From NCBI GenBank assembly GCA_003158745.1, contig PMLC01000079.1:1-64000 (forward strand): a stretch of DNA of 64,000 nt, read 5' to 3'. The notes under the pieces are model-generated. The model was not told where the DNA came from. It worked only from the letters and a program-made list of their open reading frames with translations, and made no database searches. The stretch comes from Acidobacteriota bacterium (GTDB lineage Bacteria; Acidobacteriota; Thermoanaerobaculia; Thermoanaerobaculales; Thermoanaerobaculaceae). Positions 1 through 64,000 of the stretch are shown piece after piece (the first letter of the stretch is position 1; each line of letters begins with the position of its first letter). Position numbers and translations under genes: made by a program.

Positions 1-178
1 AATGATGCCCCCCACGGCAGCGGCCACCGCAAGGAGCGCACAGACATTGCAAGCGGGCATTGATGACACCAGTTCCGAAGTTCTTTCTTGCGGCAGAATC
101 AGAGTATTGAGATCCGAATCTGCCTCGAACATGCTCTTTCCACGCCAAGGTGCTTTCTTGCACTAGTTCGATACATCG

Positions 179-1102
179 ATGACGACCGAAATTGCTAAGA
201 GCGAAAAGCGCGGCGGCCCTCGGGGTGAACCTGGGTGGCACGACGATGTGCCATTCCCAGAGCGCCGGTGCCTCCGCGCCGCTGATATTCGCGACGATGT
301 CCCCTACTTGCCCGACGTGATCGCTGGGGTGTGGCGGCGACTGGTGCCACGGCTGGGTTCTGCGTACAGGTTTGCCGTCGCAAACTGGGCGGCAACGGGG
401 GCCGTGGTGCTGCTCGCGATTGCCTACACGCAACTCCCGGCCCTGGCGCGGCGCAGTGAGGCTCGCAGGCGCACTGAGGACCTGCGCGCTAGTGTCGTGG
501 CCACGGTGGGCCAGGTTCTCGACGAGGTCGGTCATGGGGTAAGCGTAACGAGCGTTCGCGCGCAACCGCTGGCCCACGTCGGCGCAACGTATTCGGGGAG
601 CTGGCGGGTCATCACCGTCAACAGCGCGCTGAGCTGGCGGGACCAGGACTTGCTCCAGGCAATAGGCCACGAGTGCACCCATGCTCTCTTTGACCAGGCC
701 GGGCTCTCCCACTACTCACGCTCACTCTCGCACCAGATAGTGGAGGAGTCGGCGGCCGAGGTGCTCGGCGCGCACCTTGCGGGACGGGTGTGGTCGCGTC
801 AGGGACATGACGGCGAGGCGTTGACCCGCTCGCTCGTGGACAGCTTCGCGTCCAGTTGTTCGGGAGGTTTCATGGATCCGCGGCGACGCCTGGCAGATGA
901 GATCGTGCATTCAATGGGGCGTGATGTCAGCAACGAGGAGTTCCAGCTGATTTTGAGCCACTACGGCAACGACCGCATGGTCCGCGAAATGGACCGTTTG
1001 TGTCGCGAATCTGCAGATCCGTGGGAGGCGGCACACCGCATTGCAGCGGAGTTTCGCCTCGACAGTCTGACCGAAGCCGAGACGGGGGTTCCAAGCCGAT
1101 AA
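179..1102 (+). CDS. Membrane-anchored putative zinc metallopeptidase-like protein (HECTH motif), function unknown
   Basis: 307 aa ORF with one hydrophobic segment (FAVANWAATGAVVLLAIAYTQL), then QAIGHECTHALFDQ and a downstream EESAAEVLG, compatible with an HExxH...E gluzincin layout. Confidence 0.6.
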   Translation: MTTEIAKSEKRGGPRGEPGWHDDVPFPERRCLRAADIRDDVPYLPDVIAGVWRRLVPRLGSAYRFAVANWAATGAVVLLAIAYTQLPALARRSEARRRTEDLRASVVATVGQVLDEVGHGVSVTSVRAQPLAHVGATYSGSWRVITVNSALSWRDQDLLQAIGHECTHALFDQAGLSHYSRSLSHQIVEESAAEVLGAHLAGRVWSRQGHDGEALTRSLVDSFASSCSGGFMDPRRRLADEIVHSMGRDVSNEEFQLILSHYGNDRMVREMDRLCRESADPWEAAHRIAAEFRLDSLTEAETGVPSR

Positions 1103-1372
1103 GCGGGGCACCGATCGATGAACACGACGTGCAACAAGAGCTCACAATCCTTTGTCTCCCTTTCACCAGTCGAGACAAACCCCTTGGCCTTGGGTGAGGA
1201 CTGACGAACAAGAAGCCCCGTCCCGTTGACGAGCGCCAACTCCCCAATAGCCACCCCGCAAGTTGGCTGATCTTGCCTGAATTCCGGTGAGGTTGGCTGA
1301 GTCGGTGTCCTGGCTGTGTCCTCGCGGTCCCTCGGGTCGGTTCCGCGGACCAGCTAACATATTGAAACTAAA

Positions 1373-1450
1373 TGGTGCGCCCGGCGCGATTCGAACGCGC
1401 GACCTTCAGATCCGGAGTCTGACGCTCTATCCAAACTGAGCTACGGGCGC
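1373..1450 (-). tRNA. tRNA-Arg (anticodon CCG), CCA encoded
   Basis: Reverse complement gcgcccgTAGCTC...anticodon loop CTCCGGA...GTTCGAATC...cgggcgcA-CCA; cloverleaf folds by eye. Confidence 0.93.
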
Positions 1451-1456
1451 ACATGG

Positions 1457-1534
1457 TGGGGTGAGCGAGGGGATTTGAACCCCCGACCACCGGAGCCACA
1501 GTCCGGTGCTCTGACCAGCTGAGCTACGCTCACC
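1457..1534 (-). tRNA. tRNA-His (anticodon GTG), G-1 and CCA encoded
   Basis: Reverse complement G-gtgagcgTAGCTC...loop CTGTGGC...GGTTCAAATCC...cgctcac-C-CCA; G-1:C73 pair typical of tRNA-His. Confidence 0.94.
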
Positions 1535-1544
1535 GCAAGAAAGC

Positions 1545-1621
1545 TGGCCTGCCTGAGAGGATTCGAACCTCCGACCCGCGGATTAGAAGTCCGCTGCTCT
1601 ATCCAGCTGAGCTACAGGCAG
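1545..1621 (-). tRNA. tRNA-Arg (anticodon TCT), CCA encoded
   Basis: Reverse complement ctgcctgTAGCTC...loop CTTCTAA...GGTTCGAATCC...caggcag-G-CCA. Confidence 0.93.
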
Positions 1622-1641
1622 CAATTGCCCGGGACGGGTGA

Positions 1642-1718
<77 letters not shown>

Positions 1719-1899
1719 TCCCCTATTACGTGAAGCTCCACGCTCCCAAAGACCTATCCCCAGTTCCGGGGAATTCTCACGTTAGCAATCGGCGCCTGCT
1801 TCGTCAAGGCCGGAACGGCCTCCGGAGCGCGGTCGCGTCGTGCCAAACCAGGTTCCCCGCCCGCAGGCCGGACGAGAAGACGCAGAAGGCGGGCGGCCG

Positions 1900-2679
1900 C
1901 TACTTTTCGGCGACGAGCGATTTGAGGCCGGCTTTCTCAAGGCGATGCTCGAGTACGGTTCGCTGGGCCAGAAACGCGCGCTCAAGCCCGGCCTCGGCGA
2001 GGTCGAGCAGACTGTCGAGGTCTTTGCGCGAGAACGGCTCGCGCTCGGCCGTACCCTGGACTTCCACAATCCCTTTCCGAGCAGTCCCGATCAAGTTGAG
2101 GTCCACGCCGGCGCGGGAGTCCTCGTCATAGGCGAGGTCGAGCAGCGGCCGACCCGCGACGATCCCGACCGAAACCGCCGCCAGCTGATCACGCACCGGC
2201 CATGCCGGCAGTGCCTTCTGCTCCTTGAGGTGCAGCAGGGCGAGCACAACCGCGACAAAGGCACCGGTGATCGCGGTGGTCCGGGTACCGCCGTCGGCCT
2301 GCAAGACGTCGCAGTCCACCACCAGCGTACGCTCACCCAGCAACCCCATGTCGAGCGAGGCGCGCAGCGAGCGCCCAATCAGGCGCTGGATCTCGGCCGA
2401 GCGACCTGAGATCGAACCGCGAGTGGACTCACGCGGGCTGCGCTCCTCGGTGGCGCGCGGCAACATCGCGTACTCGGAGGTCAGCCACCCCTCACCGGTG
2501 TCGCGCAGAAAAGGCGGAACGCGGCCCTCCACCGTCACGTTGCACACCACGACGGTGTCACCAGCGCGGGCGAGCACGCTCCCTTCCGGGTACTTCACGA
2601 AGTCGAGCGTGAACTGAAGGGGACGGGGCTCGTCGTCGCGCCGCCCGTCACGGCGCTCGAGAGTCGAGGGATTGACCAC
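1900..2679 (-). CDS. rph: Ribonuclease PH
   Basis: RNase PH family sequence throughout (SVLARAGDTVVVCNVTVE, RSLRASLDMGLLGERTLVVDCDVLQADGGTRTTAITG); GTG start. Confidence 0.95.
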   Translation of the reverse strand: MVNPSTLERRDGRRDDEPRPLQFTLDFVKYPEGSVLARAGDTVVVCNVTVEGRVPPFLRDTGEGWLTSEYAMLPRATEERSPRESTRGSISGRSAEIQRLIGRSLRASLDMGLLGERTLVVDCDVLQADGGTRTTAITGAFVAVVLALLHLKEQKALPAWPVRDQLAAVSVGIVAGRPLLDLAYDEDSRAGVDLNLIGTARKGIVEVQGTAEREPFSRKDLDSLLDLAEAGLERAFLAQRTVLEHRLEKAGLKSLVAEK

Positions 2680-2780
2680 GGTACCTCCAATACGGGCCAG
2701 ACTAGCCGCCGGCCCATCTTTCTACAACACCTGACTGCGAAGGGGCGTGGTTTGGAGTCGCTCGGTCGACCGGGGCGTAC

Positions 2781-3332
2781 TCACGGCGCCACCATCTCGA
2801 CGCTGGGCGCCAGCGGCCGCGACAGGTCGAGGTGGCCTAGCGTGGTGACCTCGTGCCCCCCAAAGAGAAGCTGGACGCGGCGCACACCGGGGCTGTTCGC
2901 CACCACGCTGTTGACGGCCGCGAACGCGAGCGTCATCTCGATCTCGCTCCCGCTCGCGATGTCGGGCGGCGGCGCCGAAAAGTCGACGAACGCGTCCCCT
3001 TCGCGGTCGAGGAACACCGCCTGTACGGTCGCCGTCCAGGGAAACGCCGGTGCGAAGCCTTCGCGGGAACCCGCGAGCAGCTCCTCGAGCACCAGACGGA
3101 TTCGCGGCAAGGCCGCTGCGGGGAGCTCGGGCACTTCGCGCGCCTCGCGGTGCAACAACGCATCGTCACCGGGGAAGAAGAGAACGAGTTTTCCCGGGAC
3201 CGGCGTTGGGGACGCGGGCTCGGCCCCGGCAGGCGGCGGGGCCGGCGCCCGGTGGTGCAGACTCAGCAGCACCAAGGCCGCCAGCACGGCGACGACAGCT
3301 ACTGTCGCGACGATCGGGCGCAGCGCCCTCAT
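2781..3332 (-). CDS. GerMN-domain (sporulation/germination-type) exported protein
   Basis: 183 aa from ATG at 3332: N-terminal TM, then a GerMN-like region (ATVQAVFLDREGDAFVDFS...EIEMTLAFAAVNSVVANSPGVRRVQLLFGG); ATGA overlap with the upstream amidase. Confidence 0.78.
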   Translation of the reverse strand: MRALRPIVATVAVVAVLAALVLLSLHHRAPAPPPAGAEPASPTPVPGKLVLFFPGDDALLHREAREVPELPAAALPRIRLVLEELLAGSREGFAPAFPWTATVQAVFLDREGDAFVDFSAPPPDIASGSEIEMTLAFAAVNSVVANSPGVRRVQLLFGGHEVTTLGHLDLSRPLAPSVEMVAP

Positions 3333-4726
3333 GGCGTAGGCGGGACCGCCTGCGTCGGGGCGGCCTCGGGCGCCGGCGCGCGCAGGAAATCGATGATCGC
3401 CTCTGCGAGCGCCGTCGCAATCTGGTCCTGCACGTCGTGAGCCGCGAGCCTCGCGGCCTCCTCGGCGTTGGAGAGGAATCCCACCTCCACGAGCGCGGAA
3501 GGCATGGTTGCGCCGGTCAGCACGACGAAAGGCGCCTGGCGGATCCCCCGGTCCTTGATGCCCTGGAGCGCATTGAGCTTCTCCTGGACGGTCCGGGCGA
3601 GCCGGGCCGAGTTGTTGAGGTTGGCGACGTGAGCCAGGTCCCACAGGATCAGCTGAACGGTGTCCGGCGGGGCACTGGCGTTTTCGCGCGCGGCAGCCTG
3701 CGCCGCCTGCGGGTCGCTCGCGTCGGCTCTCATGTAGTACGTCTCGGCGCCGTGCGCGCCCCGCGCCAACGATGCGTTCGCATGGATGGAGACGAACACT
3801 GCCGCCTGAAGACGATTCGCGAGGGCGGTCCTGTCGGTAAGCGACACGGCCTCGTCCCCGTCACGGGTGAGCCTCGCCGTCACGCCCGCGGCCTGTAGGT
3901 GCGCCGCCGTGGCGCGGCCAACCGCCATGGTGATGTCCTTCTCGAGCTCGCTCCCGGGTCCTTTGGCGCCCTGGTCCTCACCGCCGTGTCCCGGATCGAG
4001 AACCACGAGGGGGCCGGTCCGCGGTACGGCGACCGGCGCGACGGGGGTGGCCGTACCGAGTCGCACAACGAAGCGAGGCGGATCATCGAGAGGGTAGGTG
4101 CCGGTGACTTCGATTCCCGAGGCAAGCCGAAGGGTCAGCGTCGTGTTTCGTAGCTCCGCACCGAGGAGCTCGCTCTCCGGCATCACCGGCCGGAGGAGGG
4201 TCACAGGCGTCGCGAACTGCAGGGCCACGGAACCCTGGGATGCCACGACCCGAGGCCGTTGCTTCGTCCCGCGCATCACCAGCGTCGTCCCGGTGGGCGC
4301 ACGCACGACCGACACCTCAATCTGCTCGCCGGCGCCAGCTCGGATTAACTCAGGCGCCCCTGCGCCACCCTTCATCGTCCACCCGAGCGGAGCCAACAGC
4401 GCGATAACCGTAGGTTGCGCCGCGACGATGTGCCCATCAACGAGGCGGAGGGGTCCGGGCAGCGGCGTGAGCCGACCGTCGACGACCGCGAGGGCGCCAC
4501 CGGGTGTGAACTGGATCTGGTGCTCTGGCGTGACCGCGCCGTAGCTGCCGGCCGCAGGTGCGAACTGGACGTCCGCGCCCGCGAATCGCAGCAGCGCCAC
4601 GACGTCGAGGAGGTCACCGCGAGCGAAGACCTCCTTAGGTCCTGCAGGCGTGGTCACCGTGATCGCCGCCGCGAGGAGCGGAAGCGTGAGTCCGACAAGA
4701 CAGGCGAAGGCGATTCTCTTGCGCAT
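3329..4726 (-). CDS. N-acetylmuramoyl-L-alanine amidase (Amidase_3)
   Basis: VVLDPGHGGEDQGAKG, SIHANAS and ALVEVGFLSNAEE motifs; signal peptide from MRKRIAFACLVGLTLPLLAAA. Confidence 0.93.
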   Translation of the reverse strand: MRKRIAFACLVGLTLPLLAAAITVTTPAGPKEVFARGDLLDVVALLRFAGADVQFAPAAGSYGAVTPEHQIQFTPGGALAVVDGRLTPLPGPLRLVDGHIVAAQPTVIALLAPLGWTMKGGAGAPELIRAGAGEQIEVSVVRAPTGTTLVMRGTKQRPRVVASQGSVALQFATPVTLLRPVMPESELLGAELRNTTLTLRLASGIEVTGTYPLDDPPRFVVRLGTATPVAPVAVPRTGPLVVLDPGHGGEDQGAKGPGSELEKDITMAVGRATAAHLQAAGVTARLTRDGDEAVSLTDRTALANRLQAAVFVSIHANASLARGAHGAETYYMRADASDPQAAQAAARENASAPPDTVQLILWDLAHVANLNNSARLARTVQEKLNALQGIKDRGIRQAPFVVLTGATMPSALVEVGFLSNAEEAARLAAHDVQDQIATALAEAIIDFLRAPAPEAAPTQAVPPTP

Positions 4727-4815
4727 GGCACCGTGGCGGAACGTCGACCCGCGGCGTTCCTCAAGTTTGGCAGAGTACACGCTGGCGGCGGCGAGAGGCA
4801 AGGCCCGCCGCACTC

Positions 4816-5472
4816 TCAACACGCTGCGGCCTCGCTCATGAGGCGGACCCGCAGCGCCGCAGCTGTCTCGGCGGTCGTGGCCGGAAAGCCGGCCGCGCGC
4901 AGCGAGGTGACGAAGTCACGATGCGATCGGCCGCGACGGTAGTCGGGCTCGCGGCTCGGGTGACGCAGGTAGCGCTCCAGCAGGTCGATGTCGGAGTCCA
5001 CAAGCACGGCGATCTGGAACAGGAGACGCCCCCTCCAGAGCCGTAGGGAGCTCCCGGCGATCTTGCGGTCAGAAAGGCAGAGATCCGAAACCCCTCGCAT
5101 CGAAATCCCGTGCACGCCGCACTTCGAGAGCCCTTCGGCCACGGCCCCGCAGAGCCGCCGGAAATGCGGTTCGGGGAACCGCTCCGTGGCACCCGTCGGA
5201 AGAACGATCGAGGCCGTCACCGTCCCGGGCGCCACGATGACAGCTCCCCCGCCCGAGGGTCGCACCACGACCGGAACGCGATCGTCCGTGCACCGGTCCA
5301 GGAAGACCTCGCGCCCCGGGTCGCGCGAGCGGCTCAGCACTACGACGATCTCCCTGGCTTCGTCCACGCGGACGACCGGAGGGGCAGCTTCGAGAAGGTC
5401 GACTCCGGCCAGAGCCAGGGCATGCGCCGAGGGCCGGACGGTGAGAAACGGATCGGGCATCACGCCGGGCAA
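4816..5472 (-). CDS. Lipoate-protein ligase / BPL-LPL family protein
   Basis: RPSGGGAVIVAPGTVTASIVLP and SDRKIAGSSLR (catalytic-Lys region). Confidence 0.8.
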   Translation of the reverse strand: MPGVMPDPFLTVRPSAHALALAGVDLLEAAPPVVRVDEAREIVVVLSRSRDPGREVFLDRCTDDRVPVVVRPSGGGAVIVAPGTVTASIVLPTGATERFPEPHFRRLCGAVAEGLSKCGVHGISMRGVSDLCLSDRKIAGSSLRLWRGRLLFQIAVLVDSDIDLLERYLRHPSREPDYRRGRSHRDFVTSLRAAGFPATTAETAAALRVRLMSEAAAC

Positions 5473-5545
5473 TTGTAGCGGCGCCAGCCGCTGGGTCCCA
5501 ATGCCGCCACCCGGACACTTGCGCCTGATTTGGACCTATACTTCA

Positions 5546-6313
5546 ATGATGGAATGGCACGTCCTAGGGAGCTTCGGTGGGTCCAGCCCCACCTGCAGGA
5601 TGACGTCGTTTCTCATCAACGGCGAGCTTGCCCTGGACGCTGGCTCAATCACGCAGGCTCTGGACGTGGACGCGCAACGGCGCATCCGGCGAATTGTGGT
5701 CACGCACTCGCATCTCGACCATACTGCCTCGATCCCTTTCCTCGTCGAGAACACCTTCGGTGAACAACGAGAGGCGCTCGAGATCTTCGTCACCCCGCAA
5801 GTGATGCAGACGGTCAAGCTCCATCTCTTCAACAACGACACCTGGCCCGATTTCACGCGCATCCCGAACGACCTCCTCCCGGCGCTGCGTCTGATCCAGG
5901 TGGAGCCCAGGGCAACATTCGCCGTCAACGGGCTTCGGCTCACGCCCATACCGGTGCGGCACACGGTTCCTACTCACGGGTACCTCGTCGAGGACGAAGA
6001 AGGAGCCGTTCTCTTCACATCGGACACGGGGCCCACTCACGAGGTCTGGGACGTCGCCAACCGTACGGCCGCCCTCCGCGCGGTGATCGTCGAGGTGTCG
6101 TTTCCGAACCGCATGCAGAACGTCGCGGATGTCTCGCTCCACCTGACCCCAACGACGCTCGCCCTGGAGCTGGCCAAGCTCAAGCGAGACGTGCCCGTGT
6201 ACCTGTACCACCTCAAACCGGCCTACGTGGAGGAGTTGCGGCAGGAGCTGGCGGTGGCTCGCTTCCCGCATCCGGTCGAGGAGTTGCGGCAAGGCGACGT
6301 GTACCGCTTCTGA
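5546..6313 (+). CDS. MBL-fold class II 3',5'-cyclic-nucleotide phosphodiesterase-like protein
   Basis: VVTHSHLDHTASIPFLVEN metal motif and C-terminal YLYHLKP; class II PDE-like layout. Confidence 0.75.
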   Translation: MMEWHVLGSFGGSSPTCRMTSFLINGELALDAGSITQALDVDAQRRIRRIVVTHSHLDHTASIPFLVENTFGEQREALEIFVTPQVMQTVKLHLFNNDTWPDFTRIPNDLLPALRLIQVEPRATFAVNGLRLTPIPVRHTVPTHGYLVEDEEGAVLFTSDTGPTHEVWDVANRTAALRAVIVEVSFPNRMQNVADVSLHLTPTTLALELAKLKRDVPVYLYHLKPAYVEELRQELAVARFPHPVEELRQGDVYRF

Positions 6314-6436
6314 CATCCTCCGCACGGTACGATCGCGGTCGCTGCGCCTTACCGTCAGCAAGACCCGCAATCTTCATGTGCCGAGGCGCACCCCGGACCA
6401 TGAAAGTGACGGATCCGAACGCAGCCCACCACCGGC

Positions 6437-6555
6437 TGTCAACCTGAGCGAGCGCAGCGAGCGAAGGATCTCCTGGGAGCGCACGGACCCGGTCACTCGC
6501 GGGTTCGGGGAGATCCTTCGTCGGCCCGCCTGCGGCGCTCCTCCTCAGGATGACA
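6437..6555. repeat. Imperfect inverted-repeat intergenic element (TGTCAACCTGAG...GAAGGATCTCC / GGAGATCCTTCG...CTCAGGATGACA)
   Basis: The reverse complement of the right arm aligns with the left arm over about 45 nt with gaps; lies between the PDE gene and pdxT. Confidence 0.7.
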
Positions 6556-6602
6556 AGGGTCATCGAGGGGACTTTCTAGGAAATGACCGGGCAATGATGC
6601 CC

Positions 6603-7202
6603 TCACCCGAGCGCGGAGAGGATACGCACGAACAGATCCACGACCGGGGAGCCGTCCGTTAGCTCAGGGTGGAAGGTGGCCGCGAGCACCTTCTCCTGCT
6701 GGAGCAGGACCGGGTCGCCGCCCCGCTTCGCCAGGACTCGGACGCCTTCCCCGACCTCCGTCACCCTCGGCGCTCGGATGAACACTCCCTCCAGGGTCGC
6801 CGAGCCGAGGCCAGCGGGGTCTGCGACCTCGAGATCGACCACCGCAGAGTCGATTTGACGTCCGTACCCGTTGCGCTCGACGAGGATGTCGAGCACAGCC
6901 AACGAGCGCTGGGCTGGGTGCCGGACCTCGCGCGCGAGCAGGATCACGCCGGCGCAGGTGGCCAAGACCGGCAGGCCGGCCCGGACGAGATCGACGAGGC
7001 GCGAGTCGAGGCCGGTACCCTCCATGAGCTTGAGTATGGTGGTGGACTCGCCGCCGGGGAGCACCAATCCCGCGACCCCATCGAGATCCGACGGCACACG
7101 AACCTCGACCGACTCGACGCCGCGCTCGGCTAGAGCCTTCCGGTGCGCGTCGAAGTCGCCCTGCAGCGCGAGCAGGCCTACAACAGGACTCCTCTCCACC
7201 AC
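6603..7202 (-). CDS. pdxT: Pyridoxal 5'-phosphate synthase glutaminase subunit
   Basis: GLLALQGDFDAHRKAL, LVLPGGESTTILKLMEG, ATCAGVILLA, FHPEL. Confidence 0.95.
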   Translation of the reverse strand: MVERSPVVGLLALQGDFDAHRKALAERGVESVEVRVPSDLDGVAGLVLPGGESTTILKLMEGTGLDSRLVDLVRAGLPVLATCAGVILLAREVRHPAQRSLAVLDILVERNGYGRQIDSAVVDLEVADPAGLGSATLEGVFIRAPRVTEVGEGVRVLAKRGGDPVLLQQEKVLAATFHPELTDGSPVVDLFVRILSALG

Positions 7203-8090
7203 TCACCAACCCCGGCGCGAGAGCATCTCCTCCGGGGTGAGCTTGGCCATGTCCAGCCCGCGCATCGCACCCTCGAGGCCGCGCGACGCTTCCAGCAGTG
7301 CCACAGGGTCTTGCCAGTGAGTGACCGCGTGCACGATCGCCTTGGCGCGCCGCGACGGGTCCTCCGACTTGAAGATCCCGGAGCCGACGAAGACGGACTC
7401 CGCGCCCAGCATCATGCAGAGCGCCGCGTCTGCGGGCGTCGCAACGCCGCCGGCTGCAAAGTTCGGTACCGGCAGTTTGCCCTCGCGCGCGACGTACTCC
7501 ACCAACTCGAGCGGCGCCTGCAGCTCCTTGGCCGCGGGGACGAGCTCGGCTGGGTCGAGGGTGCCCAGGCGCCGTATCTCGCCACGGACCGCACGCAGGT
7601 GACGCACCGCTTCGACGATGTTGCCGGAGCCCGCTTCGCCCTTTGTGCGCATCATGGCGGCACCTTCGCCGATGCGGCGGAGCGCTTCGCCGAGGTTTCG
7701 GCAGCCACATACGAACGGGACCTTGAAGTCGAGCTTCCAGACGTGGTTCTCCTCGTCGGCCGGCGTCAGCACCTCAGACTCGTCGATGAAGTCGACCCCC
7801 AGGGCCTGGAGCACCAGCGCCTCGGCCGGGTGGCCGATCCGGCACTTGGCCATCACCGGGATCGAGACCGTCTGCATGATCTCCGCGATCTTGTCAATCG
7901 CGGCCATGCGCGCGACGCCGCCTTCGGCGCGAATGTCGGCAGGGACGCGCTCGAGCGCCATCACGGCGGCTGCACCGGCATCCTCAGCGACCTTCGCCTG
8001 AGAGGCATTGGTGACATCCATGATCACCCCGCCCTTGAGCATTTCGGCGAGGCCGACTTTGACGCGAAACTCGGGTGACTTGAAGTCCAT
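7203..8090 (-). CDS. pdxS: Pyridoxal 5'-phosphate synthase lyase subunit
   Basis: [35 protein letters not shown]...[35 protein letters not shown]. Confidence 0.97.
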
Positions 8091-8152
8091 CTCATTCCTC
8101 CTTTTTCAGCCCAATCCGTACGTACCCGGCCGCTGATCCTGGGCCTCGAGCC

Positions 8153-9544
8153 TCACACCAGCGGCAAGGCGACGCGCTCGGGCGCCAGTGCCGCCAGAAA
8201 CCCCATCACCGCCGTACGCAGCGCTTCTCCGCCGACAGCGGCGTAGGCGACGCGCACGATGTCATCCCGCCCGCTCACCGACATCGCCGGTCCCGGGAGG
8301 ACCCACACGCCCCGTTCCGCGGCACGGGCAGCGACCGCCCGAGAGCTCCACCCATGCGGCAGCGTGAGGAGAAGCGAGAAGCCACCTCTCGGCGTTATCC
8401 ACTCGACACCCGGCGGCGCCTCGGAGAGCGCCTCCGTCACGATCGCGAGCCTGGTGCGCGCTGCACTGCGGAGCCGTTGCAGCTGGTCCTCGAACACACC
8501 CCGACGGCACAACGCCCAGGCGGCGGCCTCCAGGAAAGGGCTCCCACCGAGATCTGCAGCGCGCTTGACGGCAGCGATGCCCTCCAGCATATCGGCGGGC
8601 CCCACGACCCAACCAACCCGCAAACCCGGAAAGAGAGCCTTAGAGAACGAACCCACCGCGATCACCCCGCCGTCGAGCGCCGCCAGCGGGGGCGGGACTG
8701 TTCCCTCGCTCACGAGTGCAGGATCGAAGAACTCCTCGATCACCTGCGTCCCGCGGCTCCTTAGCAAGTCGAGCAGAGCGACGCGCTGCTCCAAATCCAT
8801 CACCGCGCCCGAGGGGTTGTGGAGCGTCGGTGTGAGAATCGCGAGGTGCGGGGACACCTTTCGGACGAGCGACTCGGCCTCGGCCGTTTCGATCCCGCCG
8901 CGGCGCACCGGGAGACCGACGATTTGGATTTGGTGGAGAGCCAGCAACGGCGGGAGACCGGGGTAGGTGGGATCCTCCACCAACACCGTGTCGCCCGGGC
9001 GAACCAGCGCCCGAAGGAGAAGGTCGAGCGCGTGCTGCACACCGCCCGTGAGAAGCACGGTGTCGGCGGCGACGGGGATTCCGAGACCGGCAAGCCGCGA
9101 CGCGAGCCACGAACGGAGCGGCTTGTACCCCCACGCATCGCCGTACTGGGTGACGCCCTCGCCTTCACCCTCTCCGAGGCCAAGCCAGCGGAACACCTCA
9201 CCGGACGGCAGGAGCTCTCGGTCGGGTGCGTATCGCGCGAGGTCGACCGCGCCCGGGAACGGTTCGCCCGGCTCGAGCGCGCTGGATGACGCCGGTGCAA
9301 CCCGTCGGCCCTGCTGGCGCCCGGGTCTCAGCACCAGCAGGCCGCGACGCGCCAGCTCTCGGTATGCAGCCGTCACGGTTGCCCGGTTAAGTCCGAGCTC
9401 TGCAGCGAGTGCACGCGCCGACGGGAACTCCGCGCCGACCTCCTCGGTCAGGACCGGCGCCAGCGCATCCGCCAGCCGCCGGTACAACGGCAACGAGGCT
9501 TCGGCAGCGACGGCGTGACGGGCGCGAGAGAGGAGAGCCTGCAC
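8153..9544 (-). CDS. MocR-family (GntR HTH + aminotransferase) regulator, probable PdxR-like
   Basis: N-terminal winged HTH (FPSARALAAELGLNRATVTAAYRELARRGLL), then fold-type I aminotransferase with the PLP-Lys motif GSFSKALFPGLRVGW; codirectional upstream of pdxST. Confidence 0.85.
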   Translation of the reverse strand: MQALLSRARHAVAAEASLPLYRRLADALAPVLTEEVGAEFPSARALAAELGLNRATVTAAYRELARRGLLVLRPGRQQGRRVAPASSSALEPGEPFPGAVDLARYAPDRELLPSGEVFRWLGLGEGEGEGVTQYGDAWGYKPLRSWLASRLAGLGIPVAADTVLLTGGVQHALDLLLRALVRPGDTVLVEDPTYPGLPPLLALHQIQIVGLPVRRGGIETAEAESLVRKVSPHLAILTPTLHNPSGAVMDLEQRVALLDLLRSRGTQVIEEFFDPALVSEGTVPPPLAALDGGVIAVGSFSKALFPGLRVGWVVGPADMLEGIAAVKRAADLGGSPFLEAAAWALCRRGVFEDQLQRLRSAARTRLAIVTEALSEAPPGVEWITPRGGFSLLLTLPHGWSSRAVAARAAERGVWVLPGPAMSVSGRDDIVRVAYAAVGGEALRTAVMGFLAALAPERVALPLV

Positions 9545-9654
9545 GCACTTAAGCTAGGTCGGTCTATGCCATTTGTCAAAATGGCTGAGCCATTACAACA
9601 CACCGTTCTTGAGATTGACCTCTGGGAACACCCATGAAGGGCTTCGAGGAGATT

Positions 9655-9750
9655 CCTCCCCCGCGTGCGGGGGAGGCAAGGTGGGGGCGCCGCTACAGAC
9701 CGCCGCCTCCAGCGCCCTCACCCCGGCCCTCTCCCGCGAGCGGGAGAGGG
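9655..9750. repeat. Paired perfect palindromes (REP/BIME-like intergenic element)
   Basis: CCTCCCCCGC-GT-GCGGGGGAGG (9655-9676) and CCCTCTCCCGC-GA-GCGGGAGAGGG (9727-9750). Confidence 0.8.
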
Positions 9751-9778
9751 TGAGCCACTGCCCTTGCTGGGTCCTGCC

Positions 9779-10429
9779 CTAATGGACGTCCTTCGCCTCG
9801 CGGAAATCGGAGATGAACCGCTGCAGGCCGATATCCGTGAGCGGGTGGCGGAAGAGCTGCTGTAGGACCTTGAAAGGCACCGTCGCGACGTCGGCTCCGG
9901 CGAGGGCGCCCTCGACGACGTGCTGCGGGTGCCGTACCGAGGCCACCAGAACCTGCGTCGGAAACTCGTACGCGTCGTAGATCTGCACGATCTCCCGCAC
10001 GAGCTGCATCCCGTCCTGCCCGACGTCGTCGATCCGTCCCACGAAGGGACTTACGTATGTGGCGCCCGCCTTGGCGACCAGCAGCGCCTGCGCCGGGGAG
10101 AAGCAGAGCGTGAGGTTGGTGGCGATCCCCTCTTCCGAGAAGCGGGCGCACACGCGGATCCCGTCCTGGGTGATCGGCAGTTTGACCACCACGTTCTCGG
10201 CGATGCCCGCGAGCTCCCGGCCCTCCCGCTCCATCCCCTCCGCGTCGGTGGCGAGCACCTCGGCCGATACCGGTCCGGGCACGATCCCACAGATCTCGGC
10301 GACCAACTCGTGATACGAGCGCCCCTCCCGAGCCACCAGGGAGGGGTTGGTCGTCACACCGTCGAGGATTCCCCACGATGCGGCGTCGGTGATCTCGGCG
10401 ACGTTGGCGGTGTCGATGAAGAGCTTCAT
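9779..10429 (-). CDS. Transaldolase / fructose-6-phosphate aldolase family
   Basis: [13 protein letters not shown]...[12 protein letters not shown]...VVVKLPIT...[33 protein letters not shown]. Confidence 0.95.
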
Positions 10430-10447
10430 GGGTCCCCTCCCGAATTC

Positions 10448-12925
10448 CTAGAACATCGTTTCCGGTTCTGCGTCGTCCTCTTCGTGCTCGGCCAGGCGCG
10501 CGATTCCCACCACCTGGTCGCCCTCTTCGAGATCAATGAGCTTCACCCCCTGGGTGACTCGCCCGCTGCGACGGACCCCTGCAGCCGATGTCCGGATCAT
10601 CATCCCCTTTGCGGTGACCAGCATGATGTCTTCGTCGCCGCTGAGGTGACGCATCCCTGCGACGTTGCCAATCCTGGACGTCACCTTCATCAGCGTGATC
10701 CCTTTGCCGCCGCGCCCCTGCTCCCGAAAATCGGCGACCGGCGTGCGCTTGCCGAATCCACGTTCGGCGACCACCAGGATTTCGCCCTTGTCATCGGCAG
10801 GGAACGCAGCCATCGTCTCGACGAAGTCATCGCCGCGCAACGAGATTCCGCGCACGCCGGCGGCTACCCGTCCCATCGGCCGCACGTTGCTCTCGGGAAA
10901 GCGAATTCCCATTCCCTTGTGGGTCCCGAGGAAGATGTGGCTGTTACCTTCGGTCAGGCGGACGTCCAGCAGATCGTCGCCTTCTTCGAGAGCCACCGCG
11001 ATGATTCCCGTCGAGCGAGGGTTGGAGTACGCATCGAGCTCGGTCTTCTTCACCTTGCCCTTGCGAGTCGCGAACAGCAGGAACCGCTCGGGGTCGAACT
11101 CCTTCACCGCGACCAGCGCCGCCACTTTTTCGTCCTGTGTAACGGGAAGGAGGTTCACGATCGCCTTGCCGCGCGCAGAGGGGCTCGCCTCTGGCACCTC
11201 GTGGACCTTCAGCCAGTACACTTTTCCGACCGACGTGAACACCAGCAGGAAGTCATGCGTGGACGCCACGAACAGGTGCTCGACGGGATCCTCTTCCCGC
11301 ACCGCAGCCCCCCGCCGGCCGCGGCCGCCACGCCTTTGGGCGCGGTAGATCGAGACCGCCGCGCGCTTGATGTAGCCGGCGCGGGTCACAGTCACCACAA
11401 CGTCCTCCTCGACGATCAGGTCCTCAACAGAGAGATCCGCCTCTTCCGGCAGTAACTCGGTCCGCCTCGGATCGGCAAAGCGCCGTTTGCTCTCCTCGAG
11501 CTCCCCGATGATGATCTCCAGCACGAGCTTCTCGGAAGCGAGGATTGCCTTCAGCCGCTCGATGAGAGCCAGGACTTCCTTGTGCTCGGCGATGATCTTG
11601 TCGCGCTCGAGAGCCGTCAACCGCTGGAGGCGCATCTCCAGGATTGCCTGCGCCTGCAGCTCGGAGAGGCCGAAGTTCTTCATGAGCGCGGCCTTGGCCG
11701 CCGGTGGGTCGGCGGCGGCGCGGATCGTCTTGATCACCGCGTCGAGGTGGTCGAGCGCGATGACGAGCCCCTCCAAGATGTGGGCGCGCTCCTCGGCCCG
11801 TGCGAGGTCGTACCGTGTCCGCCGAGTGACGACCTCTTTTCGGTGCTCGAGAAAATGCGTCAGCATCGCAGGGAGCGTCAGCACCCGCGGTTGGTTGTCC
11901 ACGATTGCGAGGAATGTGATGCCGAAGCTCGACTGCATCGGCGTGAGCTTGTAGAGCTGGTTGAGCACCACCTGCGGCACGGCATCGCGCTTCAGATCGA
12001 CGACGACCCGTATGCCGTCGCGGTCGGATTCGTCGCGAAGGTCCGAGATCCCCTCGATGTCCTTGTCCTGCACGAGCTCGGCGATGCGCTCCACCAACCG
12101 CGCCTTGTTCACCTGATACGGCAGCTCGCTGATGATGATGGCGACTCGCTCGCCTTTCTTCTGGTGCTCGATTCGGGCGCGCGCCTGCATCTGGACGGAG
12201 CCGTGGCCCGTCGTGTACGCCTGGCGTATTCCGGACGTCCCACGGATGATTCCACCCGTTGGGAAGTCAGGCCCGGGGATCAGCTTGATCAGCTCGTCGA
12301 TCCCGATCTCGGGGTTGCGCGCGAGCGCCACGCACGCATCGATCACCTCACCGAGATTGTGCGGCGGGATGTTGGTTGCCATGCCCACCGCGATACCGGA
12401 CGAGCCGTTGACGAGCAGGTTTGGGAACTTTGACGGCAGCACCACAGGCTCTTTGAGGGAACCGTCGTAGTTCGGCGTCCAGTCGACGGTCTCTTTGCCG
12501 AGATCGTCCCCGAGCATCTCCTCCGTGAGCCGCGCCAGCCTCACCTCGGTGTACCGCATCGCCGCGGCGTTGTCGCCGTCCACCGAGCCGAAGTTGCCCT
12601 GACCATCGACGAGCATATGGCGCATCGAGAACGGCTGCGCCATGCGCACGAGAGCGTCGTAGATGGCGGAGTCGCCGTGGGGGTGGTACTTACCCATGAC
12701 GTCGCCGACGATGCGCGCCGACTTCCTGTATGGCTTGCCTGCGGTGCTGCCCTGCTCCCACATCCCGAAGAGGATCCTGCGGTGCACCGGCTTGAGACCG
12801 TCGCGCACGTCGGGCAGAGCGCGGCCGATGATGACGCTCATCGCGTAGTCGAGGTAGGAGCGCTTGAGCTCCTTCTCGATGGCGACCGGGATTCGTTCTT
12901 CCCGGACAAAGAGCGGATCTGTCAT
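10448..12925 (-). CDS. gyrA: DNA gyrase subunit A
   Basis: [56 protein letters not shown]; full-length 825 aa. Confidence 0.98.
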
Positions 12926-12944
12926 GTCGTTCTGGTCCTTCTTC

Positions 12945-16459
<3,515 letters not shown>

Positions 16460-16463
16460 ACCA

Positions 16464-17573
16464 CTAGAGGCGAATCGGCATGATGACGTAGAGGCACTCA
16501 CCCATGGTTGCCTCTTCCCCGGCTGGTGTCATCACGATGGGACCGTCCGAGTCGCGGAGTTGCATCTCGACCTCAGCGACATCGACCGCTCCGAGAAAGT
16601 CCAGAATGTAGCTTGCGTTCACGAACACCTTCAGCGTCGGCCCGCTGTAGGTGGAGGGGACCACCTCGGCCGCCTGGCCGAGGTCGAAGCCGACCGACGC
16701 GAGGGAAAGGGAATCCTGGTCGAATTGCATCTGAACGCCGTGGGTCCTCTCGCTGGCCAGTAGCGCCACCCGCCGTAGCGCAGCGGCGAGTTCCTGCCGC
16801 TTAACGCGCGCCCGGTGCGGGTTGTCGCGCACAAGAACCCGCTCGTATTGCGGAAAGCGCGCCTCAAGGACGCGGGACAACAAAACGCGATCGCCAAGGC
16901 GAAACGCGAGGTGGTTCTCACCCCGAGCAATGTAGAGCGGAGTTTCCGCCTCTGCGGAGAAGTGCCGAATCTGATTCAGGACCTTCCGCGGCAGGAGCTG
17001 TTGCTCGAAGGGTGGTGTACCGGCCGCGTGGGCCGCTTTCGTCCACGCTAGGCGGTGGCCGTCGGTTGCCACCATTTCGAGCGCCTTGGACGAAAGAAGG
17101 AGGAGAGCGGCGTTGTACTGGAAATGCCCTTCCTCGCTCGAGACAGCGAACGCCGAACGGTCGATCAGGCGACGGAGCGTCGGGAGATCGACGGCGAACC
17201 CCTGTCCGTCCGGAATTTCTGGCAGGGTGGGAAAGTCGGCCGGATCCAGGCTCGCAAGCTGCGAGTTGAACGTCCCGCAGCGAACTTCGACCCTCGACTC
17301 CTGGAAGCTGACGTCAACGCTGTCCGTCGGGAGCGAGCGGACGAGGTCGAAGAAGACCTTGCCGTGGATGGTCGTCCGACCTTCCCTGCGGACCACCGCC
17401 GAACACTGCGTGTAGACGGTCACGTCGAGATCCGTAGCGGCGAGATGGAGCCGATCTCCCTCGGCCGTCAGGAGGATGTTGGAGAGGATGGGAATCGTGG
17501 TGCGGCGTTCCACCACCCCCTGAATGAGCTGGAGCTCCTCGAGTAAGACCGTTCGGTTGAGCGTCACGTCCAT
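16464..17573 (-). CDS. dnaN: DNA polymerase III beta sliding clamp
   Basis: 369 aa beta-clamp sequence (LSNILLTAEGDRLHLAATDLDVTV; C-terminal YVIMPIRL); recF-dnaN-dnaA synteny. Confidence 0.96.
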   Translation of the reverse strand: MDVTLNRTVLLEELQLIQGVVERRTTIPILSNILLTAEGDRLHLAATDLDVTVYTQCSAVVRREGRTTIHGKVFFDLVRSLPTDSVDVSFQESRVEVRCGTFNSQLASLDPADFPTLPEIPDGQGFAVDLPTLRRLIDRSAFAVSSEEGHFQYNAALLLLSSKALEMVATDGHRLAWTKAAHAAGTPPFEQQLLPRKVLNQIRHFSAEAETPLYIARGENHLAFRLGDRVLLSRVLEARFPQYERVLVRDNPHRARVKRQELAAALRRVALLASERTHGVQMQFDQDSLSLASVGFDLGQAAEVVPSTYSGPTLKVFVNASYILDFLGAVDVAEVEMQLRDSDGPIVMTPAGEEATMGECLYVIMPIRL

Positions 17574-17642
17574 GGGCGCGATCTCCCAGCTGCTCCTACG
17601 AAACAGAAAGATTGTACAAGCTTTCGTGGTAGTCGTCGAGGG

Positions 17643-17726
17643 TGTGGAGAAGGGTTGAGTAGTACAGAGGATGCTGGCGAATCGAGGTTTGAGACGAAGG
17701 TCGTTGTGGAAAGTGGATGTGGAGAA
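17643..17726. promoter_or_regulatory. Candidate oriC: cluster of DnaA-box-like 9-mers in the dnaN-dnaA intergenic region
   Basis: TGTGGAGAA (17643-17651), TGTGGAAAG (17705-17713) and TGTGGAGAA (17718-17726); each differs at one position from the complement of TTWTNCACA. Confidence 0.6.
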
Positions 17727-17786
17727 TCGTCGAAGAACTGCGTCGGAGTTCGCGCAGCGCGAGTCGGGAGTCCAATTTTCCTCAGC

Positions 17787-19070
17787 TTAGCGAAAGTGTT
17801 CCACAAAGGTCGTCAACGTAGCATCGAGCGATGGGTTGGAGCGTCGCTCCTCACTGATCGTCTCGACGGAGTACATCACGGTTGAGTGGTGCTTGGCGAA
17901 CAGCTTGCCGATCTCCGGGTAGGAAAGGGCAAGGATCTCGCGAACGAGATACATCGCGACCTGTCGAGGGAATGCGACGGAACGCCTATTGTCGCGTCCC
18001 TTGAGATCCGCGACCTTGACGCCGTAGTGGTGGGCGACGAATCGAATAATATCGCCGGGTGTCGCGTGGCGCTCCTGGGGAAGAAGCGGGGTCAGAGCGT
18101 TGCGGGCGGTGTCGAGGTTGGGCACTTGTCCTGTCAGTGAGCAGTACACGATGACGCGGTTGAGGTACCCTTCGAGCTCCCGGACGTTCTCCCGGACACG
18201 GCGAGCAATGAACAGCACGACGTCATCGGGCAGGTCGAACCCTTCCGCGTGAGCCTTTTCCCGGATGATGGCGCATTTGGTCTCGAGATCCGGTGGCTGG
18301 ATGTCGGCGACCAGGCCCCAGACAAAACGGGTACGAAGGCGTTCCTCGAGCCCCTGAATGGTCGCAGGCGAGGTGTCGGAGGTGAGAACGATCTGGTGCC
18401 CAGCCTCGTGGAGGGCGTTGAACGTGTGGAAGAACTCCTCCTGCGTTCGCTCCTTACCCGCCAGGATGTGGATGTCATCGAGGAGGAGGACGTGGATCGA
18501 GCGGTAGGCATCGCGGAACTGTGCCATCCTCTGGAGCCGGATGGAGTTGATAAGCTCGTTGACGAAGTTCTCAGTGGGAACGTAGCGGATATGGGTGCGC
18601 GGATTGCGGGATAGGATCTCGTTTCCGATCGCGTGGAGGAGATGCGTCTTGCCGAGGCCGGAGCCGCCGTAGAGGAAGAGCGGGTTGTACGCCCGACCCG
18701 GGTTCTCGGCCACCGACTGCGCAGCGGCTCGGGCGAACTGATTGGATGGGCCGGGAACGAAAGAGGCGAATGTGTAACGCGGGTTGAGAGGGGTGCCTCG
18801 CTGACTGGACGGGCTAGGCTGCACCCCGTCGGCTTCGACTACGAGGGCGACCGTGATCGGAGCGACGGCAGCCTGGCTTGCGAGATCCTGGAGAAGGGGG
18901 AGGAAGTGATCGCGGATGTAGTCGGCGTAGACGCGGGAGGGTGCGGCGAGTGTCAATTGACCGGAGGTCGCACGTGCCGTGAGGGGCGCGAACCAGACGT
19001 CGAAGTCGTCCGCGGCGAGGCGAGCCCGCAAGAGGTCCTTCACTGTGGGCCAGAGGTCGGAGTTCGGCAT
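17787..19070 (-). CDS. dnaA: Chromosomal replication initiator DnaA
   Basis: NPLFLYGGSGLGKTHLLHAIGN, LLLDDIHILAGKERTQEEFFHTFN, domain IV LKGRDNRRSVAFPRQVAMYL...KHHSTVMYSVE. Confidence 0.97.
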   Translation of the reverse strand: MPNSDLWPTVKDLLRARLAADDFDVWFAPLTARATSGQLTLAAPSRVYADYIRDHFLPLLQDLASQAAVAPITVALVVEADGVQPSPSSQRGTPLNPRYTFASFVPGPSNQFARAAAQSVAENPGRAYNPLFLYGGSGLGKTHLLHAIGNEILSRNPRTHIRYVPTENFVNELINSIRLQRMAQFRDAYRSIHVLLLDDIHILAGKERTQEEFFHTFNALHEAGHQIVLTSDTSPATIQGLEERLRTRFVWGLVADIQPPDLETKCAIIREKAHAEGFDLPDDVVLFIARRVRENVRELEGYLNRVIVYCSLTGQVPNLDTARNALTPLLPQERHATPGDIIRFVAHHYGVKVADLKGRDNRRSVAFPRQVAMYLVREILALSYPEIGKLFAKHHSTVMYSVETISEERRSNPSLDATLTTFVEHFR

Positions 19071-19116
19071 CGTTCGTGCTGCCCGACGGGCGCAAGCAGC
19101 CTAGCACAGCCGACGG

Positions 19117-19145
19117 TTGACCCGGAGTGGAATCAAGCGTAGACT
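19117..19145 (+). promoter_or_regulatory. Putative sigma-70 promoter for rpmH-rnpA-yidD-yidC
   Basis: TTGACC - 17 nt - TAGACT in the dnaA/rpmH divergent gap. Confidence 0.55.
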
Positions 19146-19192
19146 ACTCGTTCCCCGCCGTAACAGGTCGGGGCTGGTGAGGAGCAACGACG

Positions 19193-19327
19193 ATGAAACG
19201 TACATTCCAGCCGAACAACCGGCGTCGGAAGAAGACCCACGGGTTCCGCGCAAGGATGAGCACGCCGGCGGGCCGTCGGGTTCTCGCCGCGCGCCGGCGG
19301 AAGGGGCGCAAGCGCCTGACCGCGTGA
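19193..19327 (+). CDS. rpmH: 50S ribosomal protein L34 (absent from the supplied ORF list)
   Basis: Translation [44 protein letters not shown], 44 aa, stop TGA 19325-19327. Confidence 0.97.
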
Positions 19328-19343
19328 ACGTCCCGGGGGCGAT

Positions 19344-19688
19344 CTGGACAAGCTGCTCCGGCGCGTTGACTTTCAGCGAGTCTACACCGGCGGGTTCAAG
19401 GTGGTGGGAAGGTATCTCGTGTTGTTCGCGCTTGCGAGCGAGGATGAGATGTGCCGCTTCGGGATCACCGCGAGCCGCAAGGTAGGCGGAGCGGTGGTTC
19501 GCAACCGGGCGCGCAGACGGGTTCGGGAGCTCTTCCGTAACCACGGGGAGGTAATGAGTGGGTGGCACGGCGACCTCGTGGTCAATGTGCGGTGGGGTTG
19601 TGACGGGGTGGGGTGGGAAAAACTCACGGAGGACTTCGAGCGTTGCATGAGGAGGGCGAAAGCCGCTCCGCGGGCGCCCGCGCGCTGA
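19344..19688 (+). CDS. rnpA: Ribonuclease P protein component (5' end unusual: CTG start or upstream frameshift)
   Basis: [17 protein letters not shown]...[28 protein letters not shown]; the only ATG/GTG/TTG-type start in frame, GTG 19401, would delete the conserved N-terminus. Confidence 0.85.
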
Positions 19689-19900
19689 TGGCCGTGTTGG
19701 TCGGGTACAAACGGTGGATCTCACCGCTGCTGCCCCCAGCGTGTCGGTTCGAGCCGACGTGTTCCGAATACATGAGAGACGCGGTAAGTGTGCACGGTCT
19801 GGGGGCCGGCCTGTGGCTTGGCGTGCGGAGGCTGGCGCGGTGTCACCCATGGAATCCTGGCGGCTACGATCCCGTACGGCCGCGCAAAGGGGACTCGTAG
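19688..19900 (+). CDS. yidD: Membrane protein insertion efficiency factor YidD
   Basis: [31 protein letters not shown]...[16 protein letters not shown]. Confidence 0.95.
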
Positions 19901-21466
19901 ATGGAAAAGCGCGTGCTTCTGGCGGCGGTTCTGTCGGGGATCGTGGTGATTGTGTGGTTCTCGCTCTTTGCACCGCCGCGGCCCAGCGTACCCCCGCCTG
20001 CACCGACCCCGACAAAACCAGTCTCCGGGGTTGGCGTCCCGACGCCGGTGGCTCAAGAGGAACACCCCGCGCAACCGGCTGTAGCGGCGGTCTCTGGCGA
20101 CGATGCGAAACCGATCGCGCTGGAAGGCGACGGCTGGCATGCGTTGGTGGATCCCCGGGGGGCCGTGCTCACCTCGGTGGTCGTCTCGGGGTACCGTGAC
20201 GACGCCGGGGCTCCTCTCGAGTTGGTACGGCCGGGTGTGTTGCTCCCGCTCTCGGTGGGCGTCCCGGGCGCGTGGAACGATGCCGTGTACCGCGTGGAAC
20301 GAGGTTCCGAGTGGGTCGGGTTGCGGTGGTCGGATGGTGTAGGAAACTGGGTCGAGAAGCGGATCGCGGCCGGCAAAGGTAAGTATTCGTTAGACATCGA
20401 GGTGCGGGCCGGAGGAGTGCCTGGGCGGGCGGGTGTGGTGGTGGGTACGGGCCTCGAAAAGGGGCTGAAGACCGAGCAGCAGGGGCGGTTCGGTGGAGCG
20501 GATGGCGTCGTGAGGGTGGGCGGGAAGCTCGAGAGGATCAACGCTGGAAAACTCGACGGCGTGAAGGAGTTGCGGGGAACCATCGACTTCGCGGGTGTCG
20601 AGGACCAGTACTTCCTTGTCGTGCTGCTGCCTTCGGCCACGGTCGACGAAGTCCGGATCTCTGCTGCCGGGACGGGAGCCAGCGCAGTCCCGCAGGTCGT
20701 TGTCGTAGGCGAAAGTGGCGAAGTGGCCGGGACCCTGTACGCGGGGCCTAAGGAACACGGCACGCTGCGCGGGTATGGACGCGGGTTGAACGAGACCGTG
20801 TCGTTCGGCATTTTTGGGTTCCTGTCGGTGGGTTTCCTCGCTGCGCTCCGGTGGATCTTCGCCTTGGTCAGGAACTGGGGTGTGGCGATCATCGTGCTGA
20901 CCGCGGGGATCCGGATCCTGCTTTTCCCGCTCAACCACAAGAGCGCGGTGGCGATGAAGCGCATGCAGGCGTTGCAACCGAAGCTGAAGGCGATCCAGGA
21001 CCGCTACCAGGAGAAGGCGAAAAAGGATCCCAACGTCCGGGCGCGCATGAACCAGGAAGTGATGCAGATGTACAAGCAGGAGGGCGTCAACCCGATGGGC
21101 GGTTGTCTCCCGATGCTCGTACAGCTTCCCATTCTGTGGGCCCTCTACTCACTGTTCGCATACGCCATCGAGTTGCGGCAGGCGCCGTTCGTCTTCTGGA
21201 TCAAGGACCTCGCAGCCAAGGATCCAACCTACATCACGCCCATCCTGATGACCGCGAGCATGGTGCTGCAGCAGCGGATGGCCCCTCAGGTGGGTGACCC
21301 CGCGCAGCGCAGGATGTTCATGTTCATGCCTTTCATCTTCGGGTTCATGTTCATGAGCTTCCCGGCCGGTTTGGTGTTGTATTGGCTGGTGAACAACATC
21401 TTCACGATCGGCCAGCAGATGCTGACCGAGCGGATGGTCGCGGGTTCCCCGAAGCCCGTGGAATGA
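19901..21466 (+). CDS. yidC: Membrane protein insertase YidC (Gram-negative type with periplasmic domain)
   Basis: N-terminal TM plus large periplasmic domain; C-terminal GVAIIVLTAGIRILLFPLNHKSAVAMKRMQALQPKLKAIQ...NPMGGCLPMLVQLPILWALYSLF. Confidence 0.96.
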   Translation: MEKRVLLAAVLSGIVVIVWFSLFAPPRPSVPPPAPTPTKPVSGVGVPTPVAQEEHPAQPAVAAVSGDDAKPIALEGDGWHALVDPRGAVLTSVVVSGYRDDAGAPLELVRPGVLLPLSVGVPGAWNDAVYRVERGSEWVGLRWSDGVGNWVEKRIAAGKGKYSLDIEVRAGGVPGRAGVVVGTGLEKGLKTEQQGRFGGADGVVRVGGKLERINAGKLDGVKELRGTIDFAGVEDQYFLVVLLPSATVDEVRISAAGTGASAVPQVVVVGESGEVAGTLYAGPKEHGTLRGYGRGLNETVSFGIFGFLSVGFLAALRWIFALVRNWGVAIIVLTAGIRILLFPLNHKSAVAMKRMQALQPKLKAIQDRYQEKAKKDPNVRARMNQEVMQMYKQEGVNPMGGCLPMLVQLPILWALYSLFAYAIELRQAPFVFWIKDLAAKDPTYITPILMTASMVLQQRMAPQVGDPAQRRMFMFMPFIFGFMFMSFPAGLVLYWLVNNIFTIGQQMLTERMVAGSPKPVE

Positions 21467-21506
21467 GCAGGCCCGGACGCAGCGCCGGTATAGGTGGGCT
21501 GAGCCG

Positions 21507-22082
21507 TTGCAAGGTCTGGGAATCGGAGTGGACGCCGCCGATCGGCTGGCGCAGTTTCTCGATCTCCTCACGCGGTGGGGCGGCGCGGTCGACCTCTTCG
21601 GGGGAGCCAAACCCGACAAGCTGCTCGGCTCTCTCGTACGGGAGGCGCTGGCAGCGCTGCCGTGGGTGAAGGAGGGCGGTTCGCTGCTCGACGTCGGAAG
21701 CGGGAACGGCTTCCCAGCGGTACCGCTGCTGATCGCCCGGCCGGGGCTCCATGGCGTGCTCCTGGAACCCAGGGAGCGACGGTGGGCCTTCCTCAAAGAG
21801 GTGGTCCGGGAGCTGCAACTTGACGCGGAGGTCCGGCGAGAGCGGGTCGCCGAGCATCCCCGGAGCGGCTACGAGCTTGGGACGGTCCGCGGCGTGGAGA
21901 TGAAAATGTGGTTGCCGGAAACTGCGCGGCTCATGCGCGAGGATGGCAGTTGGCTGTGGTGGACGAGCGAGGTCAAGGCGGCGGAGCTGGGCAGACGTGT
22001 GACCGAAGGCCGTGTGCTAACCTTCCCGCTTGTCGGCAGCGAGCGTGGTGTACTCGCGGTCTGGCGGCGGTGTTCCACGTGA
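21507..22082 (+). CDS. rsmG: 16S rRNA (guanine(527)-N7)-methyltransferase RsmG
   Basis: LLDVGSGNGFPAVPLLIARP, LLEPRERRWAFLKEVVREL; located before parAB. Confidence 0.88.
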   Translation: MQGLGIGVDAADRLAQFLDLLTRWGGAVDLFGGAKPDKLLGSLVREALAALPWVKEGGSLLDVGSGNGFPAVPLLIARPGLHGVLLEPRERRWAFLKEVVRELQLDAEVRRERVAEHPRSGYELGTVRGVEMKMWLPETARLMREDGSWLWWTSEVKAAELGRRVTEGRVLTFPLVGSERGVLAVWRRCST

Positions 22083-22086
22083 AACA
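22071..22086. promoter_or_regulatory. parS centromere site TGTTCCACGTGAAACA
   Basis: 16-nt sequence identical to the published B. subtilis parS/Spo0J site as recalled; overlaps the rsmG stop, 13 nt before the parA start. Confidence 0.93.
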
Positions 22087-22098
22087 TCAGGAGAAAGA

Positions 22099-22887
22099 GT
22101 GAAGAATCAGCGGATTGTGGCCGTTGCCAACCAGAAGGGGGGGGTGGGGAAGACGACCACCGTGATGAACCTCGGAGCGGCGCTCGCCGCATTCGAGCAG
22201 ACCGTCCTGGCCCTCGATCTGGACCCGCAGTCGAACTGCACCGCCGGTTTGGGCTGGGAGGGGCAAGGGAACACCTCGTATGAGGTTCTCGAAGGGCTGG
22301 TGCCGTTGCGGGAAGCCAAGGTTCCGACGCGCTTTCCCGGTCTCGAGCTACTCCCGGCCCGAAGAGATCTCGTGGGCGCCGAGGTCGAGTTGCTCGAAGA
22401 CCCCAACTGGGCGGGGAAACTCCGGCAGGCGCTTGCCGCGTCGCCGACCGAGCACCAGTGGATTTTGATCGACTGCCCTCCGTCGCTGGGACTCCTCACG
22501 TTGAATGCCCTCACCGCCGCGGATTCGGTGTTGGTCCCGATCCAGTGCGAGTATTTCGCGCTGGAGGGCGTCAGCGAGCTGATGCGGACCCTCGAGCGTG
22601 TGCGCACGGCGTGGAACCCCACTCTCGAGGTGGAAGGCGCGGTGCTAACCCTCTACGACGAGCGCTTGAGCCTCTCGCATCAAGTGGTTGACGAAGTCCG
22701 GCGCTTCTTCGGGGATCTGGTATTCCAGACGATCATCCCCCGGAACGTACGCGTGGCGGAGGCGCCGTCATTCGGCCAGACGATTCTGGAATACGACATC
22801 CGGAGCCGGGGCGCCCAGGCGTACCTTGGTTTGGCGGAGGAGTTGCTGCGTCGGCGGAGGCCCAATGAAGCGATCCGCGTTGGGTAA
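22099..22887 (+). CDS. parA: Chromosome partitioning ATPase ParA/Soj
   Basis: IVAVANQKGGVGKTTTVMNLGAALA, LALDLDPQSNCTAGLG, LIDCPPSLGLLTLNAL; GTG start. Confidence 0.95.
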   Translation: MKNQRIVAVANQKGGVGKTTTVMNLGAALAAFEQTVLALDLDPQSNCTAGLGWEGQGNTSYEVLEGLVPLREAKVPTRFPGLELLPARRDLVGAEVELLEDPNWAGKLRQALAASPTEHQWILIDCPPSLGLLTLNALTAADSVLVPIQCEYFALEGVSELMRTLERVRTAWNPTLEVEGAVLTLYDERLSLSHQVVDEVRRFFGDLVFQTIIPRNVRVAEAPSFGQTILEYDIRSRGAQAYLGLAEELLRRRRPNEAIRVG

Positions 22888-23704
22888 GGGAATCGCTGCG
22901 CTGATCCCGGAAGGGCCACATCTGAGGCCAGGTACCGGGACAGATGTGCCGATCGGAGAGATCCAGCCCAACCCGCTGCAGCCACGGCGTCAATTCGCAA
23001 AGGGCGCCCTCGAGGAGCTGGCTTCTTCGATTCGGGCGCATGGCCTGCTGCAGCCGGTGGTGGTGTGTCGGGCACCCGGTGGTGGCTATCACCTGATCGC
23101 TGGGGAACGGAGGTGGCGAGCCGCCAAGCTCGCCGGGCTCGAGCGTATCCCCGTCATATTACGAGAGGAGATCGGGGACGCGGACCGGTTGGCGCTCGCC
23201 CTGATCGAGAACCTGCAGCGAGAAGACCTGACTCCGATCGAGGAGGCCCGCGCGTACCACCACCTTCGGACCGAGTTAGGGCTGAGGCAGGAAGAGATCG
23301 CGAGCCGTGTCGGAAAGGACCGTTCCACGGTGGCTAACGCCCTGCGTCTTCTCCAGTTGCCTCTCGATGTGCAGGAGAAAGTGGATGCCGGGGTTCTCTC
23401 GGCTGGTCACGCTCGCGCTCTCGCTGGCGTGGACGGGAGCGATCGGCAGATCGAGCTCGCCAGGAGGTGCCTGCAAAAAGGGTGGAGCGTTCGTGAGCTC
23501 GAGCGGTACCTCCAGAAGCGGCCTCGGCCCGTTCGCAGTGCGCCCGATCCGGAAACGCGAGAGGCCGAAGATCGTCTCTCGTTGGCACTCGGTGTGCGGG
23601 TCGAGATCAAGAGACGTCGCCGAGGCAGTGAGGTCCGGCTGTTGTGCGAGAGTGAAGACGACCTCATCCGAGTATTCCGCACGCTCACCCGGGGGACACG
23701 ATGA
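22865..23704 (+). CDS. parB: Chromosome partitioning protein ParB/Spo0J
   Basis: RSALGKGIAALIPEG, I.PNPLQPRRQF, LIAGERRWRAAKLAGLERIPVI, ALIENLQREDLTPIEEA. Confidence 0.96.
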   Translation: MKRSALGKGIAALIPEGPHLRPGTGTDVPIGEIQPNPLQPRRQFAKGALEELASSIRAHGLLQPVVVCRAPGGGYHLIAGERRWRAAKLAGLERIPVILREEIGDADRLALALIENLQREDLTPIEEARAYHHLRTELGLRQEEIASRVGKDRSTVANALRLLQLPLDVQEKVDAGVLSAGHARALAGVDGSDRQIELARRCLQKGWSVRELERYLQKRPRPVRSAPDPETREAEDRLSLALGVRVEIKRRRRGSEVRLLCESEDDLIRVFRTLTRGTR

Positions 23705-24060
23705 AAAAGGGCCAGGCAACGCTCAATGGATTTCTGGACCAGGGCTGTTCGATCGAAGGTGACGTTGTTTTCTCCGACCTCTTGAGGGTTCACGGGCAGG
23801 TCAACGGGAAGGTCTCGAGTGAGGAGGAGCTTCTGGTCGGGGAGGGCGGTGTCGTAGAAGGCGAAATCACCGTCGGGAGGCTGGTCGTGGCCGGTACGGT
23901 ACGAGGGACCATTCGGGTGCGGGAGCGAGTGGTGATCCACGCGAGCGGCAAGGTGTTTGCTGAGATCTTCGCGCCTTCGCTCGTGGTCGACGAGGGCGGA
24001 ATCCTCGAAGGTGTCGTGCATATGGCGCGAGGAGACAGCTCCCACGAGCCCACCACTTGA
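23701..24060 (+). CDS. Bactofilin-family cytoskeletal protein
   Basis: GFLDQGCSIEGDVVFSDLLRVHGQVNGKVSSEEELLVGEGGVVEGEITVGRLVVAGTVRGTI beta-helix repeats; ATGA overlap with parB. Confidence 0.9.
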   Translation: MKKGQATLNGFLDQGCSIEGDVVFSDLLRVHGQVNGKVSSEEELLVGEGGVVEGEITVGRLVVAGTVRGTIRVRERVVIHASGKVFAEIFAPSLVVDEGGILEGVVHMARGDSSHEPTT

Positions 24061-24125
24061 CACCAGACTCAGAACCGTTTAGCGTGGAGCTCGGGTGAAA
24101 TTGAGACGCTGCACCGGAGGCCACG

Positions 24126-24560
24126 ATGAAGCGAGCGGAGAAATTCTTCGTACAGTACCTTCGTGACAACAACCTCAAGGTGACCAAGGAGCGACTCATG
24201 CTCCTCGAAGAGCTCTTCAACTCGAGCGGTCACCTCGACGCCGACTCCCTTCTCTTCCAACTCCGCAACCAGGGAAAGCGGGTCTCGCGCGCGACGATCT
24301 ACCGCACCCTCGACCTCCTGGTCCAGTGCGGCCTGGCCCGCAAGTCCCGTCTTGGACGGGAGCACTATGTCTACGAGCGCGTGACTCCCGGCAAGCGCCA
24401 CGACCACATGGTGTGCACCGGGTGCGGCCGAATCATCGAATTCTACGACGGCGATCTCGACGAGCGTCAGCGCGAGGTGTGTCTCGAACACAGCTTCCGG
24501 CCGAGCTTCTACAGCCTGCAGATTCAAGGGCTCTGCGCCGAGTGTCAGAAAAGCGAGTGA
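24126..24560 (+). CDS. fur: Fur-family transcriptional regulator
   Basis: RVSRATIYRTLDLLVQCGLARK, HDHMVCTGCGRIIEFYD, C-terminal GLCAECQ. Confidence 0.92.
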   Translation: MKRAEKFFVQYLRDNNLKVTKERLMLLEELFNSSGHLDADSLLFQLRNQGKRVSRATIYRTLDLLVQCGLARKSRLGREHYVYERVTPGKRHDHMVCTGCGRIIEFYDGDLDERQREVCLEHSFRPSFYSLQIQGLCAECQKSE

Positions 24561-24608
24561 CACGACGCGAAGCGCCCGCGTCCAGCCGACATTCCGCAGC
24601 ACCGCTTG

Positions 24609-24622
24609 TTAAGTATACTTGA
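24609..24622. promoter_or_regulatory. Candidate metalloregulator operator TTAAGTATACTTGA overlapping the feoB -35
   Basis: Perfect 10-bp palindrome AAGTATACTT, extended by one more symmetric outer position. Confidence 0.6.
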
Positions 24623-24647
24623 CAGACACTCCTACCGATCGTAGCAT
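24619..24647 (+). promoter_or_regulatory. Putative sigma-70 promoter of feoB operon
   Basis: TTGACA - 17 nt - TAGCAT about 40 nt upstream of the feoB ATG (24687). Confidence 0.65.
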
Positions 24648-24686
24648 GCCTGCGATGGTGTTGCGTCTCTCCGTCTCTCGCAAATC

Positions 24687-26660
24687 ATGACCTCGGCCCC
24701 CGACTCCGTCGCTCGCTTTGCGCCTCCTCCGGTGTTGCTCGTAGGCAACCCAAACGTTGGGAAGAGCGTCATCTTCGGGGCGCTCACGAAGACGTACGTG
24801 ACGGTCTCGAACTACCCGGGCACCACGGTCGAGATCACCCGTGGACGCGCGCGTCTCCTGGCGGGGGTGCCCGAACTCATCGACACACCCGGAACGAACT
24901 CACTCACACCCCAATCAGAGGACGAACAGGTCACGCGGGACATCCTGCTCGCCGAGCCGGACGCGATCGTCCTCCAGGTCGGCGACACCAAGAACCTGCG
25001 GCGAGTGCTGTACCTCACAGCCCAGCTCGCGGAGCTTGGGCGGCGCCAGCTATTGGTTCTGAACCTGCAGGACGAGGCGCGCGATCTCGGAGTCCGCGTC
25101 GAGTCCGGCGAACTGGAGCGCCGCCTCGGCATCCCGGTTATCCCGGCGACCGCAACGCGGAACGCGGGGCTCGACGGCATCCCTCACCGGCTAGCCGAAG
25201 CGACGCAGGCGCAATTCGACAGCGCGTACCCGGCGGCAATCGAGCGGGCGGCCCTCGAAGTCGCTGCCGCGTTGCCAGTCGATCTCGGGCAAGCGCGGCG
25301 CGGCGTCGCCTTGATGCTGCTGGCCGGTGATCGGACCCTTGCGGAGTGGGCTCGCGGGCACCTGACGGAGCAGGATGTGGACCTCGTCGAAACCCGCCGC
25401 GCGGAGCTCGAGCGCTCTCTGGGTTGCAGCACGGCGGTCGCGATCTCTCGCGCGCGGCATCGTGCCGTTTCCGAGCTCCTCCGAGCGGTGTTCCACGCCA
25501 AGCGTTCCCGGGCCGGCTCGATGCGCGACCGACTCGGCGCACTGTCGATGCACCCGGTCTGGGGCGTCCCTGTCCTTGCGGGCGTGCTCTTCGTGGCGTA
25601 CGAGGTCGTGGGCGTGTTCGGTGCCGGAACGCTGGTGCGGTTGACCGAGGACGGCCTATTCGGCAAGGTGATCAACCCTGCGGCCACCGCACTCTCGCAG
25701 CGATTCATCCCCTGGGGCTGGCTGCGCGATCTCCTGGTCGGTCCGTACGGAATGGTCACCATGGCGTTGACCTACGCGATCGCCATCGTCCTCCCCGTGG
25801 TGGGAACGTTCTTCGTGTTCTTCGGTCTCCTGGAGGACTCGGGGTATCTCCCGCGTCTGGCCGTCATGGTCAATCGGATTTTCCGAATAATGGGGCTGAA
25901 CGGCAAAGCCGTCCTGCCGATGATCCTCGGGCTCGGCTGCGACACAATGGCAACGCTGACCACCCGGATCCTCCCCACGCGCAAGGAGCGCGCCCTGGTG
26001 ACGTTTCTCTTGGCCCTGGGCGTGCCCTGCTCGGCCCAACTCGGGGTCGTGCTGGCGATGCTCGGCTCGATGGCCCCGCTCGGCACCTTCATCTGGGGCG
26101 GTGTGGTCGCTGCGACGCTCTTCGGCGTGGGGTGGGCGGCGTCGAGGCTGATGCCGGGACGGAGTTCCGACTTCCTTCTCGAGGTTCCCCCGATCCGGGT
26201 TCCCAGCGTGGGGAACATCCTAATCAAGACGGCAGCCCGCACCGAGTGGTACCTCAAGGAAGCCGTGCCCCTCTTCGTGCTCGGGACGCTCGTGCTGTAC
26301 CTCCTCGACGCCACCGGCGCCCTCCCCCGCCTGGAGCTGTTCTCACGTCCACTGGTGGTCGGACTCCTAGGGCTTCCGCCGCAGGCCGCGGATTCGTTCC
26401 TCGTGGGTTTTCTCCGGCGTGACTATGGGGCGGCGGGGTTCTTCCTCCTGCGGCAGCACGGTCAGCTCGACGGGCTCCAGTCGCTCGTCGCCCTCGTCGT
26501 GATCACCCTGTTCGTCCCCTGCATCGCGAACGTCTTCGTGATGATCAAGGAACGCGGATTCAAGACGGCGGCGGCTATGATCGCGTTCATCGTGCCGTTT
26601 GCTTTTGCCGTGGGTGCGGTGCTGAACTGGGTCCTGCGAGGCGTCGGGGTCCACCTGTGA
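24687..26660 (+). CDS. feoB: Ferrous iron transporter B
   Basis: GNPNVGKSVIFGALTKTYVTVSNYPGTTVEITRG, ELIDTPGTNSL, ILGLGCDTMATLTTRIL, GVPCSAQLGV. Confidence 0.95.
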   Translation: MTSAPDSVARFAPPPVLLVGNPNVGKSVIFGALTKTYVTVSNYPGTTVEITRGRARLLAGVPELIDTPGTNSLTPQSEDEQVTRDILLAEPDAIVLQVGDTKNLRRVLYLTAQLAELGRRQLLVLNLQDEARDLGVRVESGELERRLGIPVIPATATRNAGLDGIPHRLAEATQAQFDSAYPAAIERAALEVAAALPVDLGQARRGVALMLLAGDRTLAEWARGHLTEQDVDLVETRRAELERSLGCSTAVAISRARHRAVSELLRAVFHAKRSRAGSMRDRLGALSMHPVWGVPVLAGVLFVAYEVVGVFGAGTLVRLTEDGLFGKVINPAATALSQRFIPWGWLRDLLVGPYGMVTMALTYAIAIVLPVVGTFFVFFGLLEDSGYLPRLAVMVNRIFRIMGLNGKAVLPMILGLGCDTMATLTTRILPTRKERALVTFLLALGVPCSAQLGVVLAMLGSMAPLGTFIWGGVVAATLFGVGWAASRLMPGRSSDFLLEVPPIRVPSVGNILIKTAARTEWYLKEAVPLFVLGTLVLYLLDATGALPRLELFSRPLVVGLLGLPPQAADSFLVGFLRRDYGAAGFFLLRQHGQLDGLQSLVALVVITLFVPCIANVFVMIKERGFKTAAAMIAFIVPFAFAVGAVLNWVLRGVGVHL

Positions 26661-26869
26661 GCGCGACTGTCGCTGGTGCGAGCGAAGCCAGGCAGGTCCA
26701 GTGCCCGCTCTGCGGTGGGCGCTTCCCCGGACGGGAGGCGTGCCCGAGCGGCTGCCCGCTGGGCGGCAACTGCCGGACCCTCTGCTGCCCCCATTGCCAC
26801 TACCGCTTCGTGGAGCGATCCGCGGTCGCCGAATGGCTCGGACGGTTGTTCAAAGGAAGGCGCACATGA
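26657..26869 (+). CDS. Small Cys-rich zinc-ribbon-like protein in feo operon
   Basis: 70 aa with 8 Cys: CPLCGGRFPGREACPSGCPLGGNCRTLCCPHCHYRF; ATGA-type overlaps with neighbours. Confidence 0.8.
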   Translation: MSATVAGASEARQVQCPLCGGRFPGREACPSGCPLGGNCRTLCCPHCHYRFVERSAVAEWLGRLFKGRRT

Positions 26870-27564
26870 GCGAGGAGCGTGGGTTTGCACCGCACCTGCC
26901 GTCGGTCGCTCGGGAAGAGGTGCTGGAAGAGCTGTGGACATCCCAGGAGAGCGGCACCCTGCTCACGCTCGGGGCTCTCGGGGAGACGATTCACGCCGGC
27001 CCGGGCGACGGCTGGGGTGGCGTCACGCAGGAACTTGTCGAGCTGGGATGGGTCAGGCTCGATGACGGCCACCTGTGCCTCACCGAGACAGGCAAGAGCG
27101 AGGCGCGGGAAGTCGTTCGACGGCATCGCCTCGCCGAGGTGCTGTTTCACCAGGTCTTCGAACTCTCGATGGAGACCACCGAGAGCGAAGCGTGCCGCAT
27201 CGAGCACGAGTTGTCACCGCAGGTCACCGAGGCCGTCTGTTCGTTCCTCGGCCATCCACCGGTGTGCCCTCACGGTCGCCCGATCCCACCGGGAGCGTGC
27301 TGCGCGCTGCTGTCGCGGCGCGTCCCGTCGCTCATCTGCCGGCTCATCGACCTGAAGCCCGGAGAGCGCGGCCGAGTGGTTCTCATGGCGCCGCGCCATC
27401 GTGACAGGCTGGACCAGCTTTCGGATCTCGGGGTCACACCCGGAGCCGTCCTCACCCTGCGACAGCGAAAGCCCTCGCTGGTGGTCGAGGTGGATCGGAC
27501 GCTCCTGGCACTCGAGGACGAGATCGCGGACGGTATCTACCTGCGTCCCCTCGTGGAGTGGTGA
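26866..27564 (+). CDS. DtxR-family regulator fused to a C-terminal FeoA/SH3-like domain
   Basis: LTETGKSEAREVVRRHRLAEVLFHQVFEL...ESEACRIEHELSP...CPHGRPIPPG, then FeoA-like RDRLDQLSDLGVTPGAVLTLRQRKPSLVVEVDRTLLALEDEIADGIYL. Confidence 0.85.
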   Translation: MSEERGFAPHLPSVAREEVLEELWTSQESGTLLTLGALGETIHAGPGDGWGGVTQELVELGWVRLDDGHLCLTETGKSEAREVVRRHRLAEVLFHQVFELSMETTESEACRIEHELSPQVTEAVCSFLGHPPVCPHGRPIPPGACCALLSRRVPSLICRLIDLKPGERGRVVLMAPRHRDRLDQLSDLGVTPGAVLTLRQRKPSLVVEVDRTLLALEDEIADGIYLRPLVEW

Positions 27565-27567
27565 GCG

Positions 27568-28113
27568 ATGGCGAGCGCGACCGCACCCGTATGGCGAGCC
27601 TTCGAGGACAACGAGATCACCCATTCCGGCGCGCACTACCTTCTCGCCATCGCGTCCCTGGCGAAGACTGGCCTGACCCCGCGCGCAGCGGACGTAGCCC
27701 GGCAGCTCTCGGTCACCCGCTCAGCGGCATCACTCCAGCTCCGCACGCTCCAGGAACGTGGCCTGGTCAAGCTAGACAGCCGACAGCGGCTTAGCCTGAC
27801 GCGGCTGGGCGCCGACCTGGTGGCCCGAGTCGCGAGCAAGCGGGACATTTTGCTGGTGTTCCTGCGCGAGGTGATGGGGGTGCGTCAGACCACCGCCGAG
27901 CTCGATGCCTGCAAGGTCGAGCATCTCCTCTCGGAGGAAACGGGAGCGGCCCTGGTCCGATTGATCAGGTTCCTGCGCTCGGACCGGCCTGAGGCACGGA
28001 AGTTCATCGCCGCCTTTCGCGGAGCGACCGTGGAGTGCCCGCCCGGCGCCCGGTGCGACCTCTGTGCCGAGGTATGCCTGCTGGCGGTTGCCGCCGGGGC
28101 GACGGCTCTTTAG
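27568..28113 (+). CDS. DtxR/MntR-like regulator with C-terminal Cys cluster
   Basis: HYLLAIASLAKTGLTPRAADVARQLSVTRSAASLQLRTLQERGLVKLD...TAELDACKVEHLLSEET...CPPGARCDLCAEVC. Confidence 0.78.
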   Translation: MASATAPVWRAFEDNEITHSGAHYLLAIASLAKTGLTPRAADVARQLSVTRSAASLQLRTLQERGLVKLDSRQRLSLTRLGADLVARVASKRDILLVFLREVMGVRQTTAELDACKVEHLLSEETGAALVRLIRFLRSDRPEARKFIAAFRGATVECPPGARCDLCAEVCLLAVAAGATAL

Positions 28114-29342
28114 TCGAACTTGACCCGCGCGAACCGCCGCTTGCCCACTTGGACGAGGCAGGACGTTCCACGCGGCCCAGGGAGCGTTGCAAACGGATCG
28201 CGGACGGTCTCGCCGTCGATCCTCACACCGCCCTGCTGCACGAGGCGCCTGGCCTCGGCGTTGGTCGGCGCGAGCTGCGCCATCACCAGGACCTTCACGA
28301 GCAAAACCGGTTCGTGAGAGCTGCCGAGGGTCACCTCGGCGACCTCGTCCGGCACCTCGCGCCGCTGGTGGACCGTACGGAAGTGCATCTCGGCCGAGGA
28401 AGCCGCTGCAGCTCCATGGAGATCCGCCGTGATCTGGCGAGCGAGGTCGAACTTGACGTCCATCGGGTGTCTGGCGCCGGACGAAACGGCGCTTTTCAGC
28501 GCGTCGATCTCGGCCGGTATGCGGTCGGTGCAGAGGGTCCAGTACCGCCACATCAGCGTGTCGGAGACGGACATCAGCTTGCCGAACATCTCCTCGGGCG
28601 GGTCTTCGACGGCGACGTAGTTGCCGAGCGACTTGGACATCTTCTCGACGCCATCGAGCCCCTCGAGCAGCGGCAACGTCATCACGATCTGCGGCGGGAG
28701 GCCGAGCTTCCCCATCAGGTCGCGACCCACGAGCAGGTTGAAGAGCTGATCGGTGCCGCCCAGCTCGACATCCGCCTTGAGCGCCACCGAGTCGTACGCC
28801 TGGGCGACCGGGTAGAGAAGCTCGTGGAGTGAGATCGGTTCGCCGGATTCGAGACGTCTGGAGAAGTCGTCGCGCTCAAGCATCTGGGCCAGCGTCACCT
28901 TGGCCGTCAGGTGGATCCAGTCTTCGCTTGAGAGGGCCCCCAGCCAACGGGAGTTGAAATCGATCACGGTCGTCTTGGGATCGAGGAGTTTGAAGATCTG
29001 GCGCTTATACGTTTCGGCGTTGGCCGCCACCTGCTCCCGCGTGAGCTGGGGACGCGTGGCCTTCTTGCCGGTGGGATCGCCGATCAAGCCGGTGAAGTCG
29101 CCGATCAGAAAAACCACCCGGTGCCCGAGCCGCTGGAAGTGCCTCATCTTGCGAATAACAACGGTGTGGCCGAGGTGAAGATCAGGCGCCGACGGATCGA
29201 AGCCCACCTTCACCGTGAGTGGGCACCCGGCAGCGTGCGCAGCGGTCAGGCGGGCTTCCAGGTCCTCGGGGCGCACCACGTCCACGCAACCCTTGAGCAG
29301 CAAGTCCATTTGCTCCCTGACAGTCAGTTCCGCCTGGCCCAT
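28110..29342 (-). CDS. tyrS: Tyrosyl-tRNA synthetase
   Basis: LTVKVGFDPSAPDLHLGHTVVIRKM, GGTDQLFNLLVGRDLM, KMSKSLGN; C-terminal S4-like domain. Confidence 0.96.
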   Translation of the reverse strand: MGQAELTVREQMDLLLKGCVDVVRPEDLEARLTAAHAAGCPLTVKVGFDPSAPDLHLGHTVVIRKMRHFQRLGHRVVFLIGDFTGLIGDPTGKKATRPQLTREQVAANAETYKRQIFKLLDPKTTVIDFNSRWLGALSSEDWIHLTAKVTLAQMLERDDFSRRLESGEPISLHELLYPVAQAYDSVALKADVELGGTDQLFNLLVGRDLMGKLGLPPQIVMTLPLLEGLDGVEKMSKSLGNYVAVEDPPEEMFGKLMSVSDTLMWRYWTLCTDRIPAEIDALKSAVSSGARHPMDVKFDLARQITADLHGAAAASSAEMHFRTVHQRREVPDEVAEVTLGSSHEPVLLVKVLVMAQLAPTNAEARRLVQQGGVRIDGETVRDPFATLPGPRGTSCLVQVGKRRFARVKFD

Positions 29343-29359
29343 CGACCCTCCCGATTCCC

Positions 29360-31288
29360 TCACCGTTCCTGACGTTGAGGGGAGGGGGATTTTCGCACAG
29401 TGCCCTTGCGGCCTGACGGGTCGGATGCTGGAGGCGGCGCACCGCGCGCGAAGCGGGTCAGTATCTGCCAGCCAGGCAGGGCAATGATCACCTTGTTGAC
29501 CTGCGGCACGTCGATTCCGAGAAGCTCCGCCTGGGTCGGCACCGTCGGGAGGAACGCGGCCGCGGCAGTGCGGGCGGTCGCCTGAGCCGCGTCCCCGTAC
29601 AGGACAGCTAGAGTTCGGTGCGCCGCCACGGCCACCTCGGCGCTGGATGCCGGTCGCAAAGCCCCCTTCCAGAGAGCACCGAGACGGCCGTCGAGCGCCG
29701 GGACGTTCTCCCCGCCTTCTGAAGCGACCGCAAGGAGCAGGCGCCCCGGTGGCGCGAGAGCCGTCACCCGGAGGCCGTTCTCCTGGGTGAGGCGATCGTG
29801 CAGGACCTGCCAGCCGACCATCCCCATCGCAGACGGCGGCAGCTCCGCGATCCCGAGAACCTGAGGCGTGCCCTCGCCGACGGTCCATTTGAGGCCGGGA
29901 CCGACGGGTGCAAGCCCCGCGCTCACCCGTCCGGATGCGAGACTGCCGAAGAACTTGCCGGCTGCTTCGGTGCCGACCTCGACCTCCGGTGGAAGAGCGA
30001 GGGCGACCGAGAGCATCTCTGCCGTGAGTAAGTCGGCAAGTCCGAGCATCCGCGATGCCTCGGCCTCGAGATCATCTCGCACGACGGGACGTGCCGACGA
30101 CACGCTTTCGCTCAGTCGCTCCATCACGTCCGTGATCGAAGCCGCCGGGGCCGCGATCGCCAGCGTGGGCACGCCGGCGATCTCGCCCACGGTTGCCTGC
30201 CAGCCCTCTCTGGCCGCTGTCGCTGCGGCCGCCGCCAGGATTTCGTGCCCGGAGCGCGGTGCGACGCCTCCCAACGCGAGAGCGACCACGCCCGTCTCAC
30301 CGGGGATCCAACTCGTGGTCACCTCCACCCCGTTCTCCAGGGTGTGCGAAGGCTCGACCTGGGGACGGCGCTCCTGCTCGACCAGCGTTGCAGAGCCGGG
30401 GTGGCCGCTCAAGACCTGGCGTGCGAGTTCGGCCAGCGTGGTCCCGTCGATCGCGGGCGTGGCAAACGCCCGGACTGCACTCCCTCCGAGCGCCAACCGG
30501 TCGGCCAGCTCCCGCGCGACGGGAGCGCCACTCACCGCAGCCTGGCCTGAACGGGCCTGGCATGCCGCGACCGCTCTGGCCAGCTCGTCCGCGCTAGCCG
30601 GGGCCGTGGGAAGCTGGGCAAGAACCTGCCGGAGCCTTCGAAGTACGATGCGTGGATGCTCGTCGCGAGCGGGGACGCGCACGACAATGCGGGCACAGCT
30701 GTCCTGCAGCTCATCGGAGACGCGGGCATCCGGGAAGCTCGACGCCAGCCGCGTCTGGACCCACGAGATGAGCGCCGGAGCAAGATCGCTTCTCGAATCG
30801 TCCGGTTGTGGGAGAGCGATCGCAAGCTCAACGGAGTCAGGAGCGCCCCGACGCTCCCCGACCGCACCTTCGGCGAGAACGCACGGAGGGTGTGTCGATG
30901 CCCGCGCTGGGATGGCCTCGATCGCCGTGTCCAGGATCTGGAGCTCTCGCGCTGGGACGGGACCCAGTGCGACCAGCGCGGCGGACCCGCTCGCCGAGAG
31001 CACAGCGATGACCTCGGTGAACGCCGGCTGTGCGGCGAGCGACGGCACCGCAACGCTCCAGAGCTGGCTGAAGCGTCGCGACCTCACCTCTGTGGGGAAG
31101 CCAGCCACGGCGTTGGGTGCTGCGGCATCGGCCGGGAGCAGGGCGGCGAAGTGCTCGACGTCGCCGCCTGCGACCTCGACCACTGCCACGGGCAGACCAC
31201 GAGCGGTCCGCCACTCACTTACGACCTGGCCGGGCGCAATCGTAGAGCTCGCCGCCGTCACCGCGAGAAACACGCAAATCACGCGCAT
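29360..31288 (-). CDS. Exported protein, weakly M16-peptidase-like, no HxxEH seen
   Basis: Signal peptide MRVICVFLAVTAASSTIAPG; two similar halves each opening on a TARGLPVAVVEV / LENGVEVTTSWI-type segment. Confidence 0.55.
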   Translation of the reverse strand: MRVICVFLAVTAASSTIAPGQVVSEWRTARGLPVAVVEVAGGDVEHFAALLPADAAAPNAVAGFPTEVRSRRFSQLWSVAVPSLAAQPAFTEVIAVLSASGSAALVALGPVPARELQILDTAIEAIPARASTHPPCVLAEGAVGERRGAPDSVELAIALPQPDDSRSDLAPALISWVQTRLASSFPDARVSDELQDSCARIVVRVPARDEHPRIVLRRLRQVLAQLPTAPASADELARAVAACQARSGQAAVSGAPVARELADRLALGGSAVRAFATPAIDGTTLAELARQVLSGHPGSATLVEQERRPQVEPSHTLENGVEVTTSWIPGETGVVALALGGVAPRSGHEILAAAAATAAREGWQATVGEIAGVPTLAIAAPAASITDVMERLSESVSSARPVVRDDLEAEASRMLGLADLLTAEMLSVALALPPEVEVGTEAAGKFFGSLASGRVSAGLAPVGPGLKWTVGEGTPQVLGIAELPPSAMGMVGWQVLHDRLTQENGLRVTALAPPGRLLLAVASEGGENVPALDGRLGALWKGALRPASSAEVAVAAHRTLAVLYGDAAQATARTAAAAFLPTVPTQAELLGIDVPQVNKVIIALPGWQILTRFARGAPPPASDPSGRKGTVRKSPSPQRQER

Positions 31289-31294
31289 CTCTCT

Positions 31295-32227
31295 ATGATA
31301 GCGGTCATGCGACGAAACCCATTGTCGGGGAGGGTGCTCGTGCTCTCGTGGGGCGCGGCTCTCGTCGCCTGGCCGCTGGCATGGCTCGTCCTCGCGTCCG
31401 CTCAGGGCATCGGCACGTTGCTCGCCGGAGGCGGCTGGATTGGCGTTGCAGTTCCCTTTGGAGCACACCCGTGGGGCCTCGTCAACGAGCCGACGGTCGC
31501 GTTTGCCGCCTCCCGCGCTGCGCTCGTGTCGTACTGGCTTGCACCCCCGCTCGTGGCACTCGCGTTGGCCGTTCTGCTGCCCACCTTGGTGCCGGTCCCT
31601 CCCGGGTGGCTCTCCGAGGTCGGCGTCTTCCAACTCGCTGTGTCGAGCGCGACGCTTGGTCTCGGGTGGGGGGCGCCTCTTGGTGTGGCCAACGGGCCTG
31701 CTTGCGGCCTCGAGCGCTTCTGGGGCGTGCCACCCTCGGTGTTCGTAGTCGCCTCGGCACTGCTGGGCGCGACGGTTGTGCAACTGGCAGTGGCGCGGCT
31801 CAACGGTCACCTCTGGGGAGAGCCGGGCGGTCCGCTTCGCTCAAGGAGGCTCGTGGTCGTCGTGGCTCACGCTCTTCCGCCCGCCGTGGTCTGGGTCGCA
31901 GTTGCGAGGGTGCAAGGGTGGGACGTTCCGCCGGCCGCGGTCCTGACTATGGCCGCCGTGCTTGTGTGTGCCCTTGTGGGGGGATGGATATGGACGCCCC
32001 ACGCTCCGCTGAGGCCTCGCCCCGATGTTGGGTGGGGCCAGGTGCTGGGAGTCGTGGCACTGGGGTTCCTGGTGTTCGGAGCCGCCGCGTGGGCGGGCGC
32101 CCCACGCCGCGGTCAGGTTGTCGGGTTCGTGTGGGGCGTTCCTCGGGAGACCAGCAACGTGCCCGCCGGGATGGCCGTAATTCGGTTCACGCTGCTCCCC
32201 GCCCAGAGAAAACCGCAGGCATCGTGA
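31295..32227 (+). CDS. Polytopic membrane protein of unknown function
   Basis: About 310 aa with many hydrophobic segments; ATG 31295 or 31307. Confidence 0.6.
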   Translation: MIAVMRRNPLSGRVLVLSWGAALVAWPLAWLVLASAQGIGTLLAGGGWIGVAVPFGAHPWGLVNEPTVAFAASRAALVSYWLAPPLVALALAVLLPTLVPVPPGWLSEVGVFQLAVSSATLGLGWGAPLGVANGPACGLERFWGVPPSVFVVASALLGATVVQLAVARLNGHLWGEPGGPLRSRRLVVVVAHALPPAVVWVAVARVQGWDVPPAAVLTMAAVLVCALVGGWIWTPHAPLRPRPDVGWGQVLGVVALGFLVFGAAAWAGAPRRGQVVGFVWGVPRETSNVPAGMAVIRFTLLPAQRKPQAS

Positions 32228-33617
32228 GGACGAGGATCTTGAGGTCCAACCAGAGCGACCAGTGGTCGATATAGGACAGGTCGAGTTCCATCCATGTGGC
32301 GAAGTCCAGTTCCGAGCGCCCAGAGATCTGCCAGAGGCAGGTGATTCCCGGCTTCATGGCGAGTCTTCGCCGTTGCCACGGCTCGTAGTGTTCGACCTCC
32401 TGCGGGATCGGTGGACGGGGCCCGACGAGCGACATCTCGCCCTTCAGCACGTTGAGGAGCTGAGGGAGCTCGTCGAGCGATGAGCGGCGCAGGAAGCGTC
32501 CGATCGGCGTAACACGAGGGTCGCCCGGGGCCTTGAACACCGGACCATCCATCACGTTGAGATGCGCGACTTCGTGTCGCAGGCTCTCGGCGTTTTCCAC
32601 CATAGTGCGGAACTTGAGCAGCACGAACCTCCGCCCGTGCATGCCGCAGCGCACCTGCCGGTAGAGCGCCGGACCTCGGGACGTGAGGCGGACCGCAGCC
32701 ACGATCACGAGCCAGAAGGGCGCGCTGAGAACCAGCACGACGAAGGCCACGAGGAGATCGATCAGGCGTTTCAGGAACAACGCGAACGGTGCGATCGGTG
32801 CCGTCGCGAAGGTCAGCAGCGGGACGCCGTCGAGGGCTTCAACCTCGACATGGGGCCTCAGGTGCGGGAACGGCCGGAGCGCGACACGAACGCGGACGCC
32901 GAGCTCCTGACACCGTACCAGCAGCGGCTCGAGTTCGCCGAGCTGACGGGTCGGAACCGCCAGGACCACCTCGTCCACGACCTCGCGCGTGAGCAGCTCG
33001 AGCAACTCGGGCGCCTGGCCCACGATCGGAAACCCCTCCGCCTCGCCTCGCCCGCACCCGTCCGCGTCCACGAGCCCGAGAAGCCGCAGCCCCCAGGTGT
33101 GGTGGTGGGTGACCTGTCGGGCCAGCAATACCGCCTCCTCGCCGCAGCCCACAATCACGACGACTCGCTCGGGCGCCTCCACCAACTTGCGGCCGAAAGC
33201 CGTCTGTCGCTCGACGATGCGCGCTGCGGCCAGAACAAGGCCGTTGGTGAGACCAAACAAGAGAAGGAAAGGGCGCGAGATGAACTGGAGGCGGAGGAGA
33301 TAGCCTACCGCAGCCAGCACGATCACCCCCAGCACCGCCACCCACAGCTCCTTGAGCGCCTCGCGGCGAAGCGATAGCACTTCGCCCGGGGCGGTGAGCC
33401 GGTGCGCCGTGAGGAGGACCAGCCACAGAGGGAGCACCACCGCGAGCAGAGGCAGGTAGTCCGAGAGTGGGTAGAGGCCGCCGGGAAACAGCCGCGGCAC
33501 CAACAACGGCAGCACGTTGGACCGCAGCTGGTGGGCGAAGAGAAAGCTCCCGACCGTGAGGATCACGTCCAGGGCCAGGCGGCGGTAGGCGATTAGACGT
33601 GCTGGCTCGCGGAGCAC
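32187..33617 (-). CDS. Undecaprenyl-phosphate sugar phosphotransferase (exopolysaccharide polyprenyl glycosylphosphotransferase)
   Basis: Bacterial sugar transferase domain: FVLLKFRTMVENAE...RVTPIGRFLRRSSLDELPQLLNVLKGEMSLVGPRPP...KPGITCLWQISGRSELDF. Confidence 0.93.
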   Translation of the reverse strand: MLREPARLIAYRRLALDVILTVGSFLFAHQLRSNVLPLLVPRLFPGGLYPLSDYLPLLAVVLPLWLVLLTAHRLTAPGEVLSLRREALKELWVAVLGVIVLAAVGYLLRLQFISRPFLLLFGLTNGLVLAAARIVERQTAFGRKLVEAPERVVVIVGCGEEAVLLARQVTHHHTWGLRLLGLVDADGCGRGEAEGFPIVGQAPELLELLTREVVDEVVLAVPTRQLGELEPLLVRCQELGVRVRVALRPFPHLRPHVEVEALDGVPLLTFATAPIAPFALFLKRLIDLLVAFVVLVLSAPFWLVIVAAVRLTSRGPALYRQVRCGMHGRRFVLLKFRTMVENAESLRHEVAHLNVMDGPVFKAPGDPRVTPIGRFLRRSSLDELPQLLNVLKGEMSLVGPRPPIPQEVEHYEPWQRRRLAMKPGITCLWQISGRSELDFATWMELDLSYIDHWSLWLDLKILVLTMPAVFSGRGAA

Positions 33618-34708
33618 AGTCCCTCCAGCAGCCGTTCGTACGCGGCCGCTACGTTGTCCCAGCGATAGAGCTTCGCGACGCGAGAGCACGCCACCAACCC
33701 TAGGCTCGAGAAGAGCTCGGGCGAAGCGAGAAAGTCGGCCAGAGCCGTGCTCAGGTGTCGATCGTCCGTGAACGTGAACGGCACGCCGGTGCTGCCGACC
33801 ACCTCGCGGTTGGGGAGGTTGTCAAGGAAGAACACCACGCGCCCGGCTCCCATCGCTTCTACGAGAGCCGGGTGAGTTCCACCTACCTCCGTGGCGTGGA
33901 TGTAGGCGCGGGCATTAAAGAGGAGTTGCCTGTACCCCTCGCCATAGACCGAACCCGGCAGAACCACTCTTGGATCGGCCGACGCCAGTGCGCGCACCCT
34001 GCGGATGAACTCGTCCGCATACGGAGCATCGCCGACCAGCACGAGCCGGGCTTTGCCCCCAACCGTGCGGTACGCTTCCACGACTCGATCGGGGTTGTTC
34101 TCGGGCTCGAAACGCGACACGTAGAGGAAATAGCTGCCCTTGGTCAAGCCCAGGCGGCGCAGCGACTCGTCACCGGTCGGCGAAGGAAGGTCGCCGCCGT
34201 ATGGGATCATCACGGAGCTGCGCCGCCAGGCCCGGCGGTAGTACCGCTGGATCACCCTGGCGTCGGTGACGACCTCGTCGGCCCAGCGGGCCGACAACCG
34301 CTCGCACAGTCGGTAGTACGCGCGCCCCAGAACGCCCCACTTGCGGCGCTTCCGTTCGAGGCCGTCGACGTTGAGGGCGACCGGCAAGCGGCGGATGTGG
34401 AGCAGCGGGATCAATGGCGCGTTGGCTGCGTTGCAGAGCAGGATCACGTCGTAGCGCCGCCGGTTTGCGTGCAGGGACGACAAGAGGGTGTGAGACAGGG
34501 TCTCGAGCGACTTGAAGCGCAGAGCGGGCAGCACGTGGACCGCCGCGCCGCGGTGGGCGATCACTCCGGGGACGGCGGTGTGAGCTCGAGCGTAGACGGT
34601 GACCGCGTGGCCGGCGGCCGCAAGGCGCGCCGACAGTTCCTCGGCCAGGGTCTCGAAACCGCCGTACCTCGCAGGGATCCCCCGCGTGCCCAGGATGGCG
34701 ATCCGCAT
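33593..34708 (-). CDS. Glycosyltransferase family 4 (DUF1972-type)
   Basis: MRIAILGTRGIPARYGGFETLAEELSARL...YVSRFEPENNPDRVVEAY...EVGGTHPALVEAMG. Confidence 0.9.
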   Translation of the reverse strand: MRIAILGTRGIPARYGGFETLAEELSARLAAAGHAVTVYARAHTAVPGVIAHRGAAVHVLPALRFKSLETLSHTLLSSLHANRRRYDVILLCNAANAPLIPLLHIRRLPVALNVDGLERKRRKWGVLGRAYYRLCERLSARWADEVVTDARVIQRYYRRAWRRSSVMIPYGGDLPSPTGDESLRRLGLTKGSYFLYVSRFEPENNPDRVVEAYRTVGGKARLVLVGDAPYADEFIRRVRALASADPRVVLPGSVYGEGYRQLLFNARAYIHATEVGGTHPALVEAMGAGRVVFFLDNLPNREVVGSTGVPFTFTDDRHLSTALADFLASPELFSSLGLVACSRVAKLYRWDNVAAAYERLLEGLCSASQHV

Positions 34709-35718
34709 CAGGAGCGAACCTTTCGCACCCGGTGACCAGGGAGGAACCAGCGCGCGACAAGCCACCCCGAGACGAGCGCCCGTGAGGCATTGGCCCGCCC
34801 GCGCGCGCGCTGCTGGCGGCGAAGCGCCCAGGCTTCGCTGAGGCCTGGCGCCGATGAACGTTCAACCGTGAGGCACGCCCCGGCCACCACGACGTCACGC
34901 AGCGCCCACCATGGGAAGCACGCCAACCGCCACCTCCAGTCTGCGTTGGACCACCGCAGCAGGAAGCGGTTGCGGACCGAGTGCCTGTTGACCTCGGGCG
35001 TCCCGCGCCGGTTGAGTTCCGGTTTGAGCCCCCGCTCGTGCCACGCTCGCGCGGTTGGCCAGAACAGGCAGTGCCAGCCGCGGCGCTGGAGCCGCCACGC
35101 AAGGTCGGCATCTTCCCGATAGGCGAAGAACGTCTCGTCGAAGACCTCCCCTGCGGGGTACGAGACATCCTCGAGCGCCTCCCGCCGGTAGAGCGCGGCC
35201 GCACCCGAGGCGCCGAAGACCCAGGCTGAGCGGAGCCAGCGTTCTCGCATGGCTCGTCCGCTCGCGCGGTCCAGGTGCCGCCCGGAGGCGGTGACAACCA
35301 TGCCGGCCGAGTCGATGCTCTCGGTCGCCGCCAACTCCTCCCCCTGCGCGCGCATAAGGAGGCCGGTGAGGGCACCTACCCGTTCCCTGTCCCTGCCCGC
35401 CTGCGCTTCGAGGAGCTTCTCGAGATAATCCGGCGCCAGGCGGCAGTCGGGGTTGAGCGCCAGCACCCACGGAGCACGGCTGCGGCGGAGCGCTTCGTTG
35501 GCGGCGGCTGAGAACCCTCTGTTCTCCGGCCAACGAATCTGCTCGAGGGGCAAGGCCCTGCCGACGTCCTGGACGATCGAAGCGGAGCCATCGGTCGATG
35601 CGTTGTCCAGCACCACGATGCGTTCCGGGGATACGCTCTGCGTCCCGACGGCTTCGAGCGTCGCGCGGACAGTGCGGGCGTGGTTGTGGACCACGAGAAA
35701 AACGTCGGCCGGGCTCAC
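34708..35718 (-). CDS. Glycosyltransferase family 2
   Basis: VFLVVHNHARTVRATLEAV...IVVLDNASTDGSASIV...RGFSAAANEALRRS...WVLALNPDC...DLAWRLQRRGW. Confidence 0.9.
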   Translation of the reverse strand: MSPADVFLVVHNHARTVRATLEAVGTQSVSPERIVVLDNASTDGSASIVQDVGRALPLEQIRWPENRGFSAAANEALRRSRAPWVLALNPDCRLAPDYLEKLLEAQAGRDRERVGALTGLLMRAQGEELAATESIDSAGMVVTASGRHLDRASGRAMRERWLRSAWVFGASGAAALYRREALEDVSYPAGEVFDETFFAYREDADLAWRLQRRGWHCLFWPTARAWHERGLKPELNRRGTPEVNRHSVRNRFLLRWSNADWRWRLACFPWWALRDVVVAGACLTVERSSAPGLSEAWALRRQQRARGRANASRALVSGWLVARWFLPGHRVRKVRS

Positions 35719-38700
35719 GGCAGCACCACAATCCGATCGAGCACCGCTTCACCTCCGGCCGGAGCCGCCAGGACGATGCCCAGCCGATGGTGCCCACCGG
35801 AAGCAGGTGCCGGCAGCTCGACCGCGCCGCGGGCCGCTCCGGCGACCGGAACGGGGCGGGCCGCAGCACCGTCCCACCGTACGGTCAAGCTGGCGCCGCT
35901 CTGAGCTGCACCCTCGAGCCACCCTTCAAGGCGCAATCGCGCACCGTTCGGCAGGTTGAGCGGAACATCGACACCCTCACCGTCGTGGACCCGCCAGCCA
36001 TTTGGGAGCACCCACCGCGAGAACGTCCCCGGCGGCGGTTCGAGGCGGCCGCCGATCCTCGCGATCTGCGGGTCCTCGATCTCCACGACCCGGTCCGTGC
36101 GGAGCCAGAGCGTGAGGACCACCACGGACCCTGCGACCAGCCATAGGCTGGCTCCGAGGTGGGCGGTGGCTCGGGCGAAGCCAGGGTGGTGTCCGCAGGC
36201 TAGGATCGCCAAGCCGCCGGCGATGACGATCAAGACCGGAGCGACGAAAGTCGCCGTCGAGATCCGAAGGAACGACGGGAACAAGTGGCGTGCGTCGGCG
36301 GCGAACCGGCGTGCCAGCGCGTCGGCCAACCACGACCCCCCGTCGGCGGGGTTAAAACCCAGGTGGGGCCGCGTGACCATCACCCACCAGACAACGAACG
36401 CGGCGGGCAGCAGCGCGAGGCCGAGCCGGCGCCAGCGCGAGGTCCCTCGCAGCACGAGCGCCGCGGACAGCCCCATGGCGGGAAGAAGCGGAACGAGGTA
36501 GCGCACCGGCGGACACCCGCCACCGTACCACTCCGGCGAGCTCAAAAGGGCTACAACGGTTAGCGCGCTGGCGAGGAGAGCGCCGCGTTCCCCGGGTCCG
36601 CCTTGCCGCCACAGCCGGCCGCTGCCGAGCAGTGCAAGCGCCAGCAGCGGCGCCGAGTAGAGCAAACCGCCCGCGGCATCGAAGGCCAAACCGAAGAAGA
36701 CGATTAGCGGCTGTCGCAGCGAGCGGGGCAGGAGGGAGTCCAGGCTGCGGAAGGGGCCGAGGGGGTGCCCGTAGACCAGCATGCCGAACGCCAGGCCAGC
36801 GGCGATCATGGCGCCGACCACGAGCAGCGAGACGGTCAGCTCCCGGCGGCTGCGCCGCCGGGAAACGAGCGCCACCAGGGGAAGTGGAAACGTCGCGAGC
36901 GCCAGGCGGGTCTTGAGGCTGGTCGCCATGAAGCTGGCGAGCGACGCCACCCCGATGCGGGGTCTCGGCTGACCGACGCACAGCAGCGCCAGCGCCGCGA
37001 GCAAGGCGCCGGGGACCTCGACCCAGATCTGCGTGGCGAACGTCGCGAGCGGATAGGTCGTGAGCAGGGCGCTCACGAGCAGCGCACGGCGCCTTCTCCC
37101 CAGTCCCAACCTCCCAGCACCCCGGGTCACAGCGGCGACGACGCCCGCGCCGAAAAGCGCCATCACCACGAGCGCCCCCGGGAGACCAGCGGCCGCGTAG
37201 CCCGGGAGGAGCAGAAACGCCAGCACCGGCGAGTGCAGGAACACCGAGCTGATGTAGATCGAGTTCTCGGGGTGGTGCTGCAGGTCGTAGTTGTTGGAAA
37301 GGTCGAGGTCGTGGTCCTCGGCAAGCGAGCGCAGCACGATTAGGTGGTACTGCGCGTCCACGCCCGGCGGCATCAGATGGGCGGTGGCGACCGCGAGCGG
37401 GACGAGCAGGGCGGCGGCGGTCGCGAACGTGCGGCCCCGGGCAAGCCAGGCCCGGGCTGCCGGGAGCCAAGCTGCCAGCAGCGCGGCGAGCGCAAGATCA
37501 ACCCCGTGACGTTCGGCGAGCAGCCGCAAGGGGCTCACTGGCAGCCTGGCCGCGATGGCCAGAGTGGTCAGGAGCGCCCACGGTATGAAGGCGGCGGGAG
37601 AACGCCAGCTCCGCCCCGCGAGTTGCAGAACCGCGACGACCACCGCTGCCGCCAGGATCCAGCTCGTCAGAGGCCAGTCGCGCGGTGGCGTCGGGCGTGA
37701 GGTACCGGCAGCGCCGACGCCCACGACCACGTCGGGTGGCAGACGCTCGGACCGCACCAGCCTCGGGCGAGCGCCTCTCGGCAGTTGCCAACTGCTGCGG
37801 CCTCCCACCGCCCAGGTGGAGTCCTTCCCGTACCCTGCGGGCCGCCACGCGGCTGCGGTCGGAAGCACGTGCGCCGCAACCCGCCGAACGTCGTCCCGTT
37901 CATGTGCCCACTCCGCCGTGTCGATCCCAACACGGATCGGCACGTCGGGCCCGATGTCGCGTACGACGGCAACCACGGAGCCCTGCGGCAGGAACGAGGC
38001 ATTGGCGAGTGAGATCTCGACGATGTAGAGGCCGCCATCCGATGTGGGCAGCACGGCCTCCGGACTCGCAGCGGTGAGTTCCAGACCCTGGCGGTCTGGA
38101 GGTGGAGGCTGAGGCTGGCCCAGGAGGCAGGCCACGGCGAGCCACGCGGCTCCTGCCAGCGCCGGTGGGAGGAGAGGTGTCACGATGAGAGCGGCGCCCC
38201 CGCCCGCGGCGAGGATCCAACCGGCAGCTGGGACCGCCTGGCCGAGGCCGATCCCACCCCACGGGGCGAGGGATGCCACGGTCAGCCCGACTGCGATGAG
38301 ACCGACGCTCCAGGCGGAGGCCAACCGGTCACTCCAGGTAGAATGCGATGCCACCGCTACGAAGACAACCGCCACGCCGGCCAGGCCAAGCAGGGAGGGA
38401 AGCAAAGCTCGCTCGAGCGGCGCCGCCCCGATCAGCAACGCGATCATGAGAGTCGCTCGCGGGCTCAGCACGCGGGCTGCAAGTCCCGCGACCAACGTGA
38501 CGGCGCCGACCACAACGGCGTCGTGCCAGAGCGGGTAGCCGGCGAGCCCCAGGCCGCCCGCTAAGCGTACCGCGAGCGCCAGAGCGACGACGATCACGGG
38601 ACGGTCGCACCGCGCCACGATCCGAAGTGCCGCTGCGCCGGTCGCCAAAGCCGCTATCACCAGCAACGGCGGGAGCGCCATCCGGCGCAGCGTGGGGTCG

Positions 38701-38924
38701 GCCAGAAGCACGAGGGCGAGCGCCGGGAGGAGGGTCATCCCCTCGGCGGCATGGCGCCGCCAGCCGACCGGGGCGAGCCATCCCGACGGGACGATCGCGA
38801 GCCCGACGGAGAGTGCCGCCAGAAGGGACTCGATGGATGGAACTCCACCAGCTCCCACCATCACCCAGGCCAGTGCGGCGAACGCTACCGCGGGCAGACA
38901 CGCCTGCAACCGGCGACGCATCAT
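35715..38924 (-). CDS. Large polytopic membrane protein, probable GT-C glycosyltransferase-like
   Basis: About 1069 aa from ATG 38924; many TM segments; central VDAQYHLIVLRSLAEDHDLDLSNNYDL typical of GT-C-type mannosyltransferase-like proteins; operonic with GT2 and GT4. Confidence 0.7.
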   Translation of the reverse strand: MMRRRLQACLPAVAFAALAWVMVGAGGVPSIESLLAALSVGLAIVPSGWLAPVGWRRHAAEGMTLLPALALVLLADPTLRRMALPPLLVIAALATGAAALRIVARCDRPVIVVALALAVRLAGGLGLAGYPLWHDAVVVGAVTLVAGLAARVLSPRATLMIALLIGAAPLERALLPSLLGLAGVAVVFVAVASHSTWSDRLASAWSVGLIAVGLTVASLAPWGGIGLGQAVPAAGWILAAGGGAALIVTPLLPPALAGAAWLAVACLLGQPQPPPPDRQGLELTAASPEAVLPTSDGGLYIVEISLANASFLPQGSVVAVVRDIGPDVPIRVGIDTAEWAHERDDVRRVAAHVLPTAAAWRPAGYGKDSTWAVGGRSSWQLPRGARPRLVRSERLPPDVVVGVGAAGTSRPTPPRDWPLTSWILAAAVVVAVLQLAGRSWRSPAAFIPWALLTTLAIAARLPVSPLRLLAERHGVDLALAALLAAWLPAARAWLARGRTFATAAALLVPLAVATAHLMPPGVDAQYHLIVLRSLAEDHDLDLSNNYDLQHHPENSIYISSVFLHSPVLAFLLLPGYAAAGLPGALVVMALFGAGVVAAVTRGAGRLGLGRRRRALLVSALLTTYPLATFATQIWVEVPGALLAALALLCVGQPRPRIGVASLASFMATSLKTRLALATFPLPLVALVSRRRSRRELTVSLLVVGAMIAAGLAFGMLVYGHPLGPFRSLDSLLPRSLRQPLIVFFGLAFDAAGGLLYSAPLLALALLGSGRLWRQGGPGERGALLASALTVVALLSSPEWYGGGCPPVRYLVPLLPAMGLSAALVLRGTSRWRRLGLALLPAAFVVWWVMVTRPHLGFNPADGGSWLADALARRFAADARHLFPSFLRISTATFVAPVLIVIAGGLAILACGHHPGFARATAHLGASLWLVAGSVVVLTLWLRTDRVVEIEDPQIARIGGRLEPPPGTFSRWVLPNGWRVHDGEGVDVPLNLPNGARLRLEGWLEGAAQSGASLTVRWDGAAARPVPVAGAARGAVELPAPASGGHHRLGIVLAAPAGGEAVLDRIVVLP

Positions 38925-39007
38925 CGCGCCGAGTATACGGTTTCGGACCGCTTCTCGGTTGACTCCCAGTTCGCAAAGCCCAACAATCCGGCGTCTGGAG
39001 GTCAGAC

Positions 39008-40291
39008 ATGCTGGCGCGAGAGCTCCTCCGCACCTCACCCGACCGCGTCCGGGCCGCTCTGGCGGCGCGGTGCAGCGACGCACCCTTGGAGCGGCTCCTG
39101 TCTGCCGACGTCAGTTGGCGGGAGGCCCAGGCCGAGCTGGAGGCGCTCAAGGCGGACCGCAACAGAGGGTCCAAGGAGGTGGGTGCCCTGTTTGCCTCCG
39201 GCCGCAGGGAGGAAGGCGAAGCACTGCGCGGCCGCATGGCGGCGCTCGGCGCAAAGATCGCGACCGCGGAGCAGGAGGCCGCAACGTTCGCGGACGAGGT
39301 AGCGGAACTCGAGCTCACCATCCCGAATCTCCCTCACGAGTCGGTGCCGGTAGGTCCGGACGAAACCGCGAACCGCGTGGAGCGCCGCTGGGGCGAGCCG
39401 CCGACGTTCGACTTCGAGCCGCAGGCGCACTGGGATCTGGGGCCCGCGCTCGGCATCCTTGACTTCGAGCGCGCCGCCAAGATCTCGGGCGCGCGGTTCG
39501 CGGTGCTGTGGGGCGTAGGCGCGGCTCTCGAGCGCGCGCTGGTGACCTTCATGCTTGACCTGCACCGTGGAAACGGCTACCGCGAGGTATACGTGCCGTT
39601 CATGGTCAACCGGCAGGCGCTGGTCGGAACCGGGCAGCTCCCCAAGTTCGAGGCCGATCTCTTCCGGGTCGAGGGCACGGACTACTTCCTGGTTCCGACC
39701 GCCGAGGTCCCGGTGACGAACCTGCACCGCGGCGAGATCCTGGCGGAAGAAACGCTCCCCCGCCGCTACTGCGCGTACACCCCATGTTTCCGGGCGGAAG
39801 CCGGGTCCCACGGCAGGGACGTGCGGGGCCTCTTCCGGCAGCACCAGTTCGACAAGGTCGAGCTGGTGCACCTCACCACACCGGAAACGAGCTACGCGGA
39901 ACTCGACGTGCTCACGCGTTCCGCCGAGCTGGTGCTGCAGAAGCTGGAACTCCCCTATAGGGTGATGACGTTGGCGACGGGGGACATGGGATTCTCCGCC
40001 GCCAAGACCCACGACATTGAGGTCTGGCTGCCCGGCCAGCAGTCCTACAGGGAGATCTCGTCGTGCTCCAACTGCGAGGACTTCCAGGCCCGTCGCACCG
40101 ACCTCAAGTTCCGGCCGGCTGGGGGCGGTAAGACCCGCCACCTTCACACGCTCAACGGGTCGGGGCTCGCGGTCGGGCGGACGCTCATTGCAATCCTGGA
40201 AAATTACCAGAGCGCGGATGGCACAGTGATCGTGCCAGAAGCTCTGCGTCCGTACCTTGGCGAGCTTGAGCGGCTCGCCCCGGAACGGTGA
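39008..40291 (+). CDS. serS: Seryl-tRNA synthetase
   Basis: N-terminal coiled coil; [89 protein letters not shown]. Confidence 0.97.
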
Positions 40292-40761
40292 AGGAGGGGG
40301 CGAAGATGCTCGCAGCTACCTTGCTCGCAGCGGTCGCGGTGATGCCTCTCGGCCTTTGGCCGACCCAGACCGGCAGCGCGGCGGTCACGGTTCGCGACGT
40401 GGAGTTTTACCTTGTGGAACCCGAGGACGACTACTCGATCCTCGCGGTACAGACACTGGCCGCCCCGCTCCGGAAAGCCGAGGCCGGGGAGCTCCAGCGG
40501 TTGGCCGTGCTGGCGGCCAAGCTCGGCGCGGACGCCGTGCTGCTGCTGGGTGAGATGTCCGAGAGGGCCATCCCAAAGGACCTCAAGGCCCCTCTCTTGA
40601 CGAGCGGCCGCTTTTCGGTAGCCGTGTTCCTCGCCTTCGACCAGGCCGCGGGGTGGGAGGGAAGGCCTGCGGTTCCGAGCGCGAGCCATCGGAGGAGTCC
40701 CGGAGCCCACCGGCACGCTAGGCCGCCCGCCGCAGCACGGCTGTCGGCGGGCTTTCATTGA
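40288..40761 (+). CDS. Hypothetical exported protein, C-terminus probably wrong or frameshifted
   Basis: GTGA overlap with serS; signal-like N-terminus; the C-terminal about 35 aa is low-complexity and runs through a terminator-like hairpin. Confidence 0.45.
40725..40755 (+). terminator. Rho-independent terminator-like hairpin
   Basis: GCCCGCCG ... CGGCGGGC followed by TTT. Confidence 0.55.
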
Positions 40762-40799
40762 TGGAAACGCCGCAGGCCGGCCACCCGACCGGGGGCGGA

Positions 40800-42147
40800 T
40801 GACCCGCGCGGCAGTTCGTCATCGTCGTCCTGATCGCCTTGCTTTTGCGGCTGGTGCCGGTGGCGTTCCACCGCTTTCGCCCGGAGCGCGTGCTGACGTT
40901 GGACTCGCCTCTCTACCTCGAGCTTGGCCGCAGCCTGCGGGAGCGTGGGACGTTTCAGCGCACCGGGCCGGAACGTGACGCCGCCGTCGAGAATCCGGGG
41001 CCGGTCGAGGTGTTCCGCACCCCCGGCTACCCTGTCTTCCTCGCCCTTCTCGGCGGGACGCCGCAGCGCGTCGCGATCGCGGTCTGCACGCAGATCGCGC
41101 TCGACGCGCTCGCGGCCGGGCTGGTCGTGGGTATCGCCGGGACCTTGATGCCGCGCCGGTGGGCGCTCATCGCGGGGCTGCTGTCGGCCGTCGACATCGG
41201 CCACATCGTCCATGCCAATCTGGTGATGACCGACACCGTGTTCGCAACGCTGCTCATGGCGGGCGTGTGGCTGCTCGTGCGCGGTTCGGCCGATCGCCCT
41301 CTCTCCTCGAGACTCATGGCGGGTCTGGCATTTTCCGCGGCGGCTGCAGTCCGTCCGGTAGGCGTGATGGCGTCCTTGGCGGGGGCGGCGTTTCTGGCGG
41401 CACGCCGGGAAGAGCGTCGGCGGATCGCCGTGTTCCTGCTCGCCGCACTCGCGTTTCCCGTCGCATGGACCGTTCGAAATGGCATCAGTGCCGGAGTCTG
41501 GGAGGTGAGCGACGCGGACGGCTACAACCTCTGCGTCGTGGCCGGCGCCAAGGTGAAGGCCGCCGCCGAGGGGATCCCCCGCAGCGAAGAGGCGCCTCGT
41601 CGAGCAGGTCGTGCGCGAGAGCCCGGGAGCGGACAACGCTTTGCGGAGCGCGGCGTTTCGCCGTGCGGGTGGCAGGTCATAAGCGCTCACCCGTCCGCGG
41701 CGGCGAAGGAAGCCGCCGTGTCTCTGGCCGAGTTTGCGCTGGCCGGGGAGCGACGCTACCTCCTCCGTCTGTTCGGCGTTGGCGACGGCAGCGAGACCTC
41801 CGCTGGCGTCGGCGAGGGCGACCGCAGCCCCCGAGCTCTCCTGGTCGGTCTCGGCCGGAGGCGAACAGGTCGAGGTCCTCGTCCTCCTGCTGCAGGCCGG
41901 CTGGAACCTCGTGCTGTGGGTCGCAGCGTTCGGCGGCGCCATCGAGCTTGCCAGGCGACGCAGCTGGCCGGAGCTGCTCCTGTTTGCGACGGCGATCGGC
42001 TACCAGACAGTGGCCTCCTTTGTGGTCGCGCACGGCAGGATGAGGGTACCGATCGTTGGCTTGCTGGCCGTTCTGGCCGCCCTCGGTCTCTCGCAGGCGA
42101 ACCGCCCTCGCGAAGGGGCCGAGAGTCACGCAGCAACGCGCGTGTGA
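40800..42147 (+). pseudogene. Frameshifted GT-C/ArnT-like (GT39/83-type) membrane glycosyltransferase
   Basis: Coherent protein only across several frames: LLLRLVPVAFHRF...LDSPLYLELGRSL (frame 0), AKRRLVEQVVRESPGADNALRSAAFRRAGG (frame 2), QVISAHPSAAAKEAAVSLAEFALAGERRYLLRLFG (frame 0), PELSWSVSAGGEQVEVLVLLLQAGWNLVLWV (frame 1). Confidence 0.75.
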
Positions 42148-42239
42148 GAGCCTCGTTCAACGAGCCAACGGGAGGGCATTCGCGAAGAACCTCGCCCCAG
42201 GGTTCGCCCCCGTTTCTCTCTCGGGTCGTCGCGCCGGTC

Positions 42240-42722
42240 TCACGGCCTCTCGTTGAGGCCGAGCCGCTCGCGCATCTGGCCGATGTGATCAGTGTCGTGG
42301 GCGAGCATGATCGCAACCAGATCCGCGATGGTGACCTCCCGCCGCAACGGGTGCAGGCCGACCCGCTCGAGATCCTCGGCCGAGCAGGAGGCGAGCAACT
42401 CGATCGTCTCCCCGCGGCGGTTGCGGAAGCGTTCCAGGGCCAATGCCGGCGACCATGCGAGGTAGCGGGCGCGCTCGGCGAGCGCGCTCTGCTCAAGGAC
42501 CGGCAAAGACGGCCGATCGGCGCTCATGATCAGGCGAACCCGCAGGCCGAAGACGAGCTCGGCATCGGCGAGATGAGCGAGGACCTCGATGGGCGCCCAC
42601 TCGGCCGAGCGGTGTCGCACCACCCACCGGCTCGGATCGGACGAGCGAAGCAACTCGGCCGCCCTGACTGGTGTCGCAGCGAGCGCCTTGATCTGCAGCA
42701 GAGCCTCGAGCAAATCGGCCAC
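42240..42722 (-). CDS. DinB-family protein
   Basis: WAPIEVLAHLADAELVFGLRVRLIM...DLVAIMLAHDTDHIGQMRERL. Confidence 0.85.
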   Translation of the reverse strand: MADLLEALLQIKALAATPVRAAELLRSSDPSRWVVRHRSAEWAPIEVLAHLADAELVFGLRVRLIMSADRPSLPVLEQSALAERARYLAWSPALALERFRNRRGETIELLASCSAEDLERVGLHPLRREVTIADLVAIMLAHDTDHIGQMRERLGLNERP

Positions 42723-42784
42723 GATGGTCGCAATTGTAGGCGCGTCCCGCTGCGGGAGCCGGACCTCCGCTACAATCGGCGGCC

Positions 42785-44827
42785 ATGGACACCCCCGAGA
42801 CGCCGCAGCTCATCCCCGGTCTCCCCGAGAACGCCTACCGTCCCTTGAGACCAGGAGAGAAATACGAGCCGCTGATTGCACCCGAGCGGATCGTGCCGGA
42901 GGTCACGACTCGGTCGATCGTCCTCGGCCTCTTCATGACGGTGCTGTTCTCCGCGGCCGCCGCCTACATCGCGCTCAAGCTCGGCCAGGGGATCGAAACC
43001 GCCATCCCAATCGCAATCCTCGCGGTCGGCTGCTCGGCTCTGCTGGGCGCGGCGGGCCGGCGCCCGTCGACGATGCTCGAGAACCTTCAGGTCGCGACGC
43101 TCGGGGCCACGGCCGGGATCGTGGTCGGCGGTTCGGTGTTCGTCATGCCGGCGATCTTCGTCCTCGGGCTCGAGGGACGGTCGGGGTTCATGCAGATCTT
43201 CCTGGTTCCGTTCCTGGGAGCGGTGCTGGGGGTTCTCTTCCTGATCCCGTTCCGCCGCTACTTCGTCGCCGAGATGCACGGCAAGCTGCCGTTCCCCGAG
43301 GCCACTGCCACGACTGAGATCCTCGTCACGGGCGAGAAGGGCGGCAAAGCCGCGGGCGTGCTCCTGGGATCGATGGGCCTCGGGTTCGTGCTTGACTACC
43401 TTGCCGCCGGCTTTGAGGCGTGGCGGGATACCTTCTCGACCGCGATCGTTCCGGCGTTCGATGCCGCGACCAACCGGCTCAAGGCGATTTTCGCCCTTAA
43501 TACCTCGGCTGCGGTCATGGGACTCGGGTACATCATCGGTGTCCGGTATGCGGCGATCATCTGCGCCGGGTCGTTTCTGTCGTACTGGGTGCTGGTTCCG
43601 CTCGTCGCCCGCATCGGTGCCCAGGTGCCGGGCGGGTTGTTCCCCGGCATGCCGCCTGTCTCGGGGTTGGACGCCGAGGGCATTTTCGGGAACTACGTGC
43701 GTCTGATCGGCATCGGAGGGATCTTCGCCGCCGGCCTGATCTCGATCGCCAAGATGAGCCCGGTGATCGTACAAGCGCTGCGCACCGTGTTCAAAGAACT
43801 GACGCGCCTGAAGGCCGGTGGTGCCGCCGAGTCGCTGCCTCGAACCGACCGCGACGTGCCGATGGCCACCGTGGCCCTCCTCACCGCGGTCACCGCCGTG
43901 GCGATCGGGGTCTACTTCCGGTTCGTGGTCCTGGTCGGGGTGCCGGGCGCCACCGGCAAGGCGCTGATCGCACTCGCCCTGACGCTTGTGATCTCGTTCC
44001 TGTTCGCGGCCGTGTCGGCGTGGGCTGTGGCGATGATCTCGATCACACCTGTCTCGGGGATGACCCTCACCACCCTGATCGTGGCGGCCGTGATCCTGGT
44101 GCGCCTCGGTATGTCGGGCGGACAGGGGATGCTGGCCACGCTGCTGATCGGCGGGGTGGTGTGCACCGCGCTCTCGATGACCGGCTCGATGGTGACGCTG
44201 ATGAAGATCGGCTACTGGGTGGGTGGAACGCCGCGTCGGATCCAGTGGTCGCTCATCGGCGGGGCCGCGCTCGCCTCGCTCACCGTGACGGCCGTGATGC
44301 TGCTCTTCGCCCACACGGACGGGTACGTGCTGTCCGCCGCTCACCCGAGGCCGTTACCGGCGCCTCAGGCCAACGCAATGGCGGCCGTGGCGCGCTCGAT
44401 GATGGGGTCGGCCGAAGCGCCGTGGTTCCTCTACGGCCTCGGCGCGGTGATCGCCGTCGTGGTCGAGTTGGTGGGCGTCTCCGGTCTCGCCTTCGCGCTC
44501 GGAATGTACCTCCCGATGGACCTCAACACGCCGCTCCTCGTCGGCGCGATCGTGGCGTGGTTCGTCAAGCGCTCGGCCTCCGGCGACGGTGCGCTCGAGA
44601 AAGCTCGCGGCGACCGCGGCACGCTCGTGGCGTCCGGACTGATCGCCGGCGGGGCGCTCGCCGGCGTGTTCAAGGGCGCGATGGACGCGCTCCAGGACCG
44701 CCTCCACCTTCACCTGATTCACCATTTCGAGAACACAAGCTGGGGAGGAAACTGGCTCGGCCTGGCCGTTTTCGTCGCACTCGGTCTCGGCATCTTCCTG
44801 GATGCTCGCCGAGCCAGAGTCAGTTGA
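42785..44827 (+). CDS. OPT-family oligopeptide transporter
   Basis: EVTTRSIVLGLFMTVLFSAAAAYIALKLGQGIETAIPIAILAVG...KLPFPEATATTEILVTGEKGG; about 15 TM-like segments. Confidence 0.93.
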   Translation: MDTPETPQLIPGLPENAYRPLRPGEKYEPLIAPERIVPEVTTRSIVLGLFMTVLFSAAAAYIALKLGQGIETAIPIAILAVGCSALLGAAGRRPSTMLENLQVATLGATAGIVVGGSVFVMPAIFVLGLEGRSGFMQIFLVPFLGAVLGVLFLIPFRRYFVAEMHGKLPFPEATATTEILVTGEKGGKAAGVLLGSMGLGFVLDYLAAGFEAWRDTFSTAIVPAFDAATNRLKAIFALNTSAAVMGLGYIIGVRYAAIICAGSFLSYWVLVPLVARIGAQVPGGLFPGMPPVSGLDAEGIFGNYVRLIGIGGIFAAGLISIAKMSPVIVQALRTVFKELTRLKAGGAAESLPRTDRDVPMATVALLTAVTAVAIGVYFRFVVLVGVPGATGKALIALALTLVISFLFAAVSAWAVAMISITPVSGMTLTTLIVAAVILVRLGMSGGQGMLATLLIGGVVCTALSMTGSMVTLMKIGYWVGGTPRRIQWSLIGGAALASLTVTAVMLLFAHTDGYVLSAAHPRPLPAPQANAMAAVARSMMGSAEAPWFLYGLGAVIAVVVELVGVSGLAFALGMYLPMDLNTPLLVGAIVAWFVKRSASGDGALEKARGDRGTLVASGLIAGGALAGVFKGAMDALQDRLHLHLIHHFENTSWGGNWLGLAVFVALGLGIFLDARRARVS

Positions 44828-44906
44828 GGGTATCGCCGGCACTGCCGGCCGCCGTCGCGGACCACCTACCACGGCCTTTCTGTGCCCGGTGCCCTGCGCC
44901 CTGTCT

Positions 44907-47750
44907 CTAGAACTGGAACCCTATCCAGAACGACGTCTGGTTGCTCTTGTCCAGAGTGTGTTTGAAGTCCCACTGCTTCGAGAAATCCCAGTTGACCGGC
45001 AACCCAAAGAGGTCGAGCGACAGCCCGAAGCCGTAGGAGGAGACGCAATCCTGCAGCTGACTGTTGTTGACGCACCGGAAGGGCTGCTGGTACCCCGGGT
45101 AGTCCCACCAGGCGCCGCCCACGTCGAGGAAAAAGCGACCGCGCATCTCCGTGAGGTGCAACCATGGAAGCACGAGATGGTCAACAAGCGGGAAGCGCCA
45201 CTCGCTGTTGAGGTAGAACGCGTGGTTTCCAACCACTGAGGCGTAATCAAAACCCCTCAGGGTGTCGAGTCCGCCGAAGTAGAAAATGGAGGGCTGATTT
45301 CCGGAGGCGGAGGCCACGTGCAAACGAAACGCCAGCTCGTTCCGGCGGGAGAGCGGCACGTACTGGCGGCCGTCGAACACGATGTCCCTGCTGAGAACAC
45401 CGCCGCCGCTCCCGTTGAGAGCGAACGTATAGCTGAGTTGGTAGCGATTGCCGCCGTGAGGGCCGTAGTCCTGCCAAAACGTCGTGTCCCCAGTGAAGCT
45501 CGCCTGTACGAAGGGGATCTTGTTCTGGATCGAAGAAAAGGCCAGCTGGCCGTTCTGGTCGAGGAACGGGTAGTCCTGCTCCTGGTCGATATAGCCGACT
45601 GCACCTTCGACGCGATAGTAGAGCGAAAGCGGGTACGCCGTAAACAATGCGAACCCAGTTTGACGGGCGAGCCGCTGGCGCTGGATGTTGTCCTCGGCGG
45701 TAGTCGCGTAGACGTAGTAGGAACGGTTGTCGAAAACGCTCACGCCCCACTCAACACGCTTCGAAAGATCCACATAGGACAGGTTGAAGTTCGAGAAGCT
45801 GCTTTCCGAGGCCAGTAGAATGTCAAGGCGCCGGTCGCCGTAGTTGTCTGCGAACGACAGGTACGTCTGGGAAATCACGGTGTTGTCGCTATTGACGCCG
45901 ACGAGCACACTGGCGTTGTCGACGAAGAGCTTGTGCTTCTTCACCGGCTCAATCTTGTCCTTGCTGATGGCGACGGTGACGGAGGGGACGTACGGAAGCC
46001 TCTCCTTCACGACGGCCGGAGCCTCCTCCTTGCCGGAAGACTTGCCCTGGAGAGGGTCGGTGACGTACAGCCATTCGCGCCCCTTGCTGAACGCCTGGTA
46101 GACGACGCGTTCGCCGTCGCGCGTCGGGACTGCCACCGGGTTGAGCGCCGACCCGACCACCCTGGTGAGACGAAAGAGATCGCGGGTTGCCAGGTCCAGC
46201 GCGTAAATATCGGAGATGCCCTGATCGCGGTCCGAGGAAAAGTACAGTCTCTTGCCGTCGCGGGAGAAGCAGGCGCCCTCGTCGTTTCCGGGTCCAAAGG
46301 TCAGCTGGTGGCGCTCGGTGGGGTTTTCGAGGGAGATCTCGAACAGCTTGGCGTTCTCGGCGCTTTCGGAACTGTAAACGATGCTCTTCCCGTCGGCGGT
46401 GAAAACCGGGGCGGAGTCGTATGCATCGTCGTTCGTGAGGTTGGTGATCTTCTCCGAATCGAGGTCGAGCACGTAGATGTCGGCGCGGCCATTGGCCACA
46501 GCGTGGAACGCAATCGTCTTCCCGTCCGGCGAGTACGCTGGCTCCATTGGCTGATCGACCGCGATGGGGATCTCTCGGGCGATCCCGCCCTTGAGCGCGT
46601 TGAGCAGGAGAAGAAAGCGCCCGCGCTCGTGGCGCGCGAACACGGCGACGCGGTCGCCGTCCGGCGAAAACGACAGGTCACGCCCACGATCGGGACCAAC
46701 GGTCAGCATCTGCGCGACCAGGTACTGGTAACGAGTGGTCTCGCCGGGTGTCAGGTTGCGGAATAGCGACCGGTTGGGGACGCCGAGCAGGACGACGTCC
46801 GCGTCTTCCTTGTAGGTGGAGAACGCAGCCAGGATGTCGCCCGACGGTGAAGCGACAGGCGAAGTCTCGTACGGGCGGGTCCCTTCGGGGGCTCTGAAAG
46901 CCGGGCCGAACTCCCGCGGGTCGCTGCGGTCCGCTATGAGCGGCTGATAGTACTTTCTCAGCCAGGCACGGAAACGGCTGTCGAACTCCTCGACGTCGAG
47001 GTCGAACGCGCGCTTGATGGACTTCTGCATACCCCCGCCGAGGTTGCTGCGGAACTCGAAAACGAAGTCGCGTAACCCCTCCCCTCCCCATTCGGACTCG
47101 ACGAACTGGAACACCATGTGGCCGAAGCGGTACGCGAAGTAGCCGTAGACATTGTCGTTCACCGACGGAACGCGGTCGGAGGCGACCGCGTCCCGCATGA
47201 ACGCCCGGGCGCTGGCGTCCTCGTCGTTGCCCATGTAGGAGGCCATCCCCTCCATGAACCACTGCGGCGCGCGGCTGGAGAGTGCCTTGCCCAGTCTCCC
47301 CTGGTAGAGGATCTCGAACTGAAAAACGTGGGTCAACTCGTGCTGGATCAGCTTCTGGAGTTGCTCGTCGGGAAGGTCAACCGGCAGCACCATGCGGTTG
47401 CGCGACGGCACCGCGAACGCCCCCACGCCCTCCGGGATGAACTCGACCAGGACGTTGGTCTGCTCGAACTCCGCATGGGTCGCGTAAGCGATGAGCGGAA
47501 TCGGGTTCTTGACCTGGAAATTGAGGCGTCGGGCGAGCTCGTCGTAGGCACTTTCGGCGAACGACGCGACTTTCGGCAGCGACGGCTCGACCCTGTCGTA
47601 GAAGGAGATCCGGAAATGCGGCGTCGGGTAGACCTTCCAGTTGAATCTGTCGTAGCGGATCTTGTTCTTGCCGAAGAACGTGTAGTCCTGAGCCTGGCCC
47701 AGTGTGGCCACAAAAAGCGCCACCATGGGGACGAAGAAACGAGGCCTCAT
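44907..47750 (-). CDS. Outer-membrane fusion: gluzincin peptidase + TolB-like beta-propeller + Omp85-type barrel
   Basis: LIQHELTHVFQFE...WFMEGMASYMG; WD40/PD40 repeats (LSFSPDGDRVAVFA, PAYSPDGKTIAFHA, PVFTADGKSIVYSS, CFSRDGKRLYFSS); C-terminal LDTLRGFDYASVVGNHAFYLNSEWRFPL and terminal aromatic residue. Confidence 0.85.
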   Translation of the reverse strand: MRPRFFVPMVALFVATLGQAQDYTFFGKNKIRYDRFNWKVYPTPHFRISFYDRVEPSLPKVASFAESAYDELARRLNFQVKNPIPLIAYATHAEFEQTNVLVEFIPEGVGAFAVPSRNRMVLPVDLPDEQLQKLIQHELTHVFQFEILYQGRLGKALSSRAPQWFMEGMASYMGNDEDASARAFMRDAVASDRVPSVNDNVYGYFAYRFGHMVFQFVESEWGGEGLRDFVFEFRSNLGGGMQKSIKRAFDLDVEEFDSRFRAWLRKYYQPLIADRSDPREFGPAFRAPEGTRPYETSPVASPSGDILAAFSTYKEDADVVLLGVPNRSLFRNLTPGETTRYQYLVAQMLTVGPDRGRDLSFSPDGDRVAVFARHERGRFLLLLNALKGGIAREIPIAVDQPMEPAYSPDGKTIAFHAVANGRADIYVLDLDSEKITNLTNDDAYDSAPVFTADGKSIVYSSESAENAKLFEISLENPTERHQLTFGPGNDEGACFSRDGKRLYFSSDRDQGISDIYALDLATRDLFRLTRVVGSALNPVAVPTRDGERVVYQAFSKGREWLYVTDPLQGKSSGKEEAPAVVKERLPYVPSVTVAISKDKIEPVKKHKLFVDNASVLVGVNSDNTVISQTYLSFADNYGDRRLDILLASESSFSNFNLSYVDLSKRVEWGVSVFDNRSYYVYATTAEDNIQRQRLARQTGFALFTAYPLSLYYRVEGAVGYIDQEQDYPFLDQNGQLAFSSIQNKIPFVQASFTGDTTFWQDYGPHGGNRYQLSYTFALNGSGGGVLSRDIVFDGRQYVPLSRRNELAFRLHVASASGNQPSIFYFGGLDTLRGFDYASVVGNHAFYLNSEWRFPLVDHLVLPWLHLTEMRGRFFLDVGGAWWDYPGYQQPFRCVNNSQLQDCVSSYGFGLSLDLFGLPVNWDFSKQWDFKHTLDKSNQTSFWIGFQF

Positions 47751-47762
47751 CGAGCCCTCCCC

Positions 47763-48449
47763 TCAAGGTGTGAAGAGGAATCTCTTGGTCTTGATGGTGC
47801 GCGGGACGAATACGCCGATGAGCTGGTTCTCCAGCGCGAAGAGGTTCGAGAACATACCTGCAAACTCGTCGAAGTTGCGCTCCGGTTTTTCCTGGAAGTC
47901 CTTCAACGGTTGCGTGAAGACCTGGGCACCGGTGCGAGCGTCGTAGACGTTCAGGAGGATGTCGTAACTGAAACCGGTTTGCTCGACCATTCTCTGGCGG
48001 TAGTACTTCCGCCCGTCGATCGGGGACTCGTACTCCTCGGTCTTCATCCCGCTGCGGTCCTGGACCTGAAAATCGATCGAGCCGGCGACGATGTAATCGG
48101 CGCCGCTCCTCGTGCCGAGATCCCGCCAGAATTCGGCGTCTTTGGACAGGCGCAGCGGGTCCGAGGTCGGCGTGCGGACCCCCTCGATCGCGGGGACCAG
48201 CATGAACTTGCTCTCCTTGCGCAACAGCTTGCGGATGTAGCGTTCAAATTCCGCGGCGACATCGAAGGCAAGCTCTTGCGCCTTTTCATCACCCTTGCGC
48301 TCGCGCACGAACGGCCCGACGTAGAGCTTCTCGTGGCCGGTGAGCGCCAGCTTGGAACGCACGGGGAGCGCCAGCTCGACCTCCCGCACGCCCGCGGACA
48401 CCGCTGAAGCGACAGCGAACAAAGCGAGAGCGAGCCTAGTGGGGCGCAT
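47763..48449 (-). CDS. CsgG/GNA1162/FlgO-like periplasmic protein
   Basis: Signal peptide; SGADYIVAGSIDFQVQDRSG and SYDILLNVYDARTGAQVFTQPLKDF. Confidence 0.55.
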   Translation of the reverse strand: MRPTRLALALFAVASAVSAGVREVELALPVRSKLALTGHEKLYVGPFVRERKGDEKAQELAFDVAAEFERYIRKLLRKESKFMLVPAIEGVRTPTSDPLRLSKDAEFWRDLGTRSGADYIVAGSIDFQVQDRSGMKTEEYESPIDGRKYYRQRMVEQTGFSYDILLNVYDARTGAQVFTQPLKDFQEKPERNFDEFAGMFSNLFALENQLIGVFVPRTIKTKRFLFTP

Positions 48450-48810
48450 CGTTGGTTTCCTTCGGCTTCACACCCTTGGCGTAGCTGGTGTAGAACTCGG
48501 CGAAGCGGGCGTAGTTGCGGCGCAGCGGTGTCGGCTTCGACCCGGTCTGAAGCGCCTGCTTGTAGGTGGCAAGCGCCTCGTCGTAGCGGCCGAGCGCCTC
48601 GAGCGCCACCGCCAGGTTGTTCAGGACCTCAGGGCCGGAAGGCTCGATCGCCTGCGCGCTCTGGAAACGGAACAACGCCTCCTGCCAGTAGTTTCGCTGC
48701 GCAGCGCGAACCCCCTCACGCATCTCGGCGTGAGCTTGCGCGTGCGCTCCGCTGCTGGCACAGCCTACGGAGATGATCATGGCCGCCAGGACTCCCAACG
48801 CCAAGCGCAT
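48436..48810 (-). CDS. TPR-containing lipoprotein
   Basis: Lipobox-like IISVGC; TPR-like AQAIEPSGPEVLNNLAVALEALGRYDEALATYKQAL. Confidence 0.8.
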   Translation of the reverse strand: MRLALGVLAAMIISVGCASSGAHAQAHAEMREGVRAAQRNYWQEALFRFQSAQAIEPSGPEVLNNLAVALEALGRYDEALATYKQALQTGSKPTPLRRNYARFAEFYTSYAKGVKPKETNDAPH

Positions 48811-48879
48811 AGCACCCCCGAGAATGCAAGGCTATTATAGGCTTCGCCGGAGGGTCTCATTCCCAATTCTCGTCTCGCT

Positions 48880-49875
48880 TTGGCGTGTGTCGTTGCTCAC
48901 CCTGACGGAGGCCGAACGGCCCGTGATGTCGGTCGGGCGCTCCTCGCGCTCGACGCATCCGATGCCGACCCGGCCGTCTGGGACGCTCTCGCCAACCGTG
49001 TGTCGGCGGTCGAACAGACCCTGGCCGCGCTCGGGTGGCGATGGGTCCCATTTACCGATCCCGACTTTCCTCCCCGCCTCTCGACCGTGTCGGACCCGCC
49101 TCTCGGTCTGTTTGTGCGCGGCACGCTCCCAACCGATCACACCGTGGCGCTGGTGGGCGCTCGGCGTGCGACATCGTACGGGCGAGAGGTTGCCGAGTAC
49201 CTCGGGAGGGAGCTCGCCCTCGCCGGTGTGGCGGTCGTCTCCGGAATGGCCCGCGGGGTCGATGGGTCGGCGCACCGCGGCTCTCTGGCCGTAGGCGGAA
49301 GAACGGTTGCAGTCTGGGGCGCCGGGCCCGACCGGGTCTACCCGCCGGAGCACGCCGACCTTGCCGGGGAAATCGCCGCGCTGGGCTGCCTGGTCACCGA
49401 GTACCCGCCCGGGGCGCCGCCCCTCGGCCGCCACTTTCCGGAACGCAACCGGTTGATCGCGGGGCTGGTCGAAGCCGTCGTTGTGATCGAAGCCGACGAG
49501 CGATCGGGGGCTTTGATCACGGCGCGCCTCGCCCTCGACGAGGGGCGCGACGTGCTCGCGGTTCCGGGCTCGGTGTTCTCGCGCCTCTCGGCAGGGCCGA
49601 ACGGGCTCCTGCGCGCGGGCGCTGCTCCCGTGCTCTGCGCCGACGATGTGCTCGCCGCGGTGGGATTGCCGCCGCGGAGGCCAGCGCCTGGCGGCGAGGA
49701 GCCGGAGATCCTGGCCCTGATCCCGGCCGGCGAACCGATCACGGTGGATCGCCTTGCTGCGGCGAGCGGCAAACCCATAGCAGGAGTGCTCGAGGCGCTT
49801 CTGCTCCTGGAACTCGCCGGGCGGGTCGTCCGCGAGGCAGACGGGCGTTTTCGCCGCTGCCACGCCCACCCTTAA
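48880..49875 (+). CDS. dprA: DNA-processing protein DprA/Smf
   Basis: VALVGARRATSYGREVAEYLGRELALAGVAVVSGMARGVDGSAHRGSLAVGGRTVAVWGAG...FPERNRLIAGL. Confidence 0.94.
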   Translation: MACVVAHPDGGRTARDVGRALLALDASDADPAVWDALANRVSAVEQTLAALGWRWVPFTDPDFPPRLSTVSDPPLGLFVRGTLPTDHTVALVGARRATSYGREVAEYLGRELALAGVAVVSGMARGVDGSAHRGSLAVGGRTVAVWGAGPDRVYPPEHADLAGEIAALGCLVTEYPPGAPPLGRHFPERNRLIAGLVEAVVVIEADERSGALITARLALDEGRDVLAVPGSVFSRLSAGPNGLLRAGAAPVLCADDVLAAVGLPPRRPAPGGEEPEILALIPAGEPITVDRLAAASGKPIAGVLEALLLLELAGRVVREADGRFRRCHAHP

Positions 49876-50471
49876 GTCTCACCCAGCCTGAATGGGATTC
49901 GCACTTTGCTCTCCAGGAGGTCGAGGCGGAGTTCGTACGCTCCGGCCTGAACCCCACCTGGAACGAAGAAGCAGAGGCGCCCCGACGCGACCTCGAGGTC
50001 GTTAACCCAAACCGAGTCGAACGCGAGTCCCGTCCCGGGGGCGACGAGGAAGTTGAGGCTCTTTGGCTTGCGGCTGATGAAGTAGTCGAGGGGCTCGGAT
50101 GCGACGTCGGCCCGGGCCAGCGCGGCGGCAAGCTGCGGATACGCCTGCCCAAACTCCACCTGAGTGGCGAGCGGAACGATCTCCCCGCTTGGGATGCGGA
50201 TGGCGATCTTCTCGCGCTTCAATTCGACCGAGGTGCGACCGGTCCCGGTGACCGCCACATCGAGAAACAGCCACTCCTCGCCGAGGCGGAGGTCGGCGAC
50301 ACGGTAGCTCACGGCGGCCTCCACCTCGGGGCCGGCGTAGCGGAGAACGGTCCTGCCGACGCGGTCCACGCCAGGGGTTCCAGTGGGTGTCGCCGATCTG
50401 CAACCAGCGAGGGTGATCATCAAGACCACCGTGCCGAGAGCCACAACGGTTGTGAGAGCTGATCGCCTCAT
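49872..50471 (-). CDS. Predicted lipoprotein of unknown function
   Basis: MRRSALTTVVALGTVVLMITLAGC lipobox; DUF4352-like layout is speculative. Confidence 0.65.
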   Translation of the reverse strand: MRRSALTTVVALGTVVLMITLAGCRSATPTGTPGVDRVGRTVLRYAGPEVEAAVSYRVADLRLGEEWLFLDVAVTGTGRTSVELKREKIAIRIPSGEIVPLATQVEFGQAYPQLAAALARADVASEPLDYFISRKPKSLNFLVAPGTGLAFDSVWVNDLEVASGRLCFFVPGGVQAGAYELRLDLLESKVRIPFRLGET

Positions 50472-50681
50472 ACTTCCTCCCTGCCGCCAAGTCCGGCGTT
50501 CTGCAATTAGCCTACCGCACAGCAAGGGATGTGCCATCACCGGTGTCCGGGTAATGGCCCCGTCGCCGCTCGCTGCGACCACCAGATCGTACCGCAAAGG
50601 GACGTGTTGTCACCACGGATGGACAGGCGCGGCGTCCGGCCCCTCTTGACAGCGCTGCTAGAGTGCACCCCCGGAGGAAGC

Positions 50682-53081
50682 GTGGCTGATTCGCTTGTCA
50701 TCGTGGAGTCCCCCGCCAAGGCGCGGACGCTGGGTCGGTACCTCGGTAAGGGATATTCCGTCGTGGCTTCTGTTGGCCACGTGCGCGATCTGCCGAAGAA
50801 CGACCTCGGGATCGACATCGAACACGGGTTCGAGCCGATCTATGAAGCACTGCCGGCGAAGCGCAAGGTCATTGCCGAAATTCAAGCAGCGGCCGAGCGC
50901 GCGGAAAGGGTGCTGCTCGCAACCGACCCTGACCGCGAGGGCGAGGCGATCGGGTGGCACCTCGCGGAGCTCCTCGGACGCACCGGCAAGCCCGTGGAGC
51001 GGGTCCTCTTTCACGAGATCACAAAACGCGCCGTTGTCGAGGCGCTCGCCCATCCCCGCCCTCTCGACCAGCGCCTCATCGACGCACAGCAAGCTCGGCG
51101 GGTGCTCGACCGGCTGATGGGCTACAGGCTCTCCCCGCTGCTGTGGGACAAGGTCAAGCGGGGGCTGTCGGCCGGGCGGGTCCAATCGGTCGCCCTCAAG
51201 ATGATCTGCGACCGCGAGGCCGAGATCGAGGCATTCGTCCCGGAAGAGTACTGGCACCTCGACGCACATCTGGCCGCATCGCTCCCACCCACCTTCGTGG
51301 CGCGTCTGGCGCAACGCGAAGGCAAGAAGTTCGCGGTCCACGACGGCGAGACTGCGGCGGCCGTCAAGACCGAGGTCGAAGGCGACCGCTTCGTTGTCGC
51401 CAAGGTCAGCAAGCGGCGCCGGCAGCAGAAGGCTGCCCCTCCCTTTGTGACGGCCAAGCTGCAGCAGGCCGCGTACAAGCGCCACCACTACCCGGTCCGG
51501 AGGACCATGCAGCTCGCCCAGAAGCTCTACGAGGGCGTCGACCTTGGTGGCGGGGAGAGGGTCGGCCTGATCACCTACATGCGCACCGACTCCATGCGAG
51601 TTGCCGCCGAGGCGCTGGCTGCCGTTCGCGATATGATCGCCGCCCAGTACGGCGCCGAGTTCCTCCCTGAAAAGCCTAACTTCTTCAAGAACCGCTCGGA
51701 GGCGCAGGACGCCCACGAGGCGATCCGGCCGACAGATCCGGCTCGTACCCCGGAGTCGGTGGCCCGTAACCTATCCGCCGACGAGCTCAAGCTGTACACG
51801 CTGATCTGGCAACGTTTCGTCGCCTCGCAGATGACACCGGCACAGTTCGACGTCACCGACGTGCTCGTCGAGGTTGGGCGCTACGGTTTCAAGGCCCGCG
51901 GCGAGATCGAGGTGGAGGCAGGCTTCCTCCGCGTCTATCGCGAGGAGGAGGACCAGCAGGTGGGCGACAAGCCGGCCCAGGAGCAGGAGGACGAGGAACC
52001 GACCTCTAGGCGCCTGCCGGCACTGACCGTGGGTGAGACGCTCACACTTGAAGATCTCGCCTCTACGCAGAAGTTCACCCAGCCACCGCCCCGCTTCACC
52101 GAGTCCACGCTGGTCAAGGTCTTGGAGGAAAACGGCATCGGGCGCCCGTCGACATACGCCCAGATCATTGCGACGATCTCCGACCGCTCATACGTCGAGC
52201 GCCAGAAGGGGACGTTCTTCCCCACCGAGCTCGGCAAGCTGGTCAACCGCCTCTTAATCGGCTCTTTCGGCGACCTCATCAACGAGACGTACACGGCGCG
52301 GATGGAGGAGGAGCTGGACGCCATCGCCGAGGGCAAGCTCGATTGGCACAAGGCGATCGCGCGTTTCTGGGCCTCATTCACCGCCGACCTCGAGCGGGCG
52401 AAGGCCGAGATGACCTCGGTGAAGCATGAGGGCGTTGCCACCGACCAGACCTGCCCGACGTGCGGCGCTCCAATGCTGCTTCGCTTCGGTCGGTACGGCG
52501 AGTACCTTGCCTGCTCCAACTACCCGACGTGCAAGACAACCCGCGAACCCGGCACTCCGGGCATCACCGACGAGATCCCGTTGTGCCCCGAATGCAACGC
52601 CCCCATGGTCCTCAAGCGCTCGCGGTTCGGGCAGTTCTGGGCTTGCTCGCGCTACCCCGAGTGCAAGGGGATTCGCAAGCTCGTCACCGGCAAGGCCAGC
52701 CCCAACACGCCCAGCGGCGTGACCTGCCCCGAGTGCGGTGAAGGCGAAATCGTCGAGAAGCGCTCCCGGCGTGGACGCTCCTTCTGGGGGTGCAACCGCT
52801 ACCCAAAGTGCTCGTTCACGCTGCCGGTCAAGCCGGTGCTCCACCCCTGCCCATCGTGCGGGGCTCCCTTCGTGATGGAGAAGAAGACGGTGCGGCGCGG
52901 CGTCGAGTGGGTATGCGCGAAGGACGAGTGCGGGTTCCGCGGTCCGGCCGAAGGCGAGCCGACCACCGGCGACGCCCAGCCGGCAGCGGCCGCGGAAGGG
53001 AATGCGAAGCCCGCCGCGATCCGGCCCCCGAAGGTCACGGCTCGCAAGCCCGCGAAGGGGCGAAAACCGCGCACGAAGTGA
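50682..53081 (+). CDS. topA: DNA topoisomerase I
   Basis: SLVIVESPAKARTLGRYLGKGYSVVASVGHVRDLP...GLITYMRTDS...; four C-terminal CxxC zinc-ribbon modules; GTG start 50682. Confidence 0.96.
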   Translation: MADSLVIVESPAKARTLGRYLGKGYSVVASVGHVRDLPKNDLGIDIEHGFEPIYEALPAKRKVIAEIQAAAERAERVLLATDPDREGEAIGWHLAELLGRTGKPVERVLFHEITKRAVVEALAHPRPLDQRLIDAQQARRVLDRLMGYRLSPLLWDKVKRGLSAGRVQSVALKMICDREAEIEAFVPEEYWHLDAHLAASLPPTFVARLAQREGKKFAVHDGETAAAVKTEVEGDRFVVAKVSKRRRQQKAAPPFVTAKLQQAAYKRHHYPVRRTMQLAQKLYEGVDLGGGERVGLITYMRTDSMRVAAEALAAVRDMIAAQYGAEFLPEKPNFFKNRSEAQDAHEAIRPTDPARTPESVARNLSADELKLYTLIWQRFVASQMTPAQFDVTDVLVEVGRYGFKARGEIEVEAGFLRVYREEEDQQVGDKPAQEQEDEEPTSRRLPALTVGETLTLEDLASTQKFTQPPPRFTESTLVKVLEENGIGRPSTYAQIIATISDRSYVERQKGTFFPTELGKLVNRLLIGSFGDLINETYTARMEEELDAIAEGKLDWHKAIARFWASFTADLERAKAEMTSVKHEGVATDQTCPTCGAPMLLRFGRYGEYLACSNYPTCKTTREPGTPGITDEIPLCPECNAPMVLKRSRFGQFWACSRYPECKGIRKLVTGKASPNTPSGVTCPECGEGEIVEKRSRRGRSFWGCNRYPKCSFTLPVKPVLHPCPSCGAPFVMEKKTVRRGVEWVCAKDECGFRGPAEGEPTTGDAQPAAAAEGNAKPAAIRPPKVTARKPAKGRKPRTK

Positions 53082-54436
53082 CTGAGCCCGTGACGGTGGT
53101 TGGTGGCGGTCTGGCAGGGTGCGAGGCTGCTTGGCAGCTTGCCTCGGCAGGCGTGGCCGTGCGCCTGTTCGAGATGCGCCCAGGCGTATCGACGCCCGCG
53201 CACCGTACCGGCGACCTCGCTGAGCTCGTGTGCTCAAACTCCCTGCGCTCAGACAACCCCGAGAACGCCGTCGGTCTGCTCAAGCGGGAGATGCAATCAA
53301 TGGGCTCGGTGATCCTGGCTGCCGCAAGGGTCGCCGCTCTCCCCGCGGGGGACGCACTGGCGGTCGACCGCGAGGTGTTTGCCGCTGGCGTCCAGGGGGC
53401 GATCGGGAGCCACCCGTTGATCACGGTCGCGCGGGAGGAGGTGCGCACGGTGCCCGACGGCCCTGCGATCATCGCATCCGGTCCTCTCACGGCACCCGCC
53501 CTCCTCGAATCGCTCTCGACTCTGCTTGGCGAGGGCTCGCTCTCCTTCTTCGACGCGATCGCTCCAGTCGTCGCTGCGGACTCGCTGGAGATGGGAAGAC
53601 TGTTCCGCGCGTCGCGCTACGGCAAGGGCGGGGACGACTACCTCAACGCGCCGATGGACCGCGAGGCGTATTTGAGGTTCGTGGACGCTCTGCGTGCCGC
53701 GGACAAGGTTCCCGAGAGGGAGTTCGAGCGCGACGTCCCGTACTTCGAAGGATGCCTGCCGATCGAGGTGATGGCCGACCGGGGGATCGACACCCTCCGG
53801 TACGGTCCGATGAAGCCGGTGGGGTTGCCGGACCCTGCCACTGGGCGTCACGCGTACGCCGTGGTTCAGCTCCGTCGCGACGACCTGGCCGCGTCGCATT
53901 GGAACCTCGTGGGCTTCCAGACCCGGATGACGTTCGCTTCGCAGCAACAGGTGTTCCGCACGATCCCAGGCCTCGAGAACGCTCGCTTCGTGCGGCTCGG
54001 CATGATCCACCGCAACACGTTCATTTGCGCCCCGAAGCACCTCGACGCGCAGCTCCGCCTGAAGGTCCGACCCTCGGTGCGCCTCGCCGGACAGCTCACC
54101 GGCGTTGAGGGGTACGTCGAATCTGCGGCGATGGGCCTCCTGGCCGGGTTGTCGCTCGCATCCGAGCTGCGTGGGCTGGAGCTTGGGCCCCCCCCGCCGT
54201 GGACCGCACACGGCGGGCTCGTGCGCCACCTCACCGAACGCCCGCCGCACCGGTTTCAGCCCGCCAACGCGGCCTGGGGGCTGATGAGCGAACCGATGGT
54301 CGAGCTGCCGCGGGAGAAGGGTCAACGCCGCAAGGCCGCTGCGGCCGCTGCACTCGAGGCAATCGCCGTGTGGCGCGCCGCGGTCGGATGGGTGGTCCCT
54401 GTCATTTCCCCCGACCTTCTCGGGCACCGGGCGTAG
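53078..54436 (+). CDS. trmFO: Methylenetetrahydrofolate-tRNA-(uracil-5-)-methyltransferase TrmFO
   Basis: VTVVGGGLAGCEAAWQLASAGVAVRLFEMRP...LAELVCSNSLRSD...NAVGLLKREM; GTGA overlap with topA. Confidence 0.96.
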   Translation: MTEPVTVVGGGLAGCEAAWQLASAGVAVRLFEMRPGVSTPAHRTGDLAELVCSNSLRSDNPENAVGLLKREMQSMGSVILAAARVAALPAGDALAVDREVFAAGVQGAIGSHPLITVAREEVRTVPDGPAIIASGPLTAPALLESLSTLLGEGSLSFFDAIAPVVAADSLEMGRLFRASRYGKGGDDYLNAPMDREAYLRFVDALRAADKVPEREFERDVPYFEGCLPIEVMADRGIDTLRYGPMKPVGLPDPATGRHAYAVVQLRRDDLAASHWNLVGFQTRMTFASQQQVFRTIPGLENARFVRLGMIHRNTFICAPKHLDAQLRLKVRPSVRLAGQLTGVEGYVESAAMGLLAGLSLASELRGLELGPPPPWTAHGGLVRHLTERPPHRFQPANAAWGLMSEPMVELPREKGQRRKAAAAAALEAIAVWRAAVGWVVPVISPDLLGHRA

Positions 54437-54472
54437 GGGACGGATGAAGCGTGGCCGTTGGTCGGTCGTAGC

Positions 54473-54491
54473 GGCCGCCCGCCGGGCGGCC
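54473..54491. terminator. GC palindrome between converging trmFO and pseudouridine synthase genes
   Basis: GGCCGCCCG-C-CGGGCGGCC; no clear T-tract. Confidence 0.35.
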
Positions 54492-54518
54492 GGCCGTTCG
54501 GTGAGAAGGACCTCCGGT

Positions 54519-55067
54519 TCAGGGCGCTGCGAGCCTGCGGAGTGCGGCAACTTCGGAGGCAGTGAGCTCACGCCCCTCGCCCTGGTAAAGATCGCCAAGT
54601 TCGACGGGACCGACCGCGGTCCGGACAAGTCGCCTGACCTTGAACCCCGCCGCGAGGAACAGACGCCGGATCTCGCGGTTGCGCCCCTCGTGGAGCACAA
54701 CCTCGAATCGGGTTCCGCCGCGGGGCGCCTTGCCGAGGTGGCGCACCTCGACGGGGAGCACCGGCTGCCCTTTGATCAGGAATCCGCCGCGGCGCATCCC
54801 TTCCAAATCCTGGTCACCTGGGAAGCCCTCGACGGCCACAAGGTAGGTCTTGGCGACGGCTCCCGGGTCCATCAGGCGCTGCGCGAATCGGGAGTCGTCG
54901 CAGAACAGGAGCAGCCCTTCGGAGTCCCTGTCGAGGCGACCAACCGCAAACCAGTCGCGGTAGTCGGCGGGCAGGAGATCAAAAACGGTGTTCGCGCCAC
55001 CCTCTTGGACCCGCGAAACGACGACCCTGCGCGGCTTGTTGAAGGCAAAGAGCCTCGGCAGGTTCAG
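54519..55067 (-). CDS. RsuA/RluE-family pseudouridine synthase, likely CTG start
   Basis: LFAFNKPRRVVVS...WFAVGRLDRDSEGLLLFCDDSRFAQRLM...KTYLVAVEG...LHEGRNREIRRLFLAAGF; SD AAGGAGG then GATCTGA. Confidence 0.88.
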   Translation of the reverse strand: MNLPRLFAFNKPRRVVVSRVQEGGANTVFDLLPADYRDWFAVGRLDRDSEGLLLFCDDSRFAQRLMDPGAVAKTYLVAVEGFPGDQDLEGMRRGGFLIKGQPVLPVEVRHLGKAPRGGTRFEVVLHEGRNREIRRLFLAAGFKVRRLVRTAVGPVELGDLYQGEGRELTASEVAALRRLAAP

Positions 55068-56893
55068 ATCCCTCCTTCTGGTCGGAACGCGGTGTCGTAG
55101 AGCCGCCGGGCCCACCCCCGCATCGCAAAGTCGCTCCCCTTCGAGCCGGGCTTGTCGCCGAGCACCCACTGCCTGAGCGGGACGGAGAAGCCCGTCTTCG
55201 GGCGGGTGAAAACGGCGCGCGGCAGAGGCTTGGAGGGACTCGCGGGCAGGTAGCGCTTGCGGTCGCCGCGTGCGTGCACCAGCAGCGGCGCCACCGCGCG
55301 CAGAAGGTGAGCCTCGACCAGCGGCACCCGCACCTCGAGCGAGTGCGCCATGCTTGCCCAGTCGATGTCGCGCAGGAGTTGGTCCTTCATGTAAAAGCGC
55401 GAGTCGAGCGCCACGACCCTCTCGAACGCCCTGCCCGGATCGGGATCGAGGCCTCGAGCGAACAGCGCGACCGGGTCGAGCCGTCGCATCCCCTCCCGTG
55501 CGACCTCCTCGCCGAGGATCTCGCCGAGCTCCCACGGCATGAACATCGCGCGCAGCACGAAGTACGCGTTCGGGTAGTCACGGCTGTACTTGATGACGGC
55601 TCCGCTCTTCGGGCTCACGCGTGCACTGCGCCTCGGGGCGAGCGCCCTGTACGCCGCCAGAACCGCGTCCCCGAGGAACGGGACGCGAGACGGGATGCCC
55701 CACATACGCACAGCGAGTGGCACCTTCCAGGACGTGAAGTAGCCGCCGAGGAGCTCGTCGCCACCCGTGCCGGAGAGCGCCACCTTGATTCCGACTTCCG
55801 CCACGGCGCGGCTCACGAAGTACGAGTTGACCGCGTCCACCGTAGGTTGGTCCATCGCCTCGATGACCTTTGGGAACTCCCGCTGAAACTCGTCCTTTGA
55901 GATCAGCCGCGTCGTGTGGTCGGTGCCGTAGTAGCGGGCGACCTCTTCCGCGAGCGGTGCCTCGTCGCGGACCGTGCCCTGGTACTCGGTGAAAGCGAGC
56001 GTCACCGTCTTCAGATCGGCGGCGCCCGCGTCGCGGGCGAGGCCGATGATCGAGGTCGAGTCGCGTCCGGACGAGAGGAACGCGCCGACCCGCACGTCCG
56101 AGACGAGGTGGTAACGGACCGAATCGAGAAACGCCTGCCGCATCCGCTCGACCCGTTCCTCTTCGGATACCCTGGCCGGATCGCGCACGGCCTCGGTGAG
56201 GATCTCCGCGATGGAGGCGTACGCCTGCGGCTCCGCCACCCCACGCCCGTCGACCCACGCGTAACTGCCCGCCGGGAGCGCCCGGATCGCCTCGTAGAGC
56301 GTGAACGGTTCCGGTACGGAGCCGCGCAGGAAGAAGCCGACCACACCGGCCGGGTCCTGGCGGTGCGAAACCCGACCGCCTGCCAGCAGGGCTTTTACTT
56401 GGGATGCGATCCGCACGGAGCCGGATCCCACGGTGTAGTACAGCGGCTTGACGCCGTAGAGATCGCGCGCGAGGAGCGTTCTCCCGGCCCTGATGTCGTA
56501 CAGCGCGAAGGCGAACATCCCGAGGAGGCGCGGGAGCATCTCGGTACCCAAGACGGCGTACAGCTCGAGGAGCACCTCGGTGTCGGACGTGCTGCGCAGA
56601 CCCGTGCCCCCGTCCGGCAGCAGCGACCGCAGCTCGTGGTAGTTGTAGATCTCGCCGTTGAAGACGATGACTCTCGTGCCATCCGCGCTGACCATCGGCT
56701 GGGCGCCCGTATCGGAGAGGTCGATGATGGCGAGGCGGCGGTGGCCAAGGCCCACGCGGCCGTCGGGAGAGAACCACTCGCCGCATCCGTCAGGCCCGCG
56801 GGAGGCCATCGAGTCACGAATCCGGAGGAGCTCCTCCCGATCCACGGCGGGTCCGCGGGTATCGAAGCTGCAGATGGCGGCGATTCCGCACAT
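55064..56893 (-). CDS. asnB: Asparagine synthase (glutamine-hydrolysing)
   Basis: MCGIAAICSFDTRG (Cys2 nucleophile), RGPDGCGEW, FNGEIYNYHELR, FLSSGRDSTSIIGLAR. Confidence 0.96.
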   Translation of the reverse strand: MCGIAAICSFDTRGPAVDREELLRIRDSMASRGPDGCGEWFSPDGRVGLGHRRLAIIDLSDTGAQPMVSADGTRVIVFNGEIYNYHELRSLLPDGGTGLRSTSDTEVLLELYAVLGTEMLPRLLGMFAFALYDIRAGRTLLARDLYGVKPLYYTVGSGSVRIASQVKALLAGGRVSHRQDPAGVVGFFLRGSVPEPFTLYEAIRALPAGSYAWVDGRGVAEPQAYASIAEILTEAVRDPARVSEEERVERMRQAFLDSVRYHLVSDVRVGAFLSSGRDSTSIIGLARDAGAADLKTVTLAFTEYQGTVRDEAPLAEEVARYYGTDHTTRLISKDEFQREFPKVIEAMDQPTVDAVNSYFVSRAVAEVGIKVALSGTGGDELLGGYFTSWKVPLAVRMWGIPSRVPFLGDAVLAAYRALAPRRSARVSPKSGAVIKYSRDYPNAYFVLRAMFMPWELGEILGEEVAREGMRRLDPVALFARGLDPDPGRAFERVVALDSRFYMKDQLLRDIDWASMAHSLEVRVPLVEAHLLRAVAPLLVHARGDRKRYLPASPSKPLPRAVFTRPKTGFSVPLRQWVLGDKPGSKGSDFAMRGWARRLYDTAFRPEGGI

Positions 56894-56978
56894 GGCGAGT
56901 GGCGACCCCGCAGCGGCGAGGCTCGGGCCATTATCGGGTATCGCCGCGACCGGTCAAGCCGGAGGCTACAATGCCGGC

Positions 56979-57875
56979 GTGCCCTGGCGTCTCGACGAGT
57001 TCACCGCCTACGTGCGCGACGAACGCAACCTCTCGCCCAACACGCTGCGGGCGTACGAGCGCGAGATTTCACAGTTCGTCGCCTTCGCGGGCGGCGAGAT
57101 GGGGTGCGCCGATCCGCGCGGCGTGAGCGCGAACGTCATCCGCGCCTACCTTGCGCACCTGCACGGCAGGAAACTGGCCCGGGTCTCGACGCAGCGGGCG
57201 CTCGCCGCGCTGCGGACGTACTTCCGGTTCCTGGGCCGCGAAGGTGAGGTGCAGACCAACCCTGCCAAGGTTGTGCCGACTCCGCGAGCCCCAAAGAAGC
57301 TGCCGGAGGTGGTGACGGCGCCCCAACTCGCTGAGCTGCTCGAGGCACTACCGCAGGACCCCGCGGGACGACGCGACCGGGCGGCACTCGAGCTGCTCTA
57401 CGGATCCGGGGTGCGCGCGAGCGAGCTGGTAGGGCTCGACCTCGATGACGTGGACTTGACCCGGCGGCTCGCCCGGGTGCAGGGCAAGGGCGGCAAGGAG
57501 CGCCTCGTCCCGTTCGGCCGCGAGGCCGAGCGTGCCTTGCGGGCGTACCTCCCCGACCGTGCGGCGTGGCGCTCGCACGGCCGAGAGCTGCCGTCCGGCG
57601 AGCCGCTCTTCGTCAACCAGCGCGGTGGGAGGTTGTCGGACCGTTCGCTACGCCGAATCCTCGAAGCCGCGGTGTTCCGCGTGGCGATGGCGACCCACAT
57701 CCACCCCCACACGCTACGCCACGCGTTCGCCACCCACCTTCTGGAGGCAGGGATGGACCTGCGGGCGATCCAGGAGCTGCTCGGCCACGCGTCGCTGTCC
57801 ACCACGCAGCGCTACACGCACCTCGACTTCGCTCACCTGATGGACACCTACAACAAGGCGCATCCGAAGGCCTGA
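56979..57875 (+). CDS. xerC: Tyrosine recombinase XerC/XerD
   Basis: Core-binding domain NLSPNTLRAYEREI; catalytic R/K/HxxR/H/Y: GSGVRASELVGL, HTLRHAFATHLLEAGMDLRAIQELLGHASLSTTQRYTHL. Confidence 0.93.
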   Translation: MPWRLDEFTAYVRDERNLSPNTLRAYEREISQFVAFAGGEMGCADPRGVSANVIRAYLAHLHGRKLARVSTQRALAALRTYFRFLGREGEVQTNPAKVVPTPRAPKKLPEVVTAPQLAELLEALPQDPAGRRDRAALELLYGSGVRASELVGLDLDDVDLTRRLARVQGKGGKERLVPFGREAERALRAYLPDRAAWRSHGRELPSGEPLFVNQRGGRLSDRSLRRILEAAVFRVAMATHIHPHTLRHAFATHLLEAGMDLRAIQELLGHASLSTTQRYTHLDFAHLMDTYNKAHPKA

Positions 57876-57909
57876 AGGACGGCAGGTCGGGCGTCGTCGG
57901 CCGACGTGC

Positions 57910-58791
57910 TCAGTTCGAGAAGAGCAAGGCGATGCCGACGAACGTGACTGCGGTGCCGGTGAGCGCGCGAGCTGTCGGCCGGTAGCGTTCCGTGGCCATC
58001 AGAAGCGGGATCACGAGCACGGGGGTGGTCGCCATTAGGGTTGCTGCGATCCCCACGTCGGTAAAGCGGGCGGCCACGAGCGACATCCAGACTCCGAGGA
58101 AGGGGCCGAACACAGCCCCGCCCAGGAGGAAGGGCCACGCACGCCGCACCGACCCGGGCACGTCGAGGGCGTACACGCGGCCTGTGAATGCCGTGAGCGT
58201 CCAGATCAACGACGTGGCGGCAGCCATCCGGACCCAGGTTGCGGTGAGCGCTGGCATCTCCCCCGCCATGCCGATCTTTGCCAGCACAAATCCCACCCCC
58301 TGGCACACGGCGCCCACGAGCGCCAGCGCGACGCCAGTAATCTCCCGACGGCCGTTCACCTCTCCCGCCTTGCGCTCACCCACCACCCACGACACCCCTG
58401 CAAGGGTGGTTACAATCCCCAATAGCGCCGTGCGGCCGGGGTGCTCCTTGAGCAGCACCAAGCCTGCCAATGAGGCAAAAACCGGTGCCATGGCCATAAC
58501 GAGCAGTGACAGTCTTGCCCCGATGCGCCGCAGTGCCTCGAACAAAGCAAGATCTCCGATCACGAGACCGACGATGCCGCTCAGGGCAAGGAAGAAGAGC
58601 CGCTGGCGGTTGACCGTGGCGAAGGCCGGACCGGCGAGAACCATGGTGGCGGTGAGCAGTGCGAGAGCCAGGGGCAGACGCAGGAGGTTGACGCGAAAAG
58701 CCCCAATCCGGCGCGCGGCTTCCGCAAAAAAGAGGCCGGTAAATGCCCATAGCAGGGCGGTGGCGAGGGCCGCGAGCTCTCCGGTCGGCAT
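57910..58791 (-). CDS. EamA/DMT-superfamily transporter
   Basis: Ten hydrophobic segments in two EamA-like halves (LATALLWAFTGLFFAEAARRIG...; GVALALVGAVCQGVGFVLAKIG...). Confidence 0.88.
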   Translation of the reverse strand: MPTGELAALATALLWAFTGLFFAEAARRIGAFRVNLLRLPLALALLTATMVLAGPAFATVNRQRLFFLALSGIVGLVIGDLALFEALRRIGARLSLLVMAMAPVFASLAGLVLLKEHPGRTALLGIVTTLAGVSWVVGERKAGEVNGRREITGVALALVGAVCQGVGFVLAKIGMAGEMPALTATWVRMAAATSLIWTLTAFTGRVYALDVPGSVRRAWPFLLGGAVFGPFLGVWMSLVAARFTDVGIAATLMATTPVLVIPLLMATERYRPTARALTGTAVTFVGIALLFSN

Positions 58792-58878
58792 AGGCACCGG
58801 CGGGACGCCGGCTGGTATAGGATACGCGCAACCGAGTAGGGAGGTTTGGCGACTATAGTCTGAAGCGGGAGGTGGTCC

Positions 58879-59418
58879 ATGCGCATCCGTTGGCATCACA
58901 CAACCATCTGCGCTATACGCCGGGACGGCGTTACCGCGATGGCGTGCGACGGTCAGGTCACGCTCGGGAACACGGTCCTAAAGCACGGGGCGACCAAGCT
59001 TCGGCGTCTGGGCGGCGGTCGGGTCCTGGCGGGCTTCGCGGGCTCGGTGGCGGACGCGCTCGCGCTGTTCACCCGCTTCGAGGCCAAGTTCGAGGAGTTT
59101 GCCGGCAACCTGGAGCGGGCCGCGGTGGAGCTAGCGCGCGACTGGCGCACCGACCGCGCCCTCCGCCACCTCGAGGCGATGATGGTCGTCGCCGACCGCG
59201 AACACCTCTTGCTCCTTTCCGGATCGGGCGAGGTCATCGTCCCTGACGACGGCGTGCTGGCGATCGGCTCCGGCGGGCCCGTGGCGCTCGGAGCGGCGCG
59301 AGCTCTGATCGCCCACTCGAGCCTCGAAGCCGCGGAGGTCGCGCGTGAGGCGCTTCTCATCGCCGCAGGGATCGACCTCTACACCAACGACCACATCACG
59401 GTGGAGGTGGTCCCGTGA
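58879..59418 (+). CDS. hslV: ATP-dependent protease peptidase subunit HslV
   Basis: [37 protein letters not shown]...[25 protein letters not shown]. Confidence 0.97.
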
Positions 59419-60731
59419 GCGCGCCGGCGTATACGCCGAGGGAGGTGGTAGCCGAACTCGACCGCTACATCGTTGGGCAGGGGGCGGCGAAGCGCTCGGT
59501 GGCGATCGCTTTGCGGAACCGCTGGCGTCGCCGACAGCTGTCAGCGGAACTTCGCCGCGAAGTGGTCCCGGCCAACATCATCTTGATCGGGCCGACCGGC
59601 GTCGGCAAGACCGAGATCGCGCGCCGCCTCGCGCGGCTTGCCAATGCGCCGTTCATCAAGGTCGAGGCCTCCAAGTTCACCGAGGTTGGCTACGTCGGAC
59701 GGGATGTTGACTCCATCATGCGCGACCTGGTGGAAGCTGCGGTCGCCACGGTTCGCGAGGAGCGCGCGGTGTCGGTTCGCGTTGCGGCCCAGCGGGCCGC
59801 GGAAGATCGGATCGTCGACCTGCTGCTGCCAACAGCGGCACCGGAGACCCGTGAGGAATCGAGACGCGCCCTGCGTCGGCTGGTGCGCGAGGGATCGCTC
59901 GAGGAGCGGGAAGTGGATGTGGAGGTCGCGCAGAGCCGCGCGCCGGTCCTCAACCTCTTCGGCGGTCAGGGAATGGAGAGCCTTGAGATGAACTTGCGTG
60001 ATGCCCTCGGAGGCGTGTTCTCCAAGCGGGAACGGCGTCGGGTCACGGTCCGTGAGGCCCGCAAGATCCTGGAGGCCGAGGAGGTCGAACGTCTGGTGGA
60101 CCGCGAGTCCGCAGAGCGGGAGGGCGTTGAAAGGGCCCAGGAGAGCGGGATCGTCTTCCTCGATGAGATCGACAAGATCGCTTCGCGGAACGCGTCCGGC
60201 GCAGGACCTGACGTCTCGCGCGAAGGGGTGCAACGTGATCTCTTGCCCCTCGTCGAGGGGACCACGGTCAACACGCGTTACGGTCAGGTATCCAGCGACC
60301 ATGTGCTGTTCATCGCGGCAGGAGCGTTCCACGTGGCCAAACCCTCCGACCTCATCCCAGAGTTGCAGGGCCGGTTTCCGGTCCGAGTCCAGCTCGACGC
60401 GCTCTCCGAGGGGGATCTCCTGCGCATCCTCACCGAGCCGGAGCATGCCCTGTTGAAGCAGCATCAGGCGCTACTCAATGCCGAGGGAGTCGAGCTTGAG
60501 ATCACGCCGGACGGCGTTGCCGAGCTCGCCCGGGTCGCCGCCGAACTGAACCGGAGCGGCGAGAACATTGGTGCTCGCCGCCTCACGACGGTTATCGAAC
60601 GCGTGCTTGAGGAAATCTCGTTCACCGCCCCCGAGCGCCAGGGCACCCATGTTGTCGTGGACGCCGGCACGGTGAAGGGGACGCTGGCGCCTCTCCTCGG
60701 GCGCGAGGACCTTGCTCGATACGTGCTGTAG
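59415..60731 (+). CDS. hslU: ATP-dependent protease ATPase subunit HslU
   Basis: [88 protein letters not shown]. Confidence 0.97.
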
Positions 60732-60832
60732 GCGGCAGTAGAGGCGGAGAGCAGAAGAGAAAGAACGCCTTCCGCTCCTCTGCGGCTGCGACCCTCACAT
60801 CTCCAGCGTCCATTTGCTACAGTTGACACCCA

Positions 60833-61885
60833 ATGCGAACCGTCCGGACGCTGATCCTGCTGGCCGTTGCAGTACTACTTCCCGCGTGCGGCCGGAAGTC
60901 CGTGCCGCTTCCCCCCATCATCGAGGTGCCGGAAACGACCACCGACCTCTGGGGCTATCAGGACGGGACCGATATCATCCTGACCTGGGCGTACCCGCAG
61001 CTCACCCGAGGCGGTCGGCCGCTCAACGATCTGACCCGGGTGGAGGTTTGGCAACTCCAGTTGGCTCCAGGTCAGGAGCAGGTCGGCAGCGGTCCGAACG
61101 GTCAGGACCTGCGGCGACAGCTCATGCTCGGGCGCGGCAAACTGGTCGCACGCCTCGAAGGGGAAACGCTGCAGGCGGCGACGCGTGGTAGGTCATTGAC
61201 CTATCGGGAGAAACTGCCCGGGGTCTCACCGGGGACCTCACCGCCGACGCTTTGGTACGCCGTCCGATCGCGCCGGAAGGACGGCACGTCCTCGGCCCTT
61301 TCGAACTTCTTGACCTGGCAGCCGCAGCCGGTGCCTGCAACTCCCACGTGCCTCGTCGCCGAGCCGCGTGCGGACGGCATCGCGCTGTCGTGGGATGTCG
61401 TCCCTGGCGTTGAGTACGTTGTGGAGCGTCGGGTCTCGAAAAGCGTGGCATGGGAGGTCCTGCAACCGATCGGGATCGACCAGCCGGGCTTCCTCGACAC
61501 GAAGGCCGAGCAGGGGCAGACCTGGTGGTATAGGGTGCGCTCCATCGTCAAGACCACGGCCGCGACTGTCAGTCCGCCTACGCCGGAGGTCGAAGTTCCG
61601 TATCCGGACATCTACCCCCCGCCTTTAGTGACATCGTTCCTTTGTCTGCCGGAGCCGGGTCTCGTTCGCCTGCGCTGGGACGCGTCACCAGAGCCGGACA
61701 CCCGATACAAGGTCTTCCGGCGGGTCGGCAACGGAGGGTGGGAACACATGGAGGAGGCCTTCAAAGGGACCGAATACGCGGACACGTCGCCTCCTTCAGG
61801 TGAGGTGGAGTATGCAGTCAAGGCCATGGACCCAGCCGGGAACCAGTCCGACGCCGTGTACTGCAAGGTGCGAGCAGGGACGTGA
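60833..61885 (+). CDS. Fibronectin type III-like lipoprotein
   Basis: Lipobox LLPAC; FnIII-type strands (IALSWDVVPGVEYVVERR; VRLRWDASPEPDTRYKVFRR...YAVKAMDPAGNQSD). Confidence 0.75.
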   Translation: MRTVRTLILLAVAVLLPACGRKSVPLPPIIEVPETTTDLWGYQDGTDIILTWAYPQLTRGGRPLNDLTRVEVWQLQLAPGQEQVGSGPNGQDLRRQLMLGRGKLVARLEGETLQAATRGRSLTYREKLPGVSPGTSPPTLWYAVRSRRKDGTSSALSNFLTWQPQPVPATPTCLVAEPRADGIALSWDVVPGVEYVVERRVSKSVAWEVLQPIGIDQPGFLDTKAEQGQTWWYRVRSIVKTTAATVSPPTPEVEVPYPDIYPPPLVTSFLCLPEPGLVRLRWDASPEPDTRYKVFRRVGNGGWEHMEEAFKGTEYADTSPPSGEVEYAVKAMDPAGNQSDAVYCKVRAGT

Positions 61886-62712
61886 GATTTGCCAAGCTCC
61901 ACGGTGCCGGCAACGACTTCCTTCTCTTCGATGGACGTTCGGAGCCGGATCTGGCCGGCAAGCTCCGGACCGCCGCGCCACGCCTCTGCCACCGCCGTTT
62001 CGGCCTGGGCGCCGACGGGATTCTCGTAGTGACTCCCACAGGTGCATCGACCGCCCGTGTCGACTACTGGAACAGCGACGGCTCCGAGGCCGACTTCTGC
62101 GCAAACGGCACGCGCTGTGCGGCGAGCTTCATCGCGGCAGCGTGGGGATGGCGCGAGATGGTCCTCAAGACCGGCTACGCCGCCATCCCGGCAGTTGTCG
62201 AGGATGGGGGGGGGATCACGTTGCGTCTTCCGGCGCCGGATGGCGTGCGGCCATGGCAGGAACTGGCAGTCCCCGGCGGAACGGCCCGTGGGCGATTCCT
62301 TCTCGTAGGGGTTCCGCACCTGATCGTGCGTGTGGATTGGCCGGACTTCTGGCAGCGGTCTCTCGCGCCGCTCGCCCCTGCGCTTCGCGCTCACCCGGAG
62401 CTCCCAGCCGGCGGGGCCAACGTGAGTTTTGCTTTCGTGACTGGGCCCCGCAAACTGGCTGTGCGCTCCTGGGAGCGTGGGGTCGAGGACGAAACCCTCT
62501 CGTGCGGATCCGGCGACGTGGCCGCAGCTCTGGTTGGGCTCGCCGATGGGTGGGTCGCCGCTCCGGTGCTGGTGCAGACCGCATCGAACCGGGTTCTGAC
62601 GGTCGAACCGCTGGGCGTCCCGCCGGACTGCCCGATTCGGTTCTCGGGCCCGGCGGAGTGGGTCGCGGAAGGAACGCTCCGGCCAGAGTTGCTGGTCGGC
62701 GAACCGAGCTGA
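61882..62712 (+). CDS. dapF: Diaminopimelate epimerase
   Basis: FAKLHGAGNDFLLFDG, CHRRFGLGADGIL, NSDGSEADFCANGTRCAA, VEDETLSCGSGDVAAAL; GTG start. Confidence 0.94.
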   Translation: MRFAKLHGAGNDFLLFDGRSEPDLAGKLRTAAPRLCHRRFGLGADGILVVTPTGASTARVDYWNSDGSEADFCANGTRCAASFIAAAWGWREMVLKTGYAAIPAVVEDGGGITLRLPAPDGVRPWQELAVPGGTARGRFLLVGVPHLIVRVDWPDFWQRSLAPLAPALRAHPELPAGGANVSFAFVTGPRKLAVRSWERGVEDETLSCGSGDVAAALVGLADGWVAAPVLVQTASNRVLTVEPLGVPPDCPIRFSGPAEWVAEGTLRPELLVGEPS

Positions 62713-62736
62713 GAACCCCTCGTCGCTGCGGAGCGG

Positions 62737-63291
62737 GTGGATGTACACGAAACGGTCCTTCGTGTGGCTCTAGTGGGCGTGGACACGACCACCGCTGATC
62801 TGGTGCGGACCGCCCTCGAAGGGGACAGGGACGCATTCGGGGTCCTGGTCGAGAGCCACTGGGACCGTCTCGTGCGCCTGGCCCGCTCGGTGGTCGGGGA
62901 CGCGGAGGCCGAGGACGTGGTCCAGGACTCCCTGGTGGTGGCCTGGACACGTCTGGCAAGGCTGTCCGATCCGCAGAGTTTCGGTCCATGGGTGAGCCGC
63001 ATCGTCTTCCGGCGCTGCCTGCGCGCGAGCCGGCGGCAGCGGGGGCGGGTTTCCCTCGACGCCGTCCCTGAGCCTTCTCGGTGGTGCGATCCCGAGGTTT
63101 CGGTCAGCGCATGGCAGGTGCTTGCCCGCCTCGCGCCGCGCCAGAGCGCCGTCCTTCACCTCACTGCGGTGGAGGGGATGACGGATGCCGAGATCGCCCG
63201 GATTCTCGGCATCACACCAGCGTCGGTCCGGGCGCACAGGAGGCGGGCGCGGGCGGGCGTCGCCCGCATCGTTCGTGGAGGCACGTCATGA
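62737..63291 (+). CDS. ECF-type RNA polymerase sigma factor
   Basis: Sigma2 (RLVRLARSVVGDAEAEDVVQDSLVVAW) and Sigma4 (LAPRQSAVLHLTAVEGMTDAEIARILGITPASVRAHRRRARAGVARI). Confidence 0.92.
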   Translation: MDVHETVLRVALVGVDTTTADLVRTALEGDRDAFGVLVESHWDRLVRLARSVVGDAEAEDVVQDSLVVAWTRLARLSDPQSFGPWVSRIVFRRCLRASRRQRGRVSLDAVPEPSRWCDPEVSVSAWQVLARLAPRQSAVLHLTAVEGMTDAEIARILGITPASVRAHRRRARAGVARIVRGGTS

Positions 63292-63647
63292 GAGATCCAG
63301 ACCGTGATGATCTGGTGATGTCGTTCGAGGATCGGCTTCGCGAGTGGAGCCGGCGTTCCCCAAACCTCCCAACGAGTATCGCCCGGACGCGAGTCCTGGC
63401 GCGCCTGCCGGAGGTTTCGCGGCCCGTGCCGTGGCTGCGGCTCGCCGCCGCGGCCGCGTTGGTGGTGGTGCTGGTAGTGGCGGTGTGGCGGGGGTCGCCT
63501 CGTCCGGCTGGCGAGGTAAAAGGGAGCATCGCGTGGAACTGCCCACCCCCACTTGATCGAAACATCGTTGTCTGGCAACTCGACGACAGAACGACCGTCT
63601 ACTTCGCGCTGCGTCCGGGCGAACCGGACAAGGGAGGTGTGTCATGA
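63288..63647 (+). CDS. Small single-TM protein, candidate anti-sigma factor
   Basis: 120 codons; ATGA overlap with the sigma factor; TM LAAAAALVVVLVVAVW. Confidence 0.6.
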   Translation: MRDPDRDDLVMSFEDRLREWSRRSPNLPTSIARTRVLARLPEVSRPVPWLRLAAAAALVVVLVVAVWRGSPRPAGEVKGSIAWNCPPPLDRNIVVWQLDDRTTVYFALRPGEPDKGGVS

Positions 63648-64000
63648 CGCGTCTCGTGCGTGTTGTTTCGATGGCTGTTGTGTTGCTGTCTATCGGAGGG
63701 ATTTCGTCGGACGCAGCGGTGATCGAGACGGAGGGCGTTCTCACGTTCTTCCGTGTGCTGGCGGGCAGCCCGGCGCCGGCTTCGGGCCAGGCCGAAGCCA
63801 TTCTCGTGGTGCCCGGCACCGTGGTGATGCCGGGATTGAGCCCCGAGCAGGACGCCACCAACATGCTTGACCTGATGAAACGGCTCAAGGACACGTACCG
63901 GCTCGGCGATCTCGCAATCACGAACTCCTTGATCGTCCCGATGAAGCCCGGGGTGGAGACCACGGTTCCGAGCTTCGCTGGAGATGCCAGCGTCCGCGCG
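63644..64000 (+). CDS. Exported protein, truncated by window end
   Basis: ATG 63644 overlaps the previous stop; signal peptide MTRLVRVVSMAVVLLSIGGISSDA; open to 64000 (not in the supplied ORF list). Confidence 0.65.
   Translation, partial: MTRLVRVVSMAVVLLSIGGISSDAAVIETEGVLTFFRVLAGSPAPASGQAEAILVVPGTVVMPGLSPEQDATNMLDLMKRLKDTYRLGDLAITNSLIVPMKPGVETTVPSFAGDASVRA

Follow-up and report, generated by a model that had tools for sequence, protein, structure and literature searches.

For a decade several Omp85 subfamilies that lack POTRA repeats have been on record with no function assigned to them. In the Heinz and Lithgow 2014 study, non-POTRA subfamilies were accepted within the Omp85 superfamily and the WD40-Omp85 subfamily was defined without POTRA, its members being functionally uncharacterised proteins with a TolB-like propeller placed N-terminal to the Omp85 barrel, while the "metallo" subfamily was described as Omp85 proteins with an N-terminal metalloprotease domain and was defined by PF00149 (PMC4104836). 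Both WD40-like and metalloprotease Omp85 proteins were also named as uncharacterised in the paper on PlpD, a patatin-like Omp85 protein in which an enzyme domain is likewise fused to the barrel (PMC11116518). BepA is a zinc protease acting at BAM, so that an Omp85 barrel meets TPR and a zinc peptidase with an HExxH...E site at the outer membrane (PMC8423444), and the PelBC exporter combines a CsgG/PelC-fold protein, TPR, and an outer-membrane barrel (PMC12141448).

Here a unit of three codirectional genes is described, which lies on the minus strand at positions 44907-48810 of the window (the whole stretch of 64,000 nucleotides of an Acidobacteriota genome that was analysed) and encodes, according to the open reading frame list, a TPR protein, a CsgG-like protein, and a large protein of 947 aa with peptidase, propeller, and Omp85-barrel domains. 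No published description of a peptidase-propeller-Omp85 protein together with CsgG-like and TPR proteins was found in the open-licence literature. The large protein is closest to the uncharacterised WD40-Omp85 subfamily and is set apart from it by description, since the text of the 2014 paper names no peptidase or partner genes for that subfamily (PMC4104836). Membership in the "metallo" subfamily was rejected, because PF00149 is named Metallophos in Pfam, a phosphoesterase family, and the large protein, which carries a gluzincin site, has no match to it; the published "metalloprotease" label appears to rest on a phosphoesterase domain. PlpD differs in having a patatin lipase, one POTRA, no propeller, and no CsgG-fold/TPR operon (PMC11116518). 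BepA is a single soluble M48-TPR protein beside BamA, whereas the unit has its peptidase in one chain with the barrel and its TPR in a small protein apart. In contrast to the unit described here, PelB carries its own TPRs, has no peptidase or propeller, and forms a barrel that is not of Omp85 type. TolB resembles the unit in its six-bladed PD40 propeller and in its N-terminal domain, which belongs to the same fold class as the CsgG-like protein; however, TolB is one soluble protein, while here propeller and CsgG-fold are on separate polypeptides. The trio makes a test possible, since its catalytic site is intact and can be mutated, its three genes form a defined unit in which both partners are named, and closely related genomes exist without any of it.

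Gene Organization

The features of the locus are collected in Table 1. The preliminary description had noted codirectional and tightly packed genes, and this is borne out by the coordinates: the TPR and CsgG-like genes overlap by 14 bp, while the gap between the CsgG-like and the large gene, given previously as 13 bp, was counted as 12 bp (47751-47762).

Table 1. Coordinates of the genes, domains, and residues of the locus in the window.
Feature	Position	Strand	Basis or remark
947-aa peptidase + propeller + Omp85-barrel protein	44907..47750	-	ORF, Pfam, AF2, full-length orthologues
228-aa secreted CsgG/FlgT/PelC-fold protein	47763..48449	-	ORF, homologue alignment, model, Foldseek
124-aa secreted TPR protein, lipobox-like N-terminus (SVGC)	48436..48810	-	ORF, Pfam, family comparison
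dprA, landmark outside the unit; divergent, and retained as neighbour in most lineages	48880..49875	+	Pfam, locus comparison
Block lacking as a whole in two congeners, where the OPT and dprA genes flank an empty site	44817..48847	.	Genome comparison
Predicted signal peptide, aa 1-20 (...LGQAQ), without lipobox Cys	47691..47750	-	Sequence; aa 1-24 low-confidence in model
Gluzincin (Peptidase_MA_2) domain, about aa 25-275	46926..47678	-	Pfam, AF2; slowest-evolving part
Six-bladed TolB-like PD40 propeller, about aa 290-602	45945..46883	-	Pfam, profile search, AF2, Foldseek
16-strand Omp85 barrel, aa 605-947	44910..45938	-	AF2 strand count, Foldseek to BamA barrels, Pfam
HELTH zinc/catalytic motif, aa 137-141	47328..47342	-	H137, E138, H141 invariant in 50/50
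E167, presumed third zinc ligand, in WFMEG	47250..47252	-	Invariant in 50/50
RGF of loop L6, aa 832-834, with strand 11 before and strand 12 after it	45249..45257	-	Alignment, AF2
E850 in strand 12, counterpart of BamA E717	45201..45203	-	Invariant in 50 homologues
F874-x-D876 in strand 13, Omp85 FxDxG-type motif	45123..45131	-	F874 invariant, D876 at least 90%

Architecture of the Large Protein

The joining of a gluzincin site, TolB/PD40 blades, and an Omp85 barrel in one chain, as had been read from the sequence, is supported by Pfam matches above the cut-offs for all three domains: Peptidase_MA_2 at aa 68-265 (33.3 bits, cut-off 32.4), PD40 repeats (84.6 bits), and the Omp85 domain at aa 653-947 (40.3 bits, cut-off 24). 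Metallophos (PF00149) and Peptidase_M48 gave no Pfam match in the large protein. The absence of POTRA repeats holds as well, with no Pfam match at E<=0.1, while BamA and TamA of the same genome score strongly. An AlphaFold2 model built with 50 homologues (mean pLDDT 88.2, pTM 0.85) consists of a signal peptide, an alpha/beta peptidase domain, a propeller, and a barrel in this order; the propeller, for which at least four SPDG-type blades had been counted, has such blades and in the model extends from aa 295 to about 600 with six blades in all, and the check for a sixteen-strand barrel that had been proposed gave 16 strands between aa 609 and 943. The model matches BamA barrels (TMt up to 0.66) and TolB in Foldseek, and the profile of the 50 homologues matches PDB chains of the same two proteins.

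The LRGF(D) motif, considered in the preliminary description to be similar to that of Omp85 loop L6, is present, and its RGF lies in loop L6 of the model. R832, E850, and F874 are invariant among the 50 homologues, D876 is kept in at least 90% of them, and an invariant set of charged residues is also found in the barrel. In BamA, E717 forms a salt bridge with R661 of VRGF (PMC12505904). The Foldseek matches, the sixteen strands, and the L6/strand 12-13 motif agree in marking the modelled barrel of the large protein as one of Omp85 type. In some deep family members the arginine of L6 is kept and the glycine is lost.

The HELTH...WFMEGMASY site proved to be an intact HExxH...E. Invariance was scored over 50 homologues of 33-83% identity, and H137, E138, H141, and E167 are unchanged in all of them, down to 33% identity; moreover, HExxH...E was found in every deep member and paralogue that was checked. 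The seven residues H137, E138, H141, E167, R832, E850, and F874 are invariant in the 50 homologues and therefore are not kept by chance. Measured by mean distance over 41 thinned loci, the large protein evolves most slowly in the peptidase (0.62) and fastest in the barrel (1.09); the values of the housekeeping protein DprA (0.90), the propeller (1.01), and the CsgG-like protein (1.01) lie between them. Catalysis is likely to be the core of the function, since the site is invariant and the peptidase has the smallest mean distance.

Partner Proteins

The model of the CsgG-like protein (pLDDT 89.8) has its best Foldseek matches among the FlgT-containing flagellar ring, FlgT, PelC, HpaA, GNA1162, and CsgG; FlgT, PelC, HpaA, and GNA1162 rank above CsgG (E 4.8e-5), and TolB 4r40_C is matched with E 1e-3. 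Thus, the CsgG/GNA1162-like assignment made earlier stands at the level of the fold and fails for the pore hairpins and lipidation of CsgG. The best-conserved segment, DRSGYxTEEYVSPxDGRTYYRQ, is a short charged hairpin: in the place where CsgG carries pore hairpins, the hairpin 134-155 is short and highly charged (GMKTEEYESPIDGRKYYRQR). The signal region contains no Cys in the protein of this genome and is lipobox-like in 6 of 77 homologues. A CsgG-type pore was consequently rejected for the middle protein, which is without pore hairpins, as judged by reading, and without lipobox. The small protein had been called a TPR lipoprotein; its SVGC at the N-terminus is indeed lipobox-like, although lipidation appears not to be a conserved property, the N-terminus being lipobox-like in 28 of 79 homologues, a count that may be biased by automatic start choice.

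In two loci (L158 and L179) the TPR and CsgG-like proteins are one fused polypeptide. With DprA as control, the evolutionary rate of the CsgG-like protein tracks that of the peptidase domain with a partial r of 0.78, no less closely than the large protein's own domains track one another (0.62-0.67), the values for the TPR protein being weaker (0.36-0.39); these partial correlations use DprA as the single control gene and are supportive only. They fit a contact between the CsgG-like protein and the peptidase, as support and not as proof.

Linkage and Distribution of the Unit

Co-conservation of the trio across relatives, which had been suggested as a check, was found in nearly all of the loci; thus none of the refuting outcomes named beforehand, a barrel without 16 strands, a broken HExxH...E site, or missing co-conservation, was observed. 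Every one of the 37 orthologue loci of the class has the genes side by side and codirectional, and so have 79 of the 80 named loci, the remaining one being cut by a contig end. Of 60 genomes (this one and its relatives), 43 have both the barrel and the CsgG-like protein and 16 have neither; the sole mismatch concerns a fragmentary sequence at the contig end of a genome that is 65% complete, so that joint presence or absence holds in 59 of 60. In the phylum, 102 of 247 genomes have the CsgG-like protein, and 1 of these 102 is without a match to the large protein. The absence is also joint: in two genomes of the same genus the OPT-transporter gene adjoins dprA and the unit is missing as one clean block of about 4 kb. 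By their linkage the three genes are one genetic unit.

The named relatives are Acidobacteriota, mostly Thermoanaerobaculia, and the best 80 records of a scan of genome contigs were all of Acidobacteriota type. Deep lineages retain the trio even with the middle protein barely recognisable. In one well-supported lineage, nested in the linked family, the large gene lies elsewhere, while the TPR and CsgG-like genes stay together, mostly beside dprA. Judged from this distribution, the trio is ancestral in much of Acidobacteriota. A horizontal island has no support in view of the phylum-wide spread and the fixed place beside dprA, and chance synteny with dprA as the cause of linkage is made unlikely by the joint absence, the fused genes, and the lineage with the moved barrel gene.

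In the same genome there are a separate five-POTRA BamA, a TamA-like Omp85 protein adjoining TamB, and, in a 446-aa frame of its own, a TolB-like PD40 protein (E 2.8e-17). The idea that the large protein replaces the primary BAM was rejected, since BamA and the TamA/TamB pair are present, and the large protein can be counted by sequence as the third Omp85 of the genome, additional to BAM and TAM.

Possible Function

By analogy with the systems described above, the large protein is most likely anchored in the outer membrane as a putative periplasmic protease, which would serve the quality control or the processing of proteins of that membrane. With a tentative confidence, close to an even chance, the trio is considered an accessory outer-membrane machine in which a POTRA-less barrel bears a periplasmic peptidase and propeller and is served by a CsgG-fold/TPR adaptor. 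The zinc metallopeptidase and the TolB-like propeller would hang from the barrel N-terminus at its periplasmic mouth, where the propeller likely docks substrates or partners and the peptidase would cleave polypeptides, either removing stalled outer-membrane proteins or trimming substrates handled by the barrel, while the CsgG-fold and TPR proteins would form a joint periplasmic adaptor controlling or feeding the peptidase. BepA acts in this way at BAM, and the unit would likewise remove or trim polypeptides at the outer membrane. In Omp85 barrels the number of strands is even and the two ends of the chain lie on the periplasmic side. From this topology, and by analogy with PlpD (PMC11116518), the N-terminal domains are probably periplasmic. 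Proteolysis itself, its substrates, and the physical contact of the three proteins are inferred. Against an accessory machine, the same genome has five M48-family matches elsewhere, some of BepA-like length, so that quality-control proteolysis may already be covered. The unlinked barrel gene of one lineage and the loss of the L6 glycine in some deep members are further observations of this direction. The trio may be a third system of the kind that builds or polices the outer membrane; a more specific reading, in which Acidobacteriota ancestrally have, in addition to BAM and TAM, a third Omp85 machine whose POTRA-less barrel assembles or translocates substrates, cuts them with its own metallopeptidase, and is fed by a dedicated CsgG-fold/TPR adaptor complex, is possible and on balance rather doubtful.

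The barrel could also be an anchor only, with the peptidase and propeller processing periplasmic peptides or a few secreted proteins under regulation by the CsgG-fold and TPR proteins, and with nothing assembled or exported by the barrel. Such an arrangement resembles PlpD, which is apparently without lateral gate and has its enzyme domain in the periplasm (PMC11116518), and it agrees with the lack of POTRA in Pfam search and with the peptidase being the best-conserved domain and the barrel the least. It is nevertheless judged unlikely: an anchor would not obviously need the L6 RGF/strand 12-13 motif and the invariant charged barrel residues, which are kept. This motif is important in Omp85 assembly factors. 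Still less probable is an export machine, where the barrel would translocate a polymer or protein, the CsgG-fold protein would form a ring like PelC over PelB, the TPR protein would recruit cargo, and the peptidase would trim it. TPR, ring, and barrel are the PelBC set of parts, in which PelC sits on the PelB barrel as a twelve-membered ring (PMC12141448); the CsgG-like model matches PelC and FlgT ring proteins in Foldseek, and TpsB members of the Omp85 superfamily do translocate proteins. However, Omp85 barrels are usually plugged by L6, the CsgG-like protein is mostly without lipobox, and in a partial survey the only conserved neighbour of the trio among those scored was dprA, with no cargo or biosynthesis gene recognised. 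Display of the peptidase and propeller at the cell surface by the barrel, in the manner of an autotransporter protease, had earlier been suggested for PlpD as well as for the "metallo" Omp85 proteins (PMC4104836), but a periplasmic location of the PlpD enzyme domain has since been demonstrated (PMC11116518), TolB-like propellers are periplasmic, and a folded propeller with a zinc enzyme is a poor passenger, which makes this explanation highly improbable.

Related Proteins outside the Unit

The family of the large protein forms its own clade, apart from partner-less PD40-Omp85 paralogues, which fall into a different, long-branched clade that also includes a relative from Salinibacter ruber; this relative, the only one found in a plasmid search, is a 637-aa peptidase-propeller protein without barrel. 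The PD40-Omp85 paralogues checked here also carry HExxH...E, and their sequences suggest that PD40-Omp85 proteins in general may be membrane-anchored proteases.

Relatives of the large protein

Several PD40-Omp85 paralogues without partner genes were found, which show about 30% identity, also contain HExxH...E, and possess a classic VRGY motif; these proteins probably belong to the published WD40-Omp85 kind. The published subfamily designated as "metalloprotease" Omp85 is defined by the PF00149 domain (PMC4104836), which is named in Pfam as Metallophos, a phosphoesterase family.

In some deep members of the trio family (L230, L231, and L232) the L6 arginine is retained while the glycine is lost, the variants being LRSVGY, LRAANF, and IRSTNY; an L6 motif without glycine is unusual among Omp85 barrels.

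On the Salinibacter ruber plasmid pSR116 the same peptidase and propeller occur without the barrel in a product annotated as "basic secretory protein-like protein," and therefore the first two domains are able to stand alone. At two other loci a single fusion polypeptide of approximately 340–350 aa combines the TPR protein with the CsgG-like protein.

Coordinates of related genes and window features
Feature	Locus	Position	Strand
Partner-less PD40-Omp85 paralogue	L074	7491-10826	
Partner-less PD40-Omp85 paralogue	L075	7657-10722	
Partner-less PD40-Omp85 paralogue	L076	7206-10379	
Partner-less PD40-Omp85 paralogue	L236	7427-10492	
Barrel-less relative (S. ruber)	L216	6938-8839	
TPR + CsgG-like fusion	L158	4742-5788	
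TPR + CsgG-like fusion	L179	4904-5923	
241-aa ORF	window	49872-50597	-
Strong AT skew	window	36001-40000	

Genomic surroundings

Two congeners of the window's genome (L255 in G008 and L256 in G004) lack the entire trio; in both, dprA adjoins an OPT-transporter gene and the place of the trio is occupied by a few hundred bp of unrelated sequence. Between dprA and the next, topoisomerase-like gene of the window lies a 241-aa ORF, for which the Pfam search at E<=0.1 gave no match. The local AT skew of 0.23 in the tabulated interval is strong relative to the remainder of the window.
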